Origin: Bacilli bacterium
GTDB taxonomy: Bacteria > Bacillota_I > Bacilli_A > RF39 > UBA660
DNA length: 61,698 bases
Direction: 5' to 3'
Assembly (NCBI GenBank): GCA_017409025.1
Contig: JAFQTN010000012.1
Coordinates: 1 to 61,698, forward strand
In this document: positions 1 to 61,698 of the stretch, one piece after another
How the letters are laid out: each line of letters starts with the position of its first letter
How positions within the stretch are numbered: position 1 is the first letter of the stretch
Program-made: the position numbers and the translations under genes
The notes under the pieces: generated by a model
Databases searched by the model: none
The model's input: the letters and a program-made list of their open reading frames with translations, nothing else
What the model was told of the DNA's origin: nothing

Positions 1-2
1 AA

Positions 3-221
3 TGTAAATATAAAAATAAACTCTTTTATCAAATAGATAAGTATTATCCATCGAGTCAAGAATGTAGTATATGTGGATATATTGATAAAAGATATAAAGA
101 TATAAATAAAAGAGAATATAAATGTTCTAAATGTCATAATGAAATAGATAGAGATTTAAATGCAAGTATAAATATAATGTATGAAGGATTAAAGTTATAT
201 ATGAAGAAAGTAAGAATATAA
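3..221 (+). CDS. tnpB: TnpB (OrfB) RNA-guided nuclease, C-terminal fragment cut by the window edge
   Basis: The first in-frame codons give the end of a TnpB/OrfB protein. A four-cysteine zinc finger (CSIC at residues 21-24 of the fragment, CSKC at 41-44) is followed by DRDLNAS, the third RuvC-like acidic motif that in intact TnpB completes the nuclease site. TnpB is the RNA-guided endonuclease of IS200/IS605 elements and an ancestor of Cas12. The N-terminal RuvC-I and RuvC-II residues are outside the window, so activity cannot be judged. The reading frame closes cleanly at TAA after KKVRI, directly before the structured right end. Confidence 0.85.
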   Translation, partial: CKYKNKLFYQIDKYYPSSQECSICGYIDKRYKDINKREYKCSKCHNEIDRDLNASINIMYEGLKLYMKKVRI

Positions 222-346
222 AAAAGAACAAAATTTCTTAATGTTAAAAATGAGTACGGTAGCGACTATCGGAATTTAAGTCTGTGGAGAAGTATGGTTA
301 CATAGTCAATGAAGCAGAAATTTCATCATTGTGAGATGATGGCGAC
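222..346 (+). ncRNA. Candidate omega-RNA / right-end RNA of the IS element
   Basis: The bases directly after tnpB match the layout of TnpB guide RNAs, which overlap the 3' end of the gene and run to the element's right end. Visible structure: a GGTAGCGACTATC-type stem-loop near 257-270, the segment AAGTCTGTGGAGAAGTATGG at 281-300, AATGAAGCAGAAA at 308-320, then the CATCAT/ATGATG hairpin. The AAGTCTGTGG...GAAGCAG wording is one I associate with right ends of Firmicutes IS605 relatives (recollection, not a search). An outer inverted repeat AGAACAAAA (225-233) / TTTTGTTCT (362-370) and a perfect GACAAATT/AATTTGTC palindrome (344-361) flank it, so the guide would begin near 347. Confidence 0.4.
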
Positions 347-379
347 AAATTTTAATTTGTCTTTTGTTCTAGATAAAAA

Positions 380-433
380 ATAAAAATACTCAGTTATAGC
401 ATATTTATAATAAAAATGCTTAATACCGAGTAT
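380..433 (-). terminator. Intrinsic terminator of the NlpC/P60 gene
   Basis: The arms 386-402 and 416-433 pair with small imperfections (ATACTCAGTTATAGCAT against ATGCTTAATACCGAGTAT). On the - strand the stem is followed by a T-rich run (ATTTTTATTTTTT), and it begins eight bases after the stop codon of the hydrolase gene. Confidence 0.65.
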
Positions 434-440
434 AAATTTA

Positions 441-1463
441 TTAATAAATAATTCTATGATATGTTCTATTCCCTTCGAACATATAAGCTATTATAATTCC
501 AACTTTGCTTGTGGCAGCATGAATCATTTTTCCATTACCTATGTATAAACCTGTGTGATGTCCACCACTACTATAATGGTATACTATAATATCGCCAGGT
601 TTTAATTCATTTTTACTAATTTTTTTTCCTACATAAGCTTGTGCAGAAGCAGTTCTAGGTAATTGATAACCAAAATTATTATATATACCTTTAGTGAACC
701 CTGAACAATCAGTTCCATTAGTTAAAGAATTACCACCATAAACATAAGGATTCCCCTCGAATTGTTTTGCAAATTCAACCAATGCATATCTTAAATTTTC
801 TTTTTCTTCATCAGTTAAATTACTATTAATCATATTATTATGTTGATTCATATCATCATAATTGAATGAGTATTTAGGTTTATCTTTAATCGTAATACTA
901 ACTAATTTTTCAGTAATATTATTTCCTTCATCTTGTGCTACTATTACAACGTCTTGTACTCCTTCCTTCTTATTGTCTACTTCTTCTTTAAAGTAAAGCT
1001 TGCATTCAGACAAATCATAACAAGTAGCTAGATCAGTAACTTTAATATTACTTCCATATTCAAATTTTAATGACGTTTCTTTTAATTTGATTCTTGGTTT
1101 AATAGTATCGATAACAGAAATGGTAGAACTTTTATTAGTTATTCTACTATACTTCCTTTCTTCATCTCTATATACGATATAATAATCATATGTTCCAATT
1201 TTATTAGTTTCACCGTCATCCTCTTTAAGAACATTATCTTCCAAAAAGAAATTACTATTCATTAAATAATTATTAATATATTTAATTTTATCATTAGGTA
1301 AAATATCTCCAAGTTCTATTGTAATCTCTTCAAGTTCAACATGTATATTTCTTTCATCATAAAATCCCATTAGGAATGTTAATCCTATAAAAACAATACA
1401 TGTTTTGAATATTTTTTCTTTAAATTCATTAATTTTTTTAATTAAACACCGTTCATTTTTCAT
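441..1463 (-). CDS. Membrane-anchored NlpC/P60 peptidoglycan endopeptidase
   Basis: A secreted, probably membrane-tethered cell-wall hydrolase that would cut peptide stems of peptidoglycan outside the cell. Numbered from the chosen start, a short basic N-terminus leads into one hydrophobic segment (about 20-35). A middle region (about 115-195) looks like an Ig-like bacterial surface domain of the DUF5011 type. The C-terminal NlpC/P60 papain-like domain (about 225-340) carries the catalytic cysteine in DCSGF, a histidine in HHTGLYIG and a later histidine in MIHAAT. The open frame extends to a TTG at 1508, but those 15 codons lie inside a consensus promoter, so I start at the ATG at 1463. Spacing then leaves only about a 10-base leader and a weak GGAT Shine-Dalgarno, so the exact start remains open. 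Confidence 0.88.
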   Translation of the reverse strand: MKNERCLIKKINEFKEKIFKTCIVFIGLTFLMGFYDERNIHVELEEITIELGDILPNDKIKYINNYLMNSNFFLEDNVLKEDDGETNKIGTYDYYIVYRDEERKYSRITNKSSTISVIDTIKPRIKLKETSLKFEYGSNIKVTDLATCYDLSECKLYFKEEVDNKKEGVQDVVIVAQDEGNNITEKLVSITIKDKPKYSFNYDDMNQHNNMINSNLTDEEKENLRYALVEFAKQFEGNPYVYGGNSLTNGTDCSGFTKGIYNNFGYQLPRTASAQAYVGKKISKNELKPGDIIVYHYSSGGHHTGLYIGNGKMIHAATSKVGIIIAYMFEGNRTYHRIIY

Positions 1464-1479
1464 AGCATCATCGTTATCC

Positions 1480-1508
1480 ATAATAACACTATTTATTTTC
1501 AAAGTCAA
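1480..1508 (-). promoter_or_regulatory. Sigma-A promoter for the NlpC/P60 gene
   Basis: On the - strand, TTGACT (1508-1503), a 17-base spacer and TATTAT (1485-1480). Expected transcription start is near 1473, which makes the upstream in-frame codons untranslated. Confidence 0.6.
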
Positions 1509-1597
1509 ACTTTTTTGTCAAAGAGTGTCAACTAATGTAACGTCATGTCGAAAAAACAATAATAAATTTTATTCATTTTTCTCATTATTATTACTGC

Positions 1598-1606
1598 CAT
1601 AGCATA
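1598..1606 (+). promoter_or_regulatory. Possible sporulation sigma (E/K-type) -10 element before the spoVID-like gene
   Basis: CATAGCATA fits the CATAnnnTA pattern of mother-cell sigma factors and lies about 20 bases before the spoVID-like Shine-Dalgarno. There is no convincing sigma-A -35. In B. subtilis spoVID is transcribed by sigma-E. The site is weakly supported in such AT-rich DNA. Confidence 0.25.
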
Positions 1607-1627
1607 TTATCTATTGAAAGGATGATA

Positions 1628-2365
1628 ATGATGAAAAAAATAATTCCATTTAATAATGTCTTAAACTTTAGTACTGATGTAAGAGAAATTACAGCAATAT
1701 CTTTAGAGCATAAAATAAATAAATATCCTGATATGATAAGTGGTGTATTCTATATAAGTGGAGAGTATAAAATAACAGATGGTCAATTAGATAAAGAAAC
1801 ATTTAATTTTGAATTACCATTTGATATTGCTTTAAGTAATGATTACAAAGAAGAATCATTAATCGTAGATATTGACGACTTTAGATATGATTTAATATCA
1901 GATAAAGATCTAAAAGTAAATATTGATTTATACGTAGATGGAGAAATTGAAGAACCTTTAGAAAGGGAAGTAATAAAAGAAACTATAGATATTCCAGAAA
2001 CAATTTCTGAAACAGAAGATTCATTACTAGATGAAATAGCAGAAGAAAAAGAAGAAGTAATAGAACCAGAAAGAATTGAATTATTAAAAGAAATGTTAAC
2101 TAACAATAAGGAGAATGAAATGGAAAAAGAATTAGATATAAATATTACTAATGATAACGATAATGACAATGCAAATAATAATATTCTTAATCCTGCTGGA
2201 GAAGATACATATGTTACATATAGAGTATATAAAGTAATGGAAGGGGATACGCTTGATAATATTTTAACCAAATATAATATTACTAAAGAAATGTTAGCTG
2301 ATTACAACAATATAGAAAGTATTGTTCCAGGAGATAAATTAATTATACCTACTAATGAAAAATAA
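1628..2365 (+). CDS. spoVID: SpoVID-like spore morphogenetic protein with C-terminal LysM
   Basis: The N-terminal ~110 residues (LNFSTDVREITAISLEHKI..., then VSGEYKI-type beta-rich sequence) resemble the N-domain of SpoVID, the spore-coat encasement protein that binds the forespore surface. A glutamate-rich, low-complexity linker (about 115-190) leads to one LysM domain (about 200-245: YKVMEGDTLDNILTKYNI ... VPGDKLIIP) expected to bind peptidoglycan or cortex. At about 245 residues it is shorter than B. subtilis SpoVID (575), losing mostly linker. GAAAGG sits 7 bases before the ATG at 1628; ATGs at 1622 and 1631 are alternatives. The next gene, a YsxE/CotS relative, overlaps its stop, the same order as spoVID-ysxE in Bacillus, which supports the call. 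Confidence 0.75.
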   Translation: MMKKIIPFNNVLNFSTDVREITAISLEHKINKYPDMISGVFYISGEYKITDGQLDKETFNFELPFDIALSNDYKEESLIVDIDDFRYDLISDKDLKVNIDLYVDGEIEEPLEREVIKETIDIPETISETEDSLLDEIAEEKEEVIEPERIELLKEMLTNNKENEMEKELDINITNDNDNDNANNNILNPAGEDTYVTYRVYKVMEGDTLDNILTKYNITKEMLADYNNIESIVPGDKLIIPTNEK

Positions 2366-3205
2366 AATAACTATTAAAAAATCTGTAAAGATAATTAATA
2401 ATGATTATGTAATAAAAAAAAAACAAATAATTTAAATAATACATATAATTATCTATTATCAAGAGCATTTGATTATTTTCCAGAAATAATTAAAGAAGAA
2501 GATGATAATGTATATCATAAATATATAAATGATATAGATGAACCTAAAGAACAAAAAATAATTGATTTGATGAATCTATTAACATTACTTCACAGTAAGA
2601 CTACTATGTATAAAGAAATAGATTTAGATAATTATAAATATATTTATGAAAATATAAATAAAGAAATCGAAGACATTTATAATTATTATAATACTGTTAT
2701 GGATAATATAGAATCTTCTATTTATATGTCCCCATCAAACTATTTAATATCAAGAAATATTAGTTTTATATATAGTGCTATAAATTATGCTAAAAGAAGT
2801 ATTGATGCCTGGTATAAATTAATTGAAAATAAAAGAAAAGTACGTGTAGTAGTAAATCATAATAATCTATCATTAGATCATTACTTAAAAGAAGATAAAC
2901 CATATTTAATAAGTTGGGAATCATCTATTATAGATATGCCTATATATGATTTAATATCTTTATATAATAATCATTATCTAGATTTTGACTTTTCTGATTT
3001 ATTAAAAATATATTTAAGTAAATACCCTTTAACTGAAGAAGAATTAATTCTTTTTCTCACTATAATTTCTATTCCTAAAAAAATAAAATATAATAATTCT
3101 GAATATAAAACAGTCATAAATATACGTAGAGAATTAGATTATATTTATAAAACTAGTGAACTAGTAAAAGAATATAATATAAAAAAGGAGACTAATGAAG
3201 CATAG
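2355..3205 (+). CDS. ysxE: YsxE/CotS-family spore-coat kinase-like protein, frame interrupted at an A10 run
   Basis: Two reading frames together make one protein. An ATG at 2355, overlapping the spoVID stop, starts MKNKITIKKSV..., and reaches a run of ten A at 2414-2423. After it, the -1 frame continues without a stop (TNNLNNTYNYLLSRAFDYFP...) into the long frame that ends at 3205. The joined protein is about 283 residues. A CotS/YsxE kinase-like fold is suggested by YLLSRAFDYFP near the N-terminus, a catalytic-loop-like VVVNHNNLSLDHYL and LISWESSIIDMPIYDLISLY where kinases have the metal-binding DWE and YDL. The catalytic HGD is replaced by HNN, so it may be a pseudokinase. The break needs one extra A or a -1 slip. 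No good start with a Shine-Dalgarno exists for the downstream frame alone (only TTG at 2567). Confidence 0.65.
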
Positions 3206-3364
3206 AAATTCACAAAAAAGTACTAATATATTAATAAAGCAAGGTAATATTAGGGCAATAATAAATTGATAAAATATTATAATAACTAGCGCAATAGCTA
3301 AGAGTAAACATATAAGCTTAAAACCTACAAAAAGTCTAAAACAATTAAAAAAGTTATTTAACAT
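3161..3364 (-). CDS. Possible small hydrophobic membrane protein, unknown
   Basis: A 67-codon frame on the - strand starts at an ATG preceded by AGGTGG at four-base spacing and is almost entirely hydrophobic, with two to three potential membrane segments separated by a few polar residues (FRLFVGFKLICLLLAIALV, FIIALILPCFINILVLF). It overlaps the 3' end of the ysxE-like gene by 45 bases, tail to tail. CATATTTTA upstream with an AC 17 bases further up fits a loose sigma-K promoter, which would match the spore-coat neighbours. Antisense of purine-rich DNA often gives false hydrophobic frames, so this is tentative. Confidence 0.35.
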   Translation of the reverse strand: MLNNFFNCFRLFVGFKLICLLLAIALVIIIFYQFIIALILPCFINILVLFCEFLCFISLLFYIIFFY

Positions 3365-3408
3365 ATTACCACCTAGTATAAAATATGCAAAAATATTCAT
3401 ATTTGTGC

Positions 3409-3437
3409 TTGACTTTTGTCTTAATATATAATATAAT
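3409..3437 (+). promoter_or_regulatory. Promoter of the infC-rpmI-rplT operon
   Basis: TTGACT at 3409-3414, a 17-base spacer and TATAAT at 3432-3437: a near-consensus housekeeping promoter. Transcription should begin near 3444, giving a leader of about 150 bases. Confidence 0.85.
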
Positions 3438-3443
3438 CTTTAA

Positions 3444-3570
3444 CGAGAAACGGAAAGAAGATGTATTTATCTCACCTGATTAGAACTACTAATGGGTAAA
3501 ACGCCAGATAATAACAAAAAGTATTATAAGGTTAAATAGATGAATACAGGTGTTTTCTGTATTCATTTTT
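3444..3570 (+). promoter_or_regulatory. infC-rpmI-rplT attenuator leader (L20-leader type)
   Basis: The leader between promoter and infC ends in an intrinsic terminator placed immediately before the infC Shine-Dalgarno. In Firmicutes this operon is autoregulated by ribosomal protein L20, which binds the leader and favours premature termination. The position, the operon content and the terminator fit that model. I did not derive the L20-binding fold from the sequence, so the ligand is inferred from the operon. Confidence 0.6.
3540..3570 (+). terminator. Leader terminator upstream of infC
   Basis: A perfect 10-bp stem ATGAATACAG (3540-3549) / CTGTATTCAT (3557-3566) with a 7-base loop and a T-run. 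It sits between promoter and infC and not after a gene, so it is regulatory. Confidence 0.8.
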
Positions 3571-3592
3571 AAATTTTATGGAGGTGTTATTT

Positions 3593-4114
3593 ATAACAAA
3601 GGAAAGGGAAAACCCAATTAATGAACAAATAAGGGCTAAAGAAATGATGGTAATTGGCCCAAATGGAGAACAATTAGGAATTAAATCTAAACAAGATGCT
3701 TTGACTCTAGCAAAATATGCTGGTTTCGATTTAGTATTAATGAGTGAAAATGCTAATCCAGCAGTATGTAAAATTATGGATTATAATAGATTCCGTTATG
3801 AAAAGAAGAAAAAGGCAAAAGATGCAATGAAAAAGCAACGTGAAGCAATCGTAGATATTAAAGAATATCGTTTATCTACTACTATTGATATACATGATTT
3901 TAATACAAGATTAAAAAATGCTAGAAAATCTCTTGAAAAAGGAGATAAAGTAAAAGCTACTATCAGGTTTAAAGGTAGACAAATATCTCACCCAGAACTT
4001 GGTAAAGAAGTTTTAGTTAGATTTAGTAATGAACTTTCTGATATTGCAGATATAGAAATAGAGCCAAAGATGGAAGGAAGATCTATATTCATGCAACTAA
4101 CACCTAAAAAATAA
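3593..4114 (+). CDS. infC: Translation initiation factor IF-3
   Basis: IF-3 binds the 30S subunit, blocks premature 50S joining and checks the start codon. The N-domain ([30 protein letters not shown]), the linker ([17 protein letters not shown]) and the C-domain ([35 protein letters not shown]) are intact and of normal length. An ATG at 3578 is in frame, but the only Shine-Dalgarno, GGAGGTG at 3580-3586, overlaps it. That motif is correctly spaced (6 bases) for ATA at 3593, giving [14 protein letters not shown]-3 genes are known to use rare start codons for autocontrol, since IF-3 itself discriminates against them, so I take ATA as the start. First gene of the L35-L20 operon. Confidence 0.95.
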
Positions 4115-4130
4115 GGAGGAAATATATATT

Positions 4131-4334
4131 ATGGCAAAAGTTAAGAAAAATAAAATGAAAACTCACAAAGGAACTAAAAAAGTATTAAATGTAAGAAAAA
4201 GTGGATCTATAGCAATCACTCACCAAGGAGTATTACATAATACAGGAAAACGTACATCAAAAACAAACAGACAAAAAAGAAATCAATCAGAATTACACAA
4301 ATCAGATTACAAAAGAATTAAAGATTTAATATAG
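4131..4334 (+). CDS. rpmI: 50S ribosomal protein L35
   Basis: A 67-residue, very basic protein of the large subunit ([18 protein letters not shown]...), the usual length for L35. The KTHKGTKKR-like N-terminus and the [15 protein letters not shown] core match the family. It sits 16 bases after infC and 10 before rplT, with AGGAGG before the ATG, in the universally conserved IF3-L35-L20 order. The central segment is less canonical than in Bacillus, but nothing is missing. Confidence 0.97.
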
Positions 4335-4344
4335 GAGGATAATA

Positions 4345-4911
4345 ATGACAAGAGTTAAAGGTGGCACAATTGCACGTGCAAGAAGAAAAAAAGTATTAAA
4401 AGAAGCTAAAGGTTATTTTGGAAGTAAACATAGATTATATAAAACAGCTCATGAACAAGTAATGCATTCAGGGCAATATGCATATAGAGATAGAAGACAA
4501 AACAAAAGAAACTTCAGAAAATTATGGATTGCAAGAATTAATGCTGCATGTAGAGAAGCAGAAATTAGTTATTCTAAATTCATTAATGGTTTAAATAAAG
4601 CAGGAGTTACTGTAAATAGAAAAATGCTAAGTGAATTAGCTATAGATAATAGAGAAGCATTCTTAGATTTAGTGACTATTGCTAAAGATGCATTAGCTGG
4701 TAAAGCTTATACTCCAAAAGAAGTTAAGGCAGAAACTAAAGATAGCAAAGCTGCTAAAAAAGATGAAGAAGTAGTAACTGAAAAGAAAGCAACAACTAAG
4801 AAAGCTACAACAAAGACTACTGAAAAGAAAGAAACAACAAAGAAAACTACTACTGCAGCTAAGAAAACTACAACAACAAAAAAGACAACAACTAAAAAAG
4901 AAGAAAAATAA
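4345..4911 (+). CDS. rplT: 50S ribosomal protein L20 with a long Lys/Thr-rich C-terminal tail
   Basis: Residues 1-118 are a standard L20 ([35 protein letters not shown] ... [14 protein letters not shown] ... NRKMLSELA), needed for early 50S assembly and, in Firmicutes, for repression of its own operon. The protein then continues for about 70 residues made almost only of K, T, E and A, including repeated KKTTT units. L20 normally stops near residue 119. The tail keeps the reading frame without interruption and ends just before a terminator, so it is a real extension and not a frameshift. Its role is unknown; a disordered basic tail could interact with rRNA. Confidence 0.96.
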
Positions 4912-4920
4912 TTAAAGAAG

Positions 4921-4943
4921 TAAGTCGTATGACTTATTTTTTT
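4921..4943 (+). terminator. Terminator of the infC operon
   Basis: A perfect 6-bp stem TAAGTC/GACTTA (4921-4936) around GTAT followed by TTTTTTT, nine bases after the rplT stop. Confidence 0.75.
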
Positions 4944-4965
4944 ATTCAAAGAAAAGGGAGAAAAG

Positions 4966-5892
4966 ATGAAATATTATTATTGTTTTAGTAGTAAAAATAA
5001 TTTATTTAAAGAAGAAATAGAATTTGCAAGAATTTTAGATTTGCTAATTATATACGATTTTGAAAAAGATATATTCTTGGATAAGGATAATAACGAAATA
5101 AATATAAAAGATATGTTAATCTTACCAAGAACTACTATTAAAGATGCATTAAATTTATTAGATGCGATTAAAAGACACGGAGGTAATTCTTTAGTATCAA
5201 AAGAAGATTATCATAAAACATTAAATTGGCCTTATTATATAAAGACTAAGAGAAATAATATTATTTTAACAGGAAGAGAAATTATTTCTAATCCTAAATT
5301 TATAATAGGGATGTTTGGTATGGATAAAGTATTCTTTAAAACTAAAAATAAAAATTTTAGTGGGGTAGTTGAAGTATCAGAACTATTAGATAATAATTCT
5401 CCTTTTTATTTTGCATTAAAAGAACATTTAGATGAAGATTTTATTATTTCTTCATTTGTTAATATAGAAAAGGACCAAGATGGATTATTAGAATATAGAG
5501 CTTTTATTATAAATGGAGAAATACATAATATATCTAGAAATAGTGATAGTTTACTAAGTGATATTCCTAATGAAGTAATTACTGAATTAGAAAATATCGT
5601 AAAGAATCTTAAAAAAACAGATTTTCCTAACTCATACGTATTAGATTTGATTGTATATAGTGATCTATTTTGGAATAAAACCATTGATGTTTTAGAATGT
5701 AACCCCATAATAGCAAGCAGAGCATATTGCACTATAAATACAACTAAACCTTCAATTTTTTATAGTTTACCCGGAGGATTTGCTTCTTCATTAATATCAT
5801 TTTATTCATATGATTCTAACTATAAGTATGAAGAAACAAGGGATATTAATACTAGAAAATTATTAAACGATAATTGTTGTAGAAAAAGATAA
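4966..5892 (+). CDS. ATP-grasp-like protein (R2K-type), substrate unknown
   Basis: A 308-residue soluble protein with the C-terminal half of an ATP-grasp ligase. EYRAFIINGEIHNISR (about 180-195) corresponds to the strand-plus-arginine motif, and YVLDLIVYS ... IDVLECNPI (about 222-245) to the metal-binding D...E.N motif. The N-terminal third (LILPRTTIKDALNLLDAIKRHGG) resembles the R2K clade of ATP-grasp proteins, often found with peptide tagging. No substrate can be named. GGGAGA precedes the ATG at good spacing. It follows the ribosomal operon's terminator and has no promoter that I recognise, so weak read-through or an undetected promoter is likely. Confidence 0.6.
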   Translation: MKYYYCFSSKNNLFKEEIEFARILDLLIIYDFEKDIFLDKDNNEINIKDMLILPRTTIKDALNLLDAIKRHGGNSLVSKEDYHKTLNWPYYIKTKRNNIILTGREIISNPKFIIGMFGMDKVFFKTKNKNFSGVVEVSELLDNNSPFYFALKEHLDEDFIISSFVNIEKDQDGLLEYRAFIINGEIHNISRNSDSLLSDIPNEVITELENIVKNLKKTDFPNSYVLDLIVYSDLFWNKTIDVLECNPIIASRAYCTINTTKPSIFYSLPGGFASSLISFYSYDSNYKYEETRDINTRKLLNDNCCRKR

Positions 5893-5906
5893 GATTATGA
5901 TATAAT
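5877..5906 (+). promoter_or_regulatory. Promoter of the tandem sigma-like genes
   Basis: TTGTAG, an 18-base spacer and TATAAT (5901-5906), about 33 bases before the first sigma-like gene and overlapping the end of the ATP-grasp gene. Confidence 0.5.
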
Positions 5907-5938
5907 ATTTATAGTAGATAAATATATGGAGGTAAAAT

Positions 5939-7330
5939 ATGGAATTAACTCAAAAAAAGTATTTCTTGTTAAAAGAAGTATTTACTAAAGTAAAATTTGA
6001 TAAATTAACAAACAGATTCCAAGTTTTACCAGAAACTTATCTTCTTTTAAAGTTAAGCGATAAAGAGTTAAAATTGTTAGAACAAATGTGTATCGACAAT
6101 GATATAGATTTAATTAAATTACCTAAAAGGTTGAGTAATAAAGAAACAATAGAATTATTTAAAGAATATCAAACTTTAAAAGAAAGACTAAAATTAGAAA
6201 AATCTGAAGAGATAGAGAAAAAAATATACATAATTAGAAATAAGATAGCTGAAGGTTATATGGAAGTAACACTAAGAATAATATTGAAATATTTTCCGGA
6301 AATTACATCAAGAGAAGATAAAGAAGATATATATCAAGCTGGATATGAAACATTACTATATTTTATAGATAACTTTGATCCAAATAAAAATAATAAATTC
6401 ATATCTCATTTAAATAAATATTTTATATCCCATTTAACTAGACGTATTGCCTTTTTATCTGATGGCATATCTTTGGATGATAATAACAATTTATATATTT
6501 TAATTAAAGAAAGAAATAAGTTTAATTTAAAATATAATAGAATGCCTACTGTGATAGAACTTGCTAATATATTAGAAATGAAAGAAAAAGATATAGAATT
6601 GCTTTTATTATTAGAAAAAAGAATAAATCATGATAGTCTTGATGAAAAGTTAGAATTATTAAATGAAAATGATAATGATGATTTAGATTTTCCTAATATA
6701 TCAATAGAGGAAGATGTTATTAAACTATTTAATAGAGAAAGAGTTATTGATATTATTGAAACACTTCCTATAACCCAAAGAAATTGTCTTTTATTATATT
6801 TCGGATTTATAGGTAATAGATCTTATCGCTATAATGAAATAGCAGAAATGTTAAAAATAAGTTTAGAAGGGGTTAGACAATCCATATCTTGTGGTCTAGA
6901 AAATATTAAAAATTCTATTAGAGGAAAAGCACTAAGTAAGATTTATGATATCGATTCAGAAACAGAGATTACTGATCAAATAAATTTTAGACATTCAGAT
7001 GAAGTATATCTAATTTATTACTTGATAAAAAGAATACCTAAAAAAGAAATAATCAAGTTAATGGAACAATTAAATGAAAAAAATAAAGAAACATTAATGA
7101 TGTATTTAGGATTATATGATGGTAATGAGTATACAAAAGAAGAAATAGCTCACAAATTTGGAGTATCCACAAATACAATATGTGAAAGATTAAGAAATTC
7201 GATTCAAAAAATAATTGTTTTAATAGATGGAATGTATAAAGAAAAATATAATGGTACTAATAGAGAAGAAAATAGTTATCTTGAAAATATGATGTTAAAT
7301 TATATTAATAGTACAAAGAAAAGAAGTTAG
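5939..7330 (+). CDS. Sigma-70-like factor with duplicated region 4 (first of a tandem pair)
   Basis: A 463-residue protein with sigma-70 layout. A family-specific N-domain (LLKEVFTKVKFDK, 10-22) and a coiled helix come first. A region-2-like segment follows (about 128-185: REDKEDIYQAGYETLLYFIDNF ... FISHLTRRIA). A region-3-like helix-turn-helix lies at about 200-225 (MPTVIELANILEMKEKDIELLL), and region 4 at about 275-335 (IIETLPITQRNCLLLYFGF ... YNEIAEMLKISLEGVRQSI). A second region-4-like module is at about 375-430 (LNEKNKETLMMYLGLYDGNEYTKEEIAHKFGVSTNTICERL). Two DNA-binding C-modules in one chain are unusual. The -10-melting aromatic residues of region 2 are poorly conserved. GGAGG precedes the ATG. 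Its target promoters are unknown. Confidence 0.7.
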   Translation: MELTQKKYFLLKEVFTKVKFDKLTNRFQVLPETYLLLKLSDKELKLLEQMCIDNDIDLIKLPKRLSNKETIELFKEYQTLKERLKLEKSEEIEKKIYIIRNKIAEGYMEVTLRIILKYFPEITSREDKEDIYQAGYETLLYFIDNFDPNKNNKFISHLNKYFISHLTRRIAFLSDGISLDDNNNLYILIKERNKFNLKYNRMPTVIELANILEMKEKDIELLLLLEKRINHDSLDEKLELLNENDNDDLDFPNISIEEDVIKLFNRERVIDIIETLPITQRNCLLLYFGFIGNRSYRYNEIAEMLKISLEGVRQSISCGLENIKNSIRGKALSKIYDIDSETEITDQINFRHSDEVYLIYYLIKRIPKKEIIKLMEQLNEKNKETLMMYLGLYDGNEYTKEEIAHKFGVSTNTICERLRNSIQKIIVLIDGMYKEKYNGTNREENSYLENMMLNYINSTKKRS

Positions 7331-7344
7331 AAGGAGTAATAATT

Positions 7345-8703
7345 ATGGCGTTATCTAAAAATCAACTTTTTTTATTAAAAGAAGTATTTACTAAAGTAAA
7401 ATATGATAAAACATTAGAAAAATTTATAATACATGTTGATGATTATCTTCCACTAGATTTAACTAAAGATCAATTAAGATTATTAGAAAAAATGTGTTAT
7501 GAAAATAGTATAGAATTAGAAAAATTACCCAATAGAATTAGTTATGCTGAAGGCGAAGAATTACTACTTGAATATAAACAATTGAAAGAAAAAATAAAAA
7601 ATACAAAAGATAAAGAAGAACAAAATAAATTAACCAAAGATTTGATAGAAATTAGAAATAAGATTGTTCTAGGATATATGGAATTAATATATAAAATAAT
7701 TAATAAATCTTATCCCATGACAGATGAACAATATGAGAGGGAAGATTTATATCAAATTGGGTATGTAGTACTAATAGAATTTATTGATAAATATGAACCT
7801 AGTAAAAACTTAACTTTTTCTAATTATCTTAGAATGTATTCTTATTATAAAATATTTGATGAACTACTAGCTACTGATAAAGGATTAAAAAAACATACAG
7901 CTAAAAATTTAGAAATAATAAAAAAATTAAAAGAAGACTTAAAAGAAAAAGCAACTATAAATAAATTAATGGAGATTACTGGTTTTTCTAGAGAAAAAGT
8001 AAAATTTTTACTTTCATTAGAAAAAGCTACTGAAGATATTGGCTTAGAAGATTTTTTAGATACTAATGTATTATCTGATGTTGATATTGAAGAAGAATTA
8101 ATAGAAAAAACAATTAAGGAAAATTTATTAAAATTACTGGAATTTCTTAACGAAAAAGAAAGAGAAGTTATAAAACTATATTATGGTTTTTATGATGATG
8201 TAGAGTATTCCTTAGATGCAATAGCTAAAAAGATGGGTTATGGTACATCAGAGAGAATTAGACAGATAAGAAATGATGCTCTTTTTAAATTAAAATTACC
8301 TATTTATAATATTCATATTAGTAACATTGAAAGTAGTGAATTAATGTTAGAAGATTTTCTAAATATGAAAAGGGAATGCTTCATAAAGAAAAGAATTAAA
8401 GAATATGAAGTATCATTATTATCATCTCTTTCTAAAGAAAAATTAGAATCTTTAATTAATGACCTACCTATAGAAATACAAGAAGTATTATCTCTATATT
8501 TAGGAATAGAAGGAAAAAAATATAATATATTCCAAATAAGTAAAAAATTAAATATTAGTGAAAGAAGAACAAAAGCAATAGTTGAAGAAGGTTTATTTAT
8601 GATAAAAACTAGAATAAATAAATCTACTAATAAAGGTTATAGTCAAAGTAGTTATTATAATTATTTATCACAATTATATTTTAAAAAGAAAACAAAACGA
8701 TAA
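7345..8703 (+). CDS. Sigma-70-like factor with duplicated region 4 (second of the pair)
   Basis: A paralogue of the preceding protein, 14 bases downstream in the same transcript. It shares the N-terminal signature (LLKEVFTKVKYDK), the region-2-like EREDLYQIGYVVLIEFIDKYEPSKNLTFSNYL, a region-4 module (about 270-325: LEFLNEKEREVIKLYYGFYDD ... LDAIAKKMGYGTSERIRQIRNDAL) and a second, more diverged one (about 375-420: LPIEIQEVLSLYLGIEGKKYNIFQISKKLNISERRTKAIVEEG). The first region 4 with SERIRQIRNDALFKL is close to canonical RpoD helix-turn-helix wording, suggesting real -35 contact. Divergence between the two copies is large, so the duplication is old. The function is unknown. Confidence 0.7.
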   Translation: MALSKNQLFLLKEVFTKVKYDKTLEKFIIHVDDYLPLDLTKDQLRLLEKMCYENSIELEKLPNRISYAEGEELLLEYKQLKEKIKNTKDKEEQNKLTKDLIEIRNKIVLGYMELIYKIINKSYPMTDEQYEREDLYQIGYVVLIEFIDKYEPSKNLTFSNYLRMYSYYKIFDELLATDKGLKKHTAKNLEIIKKLKEDLKEKATINKLMEITGFSREKVKFLLSLEKATEDIGLEDFLDTNVLSDVDIEEELIEKTIKENLLKLLEFLNEKEREVIKLYYGFYDDVEYSLDAIAKKMGYGTSERIRQIRNDALFKLKLPIYNIHISNIESSELMLEDFLNMKRECFIKKRIKEYEVSLLSSLSKEKLESLINDLPIEIQEVLSLYLGIEGKKYNIFQISKKLNISERRTKAIVEEGLFMIKTRINKSTNKGYSQSSYYNYLSQLYFKKKTKR

Positions 8704-8724
8704 AACATTTTAGTTTTATCGTTT
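8695..8724. terminator. Bidirectional terminator between convergent genes
   Basis: A perfect 12-bp stem AAACGATAAAAC (8695-8706) / GTTTTATCGTTT (8713-8724) with a 6-base loop. It contains the sigma-like gene's stop on one side and the metallophosphoesterase's end on the other, with A/T runs on both flanks. Confidence 0.75.
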
Positions 8725-9561
8725 CTTATTTATTCTATAAAAATTAATTGAAGGTCTATTAAATAATCTAAAATTAACAGTACTAACGCCAATACCAGAA
8801 GATATATATATATCAGTATCATTAACATTATAATATTCATCATAATATTTTTTAGCATGCATCGGAGTAATAAGAGCCCCAATTTTTGGTAATCTAATTT
8901 GACCATTATGGGAATGTCCTGCTAGTATTAAAGATACATTATAATTATTTACAATATTATCAGTAATATCAGGTTCATGAGTTAATATTATTTTATAATC
9001 AATATCTTCATTTTCTTTAAAGTATTCCATCGTTTTTTCTATGTTATCTGAATTATAACTAACATTACCAATTCCACCAATAAATATTTTTTCCATATTC
9101 TGATTATATATAATATCATAACTATTCTCTAAATAAATAAAATCACTATTATTATATATATCTATTACACTATCTTTATTTTTATAATCATGATTTCCAA
9201 GAACTGCATACTTTCCATATCTAGAATTAATCTTACTAAAAGCTTTAGTTAAATAATCATAATGACTGTTATTTAAATCTGCATCTTTATCAATTAAATC
9301 TCCTGTAAATATAACTATATCAGGATTAATTAAATTAATTTCATCAACAATCTTATCTATTTTAGAATTATTAATAGCTCTACCATAATGAATATCACTA
9401 AAATGTACAACCTTAATACCATCAAATCCATTAGGTAATTTATTATTATAAATAGTATATTCTTTAGTACTAAATCCCATTGTCCCAATAAATCTAGCAT
9501 ATAATATAATTCCCATAATAATTAAGATAAAACTAATAAAAAATTTAAACCACTTCTTCAT
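8716..9561 (-). CDS. YkuE-like membrane-anchored metallophosphoesterase
   Basis: A calcineurin-like phosphoesterase with a complete dinuclear metal site: D-I-H in VVHFSDIHYG (about 50-58), GD in IVIFTGDLID (about 83-92), GNHDY (about 122), H in ILTHEPD (about 190) and AGHSHNGQ (about 212). One N-terminal hydrophobic segment (about 7-25) anchors it, so catalysis is outside the membrane. The ending IYISSGIGVSTVNFRLFNRP is typical of YkuE-type enzymes, implicated in cleaving phosphodiester or undecaprenyl-type envelope substrates. Its ATG shares a base with the stop of the upstream protease gene, so the two are translated together. Confidence 0.88.
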   Translation of the reverse strand: MKKWFKFFISFILIIMGIILYARFIGTMGFSTKEYTIYNNKLPNGFDGIKVVHFSDIHYGRAINNSKIDKIVDEINLINPDIVIFTGDLIDKDADLNNSHYDYLTKAFSKINSRYGKYAVLGNHDYKNKDSVIDIYNNSDFIYLENSYDIIYNQNMEKIFIGGIGNVSYNSDNIEKTMEYFKENEDIDYKIILTHEPDITDNIVNNYNVSLILAGHSHNGQIRLPKIGALITPMHAKKYYDEYYNVNDTDIYISSGIGVSTVNFRLFNRPSINFYRINKKR

Positions 9562-10268
9562 TACATAACTCCACTAGCTAAAAAATACAAAATTACAGTA
9601 ACAGTATTATGAAGAGCATGCATCATTATAGATGAGAATATATTATCAGTCTTATGATATAAAGCTGCAAAGGAAACTCCTAAAGACATATAAGGAACAA
9701 TATATAAATAATCTAGATAATTGGTTGTTTCTAAAGACATATGTAAAAATCCAAATATAAATCCACTAATAATAATATAAATATATTTAGTAATTTTATT
9801 TTTTCCATAACAAATAACACTATCTTTTATGCTATGTCTAAATATTAATTCCTCTACAAAAGGTGCATATATAGATACTGAAAATAACATATAAAGTGGT
9901 GCCTGATCTATCATAGCTCTTACTGCTTCTTCGTTATTAGCAGTAGCCCCACTAACAAATATTGTAAGAATTAAATTACTAATAATCATTATTAGAACTC
10001 CAATAAAATAATATTTAAAAGATACTTCAAAATTTTTACCAAAATTTTTAAAATAACTCTTAAAATCTTTTATAATCTTATCTTTATATAAAAGAAATAA
10101 CACTAACATATAACCTAAATCACAAAAAAACATATATAAAGCTTTCATTGTCATATTAAAATTATCATAATTAATGTTAAATAATTTCATCGGTATATAT
10201 GGGAAATATGACATTCCTATCAACAAAGTAAAAAATATAATAATAGGTAAAATCTTTTTCTTAAACAT
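9561..10268 (-). CDS. CPBP-family intramembrane metalloprotease
   Basis: A 235-residue integral membrane protein with about six to seven hydrophobic segments. It has the CPBP (CAAX-protease/bacteriocin-processing) signature: EELIFRHSI (motif 1, EExxxR), FGFLHMS (motif 2, FxxxH) and HALHNT (motif 3, HxxxN). Bacterial members process prenylated or bacteriocin-like substrates or act in self-immunity; nothing nearby identifies a substrate. GGAGATGAT precedes the ATG. It forms a two-gene operon with the downstream phosphoesterase, overlapping by one base (TAATG). Confidence 0.85.
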   Translation of the reverse strand: MFKKKILPIIIFFTLLIGMSYFPYIPMKLFNINYDNFNMTMKALYMFFCDLGYMLVLFLLYKDKIIKDFKSYFKNFGKNFEVSFKYYFIGVLIMIISNLILTIFVSGATANNEEAVRAMIDQAPLYMLFSVSIYAPFVEELIFRHSIKDSVICYGKNKITKYIYIIISGFIFGFLHMSLETTNYLDYLYIVPYMSLGVSFAALYHKTDNIFSSIMMHALHNTVTVILYFLASGVM

Positions 10269-10343
10269 ATCTTATCATCTCCGATTATAATTTTAGCATA
10301 CTAATATTTTTTTTACAACAAAAAGACCAATATATGAAAAATA

Positions 10344-10372
10344 TTGACAAACAAACAAAAGTATGCTATCAT
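10344..10372 (+). promoter_or_regulatory. Strong promoter for the small membrane-protein gene
   Basis: Consensus TTGACA (10344-10349), a 17-base spacer and TATCAT (10367-10372), 25 bases before the ATG and divergent from the protease operon. Confidence 0.75.
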
Positions 10373-10397
10373 ATAAAACCAAGAAAGAGGGGGAACT

Positions 10398-10676
10398 ATG
10401 AATATCATAGAAAAAGATTTAAAAAATACTGATGGAACTATCGAAACATTAGTAATAACATCAAATGATAACTATCAAACATTAGATGCAAATAAAACAT
10501 ATAAATTAGCAAATAATATATATAAGAAAGAAAATAAATTAGTAAGTAGATTTAAAAATTCAATTCTAGGAGCAGAAATAGGAGTAAGAGCAGAAGGATT
10601 CTCTAATATAGCAATACTTTCTACAATTATAGCCATTGGCGCTATCTGTATTATGTATATATTTTGGAGAATATAG
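10398..10676 (+). CDS. Small tail-anchored membrane protein, unknown (paralogue of 17895-18170)
   Basis: A 92-residue protein with a hydrophilic N-terminal half (DGTIETLVITSNDN at about 11-24, then a lysine-rich linker) and one C-terminal membrane segment (about 70-90, ending IFWRI). The same design and motif recur in the protein between dnaI and dnaE; the two are alike over their whole length (TYKLAN, FK.SILG, IGV+..GFSN+AIL.TIIA+G). I do not recognise the family. GAAAGAGGGGG precedes the ATG. The strong upstream promoter suggests substantial expression. Confidence 0.75.
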   Translation: MNIIEKDLKNTDGTIETLVITSNDNYQTLDANKTYKLANNIYKKENKLVSRFKNSILGAEIGVRAEGFSNIAILSTIIAIGAICIMYIFWRI

Positions 10677-10713
10677 TTTTCGACGAGCATAAATTTGAAA
10701 AAGGATGTGACAT

Positions 10714-11379
10714 ATGGATAATAACTTAGTTAAATTAAACGAAGAAACTTATATGACAGTTAGTGATAAAGGAGATATAAAACTACTACAAGGAAATTTT
10801 ACTGAAGAAAATATAAAATATATTGTTGGAGCAAAAAACGAGATAGAAAGCAAGGAAAACGATATAAAAAGTTATGAAGAATTGCTGGGTTTTATTAAAT
10901 TTAAAAGAAAAGCATCTAAATTTATGATGTATTACAGAATTTTAATGCCTATCTTTTTTATAGCATTAGCTATTGTTTCACCACTGACACCAGCAGCAGC
11001 ATTAACTCAGTTGTTAATAACTTGGTTTGAATTATCATTTTTGGGCGAATTTTTATCAAGATGTGCCGTATTTGTTGTATCTTGTTTTTTAGATAATTCA
11101 ACATATAATAGATATTTAAAAAAAGATTTAAAAAAGACATATTCTCTAGGTACTAACAAAAAAAGAGAAAAAGAAGAACAAGAGCATATACATGCAATAG
11201 AAGTTTTAAAAAAAGAAATAGAGAAGTTAGAAGAATCAATTCAATTCTTAAAAAATGTGACTAAATGTAAAGAAGTTCCATATATGGATGATGAAAAAGT
11301 AACTATAGCACCAATAGATCGTAGCTTAGAAGAAACAACCATTAAAATATCAAGTTTATCTAGAACAAAAAGAAAATAA
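10714..11379 (+). CDS. Membrane protein with two TM segments flanked by coiled coils, unknown
   Basis: A 221-residue protein: a soluble N-terminus, a charged helix (about 45-65), two hydrophobic stretches (about 73-98 and 103-125) and a long charged coiled-coil helix (about 145-190). A C-terminal tail carries acidic and threonine-rich sequence. No enzyme motif is visible. It is 37 bases after the small membrane protein and probably shares its promoter. The design (helix, TM pair, coiled coil) resembles the unrelated-looking gene at 59000. GGATGTGA precedes the ATG. Confidence 0.6.
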   Translation: MDNNLVKLNEETYMTVSDKGDIKLLQGNFTEENIKYIVGAKNEIESKENDIKSYEELLGFIKFKRKASKFMMYYRILMPIFFIALAIVSPLTPAAALTQLLITWFELSFLGEFLSRCAVFVVSCFLDNSTYNRYLKKDLKKTYSLGTNKKREKEEQEHIHAIEVLKKEIEKLEESIQFLKNVTKCKEVPYMDDEKVTIAPIDRSLEETTIKISSLSRTKRK

Positions 11380-11394
11380 ATAATAAATTTAAAA

Positions 11395-11430
11395 ATACCA
11401 AATACAATGTAGTATATTTGGTATTTTTTG
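11395..11430 (+). terminator. Intrinsic terminator
   Basis: Arms ATACCAAATAC (11395-11405) and GTATATTTGGTAT (11412-11424) followed by TTTTTT, 15 bases after the stop of the preceding gene. Confidence 0.75.
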
Positions 11431-11533
11431 ATATTTTAATTTTGCCTTTGGTGTAATATAAAATAATGCTTGTAGATTATATTTTAAACTATAATTTTAA
11501 TTTTTTTATGGTATACTTAATATGGTGATATAT

Positions 11534-13717
11534 ATGGCATATATAAAAGGAATATTTATACAAGATATTTATACTAATTCTACTAATGGATATACTGTAG
11601 GACTTCTAAGAGTAAAGGAATCAGATATACCTGAAGAAGTAAATAAAGTAGTAACTTTTACTGGTACTTTTAATGAATTAATATATAAAACTACATATAA
11701 AATGGAAGGTAATTTCGTTGAACATAGTAAATATGGACATCAATTTCTAGTAGAATCTTATGAATTAGTATTACCAACAGAAGAAGAAGAAATAATTGAT
11801 TTTTTATCTAGTGATATGTTTCCAATTGGGGAATCTACTGCTAAAAAAATCGTCGATAAATTAGGAAATGATGCCATAAATAAAATATTAGAAAATAAAG
11901 ACTCGCTATTAGGTATACCAAGATTAAAAGAACCTAAAATAACTAAAATATATGAAACACTATTAGAGTATCAATCTACTTCATATATCGTATTAGAACT
12001 ATCTAAATTAGGTTTTACTACTAAAAATGCTATAACTCTACTTAAAAAATATGCAAATAATACTATGGATATCGTTAATAATAATGTATATGATGTATCT
12101 GAAGATATAGATATATCTTTTGATGAAATAGATAAAATAGCTAGGAATATGGGATATGAGTTAAATGATGAAAGACGACTTGAAGCCTTAACTATTAATA
12201 TGATGAAGGTATTAACTTTTAACTCTGGAGATACATATCTATATTTTGATGAAATGTATGAATATATGAAAAAACATACTGATGATTTAGAAGAAGATAT
12301 ATTTGAATATATTCTTCTTAAATTAACTAAACAAAATAAATTATTTATAGATAAAAACAAATACTATTTAGAAGAATATCATTCTTCTGAATCATATATA
12401 TCATCTAGATTAACTAAATTAAATGATATGAAAAAAAGAAAACTTCCTAAATTAGAAACTAAAATAAAAGTATTGGAAGATGCAAACAATATCATTTATG
12501 ATGATTCTCAAAAAGAAGCTATTACTAAAGCATTAAATAATAATTTAACTATTATTACTGGAGGTCCTGGTACAGGAAAGACTACTATTATCAAATGTAT
12601 TGTAAGATTACTTCTGGATATATATGGAATAAACGAAAGTAAAATAGCTTTGTTAGCACCAACCGGAAGAGCAGCTAAAAAATTAATGGAAACAACAGGT
12701 ATACCTGCATATACTATTCATAAATATTTAGCATGGGATAAAGAAGCTAATTTATTTCAAGTAGATGAATACCATCCTAACAAAGAAGAATATATTATCG
12801 TAGATGAATCTAGTATGATTGATACATTATTACTAACTGCATTATTAAAAGGAACAACATTAAGTGCTAAATATATTTTTGTAGGAGATTATTACCAATT
12901 ACCAAGTGTTAGCCAAGGACAAATACTAAAAGATATGATTGATTCTAATGTCTTAGATGTTATTAAATTAAATTGCTTGTATAGACAAACTGAAGGTAGT
13001 TATATTATCAATCTAGCACATGAAATAAAAAATAAAGAACTAAGTGAAAAATACTTAGAAAAAAGAGATGATTATAATTTTATACCATGCCCAGATAGTC
13101 AGATACTAGAATCTATCAAAGATATCGTAACTATTGCTCTAGAAAAAGGATATCATGAAAAAGATATTCAAATATTAGCTCCAATATATAAAACTAAAAA
13201 TGGAATTGATAATTTAAATAAAATATTACAAGAAATTATGAATAAACCTGATAAACATAAAACAGAAATAACTTCAGGAGATACTATTTTTAGAGAAGGA
13301 GATAAAATACTTCAATTAGTAAATGATCCAGATAATTTTATTTCTAACGGAGATATTGGTTATATTGAAAAAATTATACCTGCAAGTATTTCTAAATCAA
13401 AAAAGAATGAAGTAACAATTAATTTTGACGGAACACTAGTAACATATACACCAAAAGATTTTATAAATATCACTCATGGATATGCCATCAGTATTCATAA
13501 ATCTCAAGGTGGAGAATTTAAATTAGTAATAATTCCATTTACACCATCATTTAAAAGAATGTTATATAATAAATTAATATATACTGCAGTAACTAGAGCC
13601 AAAGAAAAATTAATTTTAATAGGTAGTCCAGATGCTTTTATGTATGGAGTATATAATGATTATATTGAAAATAGAAAAACATCTTTAAAAGAATTACTAG
13701 AGAAAACGTATAATTAA
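11534..13717 (+). CDS. recD2: RecD2-type ATP-dependent DNA helicase (YrrC)
   Basis: A 5'-3' SF1B helicase acting in replication-fork repair without RecB/RecC. An N-terminal OB-like domain (KGIFIQDIYTNSTNGYTVGLLRV...) and helix-hairpin-helix repeats (IPRLKEPKITKIYETL, LGFTTKNAITLL) precede the motor. Walker A TGGPGTGKTT is at about 345, motif II VDESSMID at about 430, Q-rich motif III GDYYQLPSVSQG at about 460, and the C-terminal YAISIHKSQGGEF and YTAVTRAKEKLILIG motifs are all present. Length (728) is normal for RecD2. An ATG at 11522 is in frame, but GGTGAT fits the ATG at 11534. A YrzQ-like small gene follows; recD2 and yrzQ are also near each other in B. subtilis. Confidence 0.93.
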   Translation: MAYIKGIFIQDIYTNSTNGYTVGLLRVKESDIPEEVNKVVTFTGTFNELIYKTTYKMEGNFVEHSKYGHQFLVESYELVLPTEEEEIIDFLSSDMFPIGESTAKKIVDKLGNDAINKILENKDSLLGIPRLKEPKITKIYETLLEYQSTSYIVLELSKLGFTTKNAITLLKKYANNTMDIVNNNVYDVSEDIDISFDEIDKIARNMGYELNDERRLEALTINMMKVLTFNSGDTYLYFDEMYEYMKKHTDDLEEDIFEYILLKLTKQNKLFIDKNKYYLEEYHSSESYISSRLTKLNDMKKRKLPKLETKIKVLEDANNIIYDDSQKEAITKALNNNLTIITGGPGTGKTTIIKCIVRLLLDIYGINESKIALLAPTGRAAKKLMETTGIPAYTIHKYLAWDKEANLFQVDEYHPNKEEYIIVDESSMIDTLLLTALLKGTTLSAKYIFVGDYYQLPSVSQGQILKDMIDSNVLDVIKLNCLYRQTEGSYIINLAHEIKNKELSEKYLEKRDDYNFIPCPDSQILESIKDIVTIALEKGYHEKDIQILAPIYKTKNGIDNLNKILQEIMNKPDKHKTEITSGDTIFREGDKILQLVNDPDNFISNGDIGYIEKIIPASISKSKKNEVTINFDGTLVTYTPKDFINITHGYAISIHKSQGGEFKLVIIPFTPSFKRMLYNKLIYTAVTRAKEKLILIGSPDAFMYGVYNDYIENRKTSLKELLEKTYN

Positions 13718-13751
13718 GTAAAATTTATCCAAATTATATATGGGTGATTAA

Positions 13752-13904
13752 ATGAAAACAAGAAACATGTTATGCTGGTTAGGTCTAGGAATTGGAGGAA
13801 CTCTTCTATACCAAAATATTAAAAATGGTAATTTAAGAAGATGGACTAGACAAATGAATCAAGCAAAAACAGAAATGCTTGAAGATTTAGAAGATATGAT
13901 GTAA
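13752..13904 (+). CDS. YrzQ-like small protein (DUF3918-type)
   Basis: A 50-residue protein: a hydrophobic, glycine-rich N-terminus (MLCWLGLGIGGTLLYQNI) followed by a basic then acidic helix (RRWTRQMNQAKTEMLEDLEDMM). The size, the order of hydrophobic GxGxG-type segment then charged helix, and the position just after recD2 resemble B. subtilis YrzQ. The family has no known function. GGGTGATTAA precedes the ATG. Confidence 0.6.
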   Translation: MKTRNMLCWLGLGIGGTLLYQNIKNGNLRRWTRQMNQAKTEMLEDLEDMM

Positions 13905-13946
13905 GAGAATTTTCATAAATGACTTTAAAGAATAATATATATAAGT

Positions 13947-13986
13947 AAAAGATAAATTATCAAATTATGATAGTTTATCTTTTTTA
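13947..13986 (+). terminator. Terminator after recD2-yrzQ
   Basis: Arms AAAAGATAAATTATC (13947-13961) and GATAGTTTATCTTTT (13969-13983) with one mismatch and a T-run. Confidence 0.75.
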
Positions 13987-14043
13987 ATCTTTTAAAAAAA
14001 ATATATAAGTGATATAATTAGTAAAGTAGGAAAGAGGTACCTA

Positions 14044-14598
14044 ATGAATAAAAAGAAAATAATAATAATAATATCTATAAGTATAATTGTAATTATTATA
14101 CTTATAACTTTAATTATATTTAATACTATTAAAAATAAAAATTTAACTAAAGAAAATATGGAAATAATTACTACAAATTATGAAGAATTAAGCATTAATG
14201 TTAATGAATATAATAATGTAAGAACTAAACTATCAGAAAAATTAAATAATTTTATTTATGAAAAATATAAAAATAATCATGAAGAATATCTTAGTATCCT
14301 ATTAGAATATAATAATATTATTAAAAAGATAGATAATAATGTAGATAATATTAATGATAAATGTAATTTTATTTATAAAAATATATCAGTAAATAAAATA
14401 TGTAATAGTTATCAAATGATATACGAAAAATTAATAAATTTATATATATCTGATATAAACATTTATAATAATAAAATAACTAGTTATAACGAATATAAAT
14501 CTGAAAGTATTAACTTATTTGAATTAATTCATACTGATTATATTGATTATAACAACGATAATATATATGAAGGAATAGATACTAATGAAGTTAATTAA
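14044..14598 (+). CDS. Membrane-anchored helical protein, unknown
   Basis: A 184-residue protein with a single N-terminal membrane anchor made nearly all of isoleucine (about 5-30) and an extracytoplasmic, asparagine-rich helical domain. Two cysteines about 14 residues apart (DKCNFIY, NKICNSY) could form a disulphide. No known motif. GAAAGAGGTACCT precedes the ATG. It overlaps the following phosphodiester glycosidase gene by 14 bases, so the pair is translationally coupled and may work together at the cell surface. Confidence 0.65.
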   Translation: MNKKKIIIIISISIIVIIILITLIIFNTIKNKNLTKENMEIITTNYEELSINVNEYNNVRTKLSEKLNNFIYEKYKNNHEEYLSILLEYNNIIKKIDNNVDNINDKCNFIYKNISVNKICNSYQMIYEKLINLYISDINIYNNKITSYNEYKSESINLFELIHTDYIDYNNDNIYEGIDTNEVN

Positions 14599-15613
14599 TA
14601 AATATAAAAAATTAATTATAATCATATCATCCATATTATTAGTGTTTATAGGTAGTGGATTATTCTTATTATATGGTCCTTATAGTGGTTTTAGAGATTT
14701 CTGGATAACTACCGCCATGACTACGATGAATCATCAATATTTTGCTACTATATTTTATAGTGATGAAACAATTAACGAAGTCTTAGAAAAAAATAGTATT
14801 ATAGAACCAGAAGGAGAAACTGATACGAATTTAATAGAAATATATGATAATACAATTAATAAAACAGTATATAAAGACGAATATGATAAGCAAGTATTAG
14901 ATCATGAAGAAGGAGTAATATATAAATATTTCAAAGTAGAAGGATATAAATTTGATGCTTATATGGCAGTTATTTATGATCCATCTAAAATAAGTGTTGT
15001 TAAAACTAAATATATAGGAGTAACCGGTCAGTATTTAGTAGATATGGCTAAAGAAAATAATGCCATCGTTGCTATTAATGGTGGCGGTTTCGTAGATATA
15101 AATGGAGCAAGCAATGGTGGAGAACCTAGAGGAATAATTATTGAAGATGGTAAAATTATTCAGTCATCTAGAAATAGAGATAAAGCCGGTGGTGTAATTG
15201 GTTTTACTAATGACCATAAACTATTTCTAGGAGACGTTTCTGCTGAAAAAGCCATTGAAGCAGGAGTTAGAGATGCCGTAGAATTTGGACCATTCTTAAT
15301 AGTAAATGGCAAATCTTCTTTCATAAAAGGTAATGGTGGATATGGAATTCATCCAAGAACTGCCATTGGGCAAAGAAAAGATGGAATAGTATTATTTTTA
15401 GTCGTAGACGGAAGAAGAGTAGATTCAGTGGGAGCAGGTATGAAAGATTTAACAGATATTATGTTAAAATATGGAGCATATAATGCTGCAAATTTAGATG
15501 GTGGTAACTCATCAGTACTAGTAATAAACAATAAAATAGTAAATAGACCAATCAATTGGTTTGATCAAGAAATAACAAGACCAATAGCTACTGGATTTAT
15601 CGTAACCAAGTAG
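14585..15613 (+). CDS. Membrane-anchored phosphodiester glycosidase (NAGPA/DUF2233 family)
   Basis: The C-terminal ~200 residues form a phosphodiester glycosidase domain related to the mammalian uncovering enzyme and to bacterial YngK-type exopolysaccharide proteins. Conserved blocks include AIVAINGGGFVD (about 160), PRGIIIEDGKII (about 180), HPRTAIGQRKDGIVLFLVVDGR (about 258-280) and NAANLDGGNSSVLVI (about 305). One N-terminal membrane segment (about 8-30) puts the enzyme outside. Such enzymes cleave sugar-phosphodiesters in wall polymers or capsules. It overlaps the upstream anchor protein gene. The first start ATG is preceded by coding sequence with GAAGGAAT. Confidence 0.88.
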   Translation: MKLINKYKKLIIIISSILLVFIGSGLFLLYGPYSGFRDFWITTAMTTMNHQYFATIFYSDETINEVLEKNSIIEPEGETDTNLIEIYDNTINKTVYKDEYDKQVLDHEEGVIYKYFKVEGYKFDAYMAVIYDPSKISVVKTKYIGVTGQYLVDMAKENNAIVAINGGGFVDINGASNGGEPRGIIIEDGKIIQSSRNRDKAGGVIGFTNDHKLFLGDVSAEKAIEAGVRDAVEFGPFLIVNGKSSFIKGNGGYGIHPRTAIGQRKDGIVLFLVVDGRRVDSVGAGMKDLTDIMLKYGAYNAANLDGGNSSVLVINNKIVNRPINWFDQEITRPIATGFIVTK

Positions 15614-15622
15614 TTAAATCAC

Positions 15623-15651
15623 TTGTATTATATATAAATTTATTATATAAT
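15623..15651 (+). promoter_or_regulatory. Promoter of the dnaB-dnaI-dnaE operon
   Basis: TTGTAT (15623-15628), a 17-base spacer and TATAAT (15646-15651), 24 bases before dnaB. Confidence 0.65.
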
Positions 15652-15675
15652 TTATGTATAAGGAATGTGATACTT

Positions 15676-16962
15676 ATGAGAGAAACTCTATTACCAGCAG
15701 ATAGTTATATCGTTATTAATAAAAGTATTATAACTGATAATGATAAACAAGTATTGAATATGTTATATTTACCAATTATAGGATCACTTCCAATAACATT
15801 ATATAATATTTTATTAAATGATTTAGATAGATTACAAATTATTAGTGAAGTATCAAATCATGCTAAAATATTATCTAGTATGCATATTTCTACTAATGAA
15901 TTAATAGAAGCTAGAAATGTCCTTGAAGCAATAGGTTTATTAAAAACATATCTAAAAACTGATACAGTTAATAACTATATTTATGAATTATATTCACCAG
16001 TATCAGCGCATGAATTTTTCTCACATCCAATATTTAATATTGTCTTATATAATAATATTGGTAAAATAGAGTATGAAAAATTAGTAGCATTCTACAAAAT
16101 ACCTAAAGTAAATAAAGATGGTTACACTGAAATAACGCATTCATTTTCTGAAGTATTCGAATCAGTACCATATACTTCATATATAAGTTCATCTGATAGT
16201 ATTCGTAAATATAATAAATTAAAATTAAATATAAACAGTTCCTTTGATATCAATTTCTTAATAGAAAGTATTGGATCTAATTTAGATAAAAAAATATTCA
16301 CTAAAGATTTGCAAGAACTAATCATATCTCTTGCGTTCCTATATGATATTGATGTATCTAAAATGCAAAACATAATTAGAACCTGTATCAATGAAAGAGG
16401 AACAATTAATAGAGAAGAACTAAGAAAAACATGTAGAAATCATTATCAATTTGATCATAACGGATTATTACCTACAGTAATTGAACACACTCAACCAGAA
16501 TATTTAAGAAAACCGATCGGAGATAATTCTAAATTAGCTAAAATGATTTATACATTTGAAACGATAAGCCCATATGATTTTCTAAAAAGTAAACATAATG
16601 GGGCAGAACCTATGAAAAGAGATATTAAACTACTTGAAGATTTAATTATAGATTATAAATTAAAACCAGGTGTAGTTAACGTATTAATTGATTATGTCTT
16701 AAAAACTAATGATAATAAATTAAATCGTTCACTTATTGAAACGATTGCTGGACAGTGGGTAAGAAACAAAATAGAAACAGTCGAAGATGCTATGGAAATA
16801 GCCAAAAAAAATCATAAACAAATCAGCAAGAAAGTTACAGTAAAAGCAAAAGAGGGAATGGAAAAAGAAGTTCCTATTTGGTTTGATAAAAATATCGAAG
16901 CAAAAACAGCTAGCGTTGAAAAAAGACAAGCTATTGAAGATATGCTAAAGGAGTATAGATAA
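15676..16962 (+). CDS. dnaB: DnaB-like replication initiation/membrane attachment protein (DnaD-domain family)
   Basis: The Firmicutes DnaB protein (not the replicative helicase) that with DnaD and DnaI loads helicase at the origin or at restarted forks. The N-terminal winged-helix part (DNDKQVLNMLYLPIIGSLPITLYNILLND) and the C-terminal DnaD-like domain (about 300-390: TFETISPYDFLKSKHNGAEPMKRDIKLLEDLI ... VLIDYVLKTNDNKLN ... QWVRNKIETVEDAMEIAKK) are clear. The length fits the family (about 430-470). The start is ATG 15676 with AGGAATGTGA; GTG at 15667 is an in-frame alternative. dnaI follows after one base, the standard pair. Confidence 0.9.
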   Translation: MRETLLPADSYIVINKSIITDNDKQVLNMLYLPIIGSLPITLYNILLNDLDRLQIISEVSNHAKILSSMHISTNELIEARNVLEAIGLLKTYLKTDTVNNYIYELYSPVSAHEFFSHPIFNIVLYNNIGKIEYEKLVAFYKIPKVNKDGYTEITHSFSEVFESVPYTSYISSSDSIRKYNKLKLNINSSFDINFLIESIGSNLDKKIFTKDLQELIISLAFLYDIDVSKMQNIIRTCINERGTINREELRKTCRNHYQFDHNGLLPTVIEHTQPEYLRKPIGDNSKLAKMIYTFETISPYDFLKSKHNGAEPMKRDIKLLEDLIIDYKLKPGVVNVLIDYVLKTNDNKLNRSLIETIAGQWVRNKIETVEDAMEIAKKNHKQISKKVTVKAKEGMEKEVPIWFDKNIEAKTASVEKRQAIEDMLKEYR

Positions 16963-16963
16963 T

Positions 16964-17887
16964 ATGGAAAATCTAACTGAAGTTCTAAATGGAAAATATG
17001 GCAAATCTAACTATAAACTAGAAGCAGACTATAGACATAAATATGATGAAGATATGACTTTTAGACGTATAGCTAATGAATTAGATTTACCAACAGAAAC
17101 TCTTATGAAATATACTACTAAATTAGAAAAATCTTCATGTGAACTAAAAAATTGTAAGAAATGTAAAAATCTATTTGAATGTATTAATGAAGTAAATGGA
17201 TATGTATATTATCCTCAAAAAAATGATACTGACATCGAATTTTGTTATATTCCATGTAAATATAAAAAAGAAATGGATAAACAAAATGAGTATAAAGATA
17301 ATATCTATTACTTTAACATATCTGAATCACTAAGAAATGCTAGTATGAAAGATATTGATACAACTGACGAAAATAGATTTGAAACTATTGAATGGATAAA
17401 TAAATTTATAAGTGGTTACACTAAAGGAGTGCCACAAAAAGGCATCTACTTAAATGGTAATTTTGGGTGTGGTAAAACATACTTATTATCAGCTATGTTA
17501 AATGAACTTGCCAAAAAAGGACATAAAGTAGCTATGATATACTACCCAGAATTCTTAAGAGCCTTAAAAGAATCGTTTAATAATACTGATGAATTTAAAA
17601 ATAAATTTAACTATATCAAAAAAGTAGAAATTCTATTACTAGATGATATTGGAGCTGATTCAGTAACTGAATGGTCAAGAGATGAAATATTAGGAACAAT
17701 CTTGCAGTACCGTATGGAAGAAAATCTACCTACATTATTTACATCTAACTTAACCATAAAAGAATTAGAAACGCATCTATCTACTACTAATAAAGATATA
17801 GATAAAGTAAAAGCAAGAAGAATAATTGAAAGGATTAAGCAACTAACCATAAATATAACTATGATTAGTGAAAATAAAAGAAAGTGA
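16964..17887 (+). CDS. dnaI: DnaI helicase loader (AAA+ ATPase)
   Basis: Loads the replicative helicase onto DNA. The N-terminal domain has the zinc-binding cysteine cluster (CELKNCKKCKNLFEC at about 54-68, later CYIPC). The AAA+ domain shows Walker A GNFGCGKTYLL (about 163-174), Walker B ILLLDDIGAD (about 222-231) and a sensor-1-like LPTLFTSNLTI (about 250). Length 307 matches B. subtilis DnaI (311). It is one base after dnaB and eight bases before a small membrane-protein gene, all on one transcript. Confidence 0.95.
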   Translation: MENLTEVLNGKYGKSNYKLEADYRHKYDEDMTFRRIANELDLPTETLMKYTTKLEKSSCELKNCKKCKNLFECINEVNGYVYYPQKNDTDIEFCYIPCKYKKEMDKQNEYKDNIYYFNISESLRNASMKDIDTTDENRFETIEWINKFISGYTKGVPQKGIYLNGNFGCGKTYLLSAMLNELAKKGHKVAMIYYPEFLRALKESFNNTDEFKNKFNYIKKVEILLLDDIGADSVTEWSRDEILGTILQYRMEENLPTLFTSNLTIKELETHLSTTNKDIDKVKARRIIERIKQLTINITMISENKRK

Positions 17888-17894
17888 GGATACT

Positions 17895-18170
17895 ATGAAT
17901 AATATTAGTAAAGAAATTAAAAATGATGATGGAACTATCGAAACATTAGTTATAACTTCTAATGATAATCACAACCTAGATATGAGTAAAACTTATAAAC
18001 TAGCAAACCATAAACCTAAAAAAGAGAATGCTTTAGTAAAAAAATTTAAAGGATCAATCTTAGGGACAGATATCGGAGTAAAAAGTGGAGGATTCTCTAA
18101 CGTCGCTATACTTGCTACAATTATTGCTGTTGGAGTACTATGCGTAATGTACTTCTTATGGAGATTCTAA
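17895..18170 (+). CDS. Small tail-anchored membrane protein, unknown (paralogue of 10398-10676)
   Basis: A 91-residue paralogue of the protein at 10398: the same DGTIETLVITSNDN motif (about 11-24), TYKLAN, KKFKGSILG and a C-terminal membrane segment ending FLWRF. It sits between dnaI and dnaE in the replication operon. An open frame reaches back to 17868 within dnaI, but GTGAGGATACT is placed for the ATG at 17895. The motif is better conserved than the linker, so the soluble N-terminus is probably the functional part. Function unknown. Confidence 0.75.
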   Translation: MNNISKEIKNDDGTIETLVITSNDNHNLDMSKTYKLANHKPKKENALVKKFKGSILGTDIGVKSGGFSNVAILATIIAVGVLCVMYFLWRF

Positions 18171-18198
18171 TTATTAAATAAAAGAGAGGAGACTTATT

Positions 18199-21135
18199 AT
18201 GAACTACACACCATTAAGAGTTAAAACAAGCTATTCAATTTTAAGTAGTTTAAATAATATCCAAAAATTAGTATCTCTTGCTAAAGAATATGGATATAAA
18301 AGTCTTGCCATAACTGATGAATTTAATATGTTTGGCGTTATGGAGTTTTATTTAGAATGTAAAAAAAATAATATAAAACCAATAATAGGAATAGAATTAA
18401 CAATATCTAATACTATTCTTTTATTGTACGCTAAAAATATAAATGGTTATAAAAATCTAATTAAATTAGCTACTATTAAATCAGATAGAGACTTAACTTA
18501 TGAAGATTTAACAAACTATAAAGATAATCTTATCTTAGTTATGCCATATTCTAACTATGATGAATCTATTTATAATATCTATATAGATAAATATATTGGA
18601 TATACAACCAAAGAAGAAAGAGATAAGATAAAAGATAAAAAAGTATTAATTAATGATATAAAATATTTATCTGAAAAAGATTCTACATACTTAGATTATC
18701 TTGAAATGATAAAAGAAGGTAAAATACTTGGAGAATATGAATTAAATACTCATAAATTTAATCATTTATTAACAATGGAAGAAGTATCTTCAATTTCTTC
18801 GGAAATTGATATAGAAAATACTAATATAATAGCAAATTCTTGTAATGTAGAATTAACATATACTAATGGGCTATTACCAATATATGATGAGAATATTGAT
18901 AGTAAAAAATTCTTATATGAATTATCCCATAAAGGACTTAAACGTAGATTAAATGATAATGTACCAGATGAGTATCTTGAAAGATTAGATATGGAATTAA
19001 AAGTAATTGATGAAATGGGCTTTAATGACTATTTTCTAATCGTCTATGATTATGTCTTATATTCTAAGAAAAACAACATTTTAGTAGGTCCAGGTAGAGG
19101 TTCGGCAGCAGGATCTTTAGTAAGTTATACTCTAGGTATAACAGATATAGATCCTATAAAATATAATCTTTTATTTGAAAGATTCTTAAATAAAGAAAGA
19201 ATTACTATGCCTGATATTGATATTGACTTTGATGCCAATAAACGTATGGAAGTAATTGACTATGTAACAAAAAAATATGGAGAAAAAAAAGTAGTTGGTA
19301 TAATTACATTCAATACTCTTGGAGCAAAACAAGTAATCCGTGATGTTGGAAGAGTTTTAAATATTAGTCAAAGATTAATTGATACTATTGCTAAAATGTG
19401 TACTAAAGACTTAAATTCTTCATATAATGAAAATAAAAATTTACAAAAATTAATTGATAATTCTTATGAATTAAAAAAACTATATGATATATCACTTAAT
19501 CTAGAAGGATTACCTAGACATATTTCTGTTCATGCTGCTGGAGTAGTTATGAGTAATATCGATATAGATGAAACTATTCCTTTATATAAAAACCAATTAG
19601 GAATGTATGTAACCGGATATTCTAAAGATTATTTAGAACCATTAGGATTACTTAAAATGGACTTTCTAGGAATATCTAATTTAACTATGTTAGATGAAGT
19701 TATCAATAATATTAAAGAAACAGAAAAAATAAACATTACTTTTAATAATATCCCACTTGATGATAAAAAGACTATTGAACTATTTAAAAATGGAGATACT
19801 GATGGAATATTCCAATTTGAATCTCCTGGTATGATTAAATTTTTACGTAAATTAAAAGCTAATTCTTTAAATGATATCTATGCAGCCCTATCTTTATATA
19901 GACCAGGACCTATGGATAGTATCGATGATTATATTAAAAGAAAAGAGGGTAAAGTAAAAATAGATTATATTCATAAAGATCTAGAACCAATTCTAAAAGA
20001 AACTTATGGAATAATTGTCTATCAAGAACAAATTATGCAAATATCTTCTATTATTGCAGGATACTCTCTTGGTGAAGCAGATATCTTAAGAAGAGCTATG
20101 TCAAAGAAAAAAGAAGATATTCTTCTAAAAGAAAAAGAAAAATTTGTAGAAAAAAGTCTTGAAAGAGGATATGATATTGATACTATTAATAAAGTATACG
20201 ATAGAATATTAAAATTTGCTAACTATGGATTTAATAAATCACATGCCGTAGCATACTCTATAATTTCATATAAAATGGCTTTCTTAAAAGCTCATTTCTA
20301 TCCATATTTTATGGTATCTCTTTTAACTAGTCAGATTAATAATGAAATAAAAACCAATACTTATATTGCTAAATTAAGACAAAAGAATATTAAAGTAATT
20401 TTACCAAATATAAATGTTTCCGTTAACAAATATATAACTAAGAATAATGAAATAATATGCCCATTATCAATAATTAGAAATGTTGGAACAAACGTAACTA
20501 ATATGATCTTAAAAGAAAGAGAAAAAGGTGAATTTAAAGATTTTATTGATTTTGTATTAAGAATGAATAGTCAGAGCATCAATAAAAAAGTAATAACTTC
20601 TTTAATATTATCAGGTTCTTTTGATACCTTTGGTTATAATAAAAATACTCTAATTAATAATTTAGATAATGTTTTAAACTACGTAGATTTAGCAAAAGAT
20701 TCTGGATTAATTAAAATAGAACCACCAGTAATAGATGAATTACCTGAATATACTAAAGAAGAATTAGTAAAAAATGAATTAAATACTTTTGGATTTTATC
20801 TATCATATCATCCAGTAAGTAAATATAAAGAAAATAATTTTATTAATACACTTTCTTTAGAAGAATATACTAATAAATATATTGAACTAGTCTTAGAAGT
20901 GAATAACATTAAAGAAATATTAACTAAGAAAAATGATGTTATGGCCTTTATTAAAGCAAGTGATGAATATAAGCAAATTGACTTAACTTTATTTCCTAAA
21001 ACATATGAAGAAAATAAAAATTTAGAAATTTATGATATAATAAAAATATATGGTAAAGTAGAAAAGAGATTTGATAATTATCAAATAATCGTATCTAAAA
21101 TTATTAATTTAACAAGGAGTAAATATGAGAAGTAA
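18199..21135 (+). CDS. dnaE: DNA polymerase III alpha subunit, DnaE type
   Basis: The second replicative polymerase of Firmicutes, expected to extend primers on the lagging strand. The PHP domain (1-~200), polymerase core with GPGRGSAAGSLVSYTLGITDIDPI and PDIDIDFD (catalytic aspartates, about 295-345), SLYRPGPMD, the HHH/beta-binding region and a C-terminal OB fold (about 890-975) are in order. At 978 residues it is shorter than B. subtilis DnaE (1115), mainly in the PHP and C-terminal parts. PHP metal ligands look lost: LRVKTSYSIL replaces the usual VHS-Y and ITDEFNMFG the usual TDH-N-FG. GAGAGGAGA precedes the ATG. Confidence 0.95.
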   Translation: MNYTPLRVKTSYSILSSLNNIQKLVSLAKEYGYKSLAITDEFNMFGVMEFYLECKKNNIKPIIGIELTISNTILLLYAKNINGYKNLIKLATIKSDRDLTYEDLTNYKDNLILVMPYSNYDESIYNIYIDKYIGYTTKEERDKIKDKKVLINDIKYLSEKDSTYLDYLEMIKEGKILGEYELNTHKFNHLLTMEEVSSISSEIDIENTNIIANSCNVELTYTNGLLPIYDENIDSKKFLYELSHKGLKRRLNDNVPDEYLERLDMELKVIDEMGFNDYFLIVYDYVLYSKKNNILVGPGRGSAAGSLVSYTLGITDIDPIKYNLLFERFLNKERITMPDIDIDFDANKRMEVIDYVTKKYGEKKVVGIITFNTLGAKQVIRDVGRVLNISQRLIDTIAKMCTKDLNSSYNENKNLQKLIDNSYELKKLYDISLNLEGLPRHISVHAAGVVMSNIDIDETIPLYKNQLGMYVTGYSKDYLEPLGLLKMDFLGISNLTMLDEVINNIKETEKINITFNNIPLDDKKTIELFKNGDTDGIFQFESPGMIKFLRKLKANSLNDIYAALSLYRPGPMDSIDDYIKRKEGKVKIDYIHKDLEPILKETYGIIVYQEQIMQISSIIAGYSLGEADILRRAMSKKKEDILLKEKEKFVEKSLERGYDIDTINKVYDRILKFANYGFNKSHAVAYSIISYKMAFLKAHFYPYFMVSLLTSQINNEIKTNTYIAKLRQKNIKVILPNINVSVNKYITKNNEIICPLSIIRNVGTNVTNMILKEREKGEFKDFIDFVLRMNSQSINKKVITSLILSGSFDTFGYNKNTLINNLDNVLNYVDLAKDSGLIKIEPPVIDELPEYTKEELVKNELNTFGFYLSYHPVSKYKENNFINTLSLEEYTNKYIELVLEVNNIKEILTKKNDVMAFIKASDEYKQIDLTLFPKTYEENKNLEIYDIIKIYGKVEKRFDNYQIIVSKIINLTRSKYEK

Positions 21136-22006
21136 AATACTAGTAATACTTTTATTATGTTTAATATTAACTGGTTGTAAAGAAAAAACATATAAAATTA
21201 CTTTTGATACTAATGGTGGAAGTTTAATGAAAAGTATCACTATAAAAGAAGGAGAAAATATAAAAGATATAGAAATTCCTACTAAAGAAGGATACTTATT
21301 TGTAACATGGTTAAAAGATGGTACCCCATATAATCAAAATAATCCAATAAATGAAGATATAAATTTAACTGCTAGTTGGATAGAAACTCCTGAAGTAAAA
21401 GATACATATACAATAACGTATATCATTGATAACTATGAAGATAAAGAAGTAGTAAGAGAAAATACAACTATTAATGAAAGAAAAGCCCCTAAAAAAGAAA
21501 ATCATACTTTTTTAGGATGGTATCATGAAAACGAATTATTTGCTTTTAATACAAAAATAACTAAAGACATTATTTTAATAGCTAAATATGAATTAAATAA
21601 AGTTACTATAACTTATGAATTAGATGGTGGGACAGGTCTAACTTCTGAAGATATCTATATAAATACTACCCCTAATATTCCAACACCACCAGTAAAAGAT
21701 GGTTATAAGTTTCTAAAATGGACTCTAAATGATAAAGATTTTTCATTTAATACAAAAGTAACTAAGGATATAACTATTAAAGCTGTTTGGGAAAAAATAG
21801 AATATGTAACAATCGTATATGATACTGATGGAGGGAATACAATCAATTCAGAAACAATAGAAAAATATTCTAAATTAAAAAAACTACCAACACCTAAAAA
21901 AGAAGGATATAAATTTATTGAATGGCAATTAAATAATGAAAAATTTGACATAGATACAAAAATAACTGCTGATATAGTTTTAAAAGCAATATATGAAAAG
22001 GAGTAA
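21125..22006 (+). CDS. Lipoprotein with four InlB B-type repeats
   Basis: A signal peptide with lipobox LTGC (cysteine at about residue 18) gives a membrane-linked surface lipoprotein. The rest is four beta-grasp Listeria-Bacteroides (InlB B / Flg_new) repeats of about 65 residues, each with a start such as ITFDTNGG or YDTDGGN and an end such as GYxFxxW...DINLTASW. Such repeats are found in adhesins and surface proteins, usually with other domains; here they make up the whole protein. AAGGAGT precedes the ATG, and the gene overlaps dnaE by 11 bases, so it is co-transcribed with replication genes for no obvious reason. Confidence 0.9.
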   Translation: MRSKILVILLLCLILTGCKEKTYKITFDTNGGSLMKSITIKEGENIKDIEIPTKEGYLFVTWLKDGTPYNQNNPINEDINLTASWIETPEVKDTYTITYIIDNYEDKEVVRENTTINERKAPKKENHTFLGWYHENELFAFNTKITKDIILIAKYELNKVTITYELDGGTGLTSEDIYINTTPNIPTPPVKDGYKFLKWTLNDKDFSFNTKVTKDITIKAVWEKIEYVTIVYDTDGGNTINSETIEKYSKLKKLPTPKKEGYKFIEWQLNNEKFDIDTKITADIVLKAIYEKE

Positions 22007-22009
22007 AAA

Positions 22010-22390
22010 ATGGAACCAATTATAAAAGAATATGAAATATATGAAGATAGTGTAATGCTATACTTAACTGATACAAGAGATAATTATGTAGATAAAAATT
22101 CTCTAGGAGAAATTGGCTTTATAGGTATATCACCATATGGAGCACTGATTGCTGAAAATTTCTCTATTGAAGAAACTCTAGAAAGAAAAAGAGAAAATAA
22201 ATTACAAGAAGAATTTATAAAAATATTTAAAGAAGAATGTAATCCTTTATCAGAAAAATATTACCCAAAAATTCTTTCAATGATAGAAAATGGTGAACTA
22301 TCTTCTTTAGGATATAATCTTAGAAAAACACCAAATATAGAGGAAGAAAAAGATAAATTACCTAGAAAATCTAGAAGAAATCATAATTAA
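22010..22390 (+). CDS. Conserved-looking small soluble protein, unknown
   Basis: A 126-residue protein with a beta-rich N-terminus (YEIYEDSVMLYLTDTRDNYVDKNSLGEIGFIGISPYGALIAENF) and a charged helical C-terminus. There is no signal peptide, membrane segment or motif I recognise. It starts three bases after the lipoprotein gene with AAAAGGAG in front and is the last gene of the dnaB-to-dnaE transcript. I do not see a clear terminator after it, only very AT-rich DNA up to the promoter at 22444. Confidence 0.65.
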   Translation: MEPIIKEYEIYEDSVMLYLTDTRDNYVDKNSLGEIGFIGISPYGALIAENFSIEETLERKRENKLQEEFIKIFKEECNPLSEKYYPKILSMIENGELSSLGYNLRKTPNIEEEKDKLPRKSRRNHN

Positions 22391-22443
22391 TAAAATTCTA
22401 TTAAATTATAAAATATAATATAAATTAATATAGTAAGATATAA

Positions 22444-22472
22444 TTGAAATATATTATATTTTATTATATAAT
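22444..22472 (+). promoter_or_regulatory. Promoter for the 22494-25935 genes
   Basis: TTGAAA (22444-22449), a 17-base spacer and TATAAT (22467-22472), 22 bases before the next ATG. Confidence 0.65.
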
Positions 22473-22493
22473 GTAATTATAACGGAGGTAGTT

Positions 22494-22967
22494 ATGAATA
22501 TAATAAAAAGACATAAAGGGTTAGCAATCATATGCTTATTAGTATTAATACTAATAATAATTTTATTTATAATCTGTTCAAGAATGATATTCTCTACTGG
22601 AGAAACAGAGTATGGAAATAGATTAAATGGATTAATAAAATTAGAAAAAAGTGTTACTACAGAAATAATCAATGAAACTAAAGAATTAGATCAAGTTGAA
22701 AATATTACAATAAGAACACAAGGTAAAATAGTTTATACAACAATTACTTTTAAAGAAGGTACAAAGAAAAATAAAGCCAAGGAAATTGCTAATAATACAC
22801 TAACTAAATATAGTGAAGAAGTAATAGGTTATTATGATTTTGAATATTTCTTAAAAGAAAATATCAAAGAACAAGAAGTAGAAGAAGGAAAAGAAGAGAA
22901 AAAAGGCTTTGTAATTGTAGGCCAAAAGCATCCAGAAACAGAAAAAATAAGTTGGACTAAAAATTAG
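22494..22967 (+). CDS. Membrane-anchored small protein, unknown
   Basis: A 157-residue protein with an N-terminal membrane anchor (about 10-32) followed by an extracytoplasmic domain. ETEYGNRLNGLIKLEKSVTTEIINETKELDQVENITIRTQGKIVYTTI suggests an alpha/beta fold with a strand-turn around TQGKIV. A glutamate/lysine-rich stretch (about 123-138) precedes the C-terminal FVIVGQKHPETEKISWT. I do not recognise the family. CGGAGG is well placed before the ATG. It is followed at eight bases by the degenerate-GGDEF receptor gene. Confidence 0.65.
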   Translation: MNIIKRHKGLAIICLLVLILIIILFIICSRMIFSTGETEYGNRLNGLIKLEKSVTTEIINETKELDQVENITIRTQGKIVYTTITFKEGTKKNKAKEIANNTLTKYSEEVIGYYDFEYFLKENIKEQEVEEGKEEKKGFVIVGQKHPETEKISWTKN

Positions 22968-22974
22968 GTGAGTT

Positions 22975-25017
22975 ATGAAAAAAAATAATAAAATTAATAA
23001 AATAATAATATTATCAATAATTGGAGTTATTTTAACAGTATCTTTAATTATATTTATTTTAAATTATACTAAAGATAGTTCTAGTTTTTCAATCTTAGAA
23101 AAAAATTGGATTAATAATAATTCTAACAATATAATTGATGTAAGCATATACAACGATATTCCAATATATGGACAAAATGGGGAAGGAATAACATTCTCAT
23201 ATTTAGAAGAATTTACTAACACATATAATATTGAGTTCAATAAAGTATCATATACTGAAAATAATACTGAAAATTTAAAAAATGTCTCATTTAGAATTCT
23301 AGATTTTAATACTAAATTAACAGACAATGATATAGAAATATATAAAGATTATTATGTTATAGTATCTAAAAATAATGACGTCTTAGATAATATAAATGAT
23401 TTGAAAGGTATTAAATTAGGTGTATTAGATAATGACATCAATAATGTAAAATATTATTTAAATGAAGCAAGTGATATTACATATGTTGCTTGTAAAGATG
23501 TTGAAGAAATGCTTAATAAAATTAGAGGAAACGAAATAGAATACATGGCTATTCCAAAAACTATGTATCTAGATGATATTCTAACTAATGATTTAAATAT
23601 CGTATATCACTTAAGTGAATTATATAAACAATATGTAATGACTGTAAATAAAGATAAAACTCTAAAAAGTATTCTTAATAAATACTGGATGATATATGAA
23701 AAAGAATATAAAGAAGATAAATATAGAGAATATTTCTTAGATGCAATATTCAATTATGAAAATATTACTGAAGCAGAAAAGATGGGATATAATGGTTCAG
23801 CATATACATATGGATATGTAACTAATATGCCATACGAAAATACTATTAACAAAGAATTTGTAGGTACATTTTCAAATTATCTTAGTGGTTTTGAAGATTT
23901 TGCCGATGTTGACTTTAAAATAGTAGCATATAATTCAGTAGAAGAATTAAAAAAAGCATTTTCACATGGAGAAGTAGATTTAATATTTGCAAACTTTAAT
24001 ACAAACGGAGTAAATGTAGATATTTTAAAAACTAATAGTCCATTTGAAGAAGAATATGTTGTTTTATCTAAAGAATCATTAGTAGTTAATACTATCAGAA
24101 GTCTAAAAGGGAAAGAAATATATACTGTAAAAAATACTTACTTATATGATTTCTTAAATACTAATAATATTAAAACTAGAGGCTATAATAATACAGATGA
24201 CTTACTTAGAAATATAAGAAGTGATTCAATTGTTATTTTAGATAGAGATACATATGAATATTATAAAAATACTAAATTTAAAGATTATAAAATAATATAT
24301 CAAAATATATTAACTAATGATTATAGTTTTGTAATAAGAGATGTTAATAAAAATAATACATTCTATAAACTATTTAACTATTATGTATCAGATATAAATT
24401 ATAAGAATATTAAATATATGTATAATACTGACTACATAATAAGTTCAAATAAAGAGCTAAATACAATATTTAAATATTTAATCGTAGCAATCGTATCAGT
24501 ATTATCATTTGTACTAATAATTTATTTAATCTTGAAAAAGAAAGATAAAAAGCAAGAATTAAAGAAAGAAGATAAACTTAAATTCATAGATGTTATGACT
24601 TCTTTAAAAAACAGAAATTATCTAAATTATAATATTAAAAGTTGGGATGAAAATATAATTTATCCACAAGCTATAGTTATAATTGACTTAAATAATGTTA
24701 AATATATTAATGATAATTATGGACATGCTGAAGGTGATGAATTAATTAAAAAAGCAGCAAGCATACTGATAGTTAATCAAAAAGAAAATACTGATATAGT
24801 AAGAACTGATGGTAATGAATTCTTAATATATATGGTAGGTTACGATGAGAAAAAAGTAATCGAATATACTAGAAAACTAAACAAAGAATTAAAAGAATTA
24901 CCACACGGTTTTGGTGCAACTCTAGGTTACAGTATGATCGAAGATGATATTAAAACCATTGATGATGCTATTAACGAAGCAACATTATCTATGAGACAAG
25001 CAAAAGAAAAAATATAA
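22975..25017 (+). CDS. Receptor with tandem solute-binding-like domains and a degenerate GGDEF domain
   Basis: A 680-residue membrane sensor. After an N-terminal anchor (about 8-28) come two extracytoplasmic regions resembling bacterial extracellular solute-binding family 3 domains (about 45-260 and 265-490, the second with YTYGYVTNMPYE...). A second membrane segment (about 500-520) and a cytoplasmic GGDEF-like domain (about 535-680: FIDVMTSLKNRNYL, IVIIDLNNVKYINDNYGHAEGDELI) follow. The active-site motif reads RTDGNEF where cyclases have R.GG[DE]EF, so the metal-binding acid is Asn and the first Gly is Asp. I therefore expect it not to make c-di-GMP but to act as a sensor or binder. Start ATG with GGTGAG. 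Confidence 0.85.
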   Translation: MKKNNKINKIIILSIIGVILTVSLIIFILNYTKDSSSFSILEKNWINNNSNNIIDVSIYNDIPIYGQNGEGITFSYLEEFTNTYNIEFNKVSYTENNTENLKNVSFRILDFNTKLTDNDIEIYKDYYVIVSKNNDVLDNINDLKGIKLGVLDNDINNVKYYLNEASDITYVACKDVEEMLNKIRGNEIEYMAIPKTMYLDDILTNDLNIVYHLSELYKQYVMTVNKDKTLKSILNKYWMIYEKEYKEDKYREYFLDAIFNYENITEAEKMGYNGSAYTYGYVTNMPYENTINKEFVGTFSNYLSGFEDFADVDFKIVAYNSVEELKKAFSHGEVDLIFANFNTNGVNVDILKTNSPFEEEYVVLSKESLVVNTIRSLKGKEIYTVKNTYLYDFLNTNNIKTRGYNNTDDLLRNIRSDSIVILDRDTYEYYKNTKFKDYKIIYQNILTNDYSFVIRDVNKNNTFYKLFNYYVSDINYKNIKYMYNTDYIISSNKELNTIFKYLIVAIVSVLSFVLIIYLILKKKDKKQELKKEDKLKFIDVMTSLKNRNYLNYNIKSWDENIIYPQAIVIIDLNNVKYINDNYGHAEGDELIKKAASILIVNQKENTDIVRTDGNEFLIYMVGYDEKKVIEYTRKLNKELKELPHGFGATLGYSMIEDDIKTIDDAINEATLSMRQAKEKI

Positions 25018-25029
25018 TAAGGAGTAGTT

Positions 25030-25935
25030 ATGAAAAGGAAGATAAAAGGGTACTTTAAAAAATTATTTAAAATATTATCAAAGCCAGAAATGGCAATATT
25101 ACCATCTAATATTGCCTTCAACCTTATATTGGCAATAATTCCTATTCTAACAATTATTGTCTTAATAGCATCTTCCTTTGATATATCTATAGATTTAGTT
25201 ACTAAACTAGTTCAAAATATTATGCCAGAACAAGTAAGCTCAGTAATAATAGATGTAATATCAGGAAAAGGTTTTGATACTAACGTTGGTATCTCTAACA
25301 TACTTGCTTTCTTCTTAGCATCTAACGGTACTTATGCAATAATAACTGCATCAGATACATTATATAAAGTAGATGCTAAAGATAAAATAAAAAAGAGAAT
25401 CAGTTCTCTAATAATTTTATTAATAATTATAACCCTATTATTATTCTTAGTAATAGTTCCAATGTTCGGTGAAAATATAATTTCCCTAATGCATAAAGCA
25501 CAAATATTAGAAAACTATATTGATGAGATAACTATAATATTTAATATATTTAAATGGCCATTAACACTATTTATAATATACTTTAATATTAAATTAATAT
25601 ATACAATAGCACCTAGTAAAAATGTAAAAAGTAAAGAAACTACTTATGGAGCATTATTTACTACAATTATGTGGATAATAGCAACTGCCATATTTAAATT
25701 CTACTTAACATATTTTGCTAGATATGATATCCTATATGGTAATCTTTCATCTATCATAATCATGTTAGTTTGGTGTTATTTCTTATCATTTATATTTGTA
25801 TTAGGTATGGCTATCAATGCATCTCAAAAAGAAGAACAAGAGTTTCTCGAAGAAACTAAAAGAATAGCCTTAACAGAACTAACAAAAGAAACAAAACGTA
25901 GAAAAAAGAAAGAAAAACAAAAAGAAAAAAATTAA
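25030..25935 (+). CDS. YihY/BrkB-family integral membrane protein
   Basis: A 301-residue protein with about six hydrophobic segments. It carries the YihY/BrkB hallmarks: an N-terminal amphipathic stretch, LPSNIAFNLILAIIPILTIIV, a central FFLASNGTYAIITASDTLYKV and a late YGALFTTIMWIIATAIFKFYLTYFARYDILYGNLSSIIIMLVWCYFLSFIFVLGMAIN. The family was once named as RNase BN but is now regarded as transport- or envelope-related. The C-terminal ~35 residues are highly charged and cytoplasmic. AAGGAGTAG precedes the ATG, 12 bases after the receptor gene. Confidence 0.9.
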   Translation: MKRKIKGYFKKLFKILSKPEMAILPSNIAFNLILAIIPILTIIVLIASSFDISIDLVTKLVQNIMPEQVSSVIIDVISGKGFDTNVGISNILAFFLASNGTYAIITASDTLYKVDAKDKIKKRISSLIILLIIITLLLFLVIVPMFGENIISLMHKAQILENYIDEITIIFNIFKWPLTLFIIYFNIKLIYTIAPSKNVKSKETTYGALFTTIMWIIATAIFKFYLTYFARYDILYGNLSSIIIMLVWCYFLSFIFVLGMAINASQKEEQEFLEETKRIALTELTKETKRRKKKEKQKEKN

Positions 25936-25941
25936 AAAATG

Positions 25942-25972
25942 CTAAATACATGTAAATGTGTTTAGTTTTTTT
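25942..25972 (+). terminator. Intrinsic terminator
   Basis: Stem CTAAATACA (25942-25950) / TGTGTTTAG (25957-25965) with one G-U pair, then a seven-T run. Confidence 0.8.
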
Positions 25973-25981
25973 AATTTCAAC

Positions 25982-26010
25982 TTGCATTCTAAACAATTTA
26001 AATGTATACT
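25982..26010 (+). promoter_or_regulatory. Promoter of the TasA-like gene
   Basis: TTGCAT (25982-25987), a 17-base spacer and TATACT (26005-26010). Confidence 0.6.
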
Positions 26011-26051
26011 TAATATAGTAATAAAAAATATAATAGAGTGGTGTTGAAAAA

Positions 26052-27938
26052 ATGAATGATAAAAATAGAAGAATAATAACAATATTAAGTGTATTTACAA
26101 TAATATTTACATTAATGGGTGGAACCTTAGCATATTGGGTTTGGGATTCAACTGAGAATACTGGCCTAGCATTTACAATAACTAAAGATTTTTCATGTTA
26201 TGCAGATGGTGGAGAAGGTATAAGCAATGATAATATACAATTAGCCCCAATATATGCAAAAAATTGTGCTACCAGTGAATATGCATTAAAAAAAGAAATA
26301 ACCCTGTCTGCAAGTATGCAAAGAAATGATATGACATTAGAAATGGATCTATGGTTAAATGTAAATTCTATAGATTCAACGTTAGCTAATAACGAAAATT
26401 TAAGATATGCCATATCAACATCTGATGCTGGAGGTTGTGAAGAAGGAAACACTGGGTATGTTACTAGTGGTAATTTTAAAGAACTAACAACTGGAAGCCG
26501 TGCTTCATTATTAGATAATATAGTGTTCACAAGCGCAAATTTAACACCTAAAAAATATTATTTATATATATGGTTAGATTCAGAAGAAACAAATAATTTA
26601 ACTCAAAATTCCAAATTTAATTTATCTCTAGGTGGGCAATGTACAGATTCGGGTGAAAAGTTCAATGAAAAAATAATTTCACTATCACATGCTAACAATA
26701 GTAACGTATATGTTGAAACAATAGAAACAGGAGAAACAAGTGAATATGAAACTGTTCCTGCTAATTCAAGTGCTTGGAATACGATGACGTTAGGTTCCGG
26801 AGTTACAATAGAAAATGAAACAGAAGGTTTGTTTTCGATTAAATTTGATTGTCTTTGTTTTGTAGAGGATTGGTTTGAGGGAATATGTGCAAGTTATGAA
26901 TGCTCATCTACAAATTTGACATTATCACCAAAAGAGGCCGGTTATTATCGTTTCAATGGTTATTATGAAGGTAACAATTTTTATTTATACATAAATGATA
27001 AAATTGTTCAAAGGTATGATGCATATGTTGATATGTATTGGGGTGATAATGAACATTATTTGACACCGGAAGATACAATTAATATTACATTTGAAACTTC
27101 GGAATATTTGTGTTCCACCTCATGTACCCATGAATTTAAAATTGAAAAAGCCAAAAATTCAAATGGAAAATTAAATACTTATAGATATGAAGGAAAAGAA
27201 GTTGATAATTATATAACATTTAATAATGAAACATGGAGAATTATAGGTTTGGAAGATGGTTCAGTTTTAGGATTAGAGTCTGGAAAATATTATCCGAAAA
27301 TAGTAAGAGCTGAATCGTTTGATAAAAACTATCACAATTATCCAACTTGGGTCGACCCAACATGGAATTATTCTTATATCAACTACGCTTTAAATAACGG
27401 ATATTATAACAAAAAAGACGTAGAGAGCTGGCTAACAGAAGAAATAGAAGAACATGGTTACAGTATTTATGGTTTATCTGAAGAGTCAAGAAAATTTATT
27501 GCAAAAGCAAAATGGGAAGGTTTGGTTTTAAATGATATCTCAACCGTTGAAGGAACTTATAAAAAAGAATTAGTAAGAACATATAAAGCGAATGTAGGGT
27601 TATTGAGCCCAAGTGACTATGGTTTTGCCGCTACACAATATAATTGTGTAGAAGATTATACTACTTTAAAAAATTATGCTAATTGCGTTAATTATAATTG
27701 GTTATATACAGGAGAAAATGAATGGTTAATAAGTGATTATACTGATTCCAGTGATCCAGATGTAAATTATTGGACTAATTTAGCCCTTATAATAAATAAT
27801 GAAGGAAATGTAACAGAATATCTTGCGGGTGATGAAACCTTGTCATATCGTCCAGTCGTATATCTAAATCCTGATGTAATAGTAACAGGTGGAACTGGTA
27901 AAATAGATGATCAATATCAAATAGAGTTAAGTGAATGA
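26052..27938 (+). CDS. Secreted TasA/camelysin-like surface protein with C-terminal DUF6273-like domain
   Basis: A 628-residue exported protein. The N-terminus (VFTIIFTLMGGTLAYWVWDST) resembles signal peptides cut by SipW-type peptidases of TasA/camelysin proteins, followed by a beta-rich TasA-like region (about 35-200). A middle region (about 210-370) is cysteine-rich (FDCLCF, CASYECS, YLCSTSCTHEF) and looks like a carbohydrate-binding or Ig-like insert. The C-terminus (about 375-628) has DNYITFNNETWRIIGLEDG ... YRPVVYLNPDVIVTGGTGKIDDQYQIEL, the wording of DUF6273-type domains in gut Firmicutes surface proteins. The middle part uses TTG, CCG, CGT and GAG codons rarely used by neighbours, suggesting mosaic origin. 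No sipW is in the window. Confidence 0.75.
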   Translation: MNDKNRRIITILSVFTIIFTLMGGTLAYWVWDSTENTGLAFTITKDFSCYADGGEGISNDNIQLAPIYAKNCATSEYALKKEITLSASMQRNDMTLEMDLWLNVNSIDSTLANNENLRYAISTSDAGGCEEGNTGYVTSGNFKELTTGSRASLLDNIVFTSANLTPKKYYLYIWLDSEETNNLTQNSKFNLSLGGQCTDSGEKFNEKIISLSHANNSNVYVETIETGETSEYETVPANSSAWNTMTLGSGVTIENETEGLFSIKFDCLCFVEDWFEGICASYECSSTNLTLSPKEAGYYRFNGYYEGNNFYLYINDKIVQRYDAYVDMYWGDNEHYLTPEDTINITFETSEYLCSTSCTHEFKIEKAKNSNGKLNTYRYEGKEVDNYITFNNETWRIIGLEDGSVLGLESGKYYPKIVRAESFDKNYHNYPTWVDPTWNYSYINYALNNGYYNKKDVESWLTEEIEEHGYSIYGLSEESRKFIAKAKWEGLVLNDISTVEGTYKKELVRTYKANVGLLSPSDYGFAATQYNCVEDYTTLKNYANCVNYNWLYTGENEWLISDYTDSSDPDVNYWTNLALIINNEGNVTEYLAGDETLSYRPVVYLNPDVIVTGGTGKIDDQYQIELSE

Positions 27939-27944
27939 TAAAAT

Positions 27945-27969
27945 AAAGGTCAATTTTTTGACCTTTTTT
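27945..27969 (+). terminator. Intrinsic terminator
   Basis: Stem AAAGGTCA (27945-27952) / TGACCTTT (27959-27966) followed by T-run, seven bases after the TasA-like gene's stop. Confidence 0.8.
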
Positions 27970-28015
27970 CTTTATTATTATATCCTTTTATAGTATAATT
28001 ATCTTAGGTGAAAAT

Positions 28016-29530
28016 ATGAAAAAAGTATTGTTATGTATAATGGACGGGGTAGGTATAAGAGAGTCATTAAAAGGTAATGCATTAAAAAATGCTAATACAA
28101 AAACATTAGATAAATTAATGGATGAATATCCTAATATTTTACTTGAAGCTTCAGGTGAATATGTAGGACTACCTTCTGGACAAATGGGTAATTCTGAAGT
28201 AGGACATTCTACTATTGGATCTGGAAGAGTAATATATCAGTCTCTAGAAAAAATAAATAAAAGTATCAAAGATGGAGATTTTTACAAAAATGAAGAATTA
28301 TTAAATGCTATTAATCATGCTAAAGTTAATAATTCTAAATTACATTTAATCGGATTACTAAGTGATGGAGGAATCCATTCCCATATTAATCACTTATTTG
28401 CTATCCTAGATTTATGTAAAAAAGAAAATTTTACTAATGTCTATATCCACGTTATAACAGATGGAAGAGATACTGCTCCAGATTCTGGAATTGAATATAT
28501 TAAATTATTAAGAAATAAATTAGAAACTATCGGATTTGGTAAAATAGCAACTATTTGTGGAAGATATTATATGATGGATAGAGATAATCGTTTTGAAAGA
28601 GTAAAACTTGCATACGATATGTTAACTAATGGTTCTGGTGATAAATATAATCGCCCTGAAGAAGCTTGGAAAAATAATCAAGCCAAAGGAATTACTGATG
28701 AATTTATAAATCCATCAATTATCAATAGAGAAGGAATTATAAAAGATAATGATAGTATCATAACATTTAACTATAGACCTGATAGATTAAGAGAATTATA
28801 TGCTGCATTAACTAATAAAGATTATGAATGTTTTGAAAGAAAGATATTAAACAATATTAAAGTAGTAACTATGATGCCAGTTAGTGATGAAGTAATCTGT
28901 ACTAATGCCTTTAAATTAGAAAATATTGATAATGTCTTAGGTACTGTTATATCAAATAATAATATGTCTCAATTAAGAATTGCTGAAACAGAAAAGTATG
29001 CTCATGTAACATATTTCTTTGATGGAGGAAAAGAATTAGAATTAAATAACTGTAAAAAAATATTAATCCCTTCCCCTAAAGTAAATACTTATGATTTAAA
29101 ACCTGAAATGTCTGCCAAAAGAATTACAGAAACATTATTAAATGAACTAAAAGAAACTAAATACGATTTAATCGTATTAAATTATGCTAACGGAGATATG
29201 GTAGGACATACTGGAGTTTATGAAAAAGGAATAATTGCCGTAGAAACAGTTGATATTTGTATCGAAAAATTAATTAATAATATTGATTTATCTGAATATA
29301 CAATTATTATAACTGCTGATCATGGTAACTGTGAAGAAATGATAAATGATGATGATACTATAAATACAGCACATACTACTAACGTAGTACCATTTATCGT
29401 ATTAGATAAGAATATAAGATTAAAAGAAAATAAAGTAGGTTCACTATCTGATATAGCACCAACAATACTAAATATAATGAATTTAAATATTCCAAAAGAA
29501 ATGACGGGAGATGTACTAATAAATGAGTAG
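28016..29530 (+). CDS. gpmI: 2,3-bisphosphoglycerate-independent phosphoglycerate mutase
   Basis: Interconverts 3- and 2-phosphoglycerate in glycolysis with two metal ions and a phosphoserine intermediate. Visible: LLCIMDGVGI (metal aspartate), MGNSEVGH with the catalytic serine at about 63, HVITDGRDTAPDSG, ICGRYYMMDRDNRFERVKLAYD, and the C-terminal VLNYANGDMVGHTG and ITADHGNCEEM with metal ligands. Length 504 is standard (about 510). GGTGAAAAT precedes the ATG; TATAAT at 27994 is a likely -10. It overlaps the following deacetylase by eight bases, tying a glycolytic gene to the surface-polysaccharide region. Confidence 0.97.
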   Translation: MKKVLLCIMDGVGIRESLKGNALKNANTKTLDKLMDEYPNILLEASGEYVGLPSGQMGNSEVGHSTIGSGRVIYQSLEKINKSIKDGDFYKNEELLNAINHAKVNNSKLHLIGLLSDGGIHSHINHLFAILDLCKKENFTNVYIHVITDGRDTAPDSGIEYIKLLRNKLETIGFGKIATICGRYYMMDRDNRFERVKLAYDMLTNGSGDKYNRPEEAWKNNQAKGITDEFINPSIINREGIIKDNDSIITFNYRPDRLRELYAALTNKDYECFERKILNNIKVVTMMPVSDEVICTNAFKLENIDNVLGTVISNNNMSQLRIAETEKYAHVTYFFDGGKELELNNCKKILIPSPKVNTYDLKPEMSAKRITETLLNELKETKYDLIVLNYANGDMVGHTGVYEKGIIAVETVDICIEKLINNIDLSEYTIIITADHGNCEEMINDDDTINTAHTTNVVPFIVLDKNIRLKENKVGSLSDIAPTILNIMNLNIPKEMTGDVLINE

Positions 29531-30806
29531 AAAAAGAAGAAGAAAAGGAAATACTAAGAAAAAAGTAATTTTCTTAATAGTAACAATCATATTAATTATT
29601 ACTATATCAATCGTATGCTTTAAAATAAATTCTGATAGAATTAAAGAACTAAAAGAACAAAAGTTAACAAGCGATATTCTTAAACACTATAATGAATATG
29701 TAATAACTAATAAAGAATCTAATCTTTATAAATTAGAAAATAATAGTTATCTTAAATCAGGGAAAATTGCTAAAGAAGAAGAATTAATTCTTACCAAAAA
29801 AGAAATTACATTCAAAGATGAGTATTTAAAAATAGAAAATTTAGCTGATGAATATTATATCTACTATAAAGATATAGATGCTATCCAAGAATTATCTGAA
29901 ATTGAAGAATCTAGATATAAAAAATATATTCCATTTAATGAAAATATAGTTACTAAAGATACTACTAATTTTTATGATGAATCTGATAATTTAATATATT
30001 CAATAGATACTTCATTTAATCTACCAATAATAGTAAAGAAAAAAGATATCTATGGAATAGAATTTAATGATAGATTATTATATGTAAAAAAAGAAGACGT
30101 ATCTGAAACTAAAGAAAATAAAAATACTGATAAAAAGAATACTAGTGGAATAGCAGTATTAAATTATCACTTTTTCTATGATGAAACTAAAGCATCAGAA
30201 AGAAATGATTGTAATCAAATAATCTGTAAATCTAAAAGTGGGTTTAAAAAACACTTAGACTATATTAAAGAGAATAATATTTTCACTCCAACTATGTCTG
30301 AATTTGAAATGTATTTAAATAAAGAAATAAACCTACCTAAATCTACATTAATAACAATAGATGATGGATGGAGAACAGGAATTGCTACTAGTTTACTTGA
30401 AGAGTATAAACTAAATGGAACTATCTTCTTAATAACTTCATGGTTTGAAGAAATTAATTTCTTATATAATAAAAAATATGTTGAATATCATTCACACGGT
30501 GATAATCTTCATAATCAAGGAGTATGTCCTGGAGGACAAGGGGGAGCTATTAAATGTCTTGCTAAAGATAAATTACTTGCTGACCTTGCCTTAAGCCGCG
30601 AAAAATTAGATGGTTCAACTGCTTTTTGTTATCCATTCTATGAATATAATAGTTATTCTATTGAAGTTTTAAAAGAAGCTGGCTTTACCATGGCCTTTGA
30701 AGGTGGATTTAAAAAAGCAACTCCAAGTACTAATAAATTTAAAATACCAAGATATGTCATGTATGATTCAACTACTGTAAGTCAGTTGAAAAGTTATATT
30801 GGCTAG
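29523..30806 (+). CDS. Membrane-anchored polysaccharide deacetylase (NodB family)
   Basis: Removes acetyl groups from peptidoglycan or exopolysaccharide outside the cell. A basic N-terminus and one membrane segment (about 14-36) lead to an SH3-like or linker region (about 60-200), then the NodB domain (about 205-425). TLITIDDGW carries motif 1 with the catalytic base and metal aspartate; VEYHSHGDNLHN carries the two metal histidines of motif 2; FCYPFYEYN corresponds to motif 3. An insert with GVCPGGQGG and two further cysteines is unusual. Overlap with gpmI suggests one operon continuing into the glycosyltransferases. Confidence 0.88.
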   Translation: MSRKRRRKGNTKKKVIFLIVTIILIITISIVCFKINSDRIKELKEQKLTSDILKHYNEYVITNKESNLYKLENNSYLKSGKIAKEEELILTKKEITFKDEYLKIENLADEYYIYYKDIDAIQELSEIEESRYKKYIPFNENIVTKDTTNFYDESDNLIYSIDTSFNLPIIVKKKDIYGIEFNDRLLYVKKEDVSETKENKNTDKKNTSGIAVLNYHFFYDETKASERNDCNQIICKSKSGFKKHLDYIKENNIFTPTMSEFEMYLNKEINLPKSTLITIDDGWRTGIATSLLEEYKLNGTIFLITSWFEEINFLYNKKYVEYHSHGDNLHNQGVCPGGQGGAIKCLAKDKLLADLALSREKLDGSTAFCYPFYEYNSYSIEVLKEAGFTMAFEGGFKKATPSTNKFKIPRYVMYDSTTVSQLKSYIG

Positions 30807-30817
30807 AAAGGATTTAT

Positions 30818-31768
30818 ATGAAAGTAAAAGTAAGTGTCATTGTTCCAGTATATAATGTTGAAGAATACCTCCCAAGATGTCTAGACACTTTGGTAGGCTC
30901 AACTCTAAAAGATATTGAAATAATTTTAATAAATGATGGTTCACCAGATAACAGTGAAGAAATAATTAAAAAATATCAAAAGAAATTTAAAGATATAATC
31001 GTATACCACAAAAAAGTGAATGAAGGACAAGGCGTAGCTAGAAACTATGCACTAAATATTGCTAAAGGAGAGTATGTAACTTTCGTAGATAGTGATGATT
31101 TTATTGATATCAGAATGTTAGAAAAACTATATAATAAAGGAGTTAAAGATAAAGCCGATATCGTATGCTCTACCGGCCATATCGAAGTAACTAGTGATAC
31201 TAGAAAAGAAATTAAATATGAGTTTGATAGTAAAGATTCACACATAAAATATATCTTAAATAATTCTGGACCTTGGGGTAAAATTGTTAAAAAAGATTTA
31301 ATTCTAAAAAACAATCTAACTTTCCCTAATTTAAGAGCGTACGAAGATATTTCCGTAGTTCCACTTTGGTCCTTATATGCAAAAAAAATATCATACGTAG
31401 ATGAACCATTATATTATTATTTAATACGTGAAGGTTCTACGATGAAACAAACTAAATATAATGATAAATTAACTCATATATATCCTTCACTAGATAATCT
31501 TTATAATAATTTTATAGATAAAACTAAAGATAAATATACTGAAGAAGTAGAATATATTTATATAGAACACTTACTTCATGCAGCATCTTTAAGATTTATG
31601 CAATTTGATAAATATGAAGAAGTAGAAAAAATTACTAAAATAATTAAAGAAAAATTCCCTAAATGGAATAAAAATAAATATTATCAAAATAAAAGTATCA
31701 AATATAAAATAGTATGTACATTAATTTATCATAAACAATTTAAATTGTTAAAACTAATACTAAAATAA
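30818..31768 (+). CDS. Family 2 glycosyltransferase
   Basis: A cytoplasmic inverting GT-A glycosyltransferase for the exopolysaccharide repeat. The nucleotide-binding start SVIVPVYNVEEYLPRCLDTLV, the IEIILINDGSPDNS strand and the metal-binding FVDSDDFID (DxD-type) are all intact; the C-terminal half (YEDISVVPLWSLYAKKISYVDEPLYYYLIREGS) is typical of capsule GT2 enzymes. The sugar donor is not predictable. AAAGGATT precedes the ATG, 11 bases after the deacetylase. It is about 45% like the GT2 at 34462 by eye. Confidence 0.92.
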   Translation: MKVKVSVIVPVYNVEEYLPRCLDTLVGSTLKDIEIILINDGSPDNSEEIIKKYQKKFKDIIVYHKKVNEGQGVARNYALNIAKGEYVTFVDSDDFIDIRMLEKLYNKGVKDKADIVCSTGHIEVTSDTRKEIKYEFDSKDSHIKYILNNSGPWGKIVKKDLILKNNLTFPNLRAYEDISVVPLWSLYAKKISYVDEPLYYYLIREGSTMKQTKYNDKLTHIYPSLDNLYNNFIDKTKDKYTEEVEYIYIEHLLHAASLRFMQFDKYEEVEKITKIIKEKFPKWNKNKYYQNKSIKYKIVCTLIYHKQFKLLKLILK

Positions 31769-31780
31769 ACAGGTGATATT

Positions 31781-32959
31781 ATGAAAAAGAAAGATATTTT
31801 ATTTGTCGTAGATGAAAGAAGAATGGGCGGAGTATCAGTATTACTTGAAGACATCCTAAATATGATAAATTTAAATAAATTTAATATTGACATCTTAGTA
31901 CTTCATAATAATGGAGAAAAATTAACTGACCTTCCTAAAGAAGTTAATTTAATCTATGGAACCAAATACTTTAGTTCCATAGACTATACTTTAAAAGAAG
32001 TAATAAAATCATTTAATTTATCTAAAATATATCATAAATTTAAAGTTATTCTAGATATGAAAACAGGTAATATTAAAAATACTATAAGAAGAGAAAGAAA
32101 GAAAATATTAACTAAAAAATATGATTTAGAAATAGCTTTTAAAGATGGATTTACCGCCTTATTTACAATCTTCGGAGATAGTACTAGAAAAATACATTGG
32201 TTACATTACGAATATAAAAAAGTAAACCCTAATGGTAAATATGATAAATTATTTAAAAAAATATTACCAGAATTTGATGAGATAATTGCCGTATCAGATG
32301 GTGTAAAAAATGCCTTTAACGAAATATATCATCTAGAAGATAAAACCAAAGTAATCGCTAATGTCGTAGACACAATAAAAATAAAAGAAAAAGCAAAAGA
32401 AAAATCAGATGTTATTCTAAATAAAAAAGATATTAATTTTGTATCCGTAGGAAGAATTCATGAACAAAAAGGATATGACAAACTAATCAAAGCAATTAAT
32501 CAATTAAAAGAAGAAAAAATACTACCCAAAAACTTTAAATTAAGATTATATGGTGATGGCCCTCAAAAAGAATACTTACATGAACTAATAACTAAATATA
32601 ATTTAGAAGATAAAGTATCCCTAATGGGTAAAGTAACAAATCCATATAAATATTTAAAAGATTCGGATATGTTTATGTTACCATCTAGATATGAAGCATT
32701 TGGTTTAGTAATAATCGAAGCAATGACTTTAGGAATTCCTGTCTTAGCAACAGAAAATCATGCAACAAATAAAATAATAAAAGATAAGATTAACGGATAT
32801 ATCACCGAAAATTCATATAATGGAATATATTTAGGATTAAAATATATTCTTAATAATCTAGATGAATTAGAAAAATATAAACAAAATTTATTAAATTACG
32901 AATATGATAATGAAACAATTATAAAAGAACTTGAAGGAGTTTTATCGAATGAAAAATAA
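31781..32959 (+). CDS. Family 4 glycosyltransferase
   Basis: A retaining GT-B enzyme. The N-domain starts VVDERRMGGVSVLLEDILNMI; the C-domain has FVSVGRIHEQKGYDKLIKAI, LYGDGPQKEYLHELI, and the donor-binding MFMLPSRYEAFGLVIIEAMTLGIPVLATE with its E-x7-E pair. Length 392 is typical. It follows the GT2 by 12 bases and overlaps the polymerase gene by 11. It probably adds a sugar to the lipid-linked repeat unit at the inner membrane face. Confidence 0.93.
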   Translation: MKKKDILFVVDERRMGGVSVLLEDILNMINLNKFNIDILVLHNNGEKLTDLPKEVNLIYGTKYFSSIDYTLKEVIKSFNLSKIYHKFKVILDMKTGNIKNTIRRERKKILTKKYDLEIAFKDGFTALFTIFGDSTRKIHWLHYEYKKVNPNGKYDKLFKKILPEFDEIIAVSDGVKNAFNEIYHLEDKTKVIANVVDTIKIKEKAKEKSDVILNKKDINFVSVGRIHEQKGYDKLIKAINQLKEEKILPKNFKLRLYGDGPQKEYLHELITKYNLEDKVSLMGKVTNPYKYLKDSDMFMLPSRYEAFGLVIIEAMTLGIPVLATENHATNKIIKDKINGYITENSYNGIYLGLKYILNNLDELEKYKQNLLNYEYDNETIIKELEGVLSNEK

Positions 32960-34472
32960 ACTAATAAATTTAATTAAAGAAAATAGTAACTTACTAGGAA
33001 TATTATGTTTGTTTATAGTAATAGAACCTTTCTTAGATATCTTACCACTATTTGAAAATGAAAAATATTTTATTTTCGGATTTACCATACCAACACTAGT
33101 AAGATGTGGTTTTATTGGTATATTGGGACTAATTACCCTAAGGAAAATAGAAAAAAAACATTATAAATTTTTAATTATATATTTTATAATGCTAATTATC
33201 TATACTATTATCCATCATAGTATAGCAAGTGATAGTAGTATGATAATACCTAATAATTTTACATATTCATTAGTATCAGAATTATTTTATATAATAAGAA
33301 TGTTATTGCCTTTAGCAATCATTGAATTTACGAGAAACACTAACATTACTGAAGAAAAATTCTTAAAAGTAATAACTATTTCTGCAGCTATTATTGGAAC
33401 AATTATTTTTATCGGAAATACTCTATGTATATCATATGTTTCATATGGAGAAGGTCATACTGTAATTAACTGGTTAAAATGGTTTACTACTGATTTAAAT
33501 CAATATGAATTTACAGAATTAACCTCTAAAGGATGGTTCTATATGGCCAACCAAGTTAGTGGATTAACTATTTTACTATTACCATTCTGTATATTTGCAA
33601 CATTAAAAAAATATAATTTTATAAATATGTATACAACTATAATTTTAATAATTAGTATGATTATGTTAGGGACAAGAATAGCATCATTCGGATGGATTCT
33701 AATAGTTATATGTATCCTATTAGCAATTACCTTATCAAAATATATCTATAAGGATAAAAGAACTAAAACATCATACTATAAAACTATTTTAATTTTCAGT
33801 GTTATTGGTCTAATTTTTCTAACATGTTCTCCCATCAGTAGAAGACAATACGGTTACGAACTTGGAGACTTATCTTCACTAAAAGAAAGACCACAAATAG
33901 ATAATAACGAAGAAAGTCTTCAAAAAGCATATACATATATTGAAGAAAGTTATGAAGTATTTAAAATACAAGAAGAGTATCTTTATGAACTTTACCATTA
34001 TAAATTTGATCCAGGATTTTGGTATAATATCTTTGATAGATCAATAGAAAATGGTGTTATTGAAAATAGAGAAATGCAAAGATTAATTTCTAATAGAATT
34101 ATAGAAAACAATCAAAACAAACTTAAATATGGTTTGTTCGGATATTCATTCTCTAGAATGAGAAATGGTGGTATATATATGGAACATGATATTATCGTCC
34201 AACTATTTACTATGGGATATTTAGGAACGATTCTATTAATTGGACCATACATATTTATAATAGCCATTATATGTATTAAAGTAATTAAAAAAATGAAGAA
34301 AAAAATAGCTCTATTTAATATTACATTCTTATTATCTATTGGAGCAGTATTAGGAACATCTATTTTAACAGGACATATTCTAGATGAATTGTTTGTAACA
34401 ATTTATATTGGATTTATCTGTGGATATTTTTTAAGAAAATTAGATAGAAAGAAGGAAGAAAATGAAAGTTAG
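32949..34472 (+). CDS. O-antigen ligase/Wzy-type polysaccharide polymerase
   Basis: A 507-residue integral membrane protein with about ten to twelve hydrophobic segments and a large extracytoplasmic loop (about 290-420, DLSSLKERPQIDNNEESLQKAY...) between late segments. This topology, with MLGTRIASFGWILIV and the GLFGYSFSRMRNGGIYMEHDIIVQLFTMGYLG block, is that of O-antigen ligase/Wzy proteins that polymerise repeat units on undecaprenyl carriers. An in-frame TTG at 32931 lies upstream, but GAAGGAG is placed for the ATG at 32949. It overlaps both the GT4 before and the GT2 after. Confidence 0.8.
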   Translation: MKNKLINLIKENSNLLGILCLFIVIEPFLDILPLFENEKYFIFGFTIPTLVRCGFIGILGLITLRKIEKKHYKFLIIYFIMLIIYTIIHHSIASDSSMIIPNNFTYSLVSELFYIIRMLLPLAIIEFTRNTNITEEKFLKVITISAAIIGTIIFIGNTLCISYVSYGEGHTVINWLKWFTTDLNQYEFTELTSKGWFYMANQVSGLTILLLPFCIFATLKKYNFINMYTTIILIISMIMLGTRIASFGWILIVICILLAITLSKYIYKDKRTKTSYYKTILIFSVIGLIFLTCSPISRRQYGYELGDLSSLKERPQIDNNEESLQKAYTYIEESYEVFKIQEEYLYELYHYKFDPGFWYNIFDRSIENGVIENREMQRLISNRIIENNQNKLKYGLFGYSFSRMRNGGIYMEHDIIVQLFTMGYLGTILLIGPYIFIIAIICIKVIKKMKKKIALFNITFLLSIGAVLGTSILTGHILDELFVTIYIGFICGYFLRKLDRKKEENES

Positions 34473-35424
34473 TATAATCATACCAGCATATAACGTTGAA
34501 AATTACATTGACAAATGTCTAAATAGTTTAGTTAAACAATCATTAAAAGATATAGAAATAATCGTTGTAAACGATGGTTCAACTGATAATACACAAAAAG
34601 TAATTGATAAATATGCTAAAAAATATTCAAACGTTATAGCTTTAGAAAAAGAAAATGGTGGCGTAAGCGAAGCTAGAAATCTAGGATTAAAAAAAGCAAC
34701 AGGTAAGTATATCGGATTTTTAGATAGTGATGACTGGATAGATAAAGATATGTATAAAAAATTATATCAAAAAGCCATTTCTGAAGATTTTGATATCGTC
34801 GCATGTGACACCGAAGCAATCTTCCCAGATAAAAAACAATATATATCAAGTAATATAAAAAATGATTTTGTTTCTAATAAAGAATTAATGATTGATGCTT
34901 ATGCTGTTATCTGGAATAAAATCTATAAAAAAGATTTAATTAAAGAAATAACTTTTAAAAAAGGAATGAACTTTTGTGAAGATGTAGAATTTTTGTATAT
35001 GGTATATTCTAAAGCAAAAAAAATAGGTGTTATACATGAACCATTACATAATTATTTGCAAAGAGAAGGATCCCTTACTTACGTATATGATAAAAAATTA
35101 TATAAACTAATCGAAGCTATGGATGATATAATTGAATACTATAAGAAAAATGAAATATTCGATGAATATAAAGAAGAACTAGAATATACATATGTAAGAT
35201 ACTTATATGCAACCTTTATAAAAAGAATGGCTAAAACAAAAAATAAATTAGAATTTAATAAAGCTGTTAATACAGTTATAGAAAAAGTAACGAAAGAATT
35301 CCCTAATTACAAAAAGAACCATTACTTAAAAGGATTAAATCCTAAAAACTTGTATCTAAAATATTTTAATAAAACATTATCTAAAATAATATATGAAATA
35401 TCAAGTAGAGAAAAATTTAACTAA
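34462..35424 (+). CDS. Family 2 glycosyltransferase
   Basis: A second GT-A enzyme of the same capsule subfamily: VSIIIPAYNVENYIDKCLNSLV, IEIIVVNDGSTDNT and IGFLDSDDWID (metal site). FCEDVEFLYMVYSKAKKIGVIHEPLHNYLQREGSLTYV follows. The last 60 residues are basic and probably membrane-associated. It overlaps the Wzy-like gene by 11 bases with GAAGGAAG as ribosome-binding site. A terminator follows, ending the first transcript of the cluster. Confidence 0.92.
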   Translation: MKVSIIIPAYNVENYIDKCLNSLVKQSLKDIEIIVVNDGSTDNTQKVIDKYAKKYSNVIALEKENGGVSEARNLGLKKATGKYIGFLDSDDWIDKDMYKKLYQKAISEDFDIVACDTEAIFPDKKQYISSNIKNDFVSNKELMIDAYAVIWNKIYKKDLIKEITFKKGMNFCEDVEFLYMVYSKAKKIGVIHEPLHNYLQREGSLTYVYDKKLYKLIEAMDDIIEYYKKNEIFDEYKEELEYTYVRYLYATFIKRMAKTKNKLEFNKAVNTVIEKVTKEFPNYKKNHYLKGLNPKNLYLKYFNKTLSKIIYEISSREKFN

Positions 35425-35428
35425 AAGT

Positions 35429-35475
35429 ATAAATCAAAAGAATTCTTTAACTAGAGTTCTTTTATACTTTATATA
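35429..35475 (+). terminator. Internal terminator in the polysaccharide cluster
   Basis: AAGTATAAA-TC-AAAAGAA (from 35427) pairs with TTCTTTTATACTT (ending about 35470), with a TCTTTAACTAGAG inner loop and T-rich end. It separates gpmI-to-GT2 from the Wzx transcript. Confidence 0.65.
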
Positions 35476-35478
35476 ATC

Positions 35479-35507
35479 TTGAAAAAATACTAGAATTATA
35501 GTATTCT
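35479..35507 (+). promoter_or_regulatory. Promoter for the wzx-to-Alg13 transcript
   Basis: TTGAAA (35479-35484), a 17-base spacer and TATTCT (35502-35507), placed directly after the internal terminator. Confidence 0.65.
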
Positions 35508-35542
35508 ATATATAGAGATATTTAATATCTAGAGGTGAATAT

Positions 35543-37000
35543 ATGAAACAAAAACCAAAAGCAATTATAAACTATATTTATAGTTCTTTTTATCAATTAT
35601 TTTTAATTATAGTGCCATTAATAACAGCACCATATTTAGCGAGAACACTATTACCAGAAGGAACAGGTATAAATAGTTATGCCTCATCAGTAGTAACTAT
35701 TTTTTCAGCTCTTGGTTTAATAGGTTTAAATAATTATTCCTTAAGAGAAATTGCATATGTAAGAGACGATAAAAAGAAATTAGAAAAAACATTTAGTGAG
35801 TTATTCTTCCTAAGAATAATCTGTTTTATAATTACTTCCATAATATATATAATATATGCATTACTTAGTGAATATAGATTATATTTATTAATTCAACTAG
35901 TAGCCTTATTAGCATCATTTATAGATATAGCATGGATATATCAAGGATTTGAAGAATTTAAAATAACTGTAACAAGAAATTTTATTGTTAAAATATTAAA
36001 TATAATAAGTATTTTCTTATTTATAAAAGGACCAGAAGATCTACTTCTATTTATGATTATTTCATCAATATATGCAGTAATCGTAAATTTTGTATTATAT
36101 TTTGGAGTAAAAGATAGAGTAGGAAAGATCACTCTAAAAGGATTAGATATCAAAAGACACCTAATTCCAACCTTAAAACTATTTATTCCTCAAGTAGCAT
36201 CAATGGTATATCTTCAATGTGATAAAATGATGATTAAATATTTAGCAGAAGATATTAAATATGTTGGCTTTTATGATCAAGCCGAAAGACTTATAAAAGT
36301 CCCACTAGCTCTAATTACCGCACTAAGTACAGTAATGTTACCAAAAGTAGCTAATGAATTTAAAAATAATAATCAAGAATCAGTAAAAAGTAATGTTATT
36401 ACATCATTTAAATTTTCAATACTAATGGCACTACCATTAATGTTCGGAGTAATATCAATTGCTAATAATTTTATACCATGGTTCCTAGGAAAAGGATATA
36501 CTGAAGTAATTCCTTTAATGATGATCCTAAGTATAATCGTATTGTTTATTTCCCTTAGTTCAGTACTTGGAAACCAATACTTAACAGCTATAAATAAAAC
36601 TAAAATATTAACAATAGCAACAATATCAGGAGCAATACTAAATTGTATTCTAAATTTCTTTTTAATTCCTAAATATAACGCTATTGGAGCAGCAATCGGA
36701 ACTATTGCAGCAGAAGTAACAGTATTCGCTATAGAATTTTACTACACTAAAGAAATAATTAAAATAAAAGATTTAATAAGTTGTAGTAAAAATTATCTAA
36801 TAAGTGGAATTATTATGTTTATATTAACATATTCAGTAGGAACTATCTTAGAACCTAGAATAATTTCTACACTTATCCAAATCACATTAGGTGGAATTAG
36901 TTACTTCATAATACTATACATATTAAAAGATAAATTCTTTATTGAATGCTTAAATAAATTATTAAGATTATTTAAAATAAATAAAACTATAAAGGAGTAG
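35543..37000 (+). CDS. Wzx-type polysaccharide flippase (MOP superfamily)
   Basis: A 485-residue protein with about 12-14 membrane segments. It has the RfbX/Wzx N-terminus (YSSFYQLFLIIVPLITAPYLARTLLPEGTGINSYASSVVTIFSALGLIGLNNYSLREIAYVRDD) and PQVASMVYLQCDKMMIKYLAEDIKYVGFYDQAERLIKVPLAL. It would flip undecaprenyl-linked repeat units outward for the Wzy-like polymerase. AGAGGTGAAT precedes the ATG. It starts the second transcript of the cluster; the Alg14-like gene follows after four bases. Confidence 0.93.
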   Translation: MKQKPKAIINYIYSSFYQLFLIIVPLITAPYLARTLLPEGTGINSYASSVVTIFSALGLIGLNNYSLREIAYVRDDKKKLEKTFSELFFLRIICFIITSIIYIIYALLSEYRLYLLIQLVALLASFIDIAWIYQGFEEFKITVTRNFIVKILNIISIFLFIKGPEDLLLFMIISSIYAVIVNFVLYFGVKDRVGKITLKGLDIKRHLIPTLKLFIPQVASMVYLQCDKMMIKYLAEDIKYVGFYDQAERLIKVPLALITALSTVMLPKVANEFKNNNQESVKSNVITSFKFSILMALPLMFGVISIANNFIPWFLGKGYTEVIPLMMILSIIVLFISLSSVLGNQYLTAINKTKILTIATISGAILNCILNFFLIPKYNAIGAAIGTIAAEVTVFAIEFYYTKEIIKIKDLISCSKNYLISGIIMFILTYSVGTILEPRIISTLIQITLGGISYFIILYILKDKFFIECLNKLLRLFKINKTIKE

Positions 37001-37004
37001 ATTT

Positions 37005-37481
37005 ATGAAAAAGAAAAAAGTTATGTTTATATCATCAACTGGTGGACATTTAGATGAATTAATGGAATTAAAACCTATGTTTGATAAATATGATTACCAT
37101 ATAGTTACAGAAAAAACAAAATCTAATGTTAAACTAAAATCTAAATATCAAAAAAGAATAAGTTATTTAGTATATGGAACAAAAGATTACATGCTAACAT
37201 ATCCATTCAAACTATTATATAACTGTTTTAAATCATTATTTATTTACATAAAAGTAAGACCAAAATATATTGTTACAACCGGTGCTCATACTGCAGGACC
37301 AATGTGTTGTTTAGGAAAAATATTCGGTAGTAAAATTATTTATATTGAAACATTTGCTAATTCTAAAACAAAATCAGCAACAGGAAGTATAATATATAAA
37401 TTTGCAGATCTATTTATAGTACAATGGGAAACTATGTTAGAATTATATCCAAAAGCAACCTTCGGAGGATGGATTTTCTAA
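37005..37481 (+). CDS. Alg14/PssD-like membrane subunit of a two-part glycosyltransferase
   Basis: A 158-residue homologue of Alg14 and of capsule proteins such as PssD/CpsF. VMFISSTGGHLDELMELKPMF, then VRPKYIVTTGAHTAGPMCCLGKIFGSKIIYIETFANSKTKSATGSIIYKFADLFIVQW, the acceptor-binding half that anchors a cytoplasmic donor-binding partner to the membrane. The partner-like gene is at 38937, with one membrane-protein gene in between. AAAGGAG precedes the ATG. Its stop TAA abuts the next ATG. Confidence 0.92.
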   Translation: MKKKKVMFISSTGGHLDELMELKPMFDKYDYHIVTEKTKSNVKLKSKYQKRISYLVYGTKDYMLTYPFKLLYNCFKSLFIYIKVRPKYIVTTGAHTAGPMCCLGKIFGSKIIYIETFANSKTKSATGSIIYKFADLFIVQWETMLELYPKATFGGWIF

Positions 37482-38921
37482 ATGAAAAAATTTATGAAAA
37501 ATAAATATTTTTATCTAATCATTACCATCATATTTATGGTATTAGTATATACTCATTCTAAAACATTCTTAGCTAATGATGACTTACCTTATATGTTTTT
37601 ATATAGAACCGATGTAAGAGTAGACTCCCTATTAGATGTAATAAAAAACCAATGTGCCGATTACTTTAATATAAATGGTAGAGTCGTAGTTCATTCAGTT
37701 TTACAAACTATATTAATGTTTGATAAAACATTATGGACAGTATTAAATCCTATTATGATAATTTTAGGAATAGTATTTTTAATAAAAATAGTTAACTTAA
37801 ACAATAAAAAAACTAATAAAATATTATCGCTATTATTAGGTATATCATTATATTTATTATTAATTAATTTTAAACAAATAATATATTGGGTAGCTGGATC
37901 AGTTAATTATGTTTGGGTATTTACCTTACTAATATCATTAGTATATCTCCATCATAAATATGGCTTTCATAAAAATAAATATATAAACATGTTAATTATA
38001 TTTATATTATGTTTACTACATGAATGTACAATGGTATTTACTATCGTATACGTATTAGGAAATATGATTATAGATTGGTGTCAATTTAAAAAATTTAATA
38101 AAGATTATATATTCTATATTATAGGTTTTCTTGGTTCATTGGTTTTATTATTATCACCAGCAAACCAAAATAGATTAGTAAGTGACGAAGTATGGAATAG
38201 TTTAAATATAATAGAAAAATTATTAACATCTATTCCAATCGTATCAAAAAACATCTTAAATTTAACCAATTATAAAATGTCATTATCATATATCTATATA
38301 TTATCTATATCTATATTACTAATTAAAAATAAAGATAAATTTAGTATAGTAAACCTAATTTTAATAATTTTAAATATGATATTAATATACATATTAAAAA
38401 ATAACTGGTTATATCTTACGTTAGTATTATTATTAGTAACTGGAGAAATATATACATGTATTAAAAATAAACAATATAAAAATATTATTTTATGCCTATC
38501 TATATATGCAGTCGTATACTTTAATATTATATCTCCAACACATGCATCAGGTAGACCTAATTACTATTTCTATATGTATATAATATTAATATCTATTTCA
38601 CTATTAAATGAAACTATAAAAAATAAAAATATCAAGAAAATATTATTTATAATATTACCATTAATAACCATATCTCTATTATCTTATGAGATATACATAT
38701 ATAAAACTATCGGTAATTATCACCAAGAAAGAATTGAAGAAATTAATACATATAAAGAGAGTAATTCTAAAGACACATTATACCTAACAGAAATACCATC
38801 TAAATATGGTGATTATCACATGGATATTAATTTACCAGATAAAGATTGGTTTAATTATCAAAGCTTTATTAATTATTATAATTTACCTAAAGATATTGAA
38901 ATAAAATATATAAAAAAATAA
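37482..38921 (+). CDS. DUF6056-like polytopic membrane protein of the polysaccharide cluster
   Basis: A 479-residue protein with about 11-12 hydrophobic segments. The first extracytoplasmic loop (NDDLPYMFLYRTDVRVDSLLDVIKNQCADYFNINGRVVVHS) and the NYVWVFTLLISLVYLHHKYG and LHECTMVFTIVYVLGN blocks match my memory of DUF6056, a GT-C-like family of capsule loci. It could transfer a lipid-linked sugar outside the membrane, as GT-C enzymes do. It begins immediately after the Alg14-like stop and separates the Alg14- and Alg13-like genes. Confidence 0.7.
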   Translation: MKKFMKNKYFYLIITIIFMVLVYTHSKTFLANDDLPYMFLYRTDVRVDSLLDVIKNQCADYFNINGRVVVHSVLQTILMFDKTLWTVLNPIMIILGIVFLIKIVNLNNKKTNKILSLLLGISLYLLLINFKQIIYWVAGSVNYVWVFTLLISLVYLHHKYGFHKNKYINMLIIFILCLLHECTMVFTIVYVLGNMIIDWCQFKKFNKDYIFYIIGFLGSLVLLLSPANQNRLVSDEVWNSLNIIEKLLTSIPIVSKNILNLTNYKMSLSYIYILSISILLIKNKDKFSIVNLILIILNMILIYILKNNWLYLTLVLLLVTGEIYTCIKNKQYKNIILCLSIYAVVYFNIISPTHASGRPNYYFYMYIILISISLLNETIKNKNIKKILFIILPLITISLLSYEIYIYKTIGNYHQERIEEINTYKESNSKDTLYLTEIPSKYGDYHMDINLPDKDWFNYQSFINYYNLPKDIEIKYIKK

Positions 38922-38936
38922 TCAAGGAGGAATAAT

Positions 38937-39416
38937 ATGATTTTTGTTACATTAGGAACTCAAGATAAAAGTTTTAAAAGATTATTAGATGCTATTCAAA
39001 AAGAAATAGATAAAGGAAATATCAAAGAAAAAGTAATAGTGCAAGCAGGACATACTAAATATGAAACTAAAGATATGGAAATATTTGATCTAATTGATAG
39101 AGAAAAATTTAGAGAGATAATGTCTGAATGTGACTTACTCATTACTCATGGGGGAGTAGGATCTATTTTAACTGGATTACAAAATAACAAAAAAGTAATT
39201 GCTGCACCAAGGTTAAAAGAATATAAAGAACATACAAATAATCATCAATTAGAAATAATTGAAAAGTTTTCAGATGCTGGATATATCTTACCACTATATG
39301 ATTTTGATAACTTAGAAAAGCTATTAAAAGATATAAAAAAATTTAAACCTAAAAAATATAAAAGTAACACAGAAAATATGATTAAATTAATCGAAAATTA
39401 TATCGATAATAACTAA
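38937..39416 (+). CDS. Alg13/PssE-like catalytic subunit of a two-part glycosyltransferase
   Basis: A 159-residue GT28 C-domain-like protein: MIFVTLGTQDKSFKRLLDAI at the start and DLLITHGGVGSILTGLQNNKKVIAAPRLKEYKEHTNNHQLEIIEKFSDAGYI for UDP-sugar binding. With the Alg14-like protein it should form a complete glycosyltransferase at the membrane. AAGGAGGAAT is an excellent ribosome-binding site. It is the last gene of the cluster; tRNA-Leu follows 56 bases later. Confidence 0.92.
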   Translation: MIFVTLGTQDKSFKRLLDAIQKEIDKGNIKEKVIVQAGHTKYETKDMEIFDLIDREKFREIMSECDLLITHGGVGSILTGLQNNKKVIAAPRLKEYKEHTNNHQLEIIEKFSDAGYILPLYDFDNLEKLLKDIKKFKPKKYKSNTENMIKLIENYIDNN

Positions 39417-39472
39417 AATGATAAAAAAGACTGGCCAAATAAAAGAATCTATTGTATAATTAAATATGTAAG

Positions 39473-39558
39473 GCCAGCCTGGCGGAATGGTAGACGCGAT
39501 AGACTCAAAATCTATTGTCAGTGATGGCGTGAGGGTTCAAGTCCCTTGGCTGGTACCA
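39473..39558 (+). tRNA. tRNA-Leu (anticodon CAA)
   Basis: Acceptor stem GCCAGCC/GGCTGGT with one G-U pair, D-arm GCGGAATGGTAGACGC, anticodon stem ATAGA/TCTAT around the loop CTCAAAA (anticodon CAA, codon UUG), a long class II variable arm (about TGTCAGTGATGGCGTG), T-arm AGGGTTCAAGTCCCT, discriminator A and an encoded CCA (39556-39558). The long variable arm and anticodon agree on leucine. TATAAT at 39455-39460 may be its -10, but no good -35 is seen. Confidence 0.95.
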
Positions 39559-39595
39559 GATTGATAACAAACTCGAAATGTTCGAGAATAAATTT

Positions 39596-39625
39596 AAAAC
39601 GACTTGTCAAAAAGTCGTTTTTATG
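39596..39625 (+). terminator. tRNA-Leu terminator
   Basis: Perfect 10-bp stem AAAACGACTT (39596-39605) / AAGTCGTTTT (39612-39621) with T-run. A smaller CTCGAA/TTCGAG hairpin (39572-39586) lies between it and the tRNA and may guide 3' processing. Confidence 0.75.
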
Positions 39626-39632
39626 TTATTAT
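39604..39632 (+). promoter_or_regulatory. Promoter of the candidate antitoxin RNA
   Basis: TTGTCA (39604-39609), a 17-base spacer and TATTAT (39627-39632). The -35 lies within the tRNA terminator hairpin. Predicted start near 39639. Confidence 0.6.
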
Positions 39633-39638
39633 GTATAT

Positions 39639-39752
39639 AGATGAAGAAATCTTCATAAAATATTAAAGGAACATTCAATTTTTGCATGTTGAGTGTTACC
39701 CAAAAATTTGTGTAGCACCTAATTCAAAACTGAGTTAGGTGCACTTTTATTT
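39639..39752 (+). ncRNA. Candidate antitoxin small RNA (RNAII-like) of a type I toxin-antitoxin locus
   Basis: About 115 bases with no sensible open frame but three successive hairpins. ATGAAGA/TCTTCAT (39641-39656) is perfect. ACATTCAA/TTGAGTGT (39670-39696) has one G-U. The terminator stem GCACCTAATTC/GAGTTAGGTGC is at 39715-39742. It is transcribed towards the small hydrophobic peptide gene on the other strand. Two segments are complementary to that mRNA: UUACCCA (39696-39702) pairs with UGGGUAA across its start codon, and GUAGCACCUAAUU (39712-39724) pairs over 13 positions, three of them G-U, with its 5' UTR. Promoter, structure and pairing all support an antisense regulator. Confidence 0.6.
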
Positions 39753-39755
39753 AAG
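39715..39755. terminator. Shared bidirectional terminator of the toxin-antitoxin locus
   Basis: Stem GCACCTAATTC (39715-39725) / GAGTTAGGTGC (39732-39742) with loop AAAACT. The + strand continues ACTTTTATTT; the - strand continues TACACAAATTTTTG. It ends both the small RNA and the convergent peptide mRNA. Confidence 0.75.
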
Positions 39756-39830
39756 AATTACAAAAAGTAATGCTATAAGTAAAAGGATGATAACGATTAA
39801 AGAACAGATTAAAAAATCTTTCTTACCCAT
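39747..39830 (-). CDS. 27-residue hydrophobic peptide, candidate type I toxin
   Basis: An ATG followed by KKD and then an almost uninterrupted membrane helix (LICSLIVIILLLIALLFVIL) ending in a single lysine before TAA. It has a near-perfect Shine-Dalgarno, GGAGGTGAT, and a consensus promoter 65 bases upstream of the start, so it is a genuine gene despite its size. Small single-helix peptides with this expression set-up are membrane-active toxins of type I systems (Fst, TxpA, Ldr types). The sequence does not match Fst, TxpA or BsrG as I remember them. The mRNA would be about 175 bases, overlapping the antitoxin RNA at its 3' end. Confidence 0.7.
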   Translation of the reverse strand: MGKKDFLICSLIVIILLLIALLFVILK

Positions 39831-39864
39831 AAGCATCACCTCCAATCTATAAAGATAGAGGCAG
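39831..39864 (-). promoter_or_regulatory. Hairpin sequestering the toxin Shine-Dalgarno
   Basis: In the peptide mRNA, GCCTC lies upstream of the Shine-Dalgarno and pairs with it (CCTC with GAGG), with an inner ATC/GAT stem around TTTATA. This would hide the ribosome-binding site in the full-length transcript, a common control of type I toxins. Confidence 0.55.
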
Positions 39865-39893
39865 CACCCAACTATTAAATGTTCCTATATATA

Positions 39894-39922
39894 ATTATAA
39901 CAAATGTTCGTTATATAATCAA
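39894..39922 (-). promoter_or_regulatory. Promoter of the candidate toxin gene
   Basis: On the - strand TTGATT (39922-39917), a 17-base spacer and TATAAT (39899-39894). Predicted start near 39887. Confidence 0.8.
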
Positions 39923-39966
39923 GAAATTTTAAAAATTATAAGTAAAAAAAGAGATAAATTTATATC

Positions 39967-39995
39967 TTGAAATTATATAATTAATATATTATAAT
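39967..39995 (+). promoter_or_regulatory. Promoter of the WecA/TagO-like gene
   Basis: TTGAAA (39967-39972), a 17-base spacer and TATAAT (39990-39995), 19 bases before the ATG; divergent from the toxin promoter. Confidence 0.65.
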
Positions 39996-40014
39996 TTAGT
40001 AGTAGGTGATGTAC

Positions 40015-41064
40015 ATGCATGTAAAAGAAATAATTTATATGATAGTAATACCATTTTTATTTGTATTAGCTATCATACCATTTATAAAGAAAGTAGCAGC
40101 TCATGTAGGTGCTATGGATATTCCTGACAAAAGAAAGGTCCATAAAAAACCAATGCCTAGAATGGGTGGACTTGGGATATATATGGGATTTTTACTTGGA
40201 TATATACTATTTGGAACAATGTCTCTTAAGATGAATGCTATTTTAATAGGAAGTTTTATTATAATAGTTACTGGTATTGTCGATGATATTAAACCAATAC
40301 CAGCTAAAGTTAAATTTTTATTCCAAATAATAGCCGCTTCAGTCGTAGCATTTTATGGACAAATATTATTACAAGATTTATCTGCTTTTGGTTTTTATAT
40401 TGATTTTGGCATCTTTAGTTATCCAATTACAATACTATTTATTGTAGCTATAATCAACTGTATCAATCTAATAGATGGAATGGATGGTTTAGCCGCAGGG
40501 CTTAGTTCAATATATTTTATAACTATAGGAATAGTAGCAGTATTATGGAAACATAGTTTTGGCTTAGATGCTGTTATTACATTTATAATGTTAGGAGCAA
40601 CTTTAGGATTTTTATGTCATAACTTTAATCCAGCTAAAATATTTATGGGAGATTCTGGAAGTATGTTCTTAGGATATATAATAGCAGTTATTGCATTACT
40701 TGGATTTAAGAATGTAACCCTAACTACATTACTAGCTCCAATATGTCTACTAGCAATACCTATTATGGATACTTTATTTGCAATACTAAGAAGATTAGTT
40801 AATAAAAAACCTATATCTGAACCAGATAAAGAACACTTACACCATCAATTACTTAACTTAAATTTATCTCATAGAAACGTAGTGTTAGTTATATATGCAC
40901 TAGACATACTATTCGCATCAGCAATGTTAATATATATGTTATATGATAGAACTGTTGGTGTAATTATGTACTCCATGTTATTTATAGTTGTATTAATATT
41001 TATAATTAAAACAAACATTATAATAGATCATAGAAAAAAAGAAAAAAGTGATGTTACAAAATAA
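40015..41064 (+). CDS. Undecaprenyl-phosphate sugar-1-phosphate transferase (MraY/WecA/TagO family)
   Basis: A roughly 349-residue polytopic enzyme that starts lipid-linked glycan synthesis by moving an amino-sugar phosphate to undecaprenyl phosphate. About ten membrane segments. Family motifs: PDKRKVHKKPMPRMGGLGIY, VDDIKPIPAKVKFLFQ (metal DD), NCINLIDGMDGLAAG, FMGDSGSMFLGY and the HLHHQLLNL histidine loop of the WecA/TagO branch. Placed beside an exopolysaccharide cluster lacking its own priming enzyme, it may prime that pathway as well as wall teichoic acid-type polymers. TAGGTGAT fits ATG 40015; GTG 40006 and ATG 40009 are upstream alternatives. Confidence 0.93.
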   Translation: MHVKEIIYMIVIPFLFVLAIIPFIKKVAAHVGAMDIPDKRKVHKKPMPRMGGLGIYMGFLLGYILFGTMSLKMNAILIGSFIIIVTGIVDDIKPIPAKVKFLFQIIAASVVAFYGQILLQDLSAFGFYIDFGIFSYPITILFIVAIINCINLIDGMDGLAAGLSSIYFITIGIVAVLWKHSFGLDAVITFIMLGATLGFLCHNFNPAKIFMGDSGSMFLGYIIAVIALLGFKNVTLTTLLAPICLLAIPIMDTLFAILRRLVNKKPISEPDKEHLHHQLLNLNLSHRNVVLVIYALDILFASAMLIYMLYDRTVGVIMYSMLFIVVLIFIIKTNIIIDHRKKEKSDVTK

Positions 41065-41084
41065 ATTGTAATTTCACTTTTTTT
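41042..41084. terminator. Bidirectional terminator between the transferase gene and mscL
   Basis: AAAAAAGTGATGTTACAA (41042-41059) pairs with TTGTAATTTCACTTTTTT (41066-41083) with one internal mismatch; the left arm is inside the end of the transferase gene. Confidence 0.7.
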
Positions 41085-41089
41085 AATAT

Positions 41090-41482
41090 TTATTTTTTAT
41101 TTGTTTCCTTTTTTAGTAGATCTCTAATTTCAGTTAATAATTTAATATCTTCTGGTGTTTCCACTGTTTTAGGTTCTTCAACTTTAGGCTTTTTGAATTT
41201 ATTCATAATTTTTACTACTGTAAAAATACATGCCGCAATAATTAAGAAGTCTACAATATTTTGAATAAATGAACCATATAAAATTTCAGAATCCTTAACT
41301 TTAATAGATAAAGATGTAAAATCTAAACCACCGATAACAATACCTACTAATGGCATAATTACATCGTTTACTAGACTTGTAACTATTTTACTAAAAGCAG
41401 TTCCTACAACAACACCTATAGCCATGTCAATGACATTACCTTTAGAAATAAATTCCTTAAATTCCTTTAAAATTTTCTTCAT
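41090..41482 (-). CDS. mscL: Large-conductance mechanosensitive channel
   Basis: A pentameric membrane valve that releases solutes on osmotic downshock. Typical start (KEFISKGNVIDMAIGVVVGTAFSKIVTSLVNDVIMPLVGIVIGG) forms the pore-lining helix with the glycine/alanine hinge. An outer loop and second helix (IQNIVDFLIIAACIFTVVKIMNKFKK) follow, then a charged cytoplasmic helix ending IKLLTEIRDLLKKE. 130 residues is normal. AAGGAGGAAGT precedes the ATG. Upstream on the - strand TTTACA-18-TATAAT is a plausible promoter. Confidence 0.96.
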   Translation of the reverse strand: MKKILKEFKEFISKGNVIDMAIGVVVGTAFSKIVTSLVNDVIMPLVGIVIGGLDFTSLSIKVKDSEILYGSFIQNIVDFLIIAACIFTVVKIMNKFKKPKVEEPKTVETPEDIKLLTEIRDLLKKETNKK

Positions 41483-41569
41483 ACTTCCTCCTTAATTATA
41501 TTATAAATTGATTAAATGCTTTTTGTAAATATTTAGTAGTAAAAAAGATGTAAAAAAACAAAAATCATA

Positions 41570-41599
41570 TTGAAAAAATAATATCTAATATGATATGAT
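41570..41599 (+). promoter_or_regulatory. Promoter of ppdK
   Basis: TTGAAA (41570-41575), an 18-base spacer and TATGAT (41594-41599). Confidence 0.5.
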
Positions 41600-41626
41600 A
41601 AAATGGTCTAAAGAAAGGAATGAAAT

Positions 41627-44266
41627 ATGAAAAAATACGTTTATGCATTCAAAGAAGGTAATGCAACAATGAGAAATTTACTTGGTGGTAAAGGTGCTAA
41701 CTTAGCTGAAATGACAGTATTAGGTTTACCAATCCCACAAGGATTCACTGTTACAACAGAAGCTTGTACAGAATATTATAATTGTGGTGAAACTATATCA
41801 AGTGAAATTGAAGAACAAATATTCTCAGCACTAAGAGGCTTAGAAGAAATTCAAGGAAAGAAATTTGGAGATGAATCAGATCCTTTATTAGTATCTGTAA
41901 GAAGTGGTGCTAGAGCAAGTATGCCTGGTATGATGGATACTATCTTAAACTTAGGATTAAATGATAAATCAGTTGAAGGATTTGCTGCTAAGACTGGAAA
42001 TCCTAGATTTGCATATGATAGCTATAGAAGATTTATTCAAATGTATTCTGATGTAGTTATGGAAGTAAACAAATCTTTCTTCGAAAAAATTATTGATGAA
42101 TTAAAAGAAGAAAAAGGTATTAAATACGATACTGAAATGACAGTTGAAGATTTAAAAGAATTAGTTAATAGATTCAAAAGTGTTTATAGTGAACACATGA
42201 ACGGAGAAGAATTCCCACAAGACGCTAACGTTCAATTAATGGGAGCTGTTAAAGCAGTATTTAGATCTTGGGATAATCCTAGAGCTATCGTTTATAGAAG
42301 AATGAATGATATTCCAGGTGACTGGGGAACTGCTGTTAACGTACAAGCAATGGTATTTGGTAATATGGGAGATACATCTGGAACAGGTGTTGCATTTACT
42401 CGTAACCCATCTACTGGTGAAAAAGGTATATATGGAGAATATTTAATTAATGCACAAGGTGAAGACGTTGTTGCTGGTGTTAGAACTCCACAACCTATAA
42501 CTAAATTAGCTGAAGATATGCCTGAATGTTACGAAGAATTTATGGCTATTGCTAATAAATTAGAAAACCACTATAAAGATATGCAAGATATGGAATTTAC
42601 TATTCAAGAAGGTAAATTATATTTCTTACAAACTAGAAATGGTAAAAGAACTGCTAGTGCAGCAATTAATATTGCATGTGATTTAGTAGATGAAGGTATG
42701 ATTACTCCTGAAGAAGCTATTTCTAGAATAGACGCTAAAAGCTTAGATCAATTATTACACCCAATGTTCGATGCTACAGAACTTAAAAATGGTGAAGTAA
42801 TTGGCGAAGCATTACCTGCATCTCCTGGTGCTGCTGCTGGTAAAGTATATTTTACTGCTGACGCTGCTAAAGCTGCTGGTAAAGGTGGAAGAGGAGAAAG
42901 AGTTATCCTTGTAAGACTTGAAACAACTCCAGAAGACATTGAAGGCATGGTTGCTAGCCAAGGAGTATTAACAGTACGTGGAGGAATGACTTCTCATGCT
43001 GCAGTTGTTGCTCGTGGTATGGGAACTTGTTGTGTATCAGGATGTGGAGCAATCAGTTTAGATGAACACGCTAAAACATTCACTCTAGGTGGACATACTT
43101 TCCACGAAGGAGATTACATTTCATTAGATGGTTCTACTGGTAAAATCTATAAAGGAGATATCAAGACAGTTGATGCATCTGTATCTGGGAACTTCGGAAG
43201 AATTATGGCATGGGCTGATGAATATAGAAAATTAAAAGTTAGAACTAATGCTGATAATCCAAGAGATGTTAAAAAAGCTGTAGAACTTGGAGCTGAAGGT
43301 GTAGGACTTTGCAGAACAGAACACATGTTCTTTGAAGAAGATAGAATTCCTAAAATTAGAAAAATGATCTTATCTGAAACAGTAGAAGCTAGAGAAGCTG
43401 CCTTAAATGAATTAATACCATTCCAAAAAGGTGACTTTAAAGCAATGTACAAAGAATTAAATGGTCTACCTATGACAGTTAGATATTTAGATCCACCTCT
43501 ACATGAATTCTTACCTACAGAAGAAAAAGATATAGAAATGTTAGCTAATGATTTAAATGTTACTGTTGGACACTTAAAGAATAAAATTGCTGAATTACAC
43601 GAATTTAACCCAATGATGGGTCATAGAGGATGCCGTTTAGCTGTTACATATCCAGAAATTGCTAAAATGCAAACTAGAGCTTTAATTGAAGCTGCTATTG
43701 AAGTATCAGAAGAAGAAGGAATCGAAATTGTTCCTGAAATAATGATCCCATTAGTTGGAGAAAAGAAAGAATTAAAATTTGTTAAAGATATAGTTGTTGA
43801 AACTGCAGAATTAGTTAAAAAAGAAAAGAATTCTAATATCAAATATCATATTGGTACAATGATAGAAATTCCAAGAGCTGCACTTTTAGCTGACGAAATT
43901 GCTGAAGAAGCAGAATTCTTCTCATTTGGAACTAACGACCTAACACAAATGACATTTGGATTCTCTAGAGATGACGCTGGTAAATTCTTAGATGCTTATT
44001 ATCAAACTAAGATTTATGAATCAGATCCATTTGCTAGACTAGACCAAAATGGTGTTGGACAATTAGTAAGTATGGCTTGTGAAAAAGGAAGAAAAACTAG
44101 AGCAGATATTAAGCTTGGTATTTGCGGAGAACACGGTGGGGAACCTGCATCAGTTGAATTCTGCCACAAAGTAGGACTTAATTATGTATCTTGCTCACCA
44201 TATAGAGTTCCTATTGCAAGATTAGCTGCTGCACAAGCCGCTATCAAAGAAGGGATGAATAACTAA
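41627..44266 (+). CDS. ppdK: Pyruvate, phosphate dikinase
   Basis: Interconverts pyruvate + ATP + Pi and PEP + AMP + PPi, giving reversible control at the end of glycolysis, common in gut anaerobes. The N-terminal ATP-grasp domain (LLGGKGANLAEMTVLGLPIPQGFTVTTEAC, SVRSGARASMPGMMDT) comes first. The phosphohistidine domain with catalytic His in GGMTSHAAVVARGMG (about 455) is next. The C-terminal TIM barrel (GVGLCRTEHMFFEEDRI, MIEIPRAALLADEIA, FFSFGTNDLTQMTFGFSRDD, GICGEHGGEPASV) closes the chain. Length 879 is standard. Codon use (GCT, GGT, GAA) suggests high expression compared with neighbours. AAAGGAATGAA precedes the ATG. Confidence 0.98.
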   Translation: MKKYVYAFKEGNATMRNLLGGKGANLAEMTVLGLPIPQGFTVTTEACTEYYNCGETISSEIEEQIFSALRGLEEIQGKKFGDESDPLLVSVRSGARASMPGMMDTILNLGLNDKSVEGFAAKTGNPRFAYDSYRRFIQMYSDVVMEVNKSFFEKIIDELKEEKGIKYDTEMTVEDLKELVNRFKSVYSEHMNGEEFPQDANVQLMGAVKAVFRSWDNPRAIVYRRMNDIPGDWGTAVNVQAMVFGNMGDTSGTGVAFTRNPSTGEKGIYGEYLINAQGEDVVAGVRTPQPITKLAEDMPECYEEFMAIANKLENHYKDMQDMEFTIQEGKLYFLQTRNGKRTASAAINIACDLVDEGMITPEEAISRIDAKSLDQLLHPMFDATELKNGEVIGEALPASPGAAAGKVYFTADAAKAAGKGGRGERVILVRLETTPEDIEGMVASQGVLTVRGGMTSHAAVVARGMGTCCVSGCGAISLDEHAKTFTLGGHTFHEGDYISLDGSTGKIYKGDIKTVDASVSGNFGRIMAWADEYRKLKVRTNADNPRDVKKAVELGAEGVGLCRTEHMFFEEDRIPKIRKMILSETVEAREAALNELIPFQKGDFKAMYKELNGLPMTVRYLDPPLHEFLPTEEKDIEMLANDLNVTVGHLKNKIAELHEFNPMMGHRGCRLAVTYPEIAKMQTRALIEAAIEVSEEEGIEIVPEIMIPLVGEKKELKFVKDIVVETAELVKKEKNSNIKYHIGTMIEIPRAALLADEIAEEAEFFSFGTNDLTQMTFGFSRDDAGKFLDAYYQTKIYESDPFARLDQNGVGQLVSMACEKGRKTRADIKLGICGEHGGEPASVEFCHKVGLNYVSCSPYRVPIARLAAAQAAIKEGMNN

Positions 44267-44287
44267 TTCTATTTAGATAGCTTACAA

Positions 44288-44340
44288 ACTCAAGTAAAAT
44301 AAGGATTTTAAGCAAAATGCTATATTAATCCAAATTGAGT
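44288..44340 (+). other. Three-tier nested stem in the ppdK 3' untranslated region
   Basis: Three nested inverted repeats: ACTCAA (44288-44293)/TTGAGT (44335-44340), GGATT (44303-44307)/AATCC (44327-44331) and AGCA (44311-44314)/TGCT (44318-44321). The unpaired stretches between tiers are asymmetric (9, 3 and 5, 3 bases), and no T-run follows, so it is not a terminator. It lies between the ppdK stop and the true terminator at 44374. It may stabilise the mRNA or be a separate structured RNA. Confidence 0.4.
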
Positions 44341-44373
44341 AAAAAGATATAAATATAATTAATAATATAAATT

Positions 44374-44418
44374 AAGACTAAAATGACTTATTAATAGTAC
44401 ATTTTAGTCTTTTTTTTG
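44374..44418 (+). terminator. ppdK terminator
   Basis: Perfect 12-bp stem AAGACTAAAATG (44374-44385) / CATTTTAGTCTT (44400-44411), 14-base loop and eight further T. Confidence 0.85.
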
Positions 44419-44451
44419 CTTTTTTGCGATTGAAATTTGGAGGTGTTAAAA

Positions 44452-44586
44452 ATGCGTTTGTTATATACAAAACCTGAATTAAAAGATTTATCACAAGGAT
44501 CAAGAATTGCATTTGTAAGACAATTAAGATTAATGACTCAAGATGAAGTATTTGATAAATTAGAAATTATAATCCTATCAAGATGA
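44452..44586 (+). pseudogene. Truncated XRE-family helix-turn-helix gene
   Basis: A 44-codon frame with an excellent GGAGGTG Shine-Dalgarno. GSRIAFVRQLRLMTQDEVFDKLEI is the beginning of an XRE/Cro helix-turn-helix (helix 1 and most of helix 2, with the TQxE motif). The recognition helix and the remainder are missing, and the frame ends at TGA after six unrelated residues. Full-length relatives continue through a second helix and an RYE motif. It is best read as a remnant, though translation of the short peptide is possible. Confidence 0.5.
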
Positions 44587-44655
44587 GGAATTATATGATA
44601 ATAAAAGTTTTTGTGATATAATATAGGAGATTTACTACTAATAAGGAGGAAAAAA

Positions 44656-45546
44656 ATGATTGATTTACACTTGCACACTACTTATTCTGATGGTACAGAT
44701 AATGTTAAAGAATTATTACTAAATGCTGAGTTAAAAAAGTTAGATATTATTTCTATAACTGATCATGATTCAGTGGATGCGTATAAGGAATTAGAAAATA
44801 AAGAAATAAGGGATCTTTTTAGTGGGAAGATTATAGTAGGAGTTGAATTAAAAACATATTATAATGGTATTCCTATGGAAGTATTAGGATATGGAATAGA
44901 TTATAATAAAATAAAAATAAATAAAATAGATATATATGACATTCAAGTTAAATCATTAAATGAATTAAAAAAACGTGCAAAAAAGTTAAAACTTATTTTT
45001 GATGAAAATATTAGTGTTTCTAGAACTGATCCGAGAAGAAAATATGCTTCATATGTATTAGCTAAGGAACTTTTGAAACATGAAGAAAATAAAGAAATAT
45101 TATTAGCGATAGGTCCTGAATTTGATGAAAATAGTTTTTATAGAATTCACACTAGTAACAAAAATAGTATATTTTATTATGATGAAAGTAAATATGGTAT
45201 ATCCTTAACAGAAGTTATTAATAATATTCATGATGCTGGTGGATTAGCATTTTTAGCTCATCCATTAGTATATCCTTTTGATGAAATGAATAAATTAAAT
45301 GAAATAGAAATAATTTTAAAAAATTATCAATTGGATGGATTAGAATGTGAATATCCTTTATTTAGTAATCAGGATAGGTCAAATCTAAAAAATATAGCAT
45401 TAAAATATAAAAAATATGTTAGTGGAGGGACAGATTACCACGCGAAGAATAAACCAAACATATATATAGGTACAGGAATTAACAATAATATTTATATAAC
45501 TAATGAATATATTAAAGATTGGTTTGTTAATGTAGATAAAATTTAA
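44656..45546 (+). CDS. PHP-domain phosphoesterase
   Basis: A 296-residue soluble enzyme of the polymerase-and-histidinol-phosphatase family, close to the YciV/TrpH (RNase AM) type. Metal ligands are visible in LHLHTTYSDGTD (residues 4-13), ISITDHDSVDAY (about 34-45), IIVGVELKTYY (E at about 64), FLAHPLVYP (H at about 199) and SGGTDYHAKNKP (about 258-266). Family members are 3'-5' nucleases on short RNA or nucleotide phosphatases; the exact substrate is not clear. AAGGAGG precedes the ATG. It stands alone between two terminators. Confidence 0.88.
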   Translation: MIDLHLHTTYSDGTDNVKELLLNAELKKLDIISITDHDSVDAYKELENKEIRDLFSGKIIVGVELKTYYNGIPMEVLGYGIDYNKIKINKIDIYDIQVKSLNELKKRAKKLKLIFDENISVSRTDPRRKYASYVLAKELLKHEENKEILLAIGPEFDENSFYRIHTSNKNSIFYYDESKYGISLTEVINNIHDAGGLAFLAHPLVYPFDEMNKLNEIEIILKNYQLDGLECEYPLFSNQDRSNLKNIALKYKKYVSGGTDYHAKNKPNIYIGTGINNNIYITNEYIKDWFVNVDKI

Positions 45547-45659
45547 AAATTAATTAGTAAGGAAAAATATTAAGCCATTTTAACTATTTATATTATTTAT
45601 TCATCCCTAACAGCACAGTGGTACAAGCTGCAATCAATAATAATTAATTAAAATAATTA

Positions 45660-45692
45660 GACTAAAATTTTGAAATAATTTTGGTCTTTTTT
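45660..45692 (+). terminator. Terminator after the PHP gene
   Basis: GACTAAAATTTT (45660-45671) pairs with AATTTTGGTC (45677-45686) around a short loop, followed by TTTTTT. The 114 bases between the gene and this hairpin hold nothing else I can identify. Confidence 0.65.
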
Positions 45693-45842
45693 ATAAATAA
45701 ATTTTTTATTATTCTAATATTTGTTTTAAATAAAAATATGTAATAATTATTTTCTATAAAATATATAAAAATCAAAATTTATATGTTATAATAATAAATA
45801 GATAATAGAGATATTCCTTATGATTGGATGGTGTTATATCAA

Positions 45843-48800
45843 ATGGGAAAATTAACTATTGATAGATTCAAAGAAATCAAAAGTAAGTTAGCGCATATTA
45901 GAGAAAAATATGAAGTATTAGAAAAAAATGAATCCAATGCCAAAGAAGAAAAACAAAAATTAATTGAACAATATCTTAACCTTCAAAATGAATTGTTATC
46001 ACATGATTTAAGTAGTATCTCACCAAAGTTATGGGAAGATTTGTTAATAATTTGTGATAAAGAACATATTGCTGATTTTTCCAAAACAAAAGCATATATA
46101 GATTTTTCAATAGTTGAATATTCTGAATTTGTCAATTATAAAGGATGTAAGATACAAAAAATAGATCAAATTAACAGGATAATCAATTCTGATAATTTTG
46201 ATGAAAACGTTATTGCTAAAAATCCAAATATGTTTATTTCTAATTCATTCGAAGAAGAAATAAAGAAAAAAATATATAGTAGTAAATTAACTATTGAGGA
46301 TTTATTCAACTTATCAAATGAACAACTAATTGAATTGCAATCTAAAAATATAAGAAATTCGTTTGAACCTAATACCAAACATCTAATTGATAATATTGGG
46401 CTAGAAAATGCTATGCAATTATTTTTAATATCAAAAGAAGATTATAAGATGGTTTATGATATTTCAGTTATGTTAAATTCAAGTGCACAATTGTATATTG
46501 AATCTACTAAAAGAGAAAAATTTTTAAACGACATTAAATCTTGTGAAGTATCACAAATAAAGGATATGTATTCTTCGTATTTAAAAGATGCGATTATGAA
46601 TGAAAAATATGGTCAAATTGATATTAGAAAACTGCCAGAAAAATTTGTTTTAGAAAATAGTGAAACCTTTTTATTGGGAGAAAGCATTCCTGAAGACTTA
46701 AGGGAAAGATATTATTCGAGAAAACTAACATGGGATGATATTATAAATAATATTTATTTATTTAAAAATATTCCAATAAGTAATTTTTTATCTACTTCTT
46801 CGGAATACTTCTATGATTTTTCACAATTTAGCAATTTCTTAGGTGATGATATATTACAAATATGCTTAAGTATATATCCAGAGTTGGTTAATTATATAAT
46901 AAAGGGTAATTTGACTTCCAAATTATGTTATTTTGCATTAGTAAACGACTTACCAAAATTAAATAAATCTATTGACACAAAAGAAAAGTTAATTAATTAT
47001 CTAGCACCTTTTTTTAAAAATCATAATGAATTAGTTAATAGGGAACAACTATTACTTTATGAACCATCTTTTTTCCTTTTAGATAAAGAACAACAAGCTT
47101 TAATAAATTTGTTTGGATTAGAAAATATTAAAAGATTTGAAAAAGAGACTGGGTTATTTTCTCATCAGTCAGGTTCAAATTCTCGTGGACTAGAAATGTT
47201 AAAAGCATGTGTCACGTTTAATAATTCCACTAGTAGGTATGAACTATTAAAAGACGGAATAGACTTCAAATATGGCACTTTGAACTATGAAGATTTTTTA
47301 AACAATTTGGCTTTGTATATAGATTCCATGAGGGCTAACGGAAATTTTTATGATTTTCCTGATTACGATTGGATGGAAGGAGAATTTAGGGAAAAACATC
47401 CTGAAATATTTATTGCTAAAGAAGCACCAGAAAAATTAAGAAAAGCATTTTATAATCACAGTATTACTCCACACGATTTATATCTACATAAAGAATATAT
47501 ACCATTTCTGATTGATAAAAATTTATCAAATACAATAACCGCTAATTTAAAATTAAACGTTCCTGCATTGGCAGCTTCTGACGGAACTATTGTTCCGAAT
47601 TCTGTTGAATTTGATAAGGAATATATATCACGATACGGCAATCTTAAATATTTACAATTAATATCTAAGTACGGAAAAATCTTAAAAAATCTAACTGTTG
47701 ATAGTTTAAACAACGAAATAGATGATGAAGAAAAAATTGAACTTTCAATAAGAAATGCAATATATAAAAGAATAATAACTTCTAATATAATAAGTTATGA
47801 ATATTTAAAAGATGTACCAGAATTTACTAAAGAACATCCCGAAATTTTTGTAGATTTTTCTAATTTAACAAGTATTCCCAACGAAGAGAGAGAAAAATTA
47901 GGATTTCACTATTATAATAAAATATTATCTTTTGATGATATAAGAAAATATCCTGAATTAGTAACCATTCTAAAGGATAAAGAATTATTAATAGCGTTCG
48001 GGAACAAAACTAGTTACAGAAGTTATACATTTCAATTAGACGATAAAGGAGTCATGTCAACCAGTAGTTGCAATAATAAGCATAGTGATCTAGAACTATT
48101 AAATATATATGGCAAAGAAAAATTTTTAGAATTATGTCGTAAATACGGAAGATATTTAAATGGAATTGTTAATTTGCTTGCCCAAGATACTGCTATTAAT
48201 GATTTTACTGAATACATGGAACCTATCAAAAATAGCAATAATAGGGAAGTTGATTTAAACAAAGTCACTAAAAGAATTGAAAAAATAATTTTAAGAGAAA
48301 TCTTAACCGGAAAAATGGATTATCATCCTGATGATGCTCCTGATTTTTTAAAAGAAAAACATCCTGAATTATTTTTAAATGAAGACGCACCTGAAGAATT
48401 AAAGAAATATTTTTATAACAAAAACGATAATCATCCATTAACATTTACAGTTTTAAAAGAACATCAAGATTGGCTTCCATATTTAGAAGGTAAATCAATT
48501 ATGACTGCTTTATTAAGAGGGACAGCTTTTAAAGAAAATATGCTACAATATTTTGTGTTGTTTGGTGCGAAAAATGCAATTAAATTAGGTATTAACAAAA
48601 ACGAAACTGTTACTGAAATGATAATGTCAGATCAAGTAACATTAATGAAAGATTGGTATGATAAAACTGGAGGTAAATTTATACCAGATTATGTAGTAAT
48701 GCAAAATATAAGATTGGAAGATGCTGACAAATTTTTAACATCAGGAGCTAATTGGAGTAGTTTAATGAAAATCAAAAGTTTTGCTAGTAAACCAGAATCA

Positions 48801-50783
48801 AGAGATGCAATGTTAAAATTGGCATACTCTTTCGGTGTATTCGATCAAGACCAAAGAGGTTTCAAAAAGTTATATGATTTATTAACTGTTTTACCAAGAA
48901 AAATTGAAACAAACAAAAAATACATAATCGAAAGAATCGAAGAACAAATAAGATTCTATAGCCAACAAAGAGTCATTTTTGAACGAAGAATTAAAATAGA
49001 TCTTGATGGCAATATTATCCCTATGACCGAAGAAGAAAAAGAAGAAGCATATAATGAAATGCTCGCCTATGTTAAAAACAATAATTATAATGCCCTATAT
49101 GATTTATTAAAGTCATTGAAAGAAGAAAATTTGGACATAGATTTTTCTCAAAATATATTTAGTCAAATATATATAAAAAATGATGATGGAAGTTATAGCC
49201 TAAACATAAATGAACAAAGATATCCTAAAACTGCTCAAGCAATAAGAGAAATTTTATCTAATCCTAATGAATTATCTATCTTAACACCAAGTAAAGCACA
49301 TCGCTATTTTGGTGGATTTAAATTAGAATATGATCCAGATTTTAGAGAATTTTTCTTATCAAATTATGATCAAATTATGAATAATAGTCAATATTTATCA
49401 AAAATATCCGTTATACAAAACAGATTCAAAGAAATAAAAGCGGTATATTCTAATGTAAATTTAACATTAGATTTAGCTATAAGCTACTTAGATAGTAATA
49501 AATATGTAAATGTAAATGTTGGAAATGAGAGAGTTACGCAGGCGGCAGCATTACAAAATTATTCACAAACTGATTTTGAAACATTACAAAAAATTTATAA
49601 TTATGGAAAACAAAGAGTTTTCAGTAGTATTCCAAGAATTGAATCAGAATGCATTATTGAACTTCCTTCAGGGAATTATTCTTATGAGATACTTAGGCTA
49701 GATGATCCTAGAGCAATGTCAATAGGATTTGAAAGTGATTGCTGTCAGAGATTAGGTGAACCTGCAGAAGTTTGTATGGAACATAGTATGGTAGATAAAA
49801 ATGGAAGAGTATTCATTGTAACCAACGATAAAGGCGAAGTTGTTGCGCAAAGTTGGGTATGGAGAAACAAGGATGTTTTATGTTTTGATAATATTGAAAT
49901 ACCTGATCAAAAAATGTGGGATAATGGTGTCTCAAGAGGACTAGAAGATTCCGGTATAAGAAATCAGTTTACTGATGACATACTAACTATTTATAAAATG
50001 GCAGCTCACGAATTAATGGATAAAGATGAGAAAGCATATAGAGAACTTCTTGAAAGTGGTAAAATTACAAAAGAGCAATATGATGGATTAAGATTAGGAA
50101 AAATAACAACCGGAGAAGGTTATAGTAACATAAAAGGTTCTATAGAAACATTACCTATTGATGAAAATCCGAAGCTAACAAGACCAATACCTTTTAAAGA
50201 ACCCGTAAGATTAAATAGAGGTTTATATATAAGCGATTCATCTACTCAATATATTATAGAAGAAAGAAAAGACAGAAAAGAATATATCGGTGAAACTATT
50301 ACAGTTCATCATGATGATTATATCGAATATAGTGATTCTAACTTTGATGAAATAGCCTTACTTACTCTTGGTAAATTGGAAATAGTTACCAAAGGAGATT
50401 CTGAATGTTTAGATAATTATGTTAATAAAGATTCAGAAGAAAAACATTTAGTTACACAAATAGCAAGAGATTATGGACTAAATTCTAAAACAACAAAAAT
50501 AGTAATGAATCCTAATTTTGCAATAATATATGATGTCAATGATGACGTTGTAAGGATAGCTGATTTATTATTTAACACTAAAGTTGATAATAATAAACAA
50601 CAAATGGATATTGAAAATATAGTAGTAATGCAAATAAGATTAGCATTAGAGCAAATAAGTAAAGATAAAAAAATTAATACATCTTTATTAGATAAAAAAC
50701 AAAAAGAAATGTACGATAAAGTAATGGGATTAACCGATGAATTAGATATAGAAAGAGGTGTAGGCAATGCAAGAAAAAATTAA
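45843..50783 (+). CDS. Giant (1,646-residue) repeat protein with C-terminal acyltransferase-like domain, unknown
   Basis: A very large cytoplasmic protein without signal peptide or membrane segments. A coiled-coil start is followed by at least five degenerate copies of a helical module spaced about 140-250 residues, recognisable by [HP]PE.F or N-x-F, then APE-LR/K-x-x-[FY]Y[NS].x-[LI]T and a short ..D...; copies begin near 46200, 46620, 47370, 47810 and 48330. The C-terminal part (49680-50150) has DDPRAMSIGFESDCCQRLGEPAEVC then FIVTNDKGEVVAQSWVWRNKDVLCFDNIE, reminiscent of GNAT-like sheets. GGATGGTG favours ATG 45843 over 45828. It overlaps the next gene by 17 bases. Function unknown. Confidence 0.8.
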   Translation: MGKLTIDRFKEIKSKLAHIREKYEVLEKNESNAKEEKQKLIEQYLNLQNELLSHDLSSISPKLWEDLLIICDKEHIADFSKTKAYIDFSIVEYSEFVNYKGCKIQKIDQINRIINSDNFDENVIAKNPNMFISNSFEEEIKKKIYSSKLTIEDLFNLSNEQLIELQSKNIRNSFEPNTKHLIDNIGLENAMQLFLISKEDYKMVYDISVMLNSSAQLYIESTKREKFLNDIKSCEVSQIKDMYSSYLKDAIMNEKYGQIDIRKLPEKFVLENSETFLLGESIPEDLRERYYSRKLTWDDIINNIYLFKNIPISNFLSTSSEYFYDFSQFSNFLGDDILQICLSIYPELVNYIIKGNLTSKLCYFALVNDLPKLNKSIDTKEKLINYLAPFFKNHNELVNREQLLLYEPSFFLLDKEQQALINLFGLENIKRFEKETGLFSHQSGSNSRGLEMLKACVTFNNSTSRYELLKDGIDFKYGTLNYEDFLNNLALYIDSMRANGNFYDFPDYDWMEGEFREKHPEIFIAKEAPEKLRKAFYNHSITPHDLYLHKEYIPFLIDKNLSNTITANLKLNVPALAASDGTIVPNSVEFDKEYISRYGNLKYLQLISKYGKILKNLTVDSLNNEIDDEEKIELSIRNAIYKRIITSNIISYEYLKDVPEFTKEHPEIFVDFSNLTSIPNEEREKLGFHYYNKILSFDDIRKYPELVTILKDKELLIAFGNKTSYRSYTFQLDDKGVMSTSSCNNKHSDLELLNIYGKEKFLELCRKYGRYLNGIVNLLAQDTAINDFTEYMEPIKNSNNREVDLNKVTKRIEKIILREILTGKMDYHPDDAPDFLKEKHPELFLNEDAPEELKKYFYNKNDNHPLTFTVLKEHQDWLPYLEGKSIMTALLRGTAFKENMLQYFVLFGAKNAIKLGINKNETVTEMIMSDQVTLMKDWYDKTGGKFIPDYVVMQNIRLEDADKFLTSGANWSSLMKIKSFASKPESRDAMLKLAYSFGVFDQDQRGFKKLYDLLTVLPRKIETNKKYIIERIEEQIRFYSQQRVIFERRIKIDLDGNIIPMTEEEKEEAYNEMLAYVKNNNYNALYDLLKSLKEENLDIDFSQNIFSQIYIKNDDGSYSLNINEQRYPKTAQAIREILSNPNELSILTPSKAHRYFGGFKLEYDPDFREFFLSNYDQIMNNSQYLSKISVIQNRFKEIKAVYSNVNLTLDLAISYLDSNKYVNVNVGNERVTQAAALQNYSQTDFETLQKIYNYGKQRVFSSIPRIESECIIELPSGNYSYEILRLDDPRAMSIGFESDCCQRLGEPAEVCMEHSMVDKNGRVFIVTNDKGEVVAQSWVWRNKDVLCFDNIEIPDQKMWDNGVSRGLEDSGIRNQFTDDILTIYKMAAHELMDKDEKAYRELLESGKITKEQYDGLRLGKITTGEGYSNIKGSIETLPIDENPKLTRPIPFKEPVRLNRGLYISDSSTQYIIEERKDRKEYIGETITVHHDDYIEYSDSNFDEIALLTLGKLEIVTKGDSECLDNYVNKDSEEKHLVTQIARDYGLNSKTTKIVMNPNFAIIYDVNDDVVRIADLLFNTKVDNNKQQMDIENIVVMQIRLALEQISKDKKINTSLLDKKQKEMYDKVMGLTDELDIERGVGNARKN

Positions 50784-51789
50784 TACAATTTTGATGGATG
50801 CTTTAAGCATAGACAAAACCAAATTAAATCAAAATTTAAAACAAATAATTAATGAATTACAAAATGCTTTCAAAAATAGTAAAGAATTAATTTTAGAAGC
50901 AAATAAAATTGATAAAAAAAACAGTAATGGATTTATAATTGATTTAACCATTATTGACAATATTTTTGAAAATATAAAAAAAGAAGATTTAATATATGGT
51001 AGTGTAACTCTTTCACAAAAAGATAATGATAAGAATTTAATATACGGCAAGCAAATAATGGATTCTGGAATTGTAATTGTAATAAATGATGGAAATCCAT
51101 ATGCTATTATCGAAATAATTTTAAGAAACATTTTAGCAGGAAACACCACAATAATTACTAATAATGGATATATGTATGGGACTAATCAATTAATAATTCA
51201 AATTGTCGAGGGAGTTTTAGAACAATTTAATATATCTAAAAAATTGATACAAATATATTTGACAGAAAACTATGATGATGTTTTATCTAATTATGCTAAC
51301 ATTGATTTAGTTATATGTATAGGAGACCATAATCTCCAAAGATTAATCGCTAAAAAAAGTAATAATAGAACAATTTATAGTGGATATGAGAATTTTGATT
51401 TATATATTGAAGATACTACTCACTTAGAATTTTTAAATAAAATAGTTAATACAGGTTTAAATATTCAAGTATATGTTAATAAAAATACTGAATTTGATAA
51501 CAATAATTCAATATTAGTTGATGATATTGATGAAGCTATAGCACAAATAAATTATAATGGTAATAGATATAGTTCTTCAATATTTACTAATTCAAAAGAA
51601 AATGCATCTAAATTTGTAAGAGAAGTTAAAACAAAAATAGTAACCATTAATACTAGTCCTACGATAGAAAGATTAATGGACATTAAACAAGCAGATTTAG
51701 TAAATGAAAAAACAATAGTTTATCCCATGAATTTTAAATTCAATGGTGGTAACAATAATATTATATTAAATGATACGTCTATCATTTAA
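50767..51789 (+). CDS. Degenerate ProA/aldehyde-dehydrogenase-like protein
   Basis: A 340-residue protein with the order of blocks of gamma-glutamyl-phosphate reductase (ProA). It has an N-terminal helix with EANKIDKKN, then SGIVIVINDGNPYAIIEIILRNILAGNTTIITNNGYMYGTNQLI (cofactor region), YSGYENFDLYIEDTTHLEFLNKIVNTGLN, ILVDDIDEAIAQINYNGNRYSSSIFTNSKENASKFVREV and a late VTINTSPTIER. The catalytic-cysteine region (normally ...GVCNA) reads GLNIQVYVNKN without Cys, and it is about 75 residues shorter than ProA. I infer a non-catalytic relative. GAAAGAGGTG precedes the ATG, and the 17-base overlap couples it to the giant protein. Confidence 0.55.
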   Translation: MQEKINTILMDALSIDKTKLNQNLKQIINELQNAFKNSKELILEANKIDKKNSNGFIIDLTIIDNIFENIKKEDLIYGSVTLSQKDNDKNLIYGKQIMDSGIVIVINDGNPYAIIEIILRNILAGNTTIITNNGYMYGTNQLIIQIVEGVLEQFNISKKLIQIYLTENYDDVLSNYANIDLVICIGDHNLQRLIAKKSNNRTIYSGYENFDLYIEDTTHLEFLNKIVNTGLNIQVYVNKNTEFDNNNSILVDDIDEAIAQINYNGNRYSSSIFTNSKENASKFVREVKTKIVTINTSPTIERLMDIKQADLVNEKTIVYPMNFKFNGGNNNIILNDTSII

Positions 51790-51822
51790 TATTTTAACAG
51801 AGTATTATAATTATATAAAATT

Positions 51823-51853
51823 AAAAAAGTGATCAAAATAATATCGCTTTTTT
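51823..51853. terminator. Bidirectional terminator
   Basis: AAAAAAGTGAT (51823-51833) pairs with ATATCGCTTTTTT (51841-51853) with one G-U; A/T runs on both sides serve the + and - strand genes. Confidence 0.6.
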
Positions 51854-52511
51854 AATTTGTTTCAATATTAACAGTATAACTAGATATTCCTCTATAATAT
51901 TTATCTTCAGTAAAATCATCTTCACTATCGTAAGTGAATACAGTAACAGTAATTGGTGAAGTTATAGAAGTTCCCTTATGAGCAAAGAATAATTTAACGG
52001 AAGAAATAATCGTATCATCATTCATATCTTTTGATTCTAAATGAGAATAATAAGTTCCATCTACTTGATTAACATCATCATAAAGATATACATATACATA
52101 TGGTGCCATCGAATGCATAGCACTAGGATCTAGAATTAATTTTTCTATAGTTTTACCTTCTGCCTCAAAAGTTATATAAAAACCCGTTTTATAGTTATCA
52201 ATATTTTCATACATACTATAATATTTCTTATAATTAGATTTGGTATTAGAACTATCTAGAGTATCTATATCAGTGTAATATATATCAAATACTGCAAAAT
52301 CTTTAAAGTTCCCTAGAGTAGTCTCATATTTTTTAACTTTATTTTTCCCTTCATATAAAGATACTTTAATAGGATTATCATCTATATATTCATCTATTTT
52401 AATTGTTTCATCTATATTAATTTCAGCATCCATACTATTATCATCAATATTCTTATCTATACATCCTGTTAGCATAAATATAATAGTTATTATCAAAATT
52501 ATTTTTTTCAT
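51852..52511 (-). CDS. Lipoprotein, unknown
   Basis: A signal peptide with lipobox MLTGC (cysteine at residue 17) marks an exported lipoprotein of about 200 mature residues. The body is acidic near the N-terminus (DDNSMDAEINIDETIKIDEYIDD) and then beta-rich (GFYITFEAEGKTIEKLIL, YVYVYLYDDVNQVDGTYYSHLE, SPITVTVFTYDSEDDF). No enzymatic motif is visible. It is the last of three - strand genes (gerQ, lemA-like, lipoprotein) with short gaps. Confidence 0.75.
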   Translation of the reverse strand: MKKIILIITIIFMLTGCIDKNIDDNSMDAEINIDETIKIDEYIDDNPIKVSLYEGKNKVKKYETTLGNFKDFAVFDIYYTDIDTLDSSNTKSNYKKYYSMYENIDNYKTGFYITFEAEGKTIEKLILDPSAMHSMAPYVYVYLYDDVNQVDGTYYSHLESKDMNDDTIISSVKLFFAHKGTSITSPITVTVFTYDSEDDFTEDKYYRGISSYTVNIETN

Positions 52512-52557
52512 ATTATCACCATATAATAATTATAACATAAAAAAAGACTATTAGTCT

Positions 52558-53106
52558 TTATAATTTAAAATCTTCATAGTCTTCATCAGTCATATCTTTT
52601 AAATCATAGAATGGTCTTTCTTTATATTTCTTAATATTAGCTACGATATTTGTAGGAAATTTTTTAATCATTTTATTATAATTAGTAATGTTAGCATTAT
52701 AATAATTTCTTAGAGTTAATAATTCATCATTAATTATTTCTAATTGTCTTGATACTTTAAATATTTCATCACTTTCCCTTAATTTTAAATTAGCTTCATA
52801 TATACTTAAAAATTCATTATAAGATTTAACTAGAATTCTATCTAAATCAAAATTACTTATTTTTCTAGCTCTTAATTTAATTATCTCTTTAAATGCTTCA
52901 GGTCCTAGTTCTATTTTATTTCTAATTAGAGAGATACTTCTATTTAGAAGATCATATTTATCTCTTAAATTATTATCTATTCTAGATTCTGCTTCTTCAA
53001 TTCTTATAATTGATTCATTAATTTTATTATATATATGAATATAAGTTATAAGTAAAATGATTATTAAAGTTATTATTATAAATAATGCTATTAGAAAGCC
53101 GTTCAT
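52558..53106 (-). CDS. LemA-family membrane protein
   Basis: A 182-residue protein with an N-terminal membrane helix (about 4-24), helical bundle, and the LemA signature near the C-terminus: LRNYYNANITNYNKMIKKFPTNIVANIKKYKERPFYD, which corresponds to the family's R-YN-A-V-YN-x-I-x-FP block. LemA proteins are widespread small envelope proteins of uncertain role. Its neighbours are a GerQ-like spore protein upstream and a lipoprotein downstream on the same strand. Confidence 0.8.
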   Translation of the reverse strand: MNGFLIALFIIITLIIILLITYIHIYNKINESIIRIEEAESRIDNNLRDKYDLLNRSISLIRNKIELGPEAFKEIIKLRARKISNFDLDRILVKSYNEFLSIYEANLKLRESDEIFKVSRQLEIINDELLTLRNYYNANITNYNKMIKKFPTNIVANIKKYKERPFYDLKDMTDEDYEDFKL

Positions 53107-53153
53107 ATTATCACCATATTAATTATATCAAATAAATTTGTTTAAAACAAGAA

Positions 53154-53519
53154 TTATGTATAAAATTGTTTGTTATAGTTAATTGGTTCTTCAAATGTAA
53201 CAAAATCTAAGTAGATAATTAATATTAAATACCATTCCCCAGTATTAGGATTTGATAAAATTACATGATCTTTTCCGGCTTGTTCTATAATTCCATCAAA
53301 AACTCTATCTTGCCATTCAACAGAACCAGGAACAGTTACATGAAGTCTTGCTTTTTTACCTCTATTTAATCTTAATATATTTTCAATATAAGATTGTTCT
53401 TCAATAGGTCCAGAAAAACTATTTTGATTTTGAAAATTTGGCATAGATTGCTGATTTGGTACAGTATTATTTTCTAACCCAGTACCTGGAAAACCACTAT
53501 TAAAATAACTTCCATTCAT
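53154..53519 (-). CDS. gerQ: GerQ-like spore coat protein
   Basis: Residues about 42-115 are a clear GerQ domain (QSYIENILRLNRGKKARLHVTVPGSVEWQDRVFDGIIEQAGKDHVILSNPNTGEWYLILIIYLDFVTFEEPINY). In Bacillus GerQ is a coat protein required for activity of the cortex-lytic enzyme CwlJ and is cross-linked by transglutaminase. The N-terminal 40 residues are Gln/Asn/Pro/Gly-rich and disordered, as in relatives. AGAAAGGATGAT precedes the ATG. With the SpoVID/YsxE-like pair, this is good evidence that the organism forms spores. Confidence 0.9.
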   Translation of the reverse strand: MNGSYFNSGFPGTGLENNTVPNQQSMPNFQNQNSFSGPIEEQSYIENILRLNRGKKARLHVTVPGSVEWQDRVFDGIIEQAGKDHVILSNPNTGEWYLILIIYLDFVTFEEPINYNKQFYT

Positions 53520-53643
53520 ATAAAAATCATCCTTTCTCTATAATTATATTAGTAATTAATAATAATATTCATATAGAATAAACAGATTAAATTAACGATA
53601 TGTTAAAGCATAAAAAGTTAACAAACAAATATTTGTTTTTATA

Positions 53644-53672
53644 TTGACTTTTATTTATTTTAATAGTATTGT
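53644..53672 (+). promoter_or_regulatory. Promoter of the BRO-like gene
   Basis: TTGACT (53644-53649), a 17-base spacer and TATTGT (53667-53672). Confidence 0.6.
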
Positions 53673-53676
53673 TTAT

Positions 53677-53693
53677 TTAGTGATAATCACTAA
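53677..53693 (+). promoter_or_regulatory. Operator-like palindrome downstream of the BRO promoter
   Basis: TTAGTGAT-A-ATCACTAA, perfect 8-bp arms around one base, lying across the expected transcription start. There is no T-run, so it is not a terminator. A dimeric repressor site is the simplest reading. Confidence 0.5.
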
Positions 53694-53706
53694 GAAAGAG
53701 GTATAG

Positions 53707-54561
53707 GTGTCAGTTGAAAAATTACAGATAATTAATAAAATATTTAAAAATGAAACAATTAGAACAGCATGGGATAAGAACGAGGAAAAATACTATATTA
53801 GTATTGTTGATATAGTAGAAATATTATCAGAGAGTGAAAATCCTAGGAAGTATTGGAACAAATTAAAAGAAAGACTTAAAAAAGAAGGGAACGAAACGGT
53901 GACAATTTGTCACCAGTTGAAATTAAAAGCAAAAGACGGAAAATATCGTATGACTGATGTTTGTGATATTGAAGGAATGTTCAGAATTATTGAATCAATT
54001 CCATCTAAGAATGCTGAGCCAATTAAAAGATGGTTAGCAAGACTTGGCAAAGAAAGAATAGATGAAGTGTTTGATCCATCTTTGAGCATACAAAGAGCAA
54101 TTGATTTATATAGGACTAAAGGTTATGATGAGGATTGGATTAGTAAGAGAATTAGAACATTACAAGAGAGAAAGAAATTAACTGATATTTGGTATGAATT
54201 AGGAATAGAAAAAGAACATGAATATGCAATCCTTACTAACGAAATATATCGAAGTTGGTCTGGTATGACAGCAAATCAATATAAAGAATTTAAAGGTTTA
54301 AGAAAAGAGAATCTTAGAGATAATATGGACAATCTAGAACTTATTTTATCTGATTTATCTGAAGAGGCAACAAAAAGAATTGCAGCAAAGAATAGGCCAA
54401 AGGGATTAAAAGAAAATATAAAAGTGGCTCATATTGGTGGTAATGTTGCTAAAGTTGCAAGGGATGAGTTAGAAGAAAAACTTGGAGAAATTATTGTAAA
54501 TCCTTCAAATAGATTATATAATGAAAGTGGAGAAAATAATTTTTTAGGAGATGATAATTAA
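53707..54561 (+). CDS. BRO-family (Bro-N) antirepressor-like protein
   Basis: A 284-residue protein beginning with a Bro-N domain (about 10-110: NETIRTAWDKNEEKYYISIVDIVEILSESENPRKYWNKLKERLKKEGNETVTICHQLKL ... YRMTDVCDIEGMFRIIESIPSKNAEPIKRWLARLG), typical of phage antirepressors and related DNA-binding proteins. The C-terminal part (GYDEDWISKRIRTLQERKKLTDIWYELGI ... IAAKNRPKGLKENI) matches the long BRO type found on bacterial chromosomes. The start is GTG with AAGAGG. Codon use (more AGG, GAG, GGG) differs from neighbours, suggesting transfer. Its stop overlaps the pduL start (TAATG). Confidence 0.88.
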   Translation: MSVEKLQIINKIFKNETIRTAWDKNEEKYYISIVDIVEILSESENPRKYWNKLKERLKKEGNETVTICHQLKLKAKDGKYRMTDVCDIEGMFRIIESIPSKNAEPIKRWLARLGKERIDEVFDPSLSIQRAIDLYRTKGYDEDWISKRIRTLQERKKLTDIWYELGIEKEHEYAILTNEIYRSWSGMTANQYKEFKGLRKENLRDNMDNLELILSDLSEEATKRIAAKNRPKGLKENIKVAHIGGNVAKVARDELEEKLGEIIVNPSNRLYNESGENNFLGDDN

Positions 54562-55109
54562 TGAAAATAAGAGTAGGAGTATCTAATAGACACATACATT
54601 TATGTAAAGATGATGCAGAAACTTTATTTGGCAAAAATTATGAATTTAAAAAAAGAAATGATTTAACTCAGACAGGAGAATATGCTTGTGAAGAAGTAGT
54701 TAAAGTCAGTACTGATAAATATGAATTTCCTTACGTAAGAGTATTAGGACCATTAAGAGAATATACTCAAGTAGAAGTATCAAGAGATGATAGTTTGTTA
54801 CTTGGCATAAATCCTCCGGTAAGAGATAGTGGCGATTTAGAAAATTCAGAATCAGTTTACTTAGAAGGTCCAAATGGTAAAATATTCAAAAAAAATTGCT
54901 GTATAATTGCCAACAGACATATTCATTGTAATAAATTAGATAATATTGACCATACTAATGGTGATATAGTTAGTGTCAATGTTAATGGAAAAGTAATGGA
55001 TAATGTTCATATAAAAATGAAAGATAGTTATGTTCTAGAACTTCATATAGATAAATGTGATGCCAAAGAATATAATTTAAATACAGGTGACTATATCGAC
55101 TTAGAATAG
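54561..55109 (+). CDS. pduL: PduL-type phosphate acyltransferase
   Basis: Converts acyl-CoA and phosphate to acyl-phosphate, linking CoA thioesters to ATP formation with acetate or propionate kinase. The two-lobed family pattern is intact. VSNRHIHLCKDD (about 7-18) and IANRHIHCNKLD (about 118-129) supply zinc-binding histidines; LTQTGEYACEEVV, YVRVLGPLREYTQVEVSRDD and PPVRDSGDLENSE lie between. No shell-targeting N-terminal peptide and no microcompartment genes nearby, so it probably works freely in the cytosol. It is translationally coupled to the BRO-like gene, an odd partner. Confidence 0.93.
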   Translation: MKIRVGVSNRHIHLCKDDAETLFGKNYEFKKRNDLTQTGEYACEEVVKVSTDKYEFPYVRVLGPLREYTQVEVSRDDSLLLGINPPVRDSGDLENSESVYLEGPNGKIFKKNCCIIANRHIHCNKLDNIDHTNGDIVSVNVNGKVMDNVHIKMKDSYVLELHIDKCDAKEYNLNTGDYIDLE

Positions 55110-55118
55110 GTGATATAG

Positions 55119-56021
55119 ATGGATATAATTACAATACTTAAAAGAACTAAAAAAGAACTTATTAGAAAAATTGTTACTTCTGTAGTTATACAAGGATTAT
55201 TATTAATAATTCCTGTATATTGGACCAATAGTATCAATCATGCTACAGCATTAGAATTTGATAGTGCTTTTAAGTTAGTAATTATAACTTTAATATTATC
55301 TTTATTATATTATTTATGGAGTTATTTTAATCAAAAATCATGGTTTGAATATTATAATAGATTATATTTAGAATATACCAATTTAGTAATGGAAGGTAAT
55401 GTGGATAATGTCACCCTAGGGGAATATACTAATATAATTAATAATGATATAGATATAATAGGTACTTTTATTGGTAATGCTGTAACTAGAATTATTCAAA
55501 TATTAGAATTTTTGGTTATATATATGTATTTTCTATCTATTAATTTCTATATATTCTTAGTTACTTTAATAATATCTATCTTTATGATTATAATTATTTT
55601 ATATTTTGGCTCTAGAATAGAGATAGAGAATAAAAATAGAAAAGATAATTTAGATTATAAAACCATAAATATACATAACATATATGATGTATTAAAAGAA
55701 AAAAAGAAAATAAAAGATAATAGTTTTATAAGTAGTACTATAAGATATTTAGAAAGTAACGCTAAATTTAATTTATTTGTTAAAGCTATGATATATTTAG
55801 TACTTGGATTTATTGAACTATGTAGATATGGTATTATAATATATGCCATATATTTAGTTAGTATAGGTAAGATGGAAATAGGAACAGTATTACTTATATA
55901 TTCTTATTATGCTAAGATAATAACTAACTTTGAAGTATTAGGTACTATTAATGCAGAATTTCAAAGTGTTAAAGTATCTATAAATAGATTAAACAAGATA
56001 AAAAGCAATCAGAAGATATAA
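55119..56021 (+). CDS. Orphan ABC-exporter membrane domain without ATPase
   Basis: A 300-residue protein with about six membrane segments in the pattern of ABC exporter type IV transmembrane domains (ELIRKIVTSVVIQGLLLIIPVYWTNSIN ... GEYTNIINNDIDIIGTFIGNAVTRIIQILEFLVIYMYFLSIN ... FQSVKVSINRLNKI). The chain stops right where the nucleotide-binding domain would begin: no Walker A, signature or Walker B is present, and a terminator follows after two bases. No separate ATPase gene is in this window. It may be a truncated exporter, or it may pair with an ATPase elsewhere. GGTGATATAG precedes the ATG. Confidence 0.7.
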   Translation: MDIITILKRTKKELIRKIVTSVVIQGLLLIIPVYWTNSINHATALEFDSAFKLVIITLILSLLYYLWSYFNQKSWFEYYNRLYLEYTNLVMEGNVDNVTLGEYTNIINNDIDIIGTFIGNAVTRIIQILEFLVIYMYFLSINFYIFLVTLIISIFMIIIILYFGSRIEIENKNRKDNLDYKTINIHNIYDVLKEKKKIKDNSFISSTIRYLESNAKFNLFVKAMIYLVLGFIELCRYGIIIYAIYLVSIGKMEIGTVLLIYSYYAKIITNFEVLGTINAEFQSVKVSINRLNKIKSNQKI

Positions 56022-56035
56022 AACTGGTTGTTTTA
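56006..56035 (+). terminator. Intrinsic terminator
   Basis: CAATCAG (56006-56012) pairs with CTGGTTG (56024-56030) with one G-U pair, then TTTTAATTT; the left arm is inside the end of the ABC-like gene. Confidence 0.6.
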
Positions 56036-56073
56036 ATTTATAATTAAATGTTATAATTTAATTGGGTGATAGT

Positions 56074-57084
56074 ATGAGATATCCTAAAAGATTAAATAAA
56101 AATGGAACGATAGGCGTAGTGGCTCCTAGTACAGGTTTTACTGAACACAAATATATAACTATGTGTAATAATGCTAAAGAAAGATTAGAAAAATTAGGCT
56201 ATAGTATTATATATTCAGAAAGTTGTTTTAATGATTTAAATGGCAGAAGCAACACTTCATTAATTAGAGCTAAAGAATTTGAAGATATGTATTTAAATAA
56301 TGAGATTGATATTCTTATTGCTATCGGTGGTGGGGAATATGAAATGGAGATTTTAGATAGTCTTGATTTAGATAAAATAAAGAATTCTCCTGTAAAGTTA
56401 TTTTGTGGTTGTTCTGATAATACAATTTTAACTTTTTTATTAACAACATATTGCGATATAGCATCTGTATATGGTCATAATTTTTATGAAATAGGAATAG
56501 AACATAAAGTAATTAATGATTATGTTGAATTTTTAAAAGGAAATAATCTTGATTTAGTTGAAATAAAAAAAGTAGAAGAAAAAGATGAGAGTTGGAAGTT
56601 TTCTTTGCCACAGATCAATTATGATTGTAATTATATTAATGATTGGAAATTATACTACGAAAAAGATAAGATAGAAGTATCAGGCATGGTAATAGGAGGT
56701 TTATTAGATAATTTAATATGCATATGTGGTACTAAATATGATAATTTATCTAATTTTACTCAAAAATACAAAAATTATGGTTTTATTTGGTATATAGATA
56801 TTTGTACTTTGAATCCAGAAGAAGTAAAAAGAGGATTGTGGCAGTTGAAAAATGCTGGTTGGTTTGACTATGCTAAGTTAATTATTATAGGTCGACCAAT
56901 AAATCAGTCGGATTCTTATGGCATAAATTATAGAGAAAACATGTATGACGAATTAAAAGAATTAAAAATTCCTATAATTTTTGATGCTAATATAGGTCAT
57001 ATAGCTCCATGTTATTATATGTATAATGGTGCTATAGCCAGAGTTATATATGAGAATAATTTAGGTAAAATCCAATATATTTAA
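56074..57084 (+). CDS. S66-family peptidase (LD-carboxypeptidase/MccF-like)
   Basis: A 336-residue cytoplasmic serine peptidase. The family start is RLNKNGTIGVVAPSTGF; the oxyanion and nucleophile block is FCGCSDNTILTF, with Ser in GCSD where relatives read GYSD. The C-terminal domain has GMVIGGLLDNLICICGTKYDNL, WYIDICTLNPEEVKRGLWQLKNAGWF in place of the usual FLEE block, and DANIGHIAPCY with the catalytic His. Members remove D-amino acids from muropeptides or detoxify microcin C. The altered acidic block leaves activity slightly uncertain. GGGTGAT fits ATG 56074; an in-frame TTG is at 56062. Confidence 0.85.
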   Translation: MRYPKRLNKNGTIGVVAPSTGFTEHKYITMCNNAKERLEKLGYSIIYSESCFNDLNGRSNTSLIRAKEFEDMYLNNEIDILIAIGGGEYEMEILDSLDLDKIKNSPVKLFCGCSDNTILTFLLTTYCDIASVYGHNFYEIGIEHKVINDYVEFLKGNNLDLVEIKKVEEKDESWKFSLPQINYDCNYINDWKLYYEKDKIEVSGMVIGGLLDNLICICGTKYDNLSNFTQKYKNYGFIWYIDICTLNPEEVKRGLWQLKNAGWFDYAKLIIIGRPINQSDSYGINYRENMYDELKELKIPIIFDANIGHIAPCYYMYNGAIARVIYENNLGKIQYI

Positions 57085-57325
57085 ATTATCGAATAAAAAG
57101 GTGCTATTAATGATAGTAATTTTAGAAAAAGAATACAGGAAAATGAAGATAAAATGAATTTATCACTAGATTTATTAAGCAAAAATGTAAGTTTGTGATA
57201 AACAACTGATTTTTTTAATTCTTTCATTTTTCTCCACATATGACTAAGAATTGATAACTTTGAAAAAATGGAGTTAGATTATTTATCTATGGAGAGTTGT
57301 TTAGTAAGGAAGAAAGGGAATCATA
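57085..57325. other. Intergenic stretch with a possible gene remnant and an inverted repeat
   Basis: A 31-codon open frame without a good start (NDSNFRKRIQENEDKMNLSLDLLSKNV, about 57109-57199) reads like the end of a helical protein and may be a remnant. TCATTTTTC near 57225 can pair with GAAAAAATGGA near 57263, giving a long weak stem. I see no promoter or RNA family I can name. Confidence 0.25.
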
Positions 57326-57865
57326 ATGAATAAATTATATATTATTCGTCATGGAAAAACAGATTGGAACAAAATAGGATTATTGCAAGGAAATACAGAT
57401 ATTGATATAAATGAAGAAGGTATCTTTCAGGCTAAAGAACTAGCAAATAATATTAATCTAAAACAAATAGATATTTGTCTATGTTCTCCATTAAAAAGAG
57501 CAAAGAAGACAGCTGATATTATTGTTGGCGATAAGATAAATATAGTTTATGATGAATTATTAGTAGAAAGATCTTTTGGTGATTATGAAGGTAAAAAAAT
57601 AAATTATGATTTGATTTCTTCACAATGGGATTATAAACTTAATGATTCTTCAAATAACATTGAAAGTATTCAAGATTGTTTATTAAGAGCAAATAAATTT
57701 TTAAATAAAATAAAAGAACAATATCCGAATAAATCAATATTAATTATTTCTCACGGAGGTTTTATTAAGGCTCTTCATTTTAATTTAATTGGATATGATG
57801 AAAATACAGATTTCTTGTCTTTTAATCCACAAAATACTACGTTATACACATATGAACTTGAGTGA
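57326..57865 (+). CDS. Histidine phosphatase (phosphoglycerate-mutase-like)
   Basis: A 179-residue branch-1 histidine phosphatase. The phosphohistidine motif is YIIRHGKTDWN (residues 4-14), with a second catalytic arginine in CSPLKRAKKTAD (about 54-65), an acid in ERSFGDYEGK (about 82) and the second histidine in ILIISHGGFIKAL (about 140). Such enzymes act on small phosphorylated metabolites and may be alpha-ribazole-phosphate-type or broad phosphatases. AGAAAGGGAATCAT precedes the ATG. It is probably co-transcribed with the acetyltransferase 31 bases downstream. Confidence 0.9.
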   Translation: MNKLYIIRHGKTDWNKIGLLQGNTDIDINEEGIFQAKELANNINLKQIDICLCSPLKRAKKTADIIVGDKINIVYDELLVERSFGDYEGKKINYDLISSQWDYKLNDSSNNIESIQDCLLRANKFLNKIKEQYPNKSILIISHGGFIKALHFNLIGYDENTDFLSFNPQNTTLYTYELE

Positions 57866-57896
57866 ATATAACACTATTTTTAAGTAGGATAGTATA

Positions 57897-58427
57897 ATGA
57901 ATTTTGAAAATATAACTTTAAGAAGATTAAAAGACAATAATGAAGATTATAAATTATTAGAAAAATGGTATCAACAAAAAGAAATATACACTCATTTTGA
58001 ACAAAGAAAACTTAATTTAGAAGAAATTAAAAGTAAGTATTATCCTAGAACATTAGATAATAGTTCTATATCTGTATATATGATAGAATATAAAAATATA
58101 CCAGTTGGAATAATACAGTATCAGTCAATTAATAATGATAATAAAGTTCTTTATAAAATTGATAGTGATAATTGTTATGAAATAGATGTTTTTATAGGTG
58201 AATTAGATTATCATAATATGGGTATAGGATATAAATCTATTAATATGATAAGTGATTATCTTTTTAATGAAAAGAATGCTAATTTATTAGTTATATCTCC
58301 ATTAAAGAGTAATATAAATGCTATTAAGTGTTATAAAAAGAGTGGATTTGAAATAAAAGATAATTATATTACTGAGAATACTATTGGTATATTACAGGAA
58401 TATGTCTTAATGACTAAAGAAAAATAA
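57897..58427 (+). CDS. GNAT acetyltransferase, aminoglycoside 6'-acetyltransferase-like
   Basis: A 176-residue N-acetyltransferase of the Acetyltransf_8/AAC(6') type: ITLRRLKDNNEDYKLLEKWYQQKEIYTHFE, PVGIIQYQSIN, YEIDVFIGELDYHNMGIGYKSINMISDYLF (the acetyl-CoA pyrophosphate loop, here HNMGIG for Q/RxxGxG/A) and SNINAIKCYKKSGFEI. Relatives modify aminoglycosides, but many close homologues acetylate other amines, so resistance cannot be claimed. No strong Shine-Dalgarno is seen (AGGATAGTATA). A clear terminator follows. Confidence 0.85.
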   Translation: MNFENITLRRLKDNNEDYKLLEKWYQQKEIYTHFEQRKLNLEEIKSKYYPRTLDNSSISVYMIEYKNIPVGIIQYQSINNDNKVLYKIDSDNCYEIDVFIGELDYHNMGIGYKSINMISDYLFNEKNANLLVISPLKSNINAIKCYKKSGFEIKDNYITENTIGILQEYVLMTKEK

Positions 58428-58429
58428 TT

Positions 58430-58465
58430 AAAACAATTAGATATTATTAATTCTAATTGTTTTTT
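58430..58465 (+). terminator. Intrinsic terminator
   Basis: Perfect 12-bp stem AAAACAATTAGA (58430-58441) / TCTAATTGTTTT (58452-58463) with T-run. The 140 bases after it contain only a 14-codon frame that I do not regard as a gene. Confidence 0.85.
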
Positions 58466-58603
58466 ATGGGTTTTAATTTGGAATGGATTAGATTAAGATT
58501 TGTTTTCTTTATGGATATTTTTATTATGGGGTTATGCCTATGGCAAGTGTAAAATATGATTTGTTTAAGTATAAGTAGATGATTTAGAGATAGATTTTTA
58601 TAA

Positions 58604-58632
58604 TGAAAAAACATCAGATTAGTTCTAATGTT
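58604..58632 (-). terminator. Terminator of the small - strand gene
   Basis: AACATCAGA (58610-58618) pairs with TCTAATGTT (58624-58632) with one G-U; the - strand continues into TTTTTTC. Confidence 0.7.
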
Positions 58633-58635
58633 TTG

Positions 58636-58863
58636 TTATTTTTTTCCGTGCCCTTTGCTTTCGTCTGTAATTAAATCGCTTTCTAGTATTGTTTTTATTA
58701 TATCTTCTTTGCTATAACCTAGTTCTTCTAATTCTTTTATTCTATTCTTTATGAATTTTAAATATGTTTTGTATGTGTCTGTTCTCCTTGTTAAGTTTTC
58801 TTTTATTTCTGCTTCGTTAAATCCTAAATCAGATAAACTCTTTATATAATCTTGCACTGTCAT
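58636..58863 (-). CDS. Small helical protein, unknown
   Basis: A 75-residue charged protein made of two similar helical units: VQDYIKSLSDLGFNEAEIKENL and RIKELEELGYSKEDIIKTILE, each with a hydrophobic-x-x-LG[FY][NS]xx[ED]I core like a small repeat of UBA or helix-turn type. No signal or membrane segment. GGAAGGTGA precedes the ATG, and a clear promoter and terminator frame it, so it is a real single-gene unit. I do not recognise the family. Confidence 0.7.
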   Translation of the reverse strand: MTVQDYIKSLSDLGFNEAEIKENLTRRTDTYKTYLKFIKNRIKELEELGYSKEDIIKTILESDLITDESKGHGKK

Positions 58864-58884
58864 TTAAATCACCTTCCTATTTGA

Positions 58885-58913
58885 ATTTTATCAGATTTTA
58901 AATGATTATTCAA
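58885..58913 (-). promoter_or_regulatory. Promoter of the small helical-protein gene
   Basis: On the - strand TTGAAT (58913-58908), a 17-base spacer and TAAAAT (58890-58885). Confidence 0.6.
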
Positions 58914-58953
58914 GTGGTTTTTTCGTTATGATAGTATAAACGTGAATTTTTAT

Positions 58954-58982
58954 TTGTATATCAGTTTTTTTTATGTTATAAT
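58954..58982 (+). promoter_or_regulatory. Promoter of the 59000 gene
   Basis: TTGTAT (58954-58959), a 17-base spacer and TATAAT (58977-58982); divergent from the promoter at 58885-58913. Confidence 0.65.
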
Positions 58983-58999
58983 TTTAATAGAGGTGTTGT

Positions 59000-59503
59000 A
59001 TGAAAGAGATAGAAGAAATGCTTGAACATTTAGATATACATTTAAAATCAAATCCATCTAAGGAAGAAAGAATTAAAATATTGGAATCACAATTATTGGA
59101 TTTCAAACATTATGGTGTTAAGTTTGCTATAGAATTGTGTGTATCGTTAGGATTATTATTTTGTTTTGGGAATATTTTAGTCAATGCTATGAATTTTGGA
59201 TTATCGCTTGGTACTTTATGGTCAATGTTAATCCCGGCTATTTTTATATCAGTGGGAGTTCCAATTTATCGTGATTATAAAAAAGAAAAAAAATTTTTAG
59301 AGATATCTTCAGAATTAGATCGTTTACATAGAGAGATTGAAATTGAAAAGACAAAACAAAAAGCAAAAGAAAACAGTCTTGTTCAAAATAAAGAAAAAAG
59401 TGCTAATAGTCCTAAATACAGTTTTACAAATAAAAAAGATTTTTCAGACAAAGGTATATATATGTCAGATGTAGAATTAGAAACATCGAGTAAAAAAAGA
59501 TAA
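59000..59503 (+). CDS. Two-TM membrane protein with flanking helices, unknown
   Basis: A 167-residue protein: an amphipathic N-terminal helix (about 1-32), two membrane segments (about 38-58 and 66-88) separated by a short loop with GLSLGTLW, then a charged coiled coil (about 92-130) and a serine/lysine-rich tail. The overall plan matches the protein at 10714, but I cannot align them with confidence. AGAGGTGTTGT precedes the ATG. No known motif. Confidence 0.65.
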   Translation: MKEIEEMLEHLDIHLKSNPSKEERIKILESQLLDFKHYGVKFAIELCVSLGLLFCFGNILVNAMNFGLSLGTLWSMLIPAIFISVGVPIYRDYKKEKKFLEISSELDRLHREIEIEKTKQKAKENSLVQNKEKSANSPKYSFTNKKDFSDKGIYMSDVELETSSKKR

Positions 59504-59655
59504 AATAATTCACAATAATGGTTATAAAATAAATATATCTATTAATGATAAGAAAAAATATTCAATTTTTCTTTTTTTATGCACTAAAATATGCTATAAT
59601 TTGCTTGTAGTATTATGTAGTAAAATATAAAATTTAGTTTGGGGGAAATGAAAAT

Positions 59656-61539
59656 ATGACTAAGGAACAATTAATTGAATTAAAGAAAAAAATAGGTCAA
59701 TTATCTGAAGAAGAATTAAAAGAAAGGGATTTATATTTAAGAGGATTAGCTACCGGAGAAATACAAGGGCCACTTGTTGGATATGCAAGCATAGATAAAC
59801 CATGGTTAAAATATTATGATAAAGAAACTTTATCTACGCAAATACCAAATATGACAGCTTATCAGTATATGTGTCACGAGAATGCTGATAATTTAGATAC
59901 ATGTGCAATTGAATATTATGGGACTAAAATAACATTTAAAGAATTTATTAGCATGATTGATAAGGCGGCTGATAAATTCTATAATTTAGGTGTTAGAAAA
60001 GGCGATGTTGTAACAATTATATCAATTGCTAATCCAGAACTTGAAATTACATTATATGCTTTAAATAAGTTGGGAGTAGTTATTAATTTAGTGGATGTCA
60101 GATATGATTCAAATGCTATAAAGAATTGTTTAAATGAAGTGAATTCTAGAATATTGATTGCTATGGACAATTTTTTGCCAGAAATAGATAAAATGTTAAA
60201 TGAAACTTCTGTTTCTCATGTAATAACTATTTCACCTTTCAACTCTGTACCATCGGCATTAAAAATCGTAGCAAATTTAGGAGATAAAGTTAAAAATAAA
60301 GAAACTAGAAAAATTATAGATAAAATAAAGAAAAAAGAAAGATATATTGGATGGAATGAATTACTTAAAATTCCGAGTCAATTGAAACCGGTATTTCCCG
60401 CATATGAAAAGAATATGCTTACTGCTTTGGTTCATACGGGAGGGACGACTGGTGTTTCAAAAACTGTTAAATTATCAAATGATAATTTTAATGCAATGGT
60501 TTTACAATTTCAAGCATTTAATACATATCTAAAAAGAGATACTTTTCTTAATGATATAGTTCCTTTTGTGGCATATGGAATTTTAGGTGCTATTCATATG
60601 CCGTTGTGTTTAGGTTTAACAAACATCATAGCACCGGTTTTATCTCCTGAGGGTTTTACTAAATTTATGATAAAATATCATCCAAATAATGTTTTAGCCG
60701 TTCCTACATATTGGGAAGATTTTACAAATAATTCTAAAGTGCAGAGAATGGATTTAAGTTTTTTAAAACATCCTGGTTCTGGTGGAGATAGTACATCGAT
60801 TGAAAAAGAAAAAGAACATAATTTGTTTTTTAAAGAACATAATTCAAATGCTGTAATTGAATTAGGTTATGGTTTGACCGAAGTTGGATCTGCTGCGGTT
60901 GCTTGCGTTGGAGATATTAATAAAATAGGAAGTGTGGGGATTCCATTTGTAAAGAATGTTGTATGTATATGTGATCCAGATACTGAAATTGAATTAGGTT
61001 ATAACCAAGTTGGAGAAATATATATAAAGACACCTACGATGATGATGGGATATTTAAATAATCAAAACGAAGAAGAAAAAGTTGTTAAAATTCATTCGTC
61101 AGGTGAGAAATGGATTCATACTGGTGATTTAGGTTATGTTGATGAAGATGGCTTTTTATACATTACAGGCCGCATAAAAAGGATGATAATATCGGGTGGA
61201 TTTAAAATTTATCCTTCGGAAATTGAAAAAATTATATATCAAAATCCCGCTGTGGAAAAATGTTGTGTTATTGCATTAGAAGATGAAGTATATGGCAGTT
61301 TACCTGAAGCCTATATAGTTTTAAAGAAGGAGTTTAAAGAACACTATAAAAATGTAGAAAAAGAGATTTGTCAAGATTGTGAAAAAAAATTACCACCATA
61401 TTCATTGCCATGTAATTATCAATTCAGAGATAGTTTACCCCTTACGACTGTTGGAAAAATAGATTATAAAACAGTAGAAATGGAAGCTAACAAACAAATT
61501 GCAAAAAGTAATGCATATAAAAGGACTTTAAAAAAATAA
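59656..61539 (+). CDS. AMP-forming acyl-CoA synthetase/ligase (ANL superfamily)
   Basis: A 627-residue adenylate-forming enzyme. The P-loop-like VHTGGTTGVSKTVKLSNDNF (about 258-277), the LGYGLTEVGS adenine motif (about 414), the WIHTGDLGYVDEDGFLYITGRIKRMIISGGFKIYPSEIE hinge-and-K block (about 493-532) and the catalytic C-terminal lysine in PLTTVGKIDYK (about 605) are intact. The N-terminal ~60 residues precede the usual start of the fold. Substrate could be a fatty or aryl acid; no carrier-protein or other pathway gene is next to it. GGGGGAAATGAA precedes the ATG; TATAAT at 59595 is a possible -10. Codon use is less A-biased than in the core genes. Confidence 0.9.
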   Translation: MTKEQLIELKKKIGQLSEEELKERDLYLRGLATGEIQGPLVGYASIDKPWLKYYDKETLSTQIPNMTAYQYMCHENADNLDTCAIEYYGTKITFKEFISMIDKAADKFYNLGVRKGDVVTIISIANPELEITLYALNKLGVVINLVDVRYDSNAIKNCLNEVNSRILIAMDNFLPEIDKMLNETSVSHVITISPFNSVPSALKIVANLGDKVKNKETRKIIDKIKKKERYIGWNELLKIPSQLKPVFPAYEKNMLTALVHTGGTTGVSKTVKLSNDNFNAMVLQFQAFNTYLKRDTFLNDIVPFVAYGILGAIHMPLCLGLTNIIAPVLSPEGFTKFMIKYHPNNVLAVPTYWEDFTNNSKVQRMDLSFLKHPGSGGDSTSIEKEKEHNLFFKEHNSNAVIELGYGLTEVGSAAVACVGDINKIGSVGIPFVKNVVCICDPDTEIELGYNQVGEIYIKTPTMMMGYLNNQNEEEKVVKIHSSGEKWIHTGDLGYVDEDGFLYITGRIKRMIISGGFKIYPSEIEKIIYQNPAVEKCCVIALEDEVYGSLPEAYIVLKKEFKEHYKNVEKEICQDCEKKLPPYSLPCNYQFRDSLPLTTVGKIDYKTVEMEANKQIAKSNAYKRTLKK

Positions 61540-61573
61540 AGAATTAACAAAAGTTAATTCTCAGATTGTTGAC

Positions 61574-61610
61574 AAAGTGATATATTTGAAAAAATATATT
61601 GCTTTTTCTT
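61574..61610 (+). terminator. Probable terminator after the ligase gene
   Basis: ATATATTT (61580-61587) pairs with AAATATAT (61592-61599), with AAAG/CTTT extending the stem across a TG/TG mismatch and a T-rich run after it. A nearer perfect stem, AGAATTAAC (61540-61548) / GTTAATTCT (61553-61561), has no T-run. The last 85 bases hold nothing else recognisable. Confidence 0.45.
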
Positions 61611-61698
61611 TGCTATAAATTATTTTTTTGATAATTTGCTGAAAAAATAGTCTGATTTGTTTAATATTTGTGTATTTTTTCTTGCTATTCCATCTCCA

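What the first reader, a model, noticed from the sequence alone, without database searches (positions are those of the whole stretch)
45843..51789. Giant repeat protein translationally coupled to a catalytically dead ProA-like protein
A 1,646-residue cytoplasmic protein with at least five diverged copies of a helical module and a C-terminal CC-containing acyltransferase-like domain overlaps by 17 bases a protein with ProA/aldehyde-dehydrogenase architecture but no catalytic cysteine. Large coupled repeat protein plus pseudoenzyme, in an accessory region with a phage-type BRO gene nearby, could be a defence, polymer-modifying or scaffold system not described before.
Basis: partly seen in the sequence, partly recalled or inferred. 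Interest (0 to 1): 0.65.

Follow-up and report, generated by a model that had tools for sequence, protein, structure and literature searches.

The report
Repeat effector with dead-enzyme partner cassette
A gut bacterium encodes a very large repeat protein with a conserved, probably acetyltransferase-like tail, always followed by a co-translated, catalytically dead relative of a proline-synthesis enzyme; in one relative this tail and partner sit exactly where exported toxins carry their toxin and immunity genes, so the pair is probably an undescribed effector with its own inhibitor.

Summary
The giant ORF (45843-50783, 1646 aa, no transmembrane segment) carries five or six diverged helical modules and a CC-motif C-terminal domain. 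It overlaps by 17 bp a 340-aa ProA homologue (50767-51789). That partner lacks the catalytic-cysteine segment and also the GAEIGISTQK...RGPMG loop. The partner was found in 13 of 291 genomes of the family, next to a CC-domain protein in all 12 assessable cases. In 16 of 17 pairs examined the genes overlap. The partner was not found outside this bacterial family (class sample of 395 genomes), and no family member tested has a true ProA.

The CC domain is a larger family, in 68 of 291 genomes, also behind LRR repeats and in a cyanophage. Weak models place it with GNAT acetyltransferases. N-termini diverge fast while CC domains are conserved. In genome G155 the last 741 aa plus the partner (73% and 87% identical to G004) sit on a different N-terminus. 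That N-terminus has WXG100-like companion genes, and in sibling genomes its relatives carry ADP-ribosyltransferase toxin domains.

Best reading: an effector with a cognate immunity or control protein (about 0.45). It is not proline synthesis, and there is no sign of a defence island. Activity is untested.

The parts
45843..50783 (+). giant repeat protein with CC-type C-terminal effector-like domain (1646 aa; alternative start 45828)
   Evidence: ORF; full-length homologues L015-L018 and further family genomes
46203..46391 (+). helical module 1 (weak)
   Evidence: module profile
46629..46748 (+). helical module 2 (weak)
   Evidence: module profile
46911..47153 (+). possible further module, found in the window protein only
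   Evidence: module profile
47343..47645 (+). helical module 3 (clear: HPE.F...APE.L...FY...)
   Evidence: module profile, conserved in homologues
47802..48125 (+). helical module 4 (clear)
   Evidence: module profile
48321..48581 (+). helical module 5 (clear; also present in the G155 swap)
   Evidence: module profile
49281..50264 (+). CC-type C-terminal domain, GNAT-like strand order; most conserved part (pN/pS 0.11-0.25)
   Evidence: A3 profile E 1e-154; AF2 and Foldseek; rates
49740..49745 (+). CC motif (Cys-Cys, aa 1300-1301), kept in nearly all relatives aligned (GNCF in L020)
   Evidence: alignments
50265..50780 (+). C-terminal tail domain after the CC domain; includes the conserved ERG codons near its end
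   Evidence: conserved in homologues; its strands and helices are the best-scored part of a weak model
50751..50760 (+). likely ribosome-binding site of the partner (GAAAGAGGTG), encoded by the giant's near-terminal ERG codons
   Evidence: the giants' ERG codons supply a like purine-rich site in the pair subfamily; not in L076 or L086
50767..51789 (+). ProA-derived pseudoenzyme partner (340 aa), proposed immunity or control protein

Best explanation
The pair is an effector with its cognate control protein. The giant is a soluble modular protein. Its fast-changing N-terminal helical repeats are inferred to sense or bind a target. Its slowly changing C-terminal CC domain, probably GNAT-like, is inferred to be the harmful or modifying activity. 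The ProA-like partner has lost the parts ProA needs for catalysis. It is made from the same mRNA by overlapping translation and is inferred to bind the effector region and hold it inactive, as an immunity protein or antitoxin. Shown: the architecture, strict pairing, loss of catalytic segments, rate contrast, and transfer of the last 741 aa plus partner onto a toxin-type N-terminus. Inferred: GNAT chemistry, toxicity, binding, neutralisation, and what activates the window protein.
For: (1) Partner adjacent to a CC-domain protein in 12 of 12 assessable genomes of 13 hits in 291, plus L015-L018. (2) 17 pairs: overlap of 1-41 nt in 16, a 9-nt gap in one; the giants' ERG codons supply a likely ribosome-binding site in the pair subfamily. 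(3) The G155 protein (1874 aa) shares its last 741 aa (73%) and its partner (87%) with G004, but not its N-terminus. That N-terminus and the three small ORFs before it recur in G131 (35-84% identity), where an ORF on another contig that continues the homology holds an ADP-ribosyltransferase domain (1.4e-13). Another relative (G193) ends in one (6.8e-15). (4) EssC is over its cut-off in G155 and in the window's genome. (5) N-terminal 500 aa pN/pS 0.60-0.77, CC domain 0.11-0.25. (6) Foldseek's 50 best PDB matches are nearly all GNAT or related acyltransferase folds, best Z 8.1 to NatD. (7) GNAT toxins held by diverse antitoxins are known (PMC9177977), and T7SSb immunity genes often lie next to their toxin (PMC10765036).
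Against: No toxicity or binding has been tested. Structure models are weak (pLDDT 50 and 54), and a Z of about 8 can reflect a common arrangement. The GNAT acetyl-CoA motif (R/Q-x-x-G-x-G/A) is not seen after strand 4. The window protein has no LXG or WXG N-terminus, so it is probably not exported. The G155 fusion is a single contig from a bin with 7% contamination; a chimeric assembly is unlikely (in-frame ORF, diverged giant repeats before the junction) but not excluded. WXG100 scores are under Pfam's cut-off. Most CC-domain proteins, including LRR arrays, have no ProA-like partner. No tandem or orphan partner copies, typical of immunity genes, were seen.
Confidence: 0.45

Rival explanations
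1. An intracellular sensor-effector immune protein. The N-terminal repeats (or LRRs in relatives) detect an invader and switch on the CC domain, and the ProA-like protein is a regulatory subunit.
For: In the G252 array three LRR-CC genes are 95-100% identical over the C-terminal ~550 aa but about 50% (copies 0-1) or 71-94% (copies 1-2) in the LRR part. No signal peptide or transmembrane segment in the giant. A paralogue in G138 keeps the N-terminal repeats but ends in a nucleotidyltransferase-like motif.
Against: No PADLOC match for giant or partner. Neighbours are housekeeping genes. The partner is absent from the LRR arrays.
Confidence: 0.2
2. The partner is not an inhibitor but an activator or permissive cofactor of the CC domain, in the way CysK is needed by the CdiA-CT toxin of E. 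coli 536 (PMC5562914).
For: The partner keeps the ProA-derived core and conserved positions (DGNPY, GTNQ, SGYENFDLYI) that are not ProA catalytic residues. It is co-translated and never lost by this CC subfamily except in multi-copy loci and G034.
Against: In L076 and L077 it is cut down to the N-terminal half (195 and 161 aa), and many CC proteins work, if they work, without it.
Confidence: 0.2
3. A housekeeping modification system: the CC domain acylates a cell component, and the dead ProA is a scaffold that holds the substrate or cofactor.
For: Purifying selection on both genes (partner pN/pS 0.33-0.43); loci sit among housekeeping genes.
Against: Patchy presence (13 of 291 genomes), different neighbours in each genome, fast N-terminal change, and the G155 swap onto a toxin-type N-terminus.
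Confidence: 0.1
4. The partner is a working gamma-glutamyl phosphate reductase in proline synthesis.
For: Only its ancestry: profile match to TIGR00407 and to solved ProA structures.
Against: Catalytic Cys segment and GAEIGISTQK..RGPMG loop missing; two relatives keep only half the protein.
Confidence: 0.02

Closest known systems
ProA / gamma-glutamyl phosphate reductase (TIGR00407; PDB 1o20, 8zok, 1vlu)
   Same: Homologous over aa 10-230 and 248-299 of the partner
   Different: Catalytic Cys segment and GAEIGISTQK..RGPMG segment missing; score far under the family cut-off; genetically tied to a giant protein
Type VIIb (LXG-type) polymorphic toxins with small helical export partners and an adjacent immunity gene (PMC9600955, PMC10765036)
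   Same: In G155 and G131: three small helical ORFs, a helical N-terminus with a shared central region, a swapped C-terminus, and in G155 the partner gene just downstream
   Different: No LXG match (PF04740); the window protein and most homologues lack this N-terminus altogether
GNAT toxins of type II toxin-antitoxin systems (TacT, AtaT; PMC9177977)
   Same: Possible GNAT-like domain as the active part, with an adjacent cognate partner gene
   Different: Domain lies near the end of a 1,200-1,900-aa protein, lacks a visible acetyl-CoA motif, and the partner is not DUF1778 or DUF4065
LRR_5 (BspA-type) repeat proteins
   Same: Relatives of the CC domain in the same bacterial family carry LRR_5 N-termini
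   Different: The window protein has a different helical repeat that matches no Pfam family

Membership tests
ProA / gamma-glutamyl phosphate reductase | shared sequence core of the aldehyde dehydrogenase superfamily | tested here: met
   profile matches to 8zok, 1vlu and 1o20, E 2e-14 to 1e-12; TIGR00407 8e-18
ProA / gamma-glutamyl phosphate reductase | catalytic cysteine in the ..RPxVCN.. segment | tested here: not met
   segment absent in all partners aligned
ProA / gamma-glutamyl phosphate reductase | GAEIGISTQK..RGPMG loop | tested here: not met
   absent in all partners aligned
ProA / gamma-glutamyl phosphate reductase | score over the curated family cut-off | tested here: not met
   64 against 317 bits; 41.6 bits for the best piece in the whole-genome search
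GNAT acetyltransferase superfamily | GNAT fold | tested here: inconclusive
   strand order b-a-a-b-b-b-a-b; Foldseek best PDB E 4.5e-3, top rows GNATs; Z 8.1; but pLDDT 53.7 and no PDB sequence match
GNAT acetyltransferase superfamily | acetyl-CoA motif R/Q-x-x-G-x-G/A after strand 4 | tested here: not met
   not seen by inspection of the CC-domain alignments
Type VIIb LXG polymorphic toxin | LXG domain (PF04740) | tested here: not met
   no match in the window's genome or G155
Type VIIb LXG polymorphic toxin | WXG100-like companion genes upstream (G155 only) | tested here: inconclusive
   PF06013 E 0.0012 and 0.00098, under the cut-off
Type VIIb LXG polymorphic toxin | type VIIb apparatus (EssC) in the genome | tested here: met
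   TIGR03928 over cut-off in 11 of 16 genomes tested, own and G155 included; under it in 5, among them pair-bearing G138, G213, G234 and G105
Type VIIb LXG polymorphic toxin | same N-terminus carrying different C-terminal toxin domains | tested here: met
   for the G155 N-terminus only: relatives with ADP-ribosyltransferase domains
GNAT type II toxin-antitoxin system | DUF1778 (RHH) antitoxin next to the toxin | tested here: not met
   partner is ProA-derived
Known anti-phage defence system (PADLOC) | match of giant or partner to a PADLOC model | tested here: not met
   none up to E 1
PcfJ-like proteins (PF14284) | PcfJ domain | tested here: inconclusive
   no Pfam match; hhalign probability 1% against a two-sequence alignment; two PcfJ-like phage proteins among weak fold matches

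The most novel reading that the evidence does not exclude
A catalytically dead member of the aldehyde dehydrogenase superfamily serves as the immunity or antitoxin protein of an undescribed CC-type, GNAT-like effector domain. The same effector domain is used in three settings: behind intracellular helical repeats, behind LRR repeats in gene arrays, and as the toxin part of type VII-like exported proteins.
Probability: 0.33. Interest if true: 0.72.

Novelty: new variant of a known kind. Interest (0 to 1): 0.5.

Why it matters
If true, a metabolic enzyme fold has been turned into a toxin-control protein, and an unnamed effector domain family shared by gut bacteria and a cyanophage would gain a testable function. 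It would also offer a natural inhibitor for that domain, and explain large proteins with no named domain in a family of uncultured gut Bacilli.

Tried and rejected
Pfam, NCBIfam, PHROGs and PADLOC on the giant: nothing of note. PDB by sequence for the CC domain: nothing. Viral scans for the partner and for the CC domain by peptide or DNA pattern: no relative; only MaMV-type phage proteins, via a MaMV query. Plasmids: no match. PcfJ as the CC domain's family: hhalign 1% against a poor template, not excluded. AF2 on the C-terminal 527 aa: pLDDT 50. The nucleotidyltransferase-like tail in L071 has no meaningful Pfam, NCBIfam or PDB match and rests on a motif. Defence-island idea: PADLOC hits near the pairs are few and several look like housekeeping lookalikes, such as cysteine desulfurase for DndA/SspA. 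Truncated partners L076 and L077: no confident remnant of the missing half downstream. The partner's 13th genome hit (G076) lies at a contig edge, and its open frame begins with RsmH-like sequence (recognised from memory), so it was not counted. Library search for a dead ALDH/ProA pseudoenzyme: nothing.

Full report
What is there. The window holds a 1646-aa ORF at 45843-50783 and a 340-aa ORF at 50767-51789, overlapping by 17 nt. The giant has no hydrophobic segment that looks transmembrane. No Pfam, NCBIfam, PHROGs or PADLOC family matches it meaningfully. A profile built from its own repeated motif finds six stretches in it and 3-5 in most relatives. Three of them (aa 506-606, 659-766, 832-918) are clear; the others are weak. 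The profile was made from these proteins, so it shows the repeat but does not identify it.

The partner. It is homologous to gamma-glutamyl phosphate reductase: aa 10-230 align with residues 23-250 and aa 251-299 with residues 332-380 of the T. maritima enzyme 1o20. Aligned with true ProA from related families of the class it lacks the whole segment around the catalytic cysteine and the GAEIGISTQK..RGPMG segment. None of the 37 genomes of the window's family in that test (its own included) has a match over the ProA cut-off. The partner is under purifying selection (pN/pS 0.33-0.43), so it is not a decaying gene, although two relatives keep only its N-terminal half.

Pairing. In 291 genomes of the same family the partner was found in 13. 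In 12 of them it lies directly behind a CC-domain protein; the 13th is at a contig edge. Three further full-length pairs come from named MAG contigs and one from the same genus, G004. A very diverged pair occurs in G087. In 16 of 17 pairs the genes overlap by 1-41 nt, and the giants' conserved ERG codons near the C-terminus read as a purine-rich ribosome-binding site in the pair subfamily. Several CC-domain giants have no partner of their own (G034, and extra copies in G212 and G253), so the dependence is one-sided. In a class-wide sample of 395 genomes all partner hits fell in this family. In a phylum-wide sample all CC-domain hits did too.

The CC domain. It is found in 68 of 291 family genomes. 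It sits behind LRR_5 repeats in L079 and L080 and behind other N-termini elsewhere, and occurs in gp068 of Microcystis phage MaMV-DC. The conserved core is DP..G..T.CC...(A/G)......R.F.......(A)QSW.W.N...CFDN(I/V)E. Two models are weak (pLDDT 50.4 and 53.7). Both give the strand and helix order of a GNAT fold. Foldseek's top PDB rows are GNAT or related acyltransferases, with E no better than 4.5e-3, and the structural realignment reaches Z 8.1 with NatD and 7.7 with Hat1. The tool warns that Z under about 8 can mean only a common arrangement. I therefore call it GNAT-like with moderate confidence, and note that the acetyl-CoA motif is not visible.

Rates. In three pairs of giants compared, the first 500 aa are 36-52% identical with pN/pS 0.60-0.77. 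The CC domain is 79-93% identical with 0.11-0.25. In the G252 array of three LRR-CC genes the C-terminal ~550 aa are 95-100% identical while the LRR parts differ, which suggests recent homogenisation of the C-terminus. This looks like a variable recognition part on a fixed active part; it is an inference from rates.

The swap. In G155 the protein is 1874 aa. Its last 741 aa are 73% identical and its partner 87% identical to those of G004, while its N-terminus is unrelated. Three small helical ORFs precede it; one has a sub-threshold WXG100 match. The same trio and N-terminus recur in G131. There the gene runs to a contig end, and an ORF on another contig that continues the homology carries an ADP-ribosyltransferase domain. 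A 5100-aa protein in G193 that shares the central region also ends in such a domain. LXG-type toxins of type VIIb secretion have this layout: helical N-terminus, small helical export partners, variable C-terminal toxin and an adjacent immunity gene (PMC9600955, PMC10765036). EssC is over its cut-off in 11 of 16 genomes tested, including G155 and the window's own, but not in pair-bearing G138, G213, G234 or G105. In G155 the giant's C-terminal region and the ProA-like partner thus occupy the toxin and immunity positions. This is the main reason for the effector-control reading. It rests on one contig of a bin with 7% contamination, and neither toxicity nor inhibition was tested.

The window protein. 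It lacks that N-terminus and any LXG match, so it is probably not exported by this route. It could be a toxin-antitoxin-like or sensor-effector protein acting inside its own cell. The defence reading has no PADLOC support. Neighbours of the pairs include recA, argS, smc, ribosomal protein genes, thiI and cysteine desulfurase genes.

Verdict. The functional guess is partly right. The most likely mechanism is an effector with a ProA-derived immunity or control protein (0.45). An activator role, an intracellular immune role, and a housekeeping modification role remain open.

Noticed in passing
L071:1137-5573 (-), genome G138: A 1478-aa paralogue next to the pair keeps the giant's N-terminal repeats but ends in a nucleotidyltransferase-like motif (GSTGRGTNKPHDGDFD ... 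IDLDL) instead of the CC domain: a swapped C-terminus. Motif only; no HMM match.
   Followed up: partly
L075:10854-12701 (-), genome G212: A 615-aa protein with a zincin-like HExxH motif (HENGH ... NETINDMF) lies between two giants that share one partner.
   Followed up: partly
L079:2015-11493 (+), genome G252: Three tandem LRR_5 + CC-domain genes whose C-terminal ~550 aa are 95-100% identical while the LRR parts are far less alike: looks like gene conversion of the C-terminus with diversified LRRs.
   Followed up: partly
L117, L118 and L121 (genomes G131, G193): Very large T7-type toxin candidates with ADP-ribosyltransferase and (G131) transglutaminase-like domains, preceded by small helical ORFs.
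   Followed up: partly
window 53707-54561 (+): BRO-N / DinD-like gene matching the PADLOC phage-defence candidate PDC-S13 at 1e-113.
   Followed up: no
L087:2519-4612 (+), Microcystis phage MaMV-DC gp068: Phage protein of unknown function with a clear CC domain (LGEYTKCCQ...IIAQSWTW...LCFDNCE); relatives in four IMG/VR contigs.
   Followed up: partly
window 50743-50766: The giant's near-terminal conserved ERG may be kept because its codons are the partner's ribosome-binding site, a nucleotide-level constraint visible in protein alignments.
   Followed up: partly
window 44656-45546 (+): PHP-domain phosphoesterase related to RNase RNM / nucleoside bisphosphate phosphatase, upstream of the giant and separated by about 280 bp.
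   Followed up: no
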